A DNA stretch of 28,771 bases, taken from Calocera cornea HHB12733. Lineage: Eukaryota > Basidiomycota > Dacrymycetes > Dacrymycetales > Dacrymycetaceae. Below the pieces are notes generated by a model that had not been told where the DNA came from, searched no databases, and saw only the letters and a program-made list of their open reading frames with translations. Both the position numbers and the translations under genes were made by a program. The stretch lies in contig KV424035.1 of NCBI GenBank assembly GCA_001632435.1, forward strand, positions 71,929 to 100,699, written 5' to 3'. This document shows, one piece after another, positions 1 to 28,771 of this stretch. How positions within the stretch are numbered: position 1 is the stretch's first letter; every line of letters starts with the position of its first letter.

Positions 1-110
1 TCTCCCATTTCAAGCTATTTGCCAAAATTCTAACTTGCTCTTGCCTTGATTCATTGCAGCCTAATATAATTTATATTTCAATGCAGACTACCTGTGCACT
101 CATATTATTG

Positions 111-140
111 TTAGGGTTGGGGTATAGGGTTAGGGGTTAG
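111..140 (+). repeat. Telomere-like degenerate TTAGGG patch
   Basis: About 30 bases are made of imperfect TTAGGG-type units: one TTAGGG, then a TTGGGG variant, then TAGGG, TTAGGGG and TTAG. Fungal telomeres are normally (TTAGGG)n. This patch is short, degenerate and flanked by unique AT-rich sequence on its left, so it looks like an interstitial telomere-like sequence and not a chromosome end. Confidence 0.5.
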
Positions 141-224
141 CTGAATTTTGCTTCCCTTGTGTGGCAGCGCAAATAGCTTCCGCTCTGAGGGGACCCTTCT
201 CTTGAAGGGCGACGCGGACCTCGT

Positions 225-239
225 CACGTGCGCCACGTG
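225..239. promoter_or_regulatory. Paired CACGTG E-boxes
   Basis: Two exact CACGTG palindromes lie at 225-230 and 234-239, with start points 9 bp apart. CACGTG is the core site for bHLH regulators such as Cbf1/Pho4-type proteins. They sit about 1.1 kb before the SFP1-like ATG, so assigning them to that gene is inference. Confidence 0.35.
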
Positions 240-958
240 GGCACGCAACGTGCGCGGCTCCACTGCCACTGGTCTGTTTGCTTCATTATAGATGCAGGCG
301 CGTGCGATGCCCTGGGCTGCGGCGCGGGCAGAGCACTGTTACCGGATAAGGGATGAATTGAAGTGATGGGGGCTCTAGTTCGGCAGGGGAGGGGAGAGGG
401 GGGGTTGCCGTAACCCGATTGGGCGACGGGGACGCCATGAAAGCGTATGAAGTGCTAGCCTGTGGCTCGTTGATGACAAGGAGGCAAAAGAGGGCTAGAG
501 AGGGAGCGGAGGCATTCAATTGCAACGGGGGAAGTCTGTTTCGCTGCTGGTACTGTATACGGAAGCTTCGAAGCATCACGGCACCGGGGAGGGGCGCGGC
601 GCGGAGAGGGAGCAACCTTGTGTGCAGTGCAGGGTCTGGCGGCATGGGGCCCGTGTGCTTGGGGCTGGCTGGAGTGTGAAGATGGAAAGCCTGTGGAAGG
701 ATATGGATGGGAAAGCTTGTTGAGGGGGGGCAGTGGATACATTTTGCGATGGCGGTGGAATGCGAGTGAATGCGGCGGGTGGTCCCGCGGGAACGGAAAG
801 GGTAGAAGGGGCCTCTTCCCTGGATGGCGCACACGGCCCAGAACGTCAGAAGGCGAGGGTGGGCAACGGAGGGTTCCCAGGTGAAGAGCCCGGCTGATAG
901 GGATGGGGGGAGGGGGTGTGGGTGGCACAGGCGCGAGGGATGGGGAGATGGGAGGGAA

Positions 959-978
959 GCGTGTATGCGCATACACGC
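959..978. repeat. Perfect 20-bp palindrome
   Basis: The sequence GCGTGTATGCGCATACACGC equals its own reverse complement over 20 bases with no spacer. It lies about 340 bp before the SFP1-like start codon, at the edge of the C/T-rich promoter tract. It could be a dimeric regulator site or a cruciform-prone element. No known factor is assigned. Confidence 0.5.
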
Positions 979-1319
979 GACTCGCTCGCGTTCCCCCTGG
1001 CACCGCTCACCTCGTCCCGCGACGCCCCTACTCCCCCCCCACACACCACGTAGATGGACTCCCGGTAGCAGCCCTCCTCTTCACACACCTTATATCAAGC
1101 CCCCCATCGTCACTCGCATGCCCAAACTACAATCCCCCCAAAGCCCCCCCTCCCCCTAGTACCCCCATCACCCCCTTCCCCCCCCTACCAACCGCTAGCT
1201 TGTCTCCTCCCCTTCCCCACCTTCCCCCCTTCTAACAACGCGCGACTTCCTGCCCGTTCCCCTACTTCCACCACCCTGCACTCGTTACTCCCCCGTCCCC
1301 CATTCCCCGGACTCTCAAC

Positions 1320-2479
1320 ATGGCCACCGTCGCGCCCCTCGACATTCAGAACTGCAGCAACGCCTTCCGCTCCTCTTCATTGAGCGAGTCGGACGACCAA
1401 CTGATGCTGTACGAGTCCGTCTCCCAATGGCGCGACACAATGGAGATCGAGTGAGTGACCCCCCTCCTCCCAACCCTAACTTCGCTCCCGGGCCCCTAGT
1501 GTTCGCCCGATGCTCATCGCCTTTGTTCGCATCGCAGAATCACCCCCGCTTCTCCGCATCTCGTCCCTAGCGTCCTCTCGCCGTCTTCCTTCCAGTACCC
1601 GCCGTCAATGCAGTGGGAGGGCACCTCCCCGCCCACCCCAGCCCTTTTCGACGCGTGGCCCGCCGTCGAGCAAAACTACGTGAGTCTTACCATGCGTTTC
1701 ACACTCGGTGGCCTTCTGATCTGACGCATCATATCAGTGCAAGGACTTCACATGCTGCGGCCTGGAACTGCCGGGCCTCCACGAGCTCCTCCAGCACTAC
1801 GAGGAGCGGCACGTCCAGCATCAGCAGTTTTCGGATGACGAGAGCATGCTCACCTCGCCCATCACCCCCCTGACTTCCTCGCCGCGTTCTTCCGTGGGTC
1901 CCGAGGGCCCCGCCACGCCGCCCCCGTCCTCCTTCCCCTACTCGCCGACGGACATGAAGTTCAGCTACCCACCGTACGCGGCCTACCCCGTCTCAGGCTT
2001 CTACAACCCGGAGTTCCCCGTGTCTGAGCCCTACACGGCCGCCCTGCCTCACGTCCCCAGCCTGGTGCCGGAGTACGACGTGATGCAGGGGTTCGACCCG
2101 CTCGACCACGACTCGCCGGCGTACTCGGTCCCGCCGTCGCTCGTCAACAAGCCCCTGCCCCAGAAGCCCCAGGGCCTCGGCATCACCATCCCGAGCATCG
2201 ACACCAAGGAGCTCACCGCGGGCCCGCTTGCTGGCCGCAAGGTCAAGTACGGCAAGGACAGGAAGTCCAAGAAGGACGACGAGCTGCCTGAAGGCCAAAA
2301 GAGGGTCAAGCCCTTCAAGTGTAAAGTGAGCATATACCTTGCTTGTCTCCAGTCTTGACACTGACAGTGCTACGCAGGTTCCAGGCTGTACCAAAGCCTA
2401 CCTTAACTCCAATGGTCTTCGGTACCATATGCAAAAGGGGACATGTGTCCTCAGCGGGCCTGCGCCCGAAGACGCCTAA
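1320..2479 (+). CDS. SFP1-like C2H2 zinc finger transcription factor (4 exons)
   Basis: Exons are 1320-1450, 1538-1679, 1738-2325 and 2378-2479, all with GT-AG introns of 52-87 nt, giving 320 aa. The first ATG follows a C-rich leader. Two separated fingers are visible. The first starts at residue 92 with CKDFTC and ends HYEERH. The second is split by intron 3: KPFKCK precedes it, and VPGCTKAYLNSNGLRYHM with a final C instead of the second His follows. Widely spaced fingers and the NGLxYH motif are typical of the Sfp1 family, which in yeast controls ribosomal protein genes and growth. Between them lie a Pro/Ser/Tyr-rich linker and a basic GRKVKYGKDRKSKK stretch that may be a nuclear signal. 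The family call rests on motifs; the target genes are unknown. Confidence 0.75.
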
Positions 2480-3897
2480 TATTGATCTTATTCGCGACCG
2501 GCTGCGCGTTGATCGACCAATGTGAGTGACCTCCCTCTTTGCTGCCTGGCCAGCTGCTCATCGTCCTTGCAGAAAAGTAATACGTGTTCCATATAGAACC
2601 CTCGCCTCAGTCTCCTCTCGCTTTACACTCGTACTACCAATTCCTCTCAGGGTTGCATTGCTATAATCAGGCAAGGAGTCGTGCGAGTCGAGTCTCTCCT
2701 TTGGATGTGCTACTGTCTGTGTTGTGTATATATGTCTCGTCGCTCTCTTGTCTCCTTGACCCTCTTCCCTTTCGCCTTCGTTCTGTTACAATACTGTGTC
2801 CATGTAGTCCATAACCCTCACCATCATCTCTCCATGCTCCACCTCATCGCGTACTATAGGCAATCCAAATTGAAGTTAATGTTGGCACGTTGCGAGCTTT
2901 TCCGCGCGAGCAGCTGTTGATTGACTGGCACGTCTGGCACGCGCGTCGACACTGCTGTTCGTGCCGTCGAGCGCGTCGGTGCACAAGGTTCGGGGTCCCC
3001 GGGGCCAATCGCTTAATTCCCCACTCGCATCGCAATGCCATGACGGACGCCGAGCCGGAGCATAACTTGCACGCGTCAAGCAGGCGACTTTAGCGCGGGC
3101 CGTGGCACTGGCATGGTGTCTGTTATTCAGTCTAGACCTCGCTCGCGGCGAGGCTAAACGCAACAACAACGGGCGAGCCTAATCCGCCCATAGAGACAGC
3201 TGTCGGCACATATTGGCGTCTCGACTATTTCAAGGCCCGTCGATTGGCTTCACTCACGTATTTACGTACCAGATCGGGCGAAATCTGCGGGTGTACGAGA
3301 GAAAAGCGGTGCACACAGAAGCGTTGCACCTGGTGCGGGAAGCTGCGCGGCGACGAGCAGCGCACGACGAGGAACGATACAACCAGCGCTCGGCCAATAC
3401 AACGGGTGAATCGGGTGCGCGAAACGCGCGCACGGCGTGCTCGGTCCGTGCGCACGTCGTCGTCCATTACGGCATGCCCTTTTCACGCGCCCGGGCGGCA
3501 GTCGTACGACAAGCGTAAATGGCCGCGATTGTATTCTACCTATTCCACTGTACAGTCTCCCCGAGCCCGCACAGGCCCGCGTTCTCACGCTCGCGGACGG
3601 ATGCGATCCTGGTTGCACTCGGGCCGCCCCTGTCCACCCCGATGCACGCGGGGGGAGGTCTGGGTCGAGCGGCTGAGATCGCGCAGGCTGCTGTCGACGG
3701 CCTTTGGCTCGGGAGCTTCGTCCGCCCTGGCGCGCGTTTGTGCCGTGCGTGCGGGGGGTGTGATGACTAGCGCTCGGTTGCTCGATGTGGAACGTGATGT
3801 GCAACCTACTCGGCTGGGGAGGTGGAGGAATCGACCGGCGAAACAATGTCACATAGGGGCAATGGACACCTCCATCGACGGAGTGACCGAACCGCGC

Positions 3898-4290
3898 CCA
3901 TCAGCGCGTCGTCTCGCACGGGGCTATTGTACTGCCATTGTCTCACAAGTTTTCGATGCGCGGAAACGAACAATGTCATCAACTAGAACATCCCCGCACA
4001 AGCGCCACTAATCACATTCACAGCGTTGCTCCGTTGACCATCCCGGGGGTTTGGACAATCGGCAAACGGCCCTTTCGCAATTGTTCCCAGGATGCGGTGC
4101 TGGCTGAGAAGCAAGCGCTTTGGCCGCACTGCAAAGGCAACAGTCCGAATGGCGACAGGTCGCGTACATCGCAGGAACCGCCGATTTCCCACGTACACTC
4201 TCTCAAGACGCGCCGACGCGGGCTCCGTGGAGAACTGATTCGAAGGTATGCACCAATATGGAAACCTCCTACAGAAAGCTCGGCGACGTT
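3898..4290 (+). repeat. Diverged direct repeat, copy A
   Basis: This segment aligns by eye, with gaps, to 4791-5150. Shared blocks in the same order include CGTCGTCTCGCACGGG, ACTGCCATT, GTTTTCGATG, TGTCATCAA, GTTTGGACAATCG, TTCGCAATTGTTCC and GCTGAGAAG, followed by a weaker match near the end (TACCAA..ATGG..AAAC..CT.CTAC). Neither copy keeps an open frame throughout. No terminal repeats or target-site duplications were found, so the element class is unknown. Confidence 0.75.
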
Positions 4291-4790
4291 ATATGCCGGG
4301 TATTTATGCTCCTACATTGCCGCTGCCGTATGGCCGATAATGATTCTCGTGGCGACGCTCTAGAGCCAGTTCAGCGAATGACGGGTTCGATGATGTTGTG
4401 AATGAACAGCTCCAATGACGGTTTTGAGCTACGACCTTACCTACGGCAATTTCAGATGATGCTACGAGGACGCCTCCGACCTTTTCAAGAACAGCTCCAA
4501 TGGCATCGAGCGCATCCGAGACCTGTCTCAATCACTGTGGGAGGCGGCAATATGACGCGGCGGTACCTGCGAGGAGGCTCGAAGTCACCCCTTCCCTTGC
4601 CACTCACGTTCGCCCAATCTCCACTCTTGATCTGACCTGTGTACTACTATCCAAACGCACCAGAGTGGAATCCATTCATCCATTGAAAGCACTGCACACG
4701 GATTGATTATGCGCTTTCTGCTGTTTCATACACGTCCCAGGATAACTGCAAGTGCACACGTTCGTCGAAGGCGCTGCCAGAACACCTCGA

Positions 4791-5150
4791 TCAGCCCGTC
4801 GTCTCGCACGGGCTGTTAGACTGCCATTATCTCGCTGGTTTTCGATGACCAAAACGATTATTGTCATCAATTAGAATACCCCGTCAACAAAACACATTTT
4901 CGCTGTGTTGCCTAGTTGATCGTCCAAGGGTTTGGACAATCGACAGTCGCCATTCGCAATTGTTCCAAGCATCCGGTGCTCGCTGAGAAGGAAATGACCG
5001 ATGTACAGACATCACAGGCAGAATGGCGAAAGGCCAGTCATCGAGGGAAGGATTGATGCTGCGCACTTTGTCCCAACATCCCGACATCGCCTTGGAGCGG
5101 GTTTATCAGCGTTGTACCAAATGGGGAAACTCTTACAAAGAACTCGGTCA
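4791..5150 (+). repeat. Diverged direct repeat, copy B
   Basis: This is the second copy of the unit at 3898-4290, in the same orientation and about 0.9 kb downstream. Exact matches of 9-16 bases are separated by substitutions and small gaps. Some of the differences are C-to-T or G-to-A transitions. This fits an old tandem or nearby duplication that has been decaying, possibly a relic of a mobile element. Confidence 0.75.
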
Positions 5151-7555
5151 CTCTGAAACGTGGGCGTTTGTGGCCGTATGTTGACAAAGACGCGCCCACC
5201 CACGAGTGGAAAGAGAGCGGCCGGGAGGCCAGCGGGTCATTGTCGATCATTGCTTCCCTGTCGCACCAAGAGTGCGGGGCTGAATCCCGAATCGGAGGGC
5301 TTACACCGGAACGCGCGCAGTGAATCATTGGGGCGCGAACAGAAGGAGTAAGACAAGCGCATTACTGCCAGCATCAGATTTGGAGCTGGTCAACGTCATG
5401 GGGTTGACATCAATGAACGCGGCATTGACCGAAATGACCACATGAGCGCCCACATTCGGAGGAGGGCGAGTTGGAATTGGAAAGAGCGCTTTGCTGGGGT
5501 TGGAGAACGGGCGGCAGCTTCCGGAAGGCCCGATGACGGCGGCTGTTTTCAGGCATGTGCTTCTCTATGAAGTGGGTGGCGCACGGTGTTGTCCACTCCT
5601 GTCGCGGCAGCCGTTGCGAAAGGGGCGGGCCCAACCCAATCGTCTATTCGCTCGCACTAGCCCCGTCTCTAATCTCCATATGATTACGGCACTATACGGC
5701 ACTCCTATGCGGCGGTGAAACCTGTCTACTCCGCTGGCTCAATATTCTCTCGAACATACATTGGTCCCTGGTTATAATAAGGACAGGGTGCGGCGAATTG
5801 GTGGGGCAAGCGTTCAGTACGGAGGTCGGGTGTGTAAGTAACCGGGTCAGCATGACGACCGTAATGACGCCTGAGCGGCCTTCGAACCTATACATCTCTT
5901 CGAGAGGGTACAGGGGCTGGTTGGAGCGCCGTCGAACCATGCGCTCCTGAATTACGTGATTCAGAGGTTGCATGAGAACGTGGTAGAATACGGGTTTACC
6001 GTATTACCACAACTTGAATACTCCGTTCTTGGCTGATCAAGTACGCACCCTTTCTGGCAAGGCGATCTGCTGTGCGCTTGGCCACACAGTTGTTGCACGA
6101 TGCGCAGGAGGTGCGGCCTCCGGTGCACTTGTGGTCAAATATATCCCTAGGGCCTCTATTCAAAGCCCATACGTTCTTGTAACGGCATCTGGGTTATGAC
6201 TGACCCTATACATCGCTTTCGTCAATGTATTAGTGGAGGCGTAGAGGTGACCCTGGGGCTCAACATGGCTTGCAGCAGCGAAACATATTGCACGAGATCA
6301 CGTTCGTCTGTCATGAGTCGTTATCCAGCCCAGGCGTTTCACGTTGGTCTGCGATGCACACGCTGGTGCAGACCCAAATCAATGGCTCTGCTTCGAACGT
6401 TGCTCTGTGTCGGACCACGGCCATCATCAAAGCCATCGAATGAAGGCAACGATACACCACTGAGGATATCGGCGAAAGAGCTGAATACGCGGTTTGCCGG
6501 CCCATGAATATCCCAGGGCGACGACGTTGAGTGTCAAATAAGATACTTACTTGCAGGTGAAGAGCGGTACTTTTCCGTGATGTCGGTCTGACCCGGTGCA
6601 TGGGGTCCGACGCCTCGTCGACTGGTGATTTTTATGTGATAAGGGAAATCCCGCTCTAGATAAGAGTTTCTAACGCGTGCGGACATCACAGAGTCCGGTA
6701 ACGCTCAATGCAATGACTGACAGGGGCAATCCACGGTGATTGCCATCTTGAGCGACCTGGAAACCGATTATGGGAAGTACAAGGTTCTCGCCGGAGCTTA
6801 TCCATCAGTTTCAACATCTACGGGGCCCACAGATCCCATGATAAGCGGGCCCGGCATTTCCCACCAAACTTTCGCCACAGTTGAAGATGACCCTCCCGGC
6901 GGATGTCGCCTTGTCGAGGATCACCAGTCGGCTCCGGGAGAGCGGGCGCGCCAGAAGGGCCGAAGCAGGCCAGGGACCGGCAATCAGTATCACAGGAAGA
7001 CGGTGTGGGGCTCTTCGCCCGATAAATGATAGAAGCGTGGTAGGAAAGCCGATTGCAGGCTGCGCTTACTACTCACGCGAGAATCTGAGAATCTGCGGGC
7101 ATCAAGGGCGCCCCGGCGGGCAAGCCGGACCCCCCTATCGCTTAAACGGGAAGGTGCAACATCAACGGAGGATAGCGGGCCCCCTGATGATCGCCGCACT
7201 ATCAATGGGCCGACGCTGCTGGCGTATTGCGCGCGCGCGGATTGCACAGCGGACTCGGGATACCCTGTGGGAAATCCGACGCTCGAAGGCGGTGGAATGC
7301 GACCGAACCGTTCGTGGCTTGTTGCTTCACAACTCCTCGGAACATGCCACGTAAACGCGGGCCCAAGCCAGCGCCGTCCCCCGCGTTCGGTTAGCAACCT
7401 TGAGCTTCTTCTTGCGGTACATGTTCCTCACGCTATGCGCTACCGACCACGTATCAGAACACGGCGCGAGGGATCCTCGGCGGATTAAATGATCGACGAG
7501 CTCGGGAGACCGGCATGCCGAAATCGAGATTATAATACAGTAGAATGGAAAAGTG

Positions 7556-7575
7556 CCGGAAACCGGAAACCGGAA
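7556..7575 (+). repeat. Short CCGGAAA tandem repeat
   Basis: Nearly three units of CCGGAAA occur head to tail (7556-7562, 7563-7569, then CCGGAA at 7570-7575) near the right side of the gene-poor block. A related CCGGAA/TTCCGG cluster occurs at 26586-26623. The tract is short and could be chance or a minisatellite seed. Confidence 0.4.
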
Positions 7576-8298
7576 GCGAGGGCGGCGCGGCGGCTTATTC
7601 ATATTACTGCTATCAGTTACAGTATTGTGATCGATTCGAAGTCGGCTCAGCAGGAAATTAAGCAGGTAGGCCGGGACGGAAGGTCGCTATGCAGAACCAA
7701 ACAGAAGGGGCAACGCGAAAGCGGGAATGCTGAGTACGTACGGGACAGGGGGAGGAGAAAGGTCGGAAGAAGCTTATTAAAGTAGGGACAAGTCGAAATG
7801 TCATTTCAACTTAAGTTAGTAGTTACAAGTGGTACCGGTACCATCAGGGTCCACAGTCCGCCTCGGCAACTGGGCAATCACTTCGGCGACCTCCGCAAAC
7901 GGGGCATCCGGGGAATTTGTCTCGAGGTGCATGAGCGGAGGCATAAGTTGTATCCGCCCACGCGCATTCTGCACCCGCCCATGTGGTCGTCGCACGGCCA
8001 CTAAGTGATGCTTCCGTTGACTCTGCCTCCACTGGGCCCCGAGGAGCGCTCCCCCGGCTCGCACCCCTATTCGACTTGGGCATTTCGCCTGACGCTCCCC
8101 GGCTCGCCATCCCCTCTCTCCTCCCCCATAACCCGCACCCCCACGATCCCCGCACCCCACCACCCCGACCTCGGTCCCGACCCCGGCATCGACCCGACCA
8201 CCACCACCACCACCACCATCACTATCACCACCCCGTCCCTTCCCCCCTCTCTCCTCCACCCTACCACAACCCCCAAAGGGAACGAGAAGGAGAAAGAG

Positions 8299-10398
8299 AT
8301 GAAGGAAACGGAGAGCATGGAGCACACGAGCAAGCGAAATATGATCTTCTTCATCCAGTCCCCCGGGCGCGACACAGGCAGCAGCTACTCGGACTCGCAC
8401 GACTCGCCGGAGAGCGACGAGAACGCAGGTGTGCAGAACGGGCAGCATACTTCCGCAGCAGTAACAGCAGCCGCCACCCAGCCACCCACCGCCGAGGCAC
8501 CTGGGTCGTCTAGCCCTGCGCCGAGGCAGATCGGCCCGGTACGGACGAAGAGCAGGCGGCAGATACACCCCCATGCCATGCCGACCCGCGCCATGAAGCA
8601 CACGAGCGCGAAGACCCGCGTGCTGGGAAACGGGCACCAGCGCCCCGCGCCGCCTGTGCAGAGGCAGAGCTCGGAGAAGAAGCTGGCGAGCGCACCGCCC
8701 GCCAGGCGCGCGGATAGCGACCCGCTGCACGGGCCGCAGAAGGCCAAGGCGAAGCAGGAGCCTGTGGTTGTGCCACCATCGCAGGCGGTGGCGGCGAAAC
8801 CTGTCCTCCCGCCTGGGGTTGGCTCGCCACAGGTCACTCGCCGGCGAGAACCCGAACCTGCTCCGGCCGTTCGTGGGAGCCCTTCCTCTTCTCCTGCTGT
8901 GTTGAAGGCTCCCCCGCCTACCCCTGCATCGGTGATGAACACGCGGCCGCTCCCTGCTGTTTCGCCCTCGCGCTTGCGCGTGCCGCCGCCCACACCGGTG
9001 ACCGTCATGCAGCGCAACCTCCCCCCTCCCCCGCCTCTTACCGTTGCGCCCGCACCGCAGGTGGCGAACCATCATGGTCACCCGACATCCCACCGCTCTC
9101 CGCCGCCACCCGCGTCCCCTGTCGACGACGCAGACGACGACGATGACTCGGAGTGGTTCGACTCTGACGCCGAGACGGAGGACGAGGAGGCCGAAGCGGA
9201 GGCCGCGAGGCAGGCCGAGCTTCAGCGCGCGGCCGAGGAGGCGCAGAGGCAGCGTGAGATGTTCAGCAAGCGACGCACGCCCTCCCGCGTCGAGCTCGTC
9301 GAGCTGGGCCGCATTGGAGGCGGCCTGTCGAGACTCTTCCACCCGGACCCGAATATACTCCAGTCGGACTTGTACCGCACACAGAGCGCGGTGGACGCTT
9401 CGGCGAGGAGCACAATGACTGAGCGGCTGAAGGCGAACAAGTCTGCTGTGGAGCTCCGGCCTAATGGGGACGCTCCTACGGCGGTGTCCGGCGAAGGCAG
9501 GAAGCACCCAGCTCCGCTCAAGCTGAGCAAGAGCTCTGCTGCCCTCCCGACCGTGCAGAACCAGAGTGTTACCGCTGGCGAGAGCGTGACAAGCAGCACG
9601 CGCGGGTGGATCCTCAAGGGCCGTCCGGAGGACGACGAGGAGAGCGAGACGGATGTGGAGGAGCCCGAGGACCTCGGCATGTCTAGGAGTATCGCCCAGC
9701 AGCGTCTGGAGGCGTTTGCGAGCCGCAGTCGGTCCCGTACGGGCTCGAAGAGGCAGACGCCGCCCACTCCTCTGCGTTCGTCCACGGAGCCTCCCCCGCC
9801 TCCTCAGCCTGCGGAAGCCGAGCCTCCTCCGACGCGCACTTCCCCGACGCGCAACGGGAATCATCACCAGGCTAGCTTCGCCCCGGTCAAGGCGAGCGAG
9901 CCTGAGCACGCCCCACCGCAGCCCATCGACTTTGCACCCCCTCACCCGTACAACCAGCGGATCGCCCCGCAGAACACGCCCCGCACCGCCGCACGGATCA
10001 TGATGGCTGATGAGCTGTCCGAGTCGGTGCGCCGGCAGCTGCTGTGGATGCGCGCCAGCCGCGCCACAGGCTTCCCCAACATCATACCCCGCGTGCAGTC
10101 GCAGGACGACGTGGTGCGCCACCCTCCTCGGCCTACGCGCGGGCTGGTGGACGATGTGCGGGGGTCGGCCCCTCAGCCGGGGCACGGCGGGCTGATCGGC
10201 GATGTGCGGGGATCAGTGCCGCAGCCGGAGCACGGCGTCCCCGCTGCGGAGAACGCGAGGCGGCGGTCGGCCGTCGCCGGCCTGCGGCCGCTGACCCCGC
10301 TGGAGCGCACCGAGCAGAAGCAGGCCAACGCCCTCCAGCGTACGCGCAGCCTCGCCGAGGGCCTGGCGCACCACGACTTCCATATCGCCGGCTGGTAG
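8299..10398 (+). CDS. DUF3295 / MKS1-like regulatory protein (single exon)
   Basis: A 699-aa intronless frame starts at ATG 8299. The frame is open further upstream to ATG 8008, but 8008-8298 encodes a Pro/Thr low-complexity string and has the C-rich look of a promoter, so I prefer 8299 (or 8317). Visible features in order are an early hydrophobic KRNMIFFIQSP motif followed by Ser/Asp-rich sequence; a long Pro/Ala-rich disordered part; an acidic DDDDDSEWFDSDAETEDEEA block; a Glu/Ala/Arg coiled-coil-like run; GRIGGGLSRLFHPDPN; and near the C-terminus ADELSESVRRQLLWMRAS. The last motif, with the acidic block and early FFI motif, resembles fungal DUF3295 proteins related to yeast MKS1, a regulator of nitrogen and retrograde signalling. 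The assignment is from remembered motif patterns, so function is tentative; the gene itself looks real. Confidence 0.7.
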   Translation: MKETESMEHTSKRNMIFFIQSPGRDTGSSYSDSHDSPESDENAGVQNGQHTSAAVTAAATQPPTAEAPGSSSPAPRQIGPVRTKSRRQIHPHAMPTRAMKHTSAKTRVLGNGHQRPAPPVQRQSSEKKLASAPPARRADSDPLHGPQKAKAKQEPVVVPPSQAVAAKPVLPPGVGSPQVTRRREPEPAPAVRGSPSSSPAVLKAPPPTPASVMNTRPLPAVSPSRLRVPPPTPVTVMQRNLPPPPPLTVAPAPQVANHHGHPTSHRSPPPPASPVDDADDDDDSEWFDSDAETEDEEAEAEAARQAELQRAAEEAQRQREMFSKRRTPSRVELVELGRIGGGLSRLFHPDPNILQSDLYRTQSAVDASARSTMTERLKANKSAVELRPNGDAPTAVSGEGRKHPAPLKLSKSSAALPTVQNQSVTAGESVTSSTRGWILKGRPEDDEESETDVEEPEDLGMSRSIAQQRLEAFASRSRSRTGSKRQTPPTPLRSSTEPPPPPQPAEAEPPPTRTSPTRNGNHHQASFAPVKASEPEHAPPQPIDFAPPHPYNQRIAPQNTPRTAARIMMADELSESVRRQLLWMRASRATGFPNIIPRVQSQDDVVRHPPRPTRGLVDDVRGSAPQPGHGGLIGDVRGSVPQPEHGVPAAENARRRSAVAGLRPLTPLERTEQKQANALQRTRSLAEGLAHHDFHIAGW

Positions 10399-11831
10399 TG
10401 GGCCAGGCGCGACATGCTTTCTACTGTATTATACCCCTCCGACCGCCTCCGTTTCTCCGTCAATGTTTGGGATCTCCTGTCCGATTCGATTTCTCGCCCG
10501 CACGATACTGTACTTTTTCCAACACTCGCATTGGCACGCACTCGACAATAACAACAACAATAACAACAACAACCTACCACCACGTAACTACCTAACTCCC
10601 GACCATTTCCTCCCCAAACCTCCCTCTTGATTTCTCCCCCGCATATGCACTCCCAATCCCCAATGCTCAGTCCTGCTCAGTTCCACCTCGCAACCGCGCT
10701 ACGTCCCATAATTATTTGCATACTCCCCAGTGCGTCCACACCCACCACGTTTCTGCCCTCCCTCTTTCTTACCGTACCTCACTCTAGTTTACCAGCCCGG
10801 CCCGTAATCCCTGACGAACCTCCTCCCTTGTTGTACTATCCTGACAATGCGTTAAAGCCAATGCAAATGATGCCTATCTGATCTGATCTGATCGTGCTTG
10901 TGCTTCTTCTGCCCCTGCTGGTGTGCCCCTGACCGCTTTACATGCGCGCTCGCCAGAAGAATGAAGTATAAGCATGCCCATCTTACTCTATCATGCCTTT
11001 GCGCCTGGCTCATACCTGATACCTACAGGCGCCAGCTACGATAAGTTGAATGAGGTTACGAGTGTTTCATTGCAATGTCGTGAAAGTGAGCTAGCGCGTG
11101 CGCCGGGAAAGCGAGTAGGGGCCGGTTCGGCGTTGCGTAACCCTGCTCTGCGCTGCGCTGCCCTGCTCGATCCCACGATGGCGGGCAGCGTGTCGCAGAT
11201 GATGGGGCCGAATTTGTCACGGCTGAGTCGGAGGAGGAGCGCCCGTGGGCGGGGGGCTGTGCTGCCTGGCTGGGCGGGTTATCCGGGTGGCGAGTGCGGC
11301 TTTGAGGGGCCGCGCAATGCCCCGGCAGCGGCAGCGGCAGCGTCGTCTGTGCTGCATGCCGCTCCAGGCCACACAGCAGCCATCTTACTACGCACCCACT
11401 CAGCATCAGCATCAGCACCCACCCGAGGCTCCCTCCTTCCCTCCCTCCTGCGCGGCGATTGCTCCCGGCACCCGCACCCGCTCCCGCGCACCCGCTCCAG
11501 CTTACGAGGCTGACTACGTATCGCTGCCTTCCCAGGAGACAGAGACCACCGCCCAGGCTTACGCCGGCACACACGACACGACCCCCCAGGCTCGCCCTCT
11601 CCCCTTCCCGCCACGACTGGCCACTGACAGTCCCGCGCCTCGTCATCCCCCTCTTCGACGCTCATCGTCCTTTATCACCCCCCAGCCGGCACAGCTCCCC
11701 CCGCGCAGCACTCTCCTCCCCACTGTGCACTCTGCACGGCGGCTACTCGACCGACACTCACATTACCAACCCACGAAACGCGACTCACAACGCTCAGAAG
11801 GAGAGCGCCCGCGCTAGCTGACTGACGCCGC
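10399..11831. other. Intergenic region: 3' UTR and promoter of the zinc-cluster gene
   Basis: About 1.4 kb without a supported gene. It contains an AAC/AAT microsatellite at 10545-10573, three ATCTG units at 10876-10890, GCAGCG repeats near 11325-11345, and CAGCAT/CAGCAC repeats near 11400. From about 11560 to 11780 the plus strand is C-rich, as expected for the core promoter and leader of the gene that starts at 11832. Open frames here are low-complexity and overlap on both strands. Confidence 0.5.
10545..10573 (+). repeat. AAC/AAT trinucleotide microsatellite
   Basis: About 29 bases consist of ACA-ATA-ACA-type trinucleotide units, mostly AAC with two AAT interruptions. It lies about 150 bp after the stop of the DUF3295-like gene, probably in its 3' UTR. 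It may vary in length between strains. Confidence 0.7.
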
Positions 11832-14800
11832 ATGTCGTCCGACGAAGACTACGACGAGCTGCCCGGGTCCTCCAGGGGCCGCGGCGACGGCGACGACGAC
11901 GACAACCCGAACAAGAAGCGGCGCATACAGCGCGCGTGCGACATATGCCGCAGGAAAAAGGCGAGTCCGCCTGTCTTACCCTTCTGCTGCTGCTATGCGC
12001 GCGCATTTCCGGAGGACAGCCCCGCTGACCTAACATGTTTATTGCTCCGTGCTGCAGATCCGCTGCGATGGCCCGCAGATGCCCAACAACAGGTGCTCGA
12101 ACTGTCTCGCCTACCACCACGAGTGCACGTATATCGAGGCCGCGAAGAAGCGCGGTCCGCCCAAGGGGTGCGTTTGCGCGGTTTTTTTTGGGGCCGCTTT
12201 GGACCGCGATCTTGATGCTGATTGCGCGCTGCGCAGGTACGTGGAGGCACTGGAGATTAGGATGCAGAAGATGGAGGCTGTCCTCGGTCGGGTGTGTGCC
12301 GTGCTCTGTTGTTGTCTGTGCTTGTAATGGCTGATGCACGCGACAGATGTTCCCCGGCGAAGACTTCTCCGCCGAGATTGGCCCGCCCGTGTCGCGCGAG
12401 GCGTACATGTCCGGCCGGCCCCCTCCCGCGGAGAAGCCCCACTCGCTCCTGTCCAAGCTTGGGCAGCACTCCTCCCAGTCCCGCCAGGCGCCCGCGGGGA
12501 TCCCACTGCCCATCAATCCGGACCCGAAGGAGGACGACCTGTACAGCAGCGACGACGACCTGGTGATCCAGGGCCCGCTCACCGAGCGCATGAAGAACCT
12601 CGATCTTGCCAGCCAGCGCCGCTACCACGGAAAGTCGAGCGGGTTCATGCTCGTCGCTGCTGCCCGCGACCTCAAGCGCGAGTACACCGGCGGCGCGCCC
12701 GACACCATCGACCTGGAAGTGCCGATCGAGCACCAGCTGCGGAATCGCCGGCCCGAGTTCTGGCAGCCATACGAGTGGGAGATGCGCACCTGGATCAACA
12801 CCGAGTGGCGCGCGCCCGTCGAGTGGCCCGAAGAGGATCTCATGAGCAGCCTCATCGACCTGTACTTTGCCAACGTCAACAACTTCTGGCCCCTCCTCCA
12901 CCGGCCCACGTTCGACAGGCTCATGGAGGAGAAGACACACGAAAAGGACATGGCGTTCATGGCCGTCGTCATGCTCATGCTCGCCGTCGGCTCCCGCTTC
13001 ACAGACGACAACCGCGTCCTCCTCGACCCGCTCTCCAAGTACCGCCATTCCGCAGGGTGGAAGTACTTTGAGCAAGTCAAGAGCTTCAGGAAGACGATCA
13101 TGGCCCGGCCATCGCTGTTCGACCTCCAGATATTCGTCCTCTCCTGCATCTTCCTCCAGGGCTCCTCCGTCCCCCACGCGTGCTGGACAGTCGTCGGCGT
13201 CGGCCTCCGCTTCGCGCAGGACGTCGGCGCACACAGGCAGAAATCCTACCGCGGCGCCGACCCGGTCGATGACGAGCTCTGGAAGCGCGCATTCTGGTGA
13301 GGTCTACATTAAGGGCAAGGGAATGGTCTGCGGCAGGTTCTGATGCGTTCCTGAACAGGTGTCTCGTTGCCATGGACAGGATGGTCAGCTCGGCCCTTGG
13401 TTTGCCTTGTGCGATTCATGATGAAGAGTAAGTGGTCGCCAGGTGTATGCGTCGGGACGAACGTTGACGAGTGCGCAGCTTCGACGTCGAGTTCCCGCAT
13501 GAGTGCGACGACGAGTACTGGGAGCCGGACGAAAATGGAAAGCGCTTCGTGCAGCCGAACAACAAGCCGTCAAAGGTCTCCTTCTTCCTCTGCTACCTCC
13601 GCCTTATGCAGATCCTCGCCTTTGCTTTGCGGACTATCGTGAGCCCTTTACCCAGTTTTCGTGGAGCCACGCCTTATATGATATGCAGTACTCGATCAAC
13701 AAGTCCAAGGTCTTACTCGGCTTTGTGGGGTCCCGGTGGGAGCAACATATAGTCGCCGAGCTCGATTCGGCCCTGAACAAATGGATTGACTCTGTTCCCG
13801 CGCACCGTGGGTGTCTGAACCCTAATTGGTCGATTGCATGCTAACACTTTTTCAGTGAAATGGGACCCGAACGTCGAGGACAGTCTGTGGTTCGACCAGT
13901 CCGCCACCCTGTTCTCAAGCTACTACCAGCTCCAGATCCTCATCCACCGGCCGTTCATCCCCTCGCCCCGCCGTCCGTCCCCCCTCTCCTTCCCCTCCCT
14001 CGCCATCTGCAGCAACGCCGCCCGTTCCAGCGCGCACATCTGCGAGCACGTGCGCCGCCGCTCGGCCCGCATCCTCCCGGGCGTCATCGTCGCCGCCTTC
14101 ACCTCGGGCATCGTCCTCCTCATCAACGTGTGGGGGGGCCAGAAGACGGGCATGAAGCTCGACCCGACCTCGCAGCTCCAGGACACGCACAACTGCATGC
14201 AGGTCCTCAAGATGGCCGAGCACTCGTGGAACTCCGCCGGAAGGCTGTGGGACATCCTCTGCGAGCTCGCCTCGTTCGGCGATCTGCCCCTGCCGCAGGC
14301 CAGCCCGCCGGACTTTAACTCCAACAAGCGGGAACGGAGCAACGAGGCGTCCGCGTCCACCACTGCCAACCAGAGCTCAAGCACCTCCTTGTCAAATCTG
14401 GGCACAGACGACCCGTCCCGCCCCATTGCCAAAGCCCCCGGTCGCTCCAGCAGCAACTCTTACAGCAACTCGCCGGCCGCCTCGTTCCCCCCGTCCGTCA
14501 ACACGACCCCGCCCGAAGGATACCGCAATGTCAGCAAGTTGTCGGTGTCGACGCCGGACTCGGCCAGCACTCCATCCTCGCTCCCCGTTCCTTCGACTGG
14601 CTACCCGCCGATGAGCGTCAACAGTGCCGCTTATAACGAGGCGATGCGTGGGTTCGTCTCGCCGTCGTCTGCGAACTCGCCGGCACCTGCGCCCTCCTCC
14701 ACCTGGTTCGTGGATCCCCAGGCGGCGCAGTCGGCGAGTGCTACCACGCCCGTCGGCCGAGACACGCAGACATTCAGCTTCCCGCAGCTGCAGGGAGACG

Positions 14801-15162
14801 CTCTCATGTCGCTCTTCGGCTCCGACCCAATGTCCTTCTTCGCCGAGCCTGGCCAGTCGTACAACCGAGCCGACGGGCGGACCGCCGGGCCCTCGCAGGC
14901 GCCTGGGGGAGGGAGCTTTAACTCTGCCTCGAACAGCAGCGCCGCAGCGGATGAACCCTCCGTGTTCTCGGATATGCCGACACCGCCGACCTGGCCCGCC
15001 CAAAACTTCCTTGCAGCCCCGCTGCAAGCGACAACGCCCAGTCTGAGCTCGTTCACCGGCCCTGGCGGCGTGCCGGCTTGGAGCGGTGGACCCTATGGAT
15101 TTGGGTTTGTGCAGCATGGTGCTTTCAGTCTGCATGATACTGACCCGGAGTCACAGATTTGA
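11832..15162 (+). CDS. Zn2Cys6 transcription factor with fungal-specific TF domain (8 exons)
   Basis: Exons are 11832-11960, 12058-12167, 12237-12291, 12347-13296, 13359-13427, 13479-13638, 13689-13806 and 13856-15162, giving 965 aa. An acidic N-terminus and a KKRR patch precede a binuclear zinc cluster with Cys at residues 36, 39, 46, 56, 59 and 66 (C-x2-C-x6-C-x9-C-x2-C-x6-C). A linker and a short coiled-coil heptad region (EALEIRMQKMEAVLG) follow. The fungal_trans region spans roughly 245-620 and includes NNFWPLLHRPTFDRL, VGVGLRFAQDVGAHR, the split motif DRMVSSALGLPCAIHDED and a Tyr/Leu-rich helical part (SSYYQLQILIHRPF). The tail is Ser/Pro/Asn-rich, as in activation domains. Intron 1 uses a GC donor (gcgagt). 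It probably acts as a nuclear dimer on CGG-type sites. The target is unknown; it is the convergent neighbour of galactokinase. Confidence 0.92.
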
Positions 15163-15520
15163 CACATGGGCGCAGTACTTTACCGGCGCAGTCGGGTCGT
15201 CGGAGGGTGCCCAGGGCGGCGGATCAGGATCGAATCCTTCTGCTCGTCCGTCCACCTGATCCCGCCTTGGCTGCCTGTATTATTCCTCCGGGAACTCCTT
15301 TTGGCTGTAGCGGACGCTCGGATTCCGGCGTGTATCGCGACGTGTATCAGTAGGGTGAATAGAACTGCCTGTGCTTCGTTCGATCTTACGCCGGTGCTCC
15401 TTGGAGATAGGGCTTAATTTGTCTTCTTTCAGAGTAGGGATCCCAATTAGTTAGAATCCTCTGTACAATTATGGTATACAATCCGAAACCCAATCTGGCG
15501 TTACAGGGCCCGCAGCGGGA
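15163..15520. other. Short region between convergent genes
   Basis: About 360 bases lie between the stop of the zinc-cluster gene (+) and the stop of galactokinase (-). Both genes end here, so the region should hold two 3' UTRs and polyadenylation signals. I see no additional gene, tRNA or clear repeat. Confidence 0.55.
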
Positions 15521-17595
15521 TTACCCAACGACGTACACTGGAGTGAGGCTCAGAATCAGTGACAAGGTCTCTGACGGGGGTGAGGTGGACGAACCTCCAG
15601 CACCACTACTTGGTTTCGTGGCAAAGACGACCTCTTCGAGTTGCTTCTTGCTCAGCTTCTGGTACGGCCCAAACGAAGTGTGGATCTTCTCTATGAACGC
15701 GGGCACGTCGGGCTCCGCAACGAGCGAGACGGCGCAGCCTCCCCACCCAGCCCCTACTCCCCGAAACCAGAAAGTCATGAGCGCCCCATCCAGCCCTCAG
15801 GGCATGAGAGAATGAGCCAGTCAGCACTGACCAGTCAACCGACTCCCGTACGCGCCCGCCTCCCTCGCGAGCCGCGTGAGCGCATCGAGCTCCGCACAGC
15901 TGCAGTCGAACAGCCCGCTGCACGATTCCTGGCTCTCGTTCATCAGCCTGCCGAGCTCCTTCAGCAGGCCTTCGCCGTGCGGCTGCGGCTCGGTGCTCGT
16001 GCTCGTGCCCGTGCTCGTGCTTTGCGCGGGGGAGGAGGAGTGCGCGAGGCACACGCGCCGGAACTGCAGCACTCGCAGCGACTCGGAGAGGACGTGCTTC
16101 GCCCGCGCCCACAGCCTGAACCTAGTGGCCTCCACTATGTATCCCCCCAACGAGGTCCCAATCAGCCCAGCCCCTTCGGGAGGAAGCTCAGGGAAAAGGA
16201 ACGCGTACCTTCGACCCAGGACAGGTACAGCTCGTGGAACGCAGCCTCCTCCAGCCCGGAGGCAGCGACCATCTCCGCGTGGCTGAGCCCGTCCCGGCCA
16301 TGCCCAGCCCCGAGGATCCGGTCGGCCTCGCCCAGGAGCTGCTCGAGCGCGCGCTGCAGCCTCTCGGGGCCCATATCCGCGCCTTGCTCCTCGCCCGCCC
16401 ACCGGCCCACCACTTCCCGCAACGTGACCTTCTCCCGGTCGCCCACGCGCACCCCGAGCGCCCGGGCCAGCACCCGCGCCGCCACGAGCGTCTCGACGAC
16501 GCGCAGGTTGTAGTTCACCTTTGCGGACAGCGCCTTGTCGGACACTACGAGCGAGTTGGTGATCACTAGGACGGCGCTGGGGTGCGTCCCGGGGATGGAC
16601 ACGGGCGACGAGGACAGCGCGGGGTGGAAGGTGATGTACAGTGCGGACGAGGGCGTGCAGATCACCGACGCGGCTTGGTCCATCCCCCCGCTGTTGACGC
16701 CTGGCCGAGAACGCCAACGGCTGATCAGCATCTTCCCCGAGGGAAGGAAGTACGCGGGAGGGGGAGGGCGGAGGCGCACCAACACGTTTCTCATTCTCCA
16801 TCGCCAAGCCGACCAACTCGCCCTTGGTGACCCCGTGCAGCACATCGTTCATGACCAAGAAGCTCAGCGTGGACGCAACGACCATCGCGGCGCTGCTCGA
16901 CAGCCCGGAGCCGGCGGGCACGGACCCCGTGACGAGCATGTTGATCGACTTGGGCTGCGCGGCGCGCAGGTGGTGCGTGAGCACGCCCTGCGCCGGCGGG
17001 GCGTCAGCATCGCTCCTCTCCCGCTGTCCGGAAAGCGGGGCGTGACAAGCGCGGAGCAGGGACGCACATAGTACCCCGCCTTGACGTAGCTCTCCCAGCG
17101 CAGCTCGCTCCTGTCGATCTCGAGGGCCCACTCGCCCTCGCCCACGCGGGAGGCAGCAAACGCCTGCTTCTCGTACCGCTCGTCCTGGTTCTCGGCGACT
17201 ACCTGCCCGCCCGGTGCGGCGGAGGGGCCGAGGGCGATGAGGATGTCGCGCGAGATTGCGCTGGGGAGCACGCCGAACAGCGCGTAGTCGATGTGCTCGC
17301 CGATCAGGCTGTGAGGGGGAGGGGCGGGGTCAGCGGGCCCTTGCCAGTGCACACACGGGATGGATGGGGCGGGGAGGGAAGGGCGTACTTGACTCGCCCG
17401 GGCGCGCGGGCGACGTGGGTCGGCTTCTGGCCGAAGACGGCGTGGTAGTGGTCGAGCAGGGCGTTCCAGCGTTCTCTACATAACTTCAGTTCGGTTCAGT
17501 TCGCTGCAAGCGGGGACGCACGCCTGGGCGAGGGCGGTGTACCCGTCGTATATGTCGTCGAGGGAGGTGTATATGGGGATGGGCAGGTCGGCCAT
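15521..17595 (-). CDS. GAL1: Galactokinase (GAL1-type GHMP kinase, 8 exons)
   Basis: It phosphorylates alpha-D-galactose with ATP to galactose-1-phosphate, the committed Leloir step in the cytosol. Exons in coding order are 17522-17595, 17389-17475, 17068-17308, 16780-16987, 16209-16700, 15832-16134, 15595-15753 and 15521-15537, giving 526 aa, close to yeast Gal1. Motifs are the galactokinase signature GRVNLIGEHIDY (51-62), the GHMP ATP loop PAGSGLSSSAA (158-168), GGMDQ with the likely catalytic Asp at 211, and GAGWGGC (469-475). A Ser/Thr-rich insert lies just before the C-terminal motif. The last intron (15538-15594, 57 nt) keeps the frame if retained, adding 19 residues; splicing gives the compact end TKPSSGAGVYVVG, which fits the family better. 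It is divergent from a mutarotase gene, supporting a galactose role over a pure Gal3-like sensor. Confidence 0.95.
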
Positions 17596-17614
17596 GGGTG
17601 TGGGTGTGGGTGTG
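17596..17614 (-). repeat. ACCCAC repeat directly before the galactokinase ATG
   Basis: Read on the minus strand, three CACACCC-type units run straight into the ATG of galactokinase (ATGGCC). The same repeat, also ending at ATGGCC, precedes the mutarotase on the plus strand at 17931-17957. Together they form an inverted pair with about 316 bp between them. Confidence 0.8.
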
Positions 17615-17846
17615 AGTTGAGCCACTCGTGAGGGATGCTATATGGATGTAGCCGTCGGTGGCCAGCGGGGAGGCCATTCGCCCCGAGCCCTCGTTAGCCT
17701 CGGTTCCGATGGGAAGGTGGCGGCTGGGTGGGTCTGCCCCCTTTGGGCCATGTGCCGGAGTGTGGGTGGTGCATTGTCCACCCCATCACTGGCCACGCTG
17801 CACGGGACGGTGCGACTGTGCTGCCTGGGCACCACGGGATATTCTT

Positions 17847-17859
17847 CGGCGATTCGCCG
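17847..17859. promoter_or_regulatory. Symmetric CGG-N7-CCG site
   Basis: CGGCGATTCGCCG is a perfect inverted repeat around a central T. It presents CGG half-sites in opposite orientation with 7 bases between them, the general layout bound by Zn2Cys6 dimers (yeast Gal4 uses a spacing of 11). It lies about 100 bp before the mutarotase ATG and 250 bp before the galactokinase ATG. Function is inference. Confidence 0.4.
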
Positions 17860-17930
17860 CGAGGGGGCCATGCCTCACTCACCCTCTAGCAACCAGTCAC
17901 TATACCCCTCCCCGCTCAACCCGCCCACTC

Positions 17931-17957
17931 CCACCCACACCCACACCCACACCCACC
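17931..17957 (+). repeat. ACCCAC repeat directly before the mutarotase ATG
   Basis: About four CACACCC/CCCAC units run into the mutarotase start (ACCATGGCC). This is the mirror copy of 17596-17614. It may be a leader element shared by both genes, or a trace of duplication or recombination that formed the divergent pair. Confidence 0.8.
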
Positions 17958-19513
17958 ATGGCCACCCCAACCCCCGCCGACGCCGACGCCGACGGCCTGC
18001 GCCCCGTCACCCTCATGCTCCCAAACATGGCCGTCCCCTCCCTCGCCGTCGAGCTCCTCCCCTTCGGCCTCCACATCACACAGATCCTCCTCAACGCAGA
18101 CGGCCGCTCCAACGACGTCCTCATAGGCCCACTCGACAATCGCACACACAGGGACAAACGCGGCTTCTTGAACCCCGTCGTCGGCAGGTACTGTAACCGC
18201 CTGCCGGTCGGGTCGTTCCAGGTCGAGAAGGACGGCGAGAAGGGCGAGGTCAAGACCATCGCTACGGGTCAGTGCCCGAGTCCTCCTGAGCAACCAATGC
18301 ACACATGCTGACCCCGCCCAGAATCCCCCACCGTCTCCCTCCACGGCGGTCCCTCGGGGTTCGACCAGCGCATCTGGACGCGGCTTCCGCCCTCCTCCTC
18401 GCTCAACTTCTCCCCGCGCGAGAGAGCGCGCCTGGCCGCGCTCGACCCGGACAGCCTGGCCATCTTCTCGCTCACCTCCCCCGCCGGCGACCAGGGCTTC
18501 CCAGGCACGCTGTACACCGAGGTCCTCTTCGCCTGCCTGACCTTCCCCCGGCACCCGATCAGGCCCTCGGGCGAGATCGACCTCGGCCAGCTGGCCATCG
18601 TGTACCGCTCCCGCCTCGCGCCGGGCCAGGAGCCGCTGGCCACGCCCGTCAACCTCACCCAGCACTGGGGGTTCAACCTCTCCGCCTCGGGCGGCGCGCA
18701 GAGCGTGAACGCGCACACCCTGACCATCCGCAGCGCGGGCACGATCGACCTCACCCCCGTCTTCCTCGCCACGGGCCACATCACCCCGACGGCCAAGGGC
18801 GGGCCGTACGACCACACCACCGGCAAGGAGATCGGCACGAATACCCCCCAGGGCGGGTACGACGAGTTCTACGTGTTTGACAAGCCGCAGGCGGAGGGCC
18901 AGCCCATCCACCTCCCGCTCACGGCCTGGCAGGAGGGCGACCTGCTCGGGGAGATCTTCGCCGAGAGCGCGCGCGAGAAGCCCGTCACGCTCTACTCGAA
19001 CGAGTCGGGCATCGCCGCCGAGTTCCAGACGAACCGTGAGCGCTACTTCTTCTTTCTCTCTTTGCCTGCCTCCCGGCCGGCTCGGGCGGGACGACGGGGG
19101 AGTGAGTGCTGATGGCGTTGTGCGGCAGAACCGGGCGTCCAGCTCTATACCGGTGAGGGCCTCGACGGGTCGGGGACGAAGAAGCGGATCCATGGCGGGG
19201 CCCCCGGCGGGCCCGGGTACAACAAGCGGGGTGCGCTCTTCCTCCCACCCCCGCCACGCCACGCCACGCCGCTGACCGCTGACCGGGATGTTTCGTGCGT
19301 GCGTGTGTTGCAGCGGCCGCCTTCCTCGAGTTCCACGAGCCGCACGCGGCGTGGCTCCACCCCTGGGGCGCCAAGCCGGACGCGTCGACGGTCCTGTCGA
19401 GCAAGGAGATGTACCACAATTTCACAAAGGTCATCTTCACGTGCGTCCCTATCCACGTACACCCCGAGCCGGGCCGCGCCTGACCGCACACCAGGTACAA
19501 GCACGACCGTTAG
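17958..19513 (+). CDS. Galactose mutarotase / aldose 1-epimerase family (5 exons)
   Basis: It interconverts the alpha and beta anomers of galactose (or glucose), feeding galactokinase. Exons are 17958-18267, 18322-19035, 19129-19230, 19314-19440 and 19495-19513, with GT-AG introns of 54-93 nt, giving 423 aa. Family marks are an early RYCNRLPVGSF block, the substrate-binding LHGGPSGFDQRIW (His111), NLTQHWGFNL with the probable catalytic acid His218, GVQLYTGEGLDG, and AAFLEFHEPH carrying the probable catalytic base Glu381. The protein is longer than the usual 340-380 aa because of an insertion between the HGG block and the NLT block. The divergent position next to galactokinase supports galactose as substrate. 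A related hexose-6-phosphate or other aldose epimerase role cannot be excluded from sequence alone. Confidence 0.9.
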
Positions 19514-20076
19514 ATGCCTTGCTTGGGCCGCAATTCAGCATTCAAGGGTCGGTCATTGCACTAGGTCAACAACAGCTGTCGCTCGGTCACATGCGCGTCT
19601 GTATCATCGGGGCATTTTGAGAGTCTTAAAGCAAAATCAAGTATCACGTGTAGTTCAATACAAATGCAGAATCGGTTGCTGTTTTCAAATCCTCTGAATC
19701 CGTTGCTGGTGGTACACAGAGGCGGAAATTGTTCATTACTGTTGATGGAGGTATGACAGTTGTGTTTCTGTTGTGGAATGAGAATGAGACTGAAAAGGGA
19801 GCTGATATCAACGCTGGAACACGGTCCTGAACGAGGTATGTCATGGGTGTTATTCGGAATGAGCGGGAATACGGATGTTGATGCGATGCGGGATGTTGCA
19901 GGGAGATGAAGAACAAGCTCGAGAGGCCGTTACATGCAGAATGAGAGAAGAGAGACTGATGTCGAGCACGGTACGTCGGGCCAGCGGGATTGCGGCGGCC
20001 CACCGGGGGACGAAGTCGGATGACCTAAGAGGTTGAGAGGCTGAGGATGGCATTCCACCAGAAGGCAGCGCTGCCA
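19514..20076. other. Intergenic region between convergent genes
   Basis: About 560 bases separate the mutarotase stop (+) from the stop of the next gene (-). The composition is less GC-rich than the genes. A CACGTG hexamer occurs at 19645-19650. I see no additional gene. The part from about 20025 to 20076 can be read in another frame as a continuation of the minus-strand gene's C-terminus. Confidence 0.5.
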
Positions 20077-21893
20077 CTAGCACCCAACGCGCTGCGCATC
20101 CAGCATCCGCTGCTTGAAGGATCTCGATCCCGTGTAGGTGCGCCGGCGCACGGGAGGCGAAGGCGTAGGGAGACCAAAGAGGTTGAGATCGTCGGAAGAC
20201 GGCAGCGGGGTCGTGTCGGCGTATTTGCTGGCCCGGATAAACGCCCCGGTTTTCTCGCTGGAGTTGCAGGCAACTTGGAACAGGTCCAGGTCGTCTGGCG
20301 AGAGCTCGCGGATCGGGTAGGACGTGTGCTTCGGGCGTTTGCGAGGCCGGCCGTCCACATCCATATCCAAGTCGGCTTCGCTCATTTTCCTGGTCCAGAG
20401 CCTGTTGCTCGTGGGGTGTTGATTGAGTAATGCCTTCGGTGCAGGTGGAAGGCATGCCGGTCGTGCGTTCAACACCCTGCGGTCTTGCAGATACTGATAA
20501 TCGTGCTCATCCGTTCTCCTTGCACAATCTCCGTAAGGCTTTCGGCGAATATTGTACCCCCAGGACTTGATTGACTCAAGGTAGAGTTCACACGCGTCGG
20601 TCTGTTTGGCAGGAAAGAAGTGCTCACATTCGAGCTCATAGACTTTGGCGAGCGACGTGATGGTCGTCATGAGCTCCGCGTCACGTTCGACGTCTGTCTT
20701 CTCCGCCAAGTACCCGCAATAAGTGCACAGAGCAAGAATGGAGGTCGCGAAAGAGCGCCTATGATTTGAAGGCAGTCGCCAAGCCGTACGTGCCAGCAGA
20801 ACGGCTACGCGACAAAGTAGCGCAAGCCATGGAGGCTGGTCTTTATGAGAGGCACTCTCGTCGTCGACAAAGTGCCGAAGAAGTATGTCGTAGACAATCT
20901 CAGTCGTCCTGATCAGGCAAACTGGGTATCGAGCTGGGTCAGCTGATTCGAAGCCCATCGCGAGGTTGTGCAAGCATCTAGTGCGTGTGCCATAATCCAA
21001 AGATTGGGAGATCAACCAGAAGCTTCCCAGGCCGGCGTATCGCAGCCAATCGCCTCCTGTCTTCAAGCACTTGGCCATGGCACTGAACATAAGCTCCCTG
21101 GCATCATGGCACAACATCCCGCCAGCAGACGGGGCGAGTTCCCGGATCCCCGTGAAAATGGACGTGATGGCCGTATCGTCCGCCTTGTCAAAGCCACTTT
21201 CGATGACGGCACTTGCCAGCCTCTCAAAAATGCGGCACAGGACGTAGCGGGCCTTCCCGTGATATTAGCGAAAGACCATGGACATTGTTACCTAAAACGC
21301 GTACCACGTATCTGAGTTCAACTTCTGACTCTAGAATCAGGAGCCAAGGAAAGAAACCGGCGTCGGAAGGAACGACGTCCACAACCATTTCGATGGCGTG
21401 GAAAAACGCAACCCGCCTGGTCTACAGTTAGACAGCACAAAGACAGCGCGAAAGTATATTACCTTGACAAGTGAGAAGTCTCCAGACCAGCATTCGCGTA
21501 GTCATCCGCGACACGCCAGATCAGGTCGTCGTCGGTCGGCACCACGCCATCATCACTGGACGGTATGCTCAACGAAGTTGTAGGGTTCAATGCCGTGCCA
21601 CGGAGAATCTCTTCTTCCACAAAGTGGGCGTGTAGACTCTGTGCTACTCGCTGACTAGCGGTGGTGGCTAAGCTTGGAAATCCAGCAAGATCGTCATTCG
21701 CCTGTGCTGTCTGTGAAAGATGGCTGACGGTCCCCCAAATACGAGTGTGCAGCTTCGTGAGTCCTTCCGCTTGAAGTGTCGTCCCGGTTCTTGGTTTTGG
21801 CCTGGATGTACCTACCCTGTTGAACCGTGATCCGTAAATGGTACCAAATTTGCGTTCACGGCTCGGTCCGGCTACCGCGACGTTGGAAGACAT
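20077..21893 (-). CDS. Hypothetical protein, basic nuclear-type C-terminus (3 exons)
   Basis: I do not recognise the family. Exons in coding order are 21463-21893, 21305-21416 and 20077-21252, with introns of 46 and 52 nt, giving 572 aa. I chose the ATG at 21893 because it starts MSSNVAVAGPSRERKFGTIY; the frame is open upstream but less protein-like. The N-terminal third is mixed, with helices such as GLTKLHTRIWGTVSHLSQ. The middle is rich in Leu/Ala/Cys helical segments (ARYVLCRIFERLASAV; PPWLALLCRVAVLLARTAW), suggesting an all-helical repeat-like fold. The C-terminal part has an acidic-basic junction, DMDVDGRPRKRPKH, around residue 490, which is a probable nuclear signal. It is divergent from the next gene over about 345 bp. 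The second intron's acceptor is the less common AAG. Confidence 0.65.
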
Positions 21894-22238
21894 GGCCTTC
21901 TGAAGGTCTTCGCATTGCCAGGACAGCTGAGCGAGAAGCAGGAAGCAAATATCGGGCAGAGCGCGTTGTGTTGTACATGGGGATGTCCGCTGTCGCTGTA
22001 GGGGCATGTTGTGTGGAGAGACAGCACGCAAAGGTAGCAAGAATGGACCGCCAGTGAAGGCGCCCGCTCTCACGCGTTACGGCTCTAGAGTGGTGAAAGG
22101 AAAGATGCGTGCGCGGATGCAACACGCGCCTGCAGCGCGATACACCTTTGCGTCACGTGGGTAGGGTTCACCATTCGGCGAACCTTCGAACATTCAGCCA
22201 CGTTTCCATGGATTTTTTCGGCGATCTCGAGATTGCAG
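21894..22238. promoter_or_regulatory. Divergent promoter between two unrecognised genes
   Basis: About 345 bases lie between the start of the minus-strand hypothetical gene and the probable start of the plus-strand one. A CACGTG hexamer is at 22154-22159. The region contains open frames on both strands that could be 5' extensions, so its exact limits depend on the true start codons. Confidence 0.45.
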
Positions 22239-23328
22239 ATGAACAGACGGAGAAGCGCGTGTCTAGAGAAGACCGCATCAATAGAGCCTTTGAAGAGAGC
22301 AAGAGATCTTACAAGAATGAGCGTGTGCTTACAGAGCCTGGTGTAAGTCGGCAAAATTTCATTCAGATCGCCTACTCACGACTAGTTGATGCAGTGGTTC
22401 AACTCGGATATCTCGGTGGAGGAAAGATTACAATCTTCTAGTCGCGCTCCGCGAGAAGTCGGTAAGCAATATTGTGTCATCCTCTGTATGTAGATCACCT
22501 GATAGGAGCGATGGAAAGAATGGTCCATCCAGCAGCTCTACCTGCAACAACAGTACGCAAAATGTCTGCAGATGTCGACCGATTTCCTAGATGCGCTCGA
22601 CAAGATGGCCGATACATCCGCAGGCGCTCCAGACGAGCCGAAACAAGAGCTGCGCCGGCGGGAGCTGCTCGACATCGGTATCCGGTGCGCGCTCAAGTTG
22701 GATGACAAACAGACCGCGAGGCAGCTGGCCGATCGCACGCGTCCATCTGTACGTTCTTCCCTGCTCGGCACCTTGTTGTACTAACGTGAGAGACCAGTGG
22801 AGGACAAACGCAGGACTGGCGACCACCGCTGCAGAAGCGTACGTTCTCGCCTCGCAACCATACGGTAAGCCTGTCCCCTTCCTGCGCTCCCTTCCACTGA
22901 TGTATGCGGCGTGGACGACAGACGCGATAACAGCCAGCCTCGACGCGATCACCTTCCGCGGTCCCATCCACCCGTTCCTCTCCCCTCTCCGCCGCGCAGT
23001 CGCTCTGCTACAGGATCAGCATACGAGGGCCGACCCTGCTGTGCAAGATAGTGCACGGCAAGCGGCTCAAGCGCTGCATGTCGTGCTGGATGCGCTGGAT
23101 CAGCGCGCTCAGGCCCGAGTCAGGTTATCGCTCTCGGCCAAGCAGACGGGCACTAGAGCAGGCGGGGAGCTGCCAGCAGTGCCGCAGCCCACAGAAGAGC
23201 ACGTTCACGCCTGGGCAGAGGCGCTGGCCATCCCTGAAAGAGATGTGGTACGGCTCGTCAGGCTCTGCTGTAGCTCGGACGACGCGTCCGAGGAGAAGGA
23301 CGCGCCTCGGTCCGTCCGGACGCTCTAG
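22239..23328 (+). CDS. Hypothetical helical protein (5 exons)
   Basis: I do not recognise the family. Exons are 22239-22342, 22395-22461, 22506-22748, 22798-22864 and 22922-23328, giving 295 aa. The frame was chosen because it gives a continuous helical sequence across junctions: RWRKDYNLLVALREKS joins ERWKEWSIQQLYLQQQYAK, then LQMSTDFLDALDKM. The N-terminal half is rich in Lys/Arg/Glu/Leu/Gln and looks coiled-coil forming; the second half is Ala-rich helices with a charged C-terminus. The intron at 22749-22797 has a textbook TACTAAC branch site. The intron at 22865-22921 is 57 nt and keeps the frame, so a 314-aa form without splicing is possible. The start is the weakest point, because an overlapping frame from ATG 22208 also looks protein-like in exon 1 but does not splice into the downstream frame. 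Confidence 0.6.
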
Positions 23329-23687
23329 CCCCTTCTCCCACGCCCGTCTTCTGCCGCTCCCTCACACGTTGTAAGCTGTACTTTCCCCTGCACACTGTCT
23401 GATGTACCCCACCACATGCTGTATCATATTAACCAAGATTCGGATTGCATTGGTGCTACTGGGCTAGGGTATACTCAGGTCCAAATTGAATGGAATACAT
23501 GAATGAGGACAGAATGCGGACCGCGCGGGAGGCGGCGAGAGAGTTCCGGAACGTGGACCGACGGATCGAGACGGACCATCGAAGGTAGTGGGAAACAAAG
23601 GCAACCATCATAAATTACTCTAGGCGCGGGACGGGCGGGTCAGGGTCAATGCGATGCAGGAGATGGGGTTGGGGCGAGTCCGGCTGG
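23329..23687. other. Short region between convergent genes
   Basis: About 360 bases hold the 3' ends of the plus-strand hypothetical gene and the minus-strand transporter gene. I see no additional gene or clear repeat. Confidence 0.5.
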
Positions 23688-26290
23688 TCAAAGGCCGTCA
23701 GTCGGCGAGCAGTGGCCGAACTCTGTCCCGCCGCTCGGGCCCATCATCAGCTACACAAGCATCAGCACGCGGCATAGGACATAAGAGGAGAGGAGGAGGA
23801 GGGCGCACCTTGACCGTTTGGAAGGTCGTGTAGCCCGCTGCGAGGATGCCGAAGACGATGAGGAGCCAGTCTGTGAGGCGCTCCGTGCGCGTCTTGGCGA
23901 CTGCTTTGAGGTGGAGCATCGCTGGGTAGACGTAGCACAGGGGCACGCTGAGCACATGGGTCAGTCAGTGAGGGTGCGGGGAGATAAGGTGGGAGGGGAG
24001 GAGGACGCACCAGGCGAAGCAGCCGATGAGGGAGACGAACTTGTCGAGGTCTGCTGCGCCCGCCCAGGAGACCATGGTGCACAGGAGGACGATGCAGAGC
24101 CTGAAACCGTTCTTCATCCATTTCACGCCCGGGTCGGCCTTGCCCGAGCGGGTGAAGAGGCCGTTCTCCATTATGCGCAGGGCGGGGAAGAGCTGGAGCG
24201 GGGCGGAGAGGAGGATGGCGAGGGCGTAGATGAACTGGACGACCTGGACGAACTTCTGGTCCTGGGGAAGGTTGATGATCACCACGGTTTGGATGTCCTT
24301 GCCGTAGGCGGCGTAGGCGAGCGCGCCGCCGCCGCCGAAGAGGAACATGAGGAAGATCATCACGCCGCTCAGGACGCGCGGGAACTTGCGCGGCTCGCGC
24401 ATCGACTCGGTGATGGGGATGACGAGGCCGATGCCCTCGAAGGAGAAGACGGCGGTGCTGGGTTCCTGTCAGTGGGGCTCGGAAGTTGGGGGAGGGAGGG
24501 CGGGCTTACCCCACGAGAAGCGGGAAGTCCTTCGGGTTGAAGAGCTCGACGTGGGCCATGCCGTTGTGAGCGATGGAGGAGATTTCGTTGCCGAAGATGT
24601 ACACGAGGCCGACGAGGATGAACGCGTCCGCGACGAGCGCGGTCGTGGAGAGCTTGGCGAGGTTGCGGATGAGGGAGAGGGGCACGAAGAGGACGAGCTC
24701 GGAGAAGATGAGGTACTGGATCGGCACGTCCGTCTTGCAGTTTGTCACGGCGAGGACAAAGGCCTTGAGGTTCTCTGCGACGAAGATGAGGTAGGCGGAG
24801 ACGAAGCCGAGCTGGGAGAGCACGATCGAGCCCAGGATCAGGAGCCGCATCCACCGCCCGTACAGCACCCCGCCCATCTCGCCGAACCCGCCTGGGATGA
24901 CGAAGCGGGTCTTGACGAGGAGGAGGAAGGAGTGCAGCGAGATGAGGGCGATGAAGCAGAGGACGAAGGAGGAGAAGAGGATGCCGCCGTTGAAGAAGGC
25001 CTTGCCGAGGAAGAGGATGCCCGTGCCGACGAAGGATTTGAGCAGCTGCGCGAGCGTTAGACGCGCATATACGTTGGTCAGTTGAGCGTACCATGAGGAC
25101 CGCCTGCGTAACGGTAGCATCGCCCGCGCGCACGATACTCTGCGACCTGCCCCTCCCGCCCCGAGTCAAGCTATGCGCCCTGAGCAAGCGTGTCCGCTCC
25201 GTCGTCTTGGACGGCGGGATCGCCCCTTCAGGAACGATGTACTCTAGCCCGTCCTCGACGCTCCCGCCGCGCAGGAGGGACTCGCGCACCGCGTCCTCAG
25301 CCGAGGCGCGGATCGTCAGGTCCTCCTCGTCCTCCTCCTCGATCTCGTCGAGGTCCTCTCCAGCCTGGCGCCTATTCAGCCCCTGTTCGCCCGCAAGAGG
25401 AAGAGACTCACGAAATGCCCAAACAGGAGCAAGAAGTCGATGAAATTGTTGACCATGGCCGGCTGCTCCTCCCCGCGCGCATTCGCCTTGGCGGCGAGGT
25501 ACGCCCTGCGCATACCGTTCGGCTGGTGGATATGGTGCAGGGCCGGGTCGGGCAGGTCCGCCCTGCGCGGGTTTGAGAAGCTGGCGGAGCGCGGCCGCTT
25601 GAGCGCGTTGCGCGCCTCGCTCTGCCAGCGGTAGATGCCGTGGGTGATGTCGCTGCCCTCGTTGTCGAACTGGATAGGGAACGGCTCGGTTTCGTCTGCC
25701 GCGGCGGGCGAGGGGGTGGCCGCGCCGCTGTCGCCGCGGGAGAGGAAGCGGTCGAGGGTGCCGTAGCCTGTTCCTGCTTCGCTCGGGCGGCGGGAGGGCG
25801 TGCTCGCCCCGCCCTCGCGCTCCTCGCGGGAGACGAGGTGCCGGCGGACGATCTCGGCCTTCTTCTCCTTCGGCATGTCCTCGACGGCCTTGGCACGGTC
25901 CTCGTCCTCCTCCCCGCCGCGCGGGGTGGACTGGCCCGAGTGCTGGCCCCTGGAGACCCTCCTCTCTGCCAAGCTCCTAGCGCCATAGCTCTGCGACAGG
26001 CCGGCCGCGGGCGAGCCGTACCTCGGATTGGGGATGTTGGGGACTGGCGGGGAGGCGGTGGAGTGGCTCGCCCTGCGGGGCTGGGGCGAGCTGCGGTCGC
26101 CGGTGCCGGGGATGGCGAGGGCGGTGTGGTCGGGGGGTGTGCCCTGTGCGCTTGAGCGTGGGCTGGACTGTGACATGAGGAGCTGGCGGGTGAGGTTGGA
26201 CTTGTGCTGCGTCGCCGTCGCCGTCGTCGTCGCCGTCGTCGGTGGTGGCGGGGTGGGGGGACGGCTGGGCAGGTTTGTGGGAGGGGACAT
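23688..26290 (-). CDS. Vacuolar amino acid transporter, AVT3/AVT4-like (AAAP family, 6 exons)
   Basis: It probably exports neutral or basic amino acids from the vacuole. Exons in coding order are 25412-26290, 25092-25364, 24510-25045, 24011-24457, 23809-23947 and 23688-23750, with introns of 46-63 nt, giving 778 aa. The first 380 residues form a long cytosolic tail: Pro/Thr/Ser-rich, with GYGTL, an RWQSEARNALKRPRS segment and an acidic EEEDEEDLTI patch. The membrane part begins at residue 385 with LLKSFVGTGILFLGKAFFNG, the hallmark first helix of this family, and continues through about ten to eleven hydrophobic segments, including TAVFSFEGIGLVIPITESMR and a helix ending LLIVFGILAAGYTTFQTVK. 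It ends after a short FGHC tail. Long N-terminal tails are usual for fungal Avt3/Avt4. The specific substrate is not readable from sequence. Confidence 0.92.
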
Positions 26291-26585
26291 TGTGCTGTGC
26301 TGTGCGGGATTAGGCAGAGGGTGAGACACGCGGGCGGGTCTGTGACCGGATGGGCCGTGGGCTGGGAGAGGCGAGGGCGAGGGCGAGTGCGAGCACACGC
26401 AGAGGGGAATCAGAGCGGATTGGCGTGCGGGTACGCCTATTACGCACGCCCTTGCTTGGGGGGGACGAGGGAAAGGGGCCGAGGCCGGGTGCCTTCCGAC
26501 CGTCTCGCCACCCGGCTCTAGGGGACGCGGGACTTACCGCGCCGCGTCACCAGCTCCTGTAGGAGACCATCCAGGGTTCCCGACA

Positions 26586-26623
26586 CGGAATCCGGAAATC
26601 GAATTCCGGATTCCGGATTCCGG
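26586..26623. repeat. Inverted and tandem GATTCCG cluster
   Basis: A 12-base arm CGGAATCCGGAA (26586-26597) is followed after 6 bases by its exact reverse complement TTCCGGATTCCG (26604-26615), which repeats in a 7-base step (26611-26622). The whole tract is thus a hairpin-capable inverted repeat with one arm duplicated in tandem. It may be a foldback relic, a regulator array or a slippage product. Confidence 0.65.
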
Positions 26624-26688
26624 CCGGGGCTGTGCTAATTTGCTCCCGCTTTTTGCTTCCGGGTTAAGTATTTGCTTCCGTTTAGAAT

Positions 26689-26704
26689 CACGTGATGTCA
26701 CGTG
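26689..26704. promoter_or_regulatory. Paired CACGTG E-boxes upstream of the transporter
   Basis: Two CACGTG hexamers, at 26689-26694 and 26699-26704, sit inside TCACGTGATGTCACGTGAC, one helical turn (10 bp) apart. They are about 400 bp before the transporter start on the opposite strand. Spacing of one turn suggests binding on the same DNA face. bHLH factors of the Cbf1/Pho4 kind bind this core. Confidence 0.4.
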
Positions 26705-26960
26705 ACATCTGTTCGCGCGTATGTGGTAGAATAATTAATGAAAAGCAATTCAACTCCACTTGACTATGCTTGCTCTCCAGGCAGTCAAGCTACCACAGGG
26801 ATATTCAAAGGGCTTTTCTGCACACAGCTTTTATTGCAAATTACTAACTATGTAGGAGCCTCTTTCCGTACTATGCGTTACCTAAGTAGCTAGTTTTTTT
26901 TTGGGGGGGTTTTCGGGGTTATCAACGACAGAACAATAGAAGTAATTTGAAAGAAATCTT

Positions 26961-28745
26961 CTACACATCACCAGGGACAGAAAGCCATTTGGGGTCAACT
27001 GGGCGCAGGGGGGGACAAATGTCATACGGGCCGCTTGAAGGAATGTTGAGGCCAATCTTGAGGATCCGGTAGTTGGCATCCACGGGATTGGGGTGCAACT
27101 CATACACCGAGTTCTCGCCATCCGTAAACCTGAAGACCGCCCTTCCCTTGCACTTGTGGCGGCAGGTAAAGTGCCAAGCGCCCTCCAGTGTCTTCTTCTT
27201 GTACTGCATCAGCATTCCACACTTCGGGCAGTTCAGGTCGTTCTCGTTGCCGGTCAAGTTCTTCGACGGGGCACCCCATGTGTACCGGAACCCAGCCCCG
27301 CGTGCACCGAAAACAAAGATGTCGAGACCAAAAGTGGGCGTTGACACCTCATTGGTATACCCCTTCAGGACAGCTTTCTCCTGGGGCAAGTGGTCCCGAT
27401 AGAATGCACGCAGGAAGGGGGCCAGCCAGATCTCTGCCACACGCTGGGAGTTGAAGACCTTCGCCGTGAAGCTGATGACCGTATTGAAACCAACACTAGA
27501 AGTAGTCAATATAGGTACAGATACAGAATGTAAAGATACATACGTGCATGCCATAACCGAGGGCAACGCCTTCAACACCATACCGCTGCACGTCAGCAGA
27601 ATAAGGGTCGACTCTTCGCAGGCAGTCTTTGGGACAACTTCTCCAGCAATGGCAGTGCAAATCTGTCAGAAAGAATTAGACTACTTTCAGAGTGCTATAG
27701 ATGAGTACTTACTTGAAGGGGGGTCCCATATTTGTGGTATGTATCGCCCTTATTGTACAGGAGCTTGCCGTCGTGGTCATTAGAGTGAACGTCGACAACC
27801 ATGAGGAAATGAAATTTCTTCTTGTAGCTGTCAGGTAGTGTTAGTATACCAAGATAGTCCAGGAGCAAGAACACTTACTGGTAAGTCATCTTGCGCACCA
27901 GTTCGGCTATATGAACTTGGATGTTTCGGGTTCCTTTGGCCTGTACCGGGTTGCTCTGGTCCGACGACCACGTTGCGCGGTCGTCCTCGAGCACCACATC
28001 CACCCAATGGGCACGATGAGCCTATTTAGATGTCAGCAATTGTTCCCAAGCAGAGAGGGACACTTACCACTTTACGAGACCTGTACGTCTCACCCAGATA
28101 CCCCTTCACGATCCTTGAAGAGAGGTCCGACATGCTGTGCATATCTTTCTCCTGCCAGTGCACCATCACGACGATGATCGGTTCAGCATGGACTGGACCT
28201 TGAGACCATTGGGTGAGGTTCCCAAGATAATTGTACTATTAAAAATCAGTGCAATGCCTTCTTCATGTCAGGAACTACTCACGGGCGGCTTCGACATCTT
28301 GTCATCCTTACAGCATTTGATGCATTTGATGCCCTCTGGAGTATCCGCAATTGCCCTCGTGACATCAGCACATCCACGTCCACCTGCAGTCGTGATGCAA
28401 AAGGCGCGGCCACAGGTGTTGCAGTCAGCCAGAGCGCTGGACTCAAAGCTACTACGGCAGACAGAACAATGCTACATTGAAGTTAGCATCTACCAAGAGC
28501 AATGTGTGAGAAGACTTACTGTCAGCTTCCTGTACCGCGCATGAGGGGCTCCCAGCGCCGCCATTAAGTTGCAGGCAGTTTCAGCCTTTGTGGTCCCCTT
28601 GGACACCCCATTCCCAACCTTCCCATCCGCCCAGAGATAGTCCCTGTCCATCTGCATGACACGCTTGGCTTGCTCCGGGCGATCTCTGGGGGCCACCTCC
28701 CTGTTTCTCTGCCAATACTTGTAGATGAGGGCAGGAGCACTTCCC
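26961..28745 (-). CDS. Zinc finger plus caspase/CHAT-like domain protein, 5' end outside window
   Basis: Seven exons are visible in coding order: 28520-28745, 28283-28471, 28068-28235, 27879-28021, 27713-27827, 27544-27662 and 26961-27495, with introns of 46-51 nt, encoding the last 497 aa. The first visible exon starts after an acceptor (ttag), so more exons lie to the right. A Cys-rich finger comes first: HCSVC, then CNTCGRAFC, then CIKCC, resembling a treble-clef PHD/FYVE-type fold. Next comes a probable caspase-fold core: strand IIVVMVHW; strand FHFLMVVDVHSNDHDGKLLY with a candidate catalytic His at 27785-27787; LILLTCSGM with a candidate Cys at 27588-27590; then VGFNTVISF and FLRAFYRDHL, as in CHAT domains. 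A C-terminal zinc ribbon has CPKCG and CRHKCKG. Protease activity is inference. The gene may belong to an expanded mushroom family of unknown role. Confidence 0.75.
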
Positions 28746-28771
28746 CTAATGAAGAGTAAGTGAAGAACATG

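What the first reader, a model, noticed from the sequence alone, without database searches (positions are those of the whole stretch)
26961..28745. Possible caspase/CHAT-like protease fused to two different zinc modules
The partial gene joins a Cys-rich treble-clef-like finger, a core with the His-then-Cys order of clan CD proteases (VDVHSNDHDG, then LILLTCSG, then VGFNTVISF and FLRAFYRDHL), and a C-terminal zinc ribbon (CPKCG...CRHKCKG). I know no described fungal architecture of this kind. In other organisms CHAT and caspase-like proteases trigger immune cell death by cutting partners such as gasdermins, so a role in fungal self/non-self response or stress death is a reasonable hypothesis. 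This is the best candidate for an undescribed system in the window.
Basis: partly seen in the sequence, partly recalled or inferred. Interest (0 to 1): 0.75.

Follow-up and report, generated by a model that had tools for sequence, protein, structure and literature searches.

The report
Jumping gene carries caspase-like protease
The odd fungal gene is not an immune gene of the fungus but an accessory gene of a family of DNA transposons, and it encodes a protein predicted to fold like the cell-death protease caspase between two zinc-finger-like modules, which suggests that this transposon may use a protease of its own to handle its host.

The parts
26555..26562 (.). left copy of the 8-bp target site duplication of the transposon
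   Evidence: TCCTGTAG here, TCCTGTAC after the matching right end on C129: 7 of 8 bases
26563..26635 (.). left terminal inverted repeat of the KDZ-type element (about 73-75 bp, imperfect), starting GAGACCATCC
   Evidence: alignment border shared by copies and inverted match to the right ends on C52 and C80
26961..27495 (-). exon 7: end of the caspase-like core, C-terminal zinc-ribbon-like module, stop codon
   Evidence: splicing and translation; 97% match to P0001
27150..27230 (-). C-terminal CxxC...CxxxC zinc-ribbon-like module
   Evidence: four cysteines conserved in 4 of 4 aligned sequences; no significant family or structure match
27255..28187 (-). caspase/CHAT-like core (genomic span, introns included)
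   Evidence: AlphaFold models of P0002 and P0001 and structural comparison
27544..27662 (-). exon 6, holds LLTCSG
27588..27590 (-). predicted catalytic Cys (C305 of the 497-aa product)
   Evidence: two residues after the end of a core strand (Cys162 of P0002); present in 9 of 9 genomic copies
27713..27827 (-). exon 5, holds VDVHSND
27785..27787 (-). predicted catalytic His (H256 of the 497-aa product)
   Evidence: two residues after the end of a core strand (His113 of P0002); present in 9 of 9 genomic copies
27879..28021 (-). exon 4
28068..28235 (-). exon 3, first strand and helix of the core
28283..28471 (-). exon 2, eight-Cys PHD-like finger (cysteines span 28313-28468)
   Evidence: all eight Cys invariant in 3 of 3 aligned sequences; sub-significant PHD hits
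28520..28745 (-). partial upstream exon; the rest of the gene and of the element lies beyond the contig end
   Evidence: matches P0001 from residue 275; contig ends at window base 28771

Best explanation
Shown: the gene is an accessory gene at the left end of a family of KDZ-type cut-and-paste DNA transposons in a dacrymycete fungus. Shown by prediction only: its product has a caspase/CHAT-like (clan CD) core with the His and Cys in the catalytic positions, flanked by an eight-Cys finger resembling PHD fingers and a C-terminal CxxC ribbon. Inferred: the core is an active cysteine endopeptidase. Inferred with less certainty: the finger brings it to chromatin or to the transposition complex, where it cuts a host or element protein and so helps the transposon be expressed or mobilised, as the TET/JBP dioxygenases carried by other fungal KDZ elements are thought to help by acting on DNA methylation.
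Against: No sequence-level match links the core to caspase, metacaspase or CHAT (Pfam; PDB sequences; hhalign with 4 of 11 host CHAT domains, probability 0.2%, a weak test with so few sequences). Model confidence is moderate (mean pLDDT 65.9, pTM 0.70; full length 44.0 and 0.41). Foldseek alone gave no match below E 1e-3; 4 of its top 5 are clan CD but most later rows are unrelated. The structural list is dominated by a few much-solved proteins (caspases 3, 6, 7, MALT1), so its rows are not independent. Nothing shows activity, substrate or localisation. The KDZ domain itself scores below its cut-off (18.9 against 26.6 bits). For the C295/C279 copies I could not show that they lie in a KDZ element. 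dS between the types is 1.6-1.9, near saturation. Parts of the C52 and C80 elements read N, so a further gene could be hidden.
Confidence: 0.55

Rival explanations
1. The protein is a non-proteolytic accessory of the transposase: the caspase-like core serves as a scaffold in the transpososome and the two zinc modules bind DNA or histones, helping target choice or end synapsis.
For: It lies in one cassette with the transposase and a Cys-rich, AT-hook-like protein; no sequence link to known proteases.
Against: The His and Cys are kept in 9 of 9 copies although the most distant copies are only about 45-51% identical, and the other core cysteines are not kept.
Confidence: 0.2
2. The protein is an addiction or killing factor: a caspase-like death effector whose release harms cells or spores that lose the element.
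For: Caspase-like CHAT domains act in fungal regulated cell death with gasdermins (review PMC12881547, passages read).
Against: No antidote or pore-forming gene was recognised among the element pieces scanned, though parts of the elements read N.
Confidence: 0.1
3. A host defence or allorecognition gene, merely carried along by a transposon.
For: Caspase-like core; the host genome holds 11 ordinary CHAT loci.
Against: It is in all 7 readable left ends of the family, in fixed order with the transposase where both ends are held, and shows no profile similarity to the 4 host CHAT domains compared.
Confidence: 0.05
4. The protease processes the element's own proteins (maturation of the transposase or the middle protein).
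For: Cassette organisation; an own protease is usual in retroelements and Polintons (recalled).
Against: 17 of the 23 CxC6-bearing loci of this genome have no copy of the gene detected near them (some lie near contig ends, so this is an upper figure), so KDZ transposases do not generally seem to need it.
Confidence: 0.1

Closest known systems
TET/JBP-bearing KDZ transposons of fungi (Zisupton, Dileera, Kyakuja; Kojima 2025, PMC12730594; abstract, passages and sections 3.2.1 and 4.2 read)
   Same: Fungal KDZ-type DNA transposon carrying an extra gene besides the transposase; 8-bp target duplications as in Zisupton and Dileera.
   Different: The extra gene is a predicted caspase-fold protein, not a TET/JBP dioxygenase; the words caspase and peptidase do not occur in that paper's main text. 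Inverted repeats of about 75 bp here, whereas the Kyakuja families there have 7-bp duplications and no inverted repeats.
Cryptococcus KDZ1-KDZ3 (PMC12810828, passages read)
   Same: 9-11 kb elements, inverted repeats, 8-bp (KDZ1) or 4-8-bp (KDZ2, KDZ3) target duplications.
   Different: CxC1-type transposase and 139-241 bp inverted repeats; the word caspase does not occur in the main text.
CHAT proteases (SAVED-CHAT 8tl0; fungal CHAT-gasdermin pairs, PMC12881547, passages read)
   Same: Best structural match; His then Cys after consecutive core strands.
   Different: No Pfam CHAT match and no profile similarity found; zinc modules instead of SAVED, TPR or NLR partners; borne by a transposon.
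Caspases (C14) and C11 clostripain-like proteases
   Different: 4-12% identity in aligned residues among the listed rows; no caspase motif of the QACxG type (motif recalled).

Membership tests
KDZ DNA transposon | Cys clusters associated with KDZ transposases (CxC families) | tested here: met
   CxC5 89.3 bits (cut-off 26.9) and CxC6 93.9 bits (cut-off 27.5) in the right-end gene of the C80 element
KDZ DNA transposon | KDZ DDE transposase domain | tested here: inconclusive
   18.9 bits against a cut-off of 26.6, E 0.0013, from one exon; the genome-wide KDZ search does not list the C52, C80 or C95 elements
KDZ DNA transposon | terminal inverted repeats and 8-bp target duplications (Zisupton/Dileera type) | tested here: met
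   TIRs and 6 end pairs, 4 with 8 of 8 and 2 with 7 of 8
Peptidase clan CD | caspase-like alpha/beta fold | tested here: met
Peptidase clan CD | His then Cys, each at the end of a core strand, conserved | tested here: met
Peptidase clan CD | proteolytic activity | not testable with these tools
   needs an enzyme assay
CHAT family (PF12770) | sequence match to the family profile | tested here: not met
   no Pfam match; hhalign to 4 of the 11 host CHAT domains probability 0.2% (low power)
Peptidase C14 (PF00656) | sequence match to the family profile | tested here: not met
   no Pfam match; only one locus, not this one, matched in this genome
PHD finger | C4HC3 zinc pattern and profile match | tested here: inconclusive
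   eight conserved Cys, a Cys where PHD has its His (pattern recalled); PHD E 0.073 below cut-off, behind a B-box model at 0.044; 5 of 8 sub-significant PDB rows are PHD proteins (two of them by recall), behind 3 ribosomal eL34 rows; single-sequence search gave BRE1 RING at E 0.39

The most novel reading that the evidence does not exclude
A eukaryotic DNA transposon that carries its own chromatin-directed caspase-fold protease as a counter-silencing or regulatory tool, a protein-cutting counterpart to the TET/JBP dioxygenases of related elements.
Probability: 0.35. Interest if true: 0.85.

Novelty: new variant of a known kind. Interest (0 to 1): 0.62.

Why it matters
Caspase-fold proteases are known from cell death and immunity. 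A conserved one kept as a standing gene of a cut-and-paste transposon would show that mobile DNA has adopted this fold for its own use, and would give a defined protein with which to ask how fungal transposons escape silencing. It also warns against reading multi-copy caspase-like genes in such genomes as host immune genes. I saw no paper that describes a caspase- or CHAT-like gene in KDZ or other fungal DNA transposons in paper searches (all 9 and all 4 hits listed; 20 of 68, 20 of 33,097, 20 of 46, 15 of 15 and 20 of 512 listed). The library is partial, and the founding KDZ paper (Iyer et al. 2014, recalled) is not held, so this is not proof of absence.

Tried and rejected
Host immune gene with a gasdermin partner: disfavoured because of the transposon context; I did not run a gasdermin profile. 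Subtelomeric gene family: considered because many copies lie near contig ends; rejected since copies on C52 and C80 are internal and have inverted repeats and target duplications, and contig ends are where repeats break assemblies. Chromodomain in the N-terminal part of P0001 (my own reading by eye): no Pfam or PDB support, dropped. Wider distribution: three protein searches gave only Calocera cornea, Calocera viscosa and Dacryopinax primogenitus; these searches need shared 5-residue words, and only the 7,994 candidates sharing most words were scored, so diverged relatives may be missed. Viral structure library: no match below E 1e-3. Foldseek on PDB: no match below E 1e-3. The C206 left-end pattern hit matches only the first bases and then diverges, not counted; the 8 one-mismatch hits were not examined. 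The C61 right-end variant and the C124 right end have no matched left end; left ends C200 and C218 have no matched right end. In the dN/dS run my patterns did not recover all five exon pieces from every copy (exons 3 and 5 missing for C80, C218, C222; exon 2 for C200, C48, C295, C279; exon 6 for C295, C279), so each pair uses only shared pieces; of 36 pairs, dS was undefined in 8 and zero in 4.

Full report
Observation. On the minus strand, seven exon pieces between 28771 and 26961 join through six GT..AG introns of 46-51 bp into one open frame that ends in a stop. The window ends exactly where contig C122 ends (100,699 bases), so the gene lacks its 5' exons. A database protein of 771 aa, P0001 (CALCODRAFT_488309, Calocera cornea), matches at 97% over the whole query; the window's part starts at its residue 275. 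I take the organism to be Calocera cornea from these protein names; the contig lengths given for P0001, P0002, P0004 and P0005 (39,421, 196,321, 18,038 and 12,399) equal those of C222, C48, C279 and C295. The genome itself is unnamed.

Copies. A protein search of the window's own genome found 36 exon-level matches: near-identical copies on C122 (the window), C52, C80, C218 and C222, a second type on C48 and C200, a third, more diverged pair on C295 and C279, and a 52-residue stretch on C95. DNA comparison of these loci showed sharp common borders and short inverted matches between the two ends on C52 and C80.

Transposon. On C52 and C80 the unit is about 10.25 and 8.86 kb long, N stretches and, on C52, a nested Tc1/mariner-type gene included; it starts GAGACCATCC and ends GGATGTACTG, with imperfect inverted repeats of about 75 bp. 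The left-end sequence occurs at 9 exact places in the genome: eight are true left ends (C48, C52, C80, C122, C199, C200, C218, C222), the ninth (C206) diverges soon after. C199 runs off its contig after 95 bases; the other 7 of 8 carry the gene. The right-end sequence has 7 exact places and one with a mismatch. Comparing the 8 bases outside 8 left and 8 right ends gives 6 pairs with at least 7 of 8 equal: C52-C52 (7), C80-C80 (8), C222-C179 (8), C122-C129 (7), C48-C95 (8), C199-C7 (8); none of 20,000 shuffles reached six such pairs, and 1,589 had at least one. So the window's element continues on C129. It inserted about 270 bp upstream of the likely start codon (26290, read) of an amino-acid transporter gene (Aa_trans, E 4.3e-31 and 1.2e-27 for two pieces).

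Companion genes. The right-end gene, on the same strand as the finding's gene, has CxC5 (E 2.7e-25) and CxC6 (E 7.1e-27) clusters and a weak KDZ match (E 0.0013, below cut-off). CxC6 lies 1,393-1,401 bp from the right end in 6 of 6 contigs where both are present. Between them a gene on the other strand encodes a Cys-rich protein with an AT-hook-like stretch, without a family match over its cut-off. Of 23 CxC6 loci in the genome, these 6 belong to elements with this right end; the other 17 have no copy detected near them, though some lie near contig ends and are unresolved. The gene thus seems specific to one KDZ lineage. The 8-bp duplication agrees with Zisupton and Dileera rather than Kyakuja as described by Kojima (PMC12730594).

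Exchange of modules. The two ends do not share one history. The gene of the C52 copy is 96.7% identical in protein to that of C80, and that of C48 (whose right end is C95 by target duplication) only 72%. The transposase pieces show the reverse: C95 is 85-93% identical to C80 over most pieces, C52 66-87%, and in DNA the right ends are 88.8% (C80-C95) against 76.0% (C52-C80). The left module with the caspase-like gene therefore seems to have been exchanged between element backbones. This counts against strict co-evolution of gene and transposase but for the gene being a module that elements keep.

Conservation. The motifs VDVHSN and LLTCSG are present in 9 of 9 genomic copies read and in P0003; database models P0005 and P0006 stop before or start after them. 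Counting synonymous and non-synonymous change (NG86, 169-319 codons) gives dN/dS of 0.21-0.29 in the 7 pairs of near copies with dS above zero, 0.14 for C295-C279, 0.09-0.13 between the C122 type and the C48/C200 type with dS 1.6-1.9, and 0.27-0.30 for the 6 comparisons with C295/C279 where dS could be computed. The gene is kept for its protein.

Zinc modules. The eight cysteines of the finger are invariant in 3 of 3 aligned sequences. Profile hits are sub-significant: 3 ribosomal eL34 rows at E 0.13-0.15, then 5 PHD proteins at E 0.22-0.46. The C-terminal CxxC ribbon is kept in 4 of 4 and has no useful match.

Mechanism. Shown: accessory gene of a transposon family with near-identical, so recently mobile, copies, under purifying selection. 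Predicted: clan CD protease fold with an intact dyad. Inferred: active protease, used by the element. I favour action on a chromatin or silencing protein because of the PHD-like finger and because other fungal KDZ elements carry TET/JBP enzymes thought, without experimental proof, to oppose methylation (PMC12730594). Self-processing, scaffolding and addiction are rivals.

Limits. The C295/C279 copies are 98.6% alike over 5.07 kb and may lie in another element; C295 has a weak integrase-core hit upstream (E 0.013, below cut-off). Copy counts depend on a draft assembly.

Noticed in passing
L024:1272-2444 (inside the KDZ copy on C52): A Tc1/mariner-type transposase gene (DDE_3, E 8.2e-16) lies nested in the C52 element, between two pieces matching the element's middle gene, so that copy's middle gene looks interrupted.
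   Followed up: partly
L023/L024 (C52), L026/L027 (C80), L029 (C48), L036 (C95): Left and right modules of the elements have conflicting relationships: C52 and C80 share a near-identical caspase-like gene but diverged transposases, C80 and C95 the reverse.
   Followed up: partly
L027:154-1725: Middle gene of the element: Cys-rich protein with an AT-hook-like KKPRGRP stretch, no Pfam family over cut-off, about 80% identical in the C95 copy.
   Followed up: partly
L032:4224-4787: Weak integrase-core hit (rva_4, E 0.013, below cut-off) upstream of the diverged gene copy on C295; the gene may sit in another transposon type there, as reported for TET/JBP genes.
   Followed up: partly
window 26563-26640: The inverted repeat itself contains a nested palindromic run of GGAATCCGG-type repeats, seen in altered form in the other copies read.
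   Followed up: no
window 23965-26290: An amino-acid transporter gene (Aa_trans) starts about 270 bp from the insertion; the element may affect its promoter.
   Followed up: no
whole genome G000: 11 loci with ordinary CHAT domains in long open frames (1,074-1,204 aa) and one exon-level peptidase C14 match, a metacaspase by its motifs, in this fungus.
   Followed up: partly
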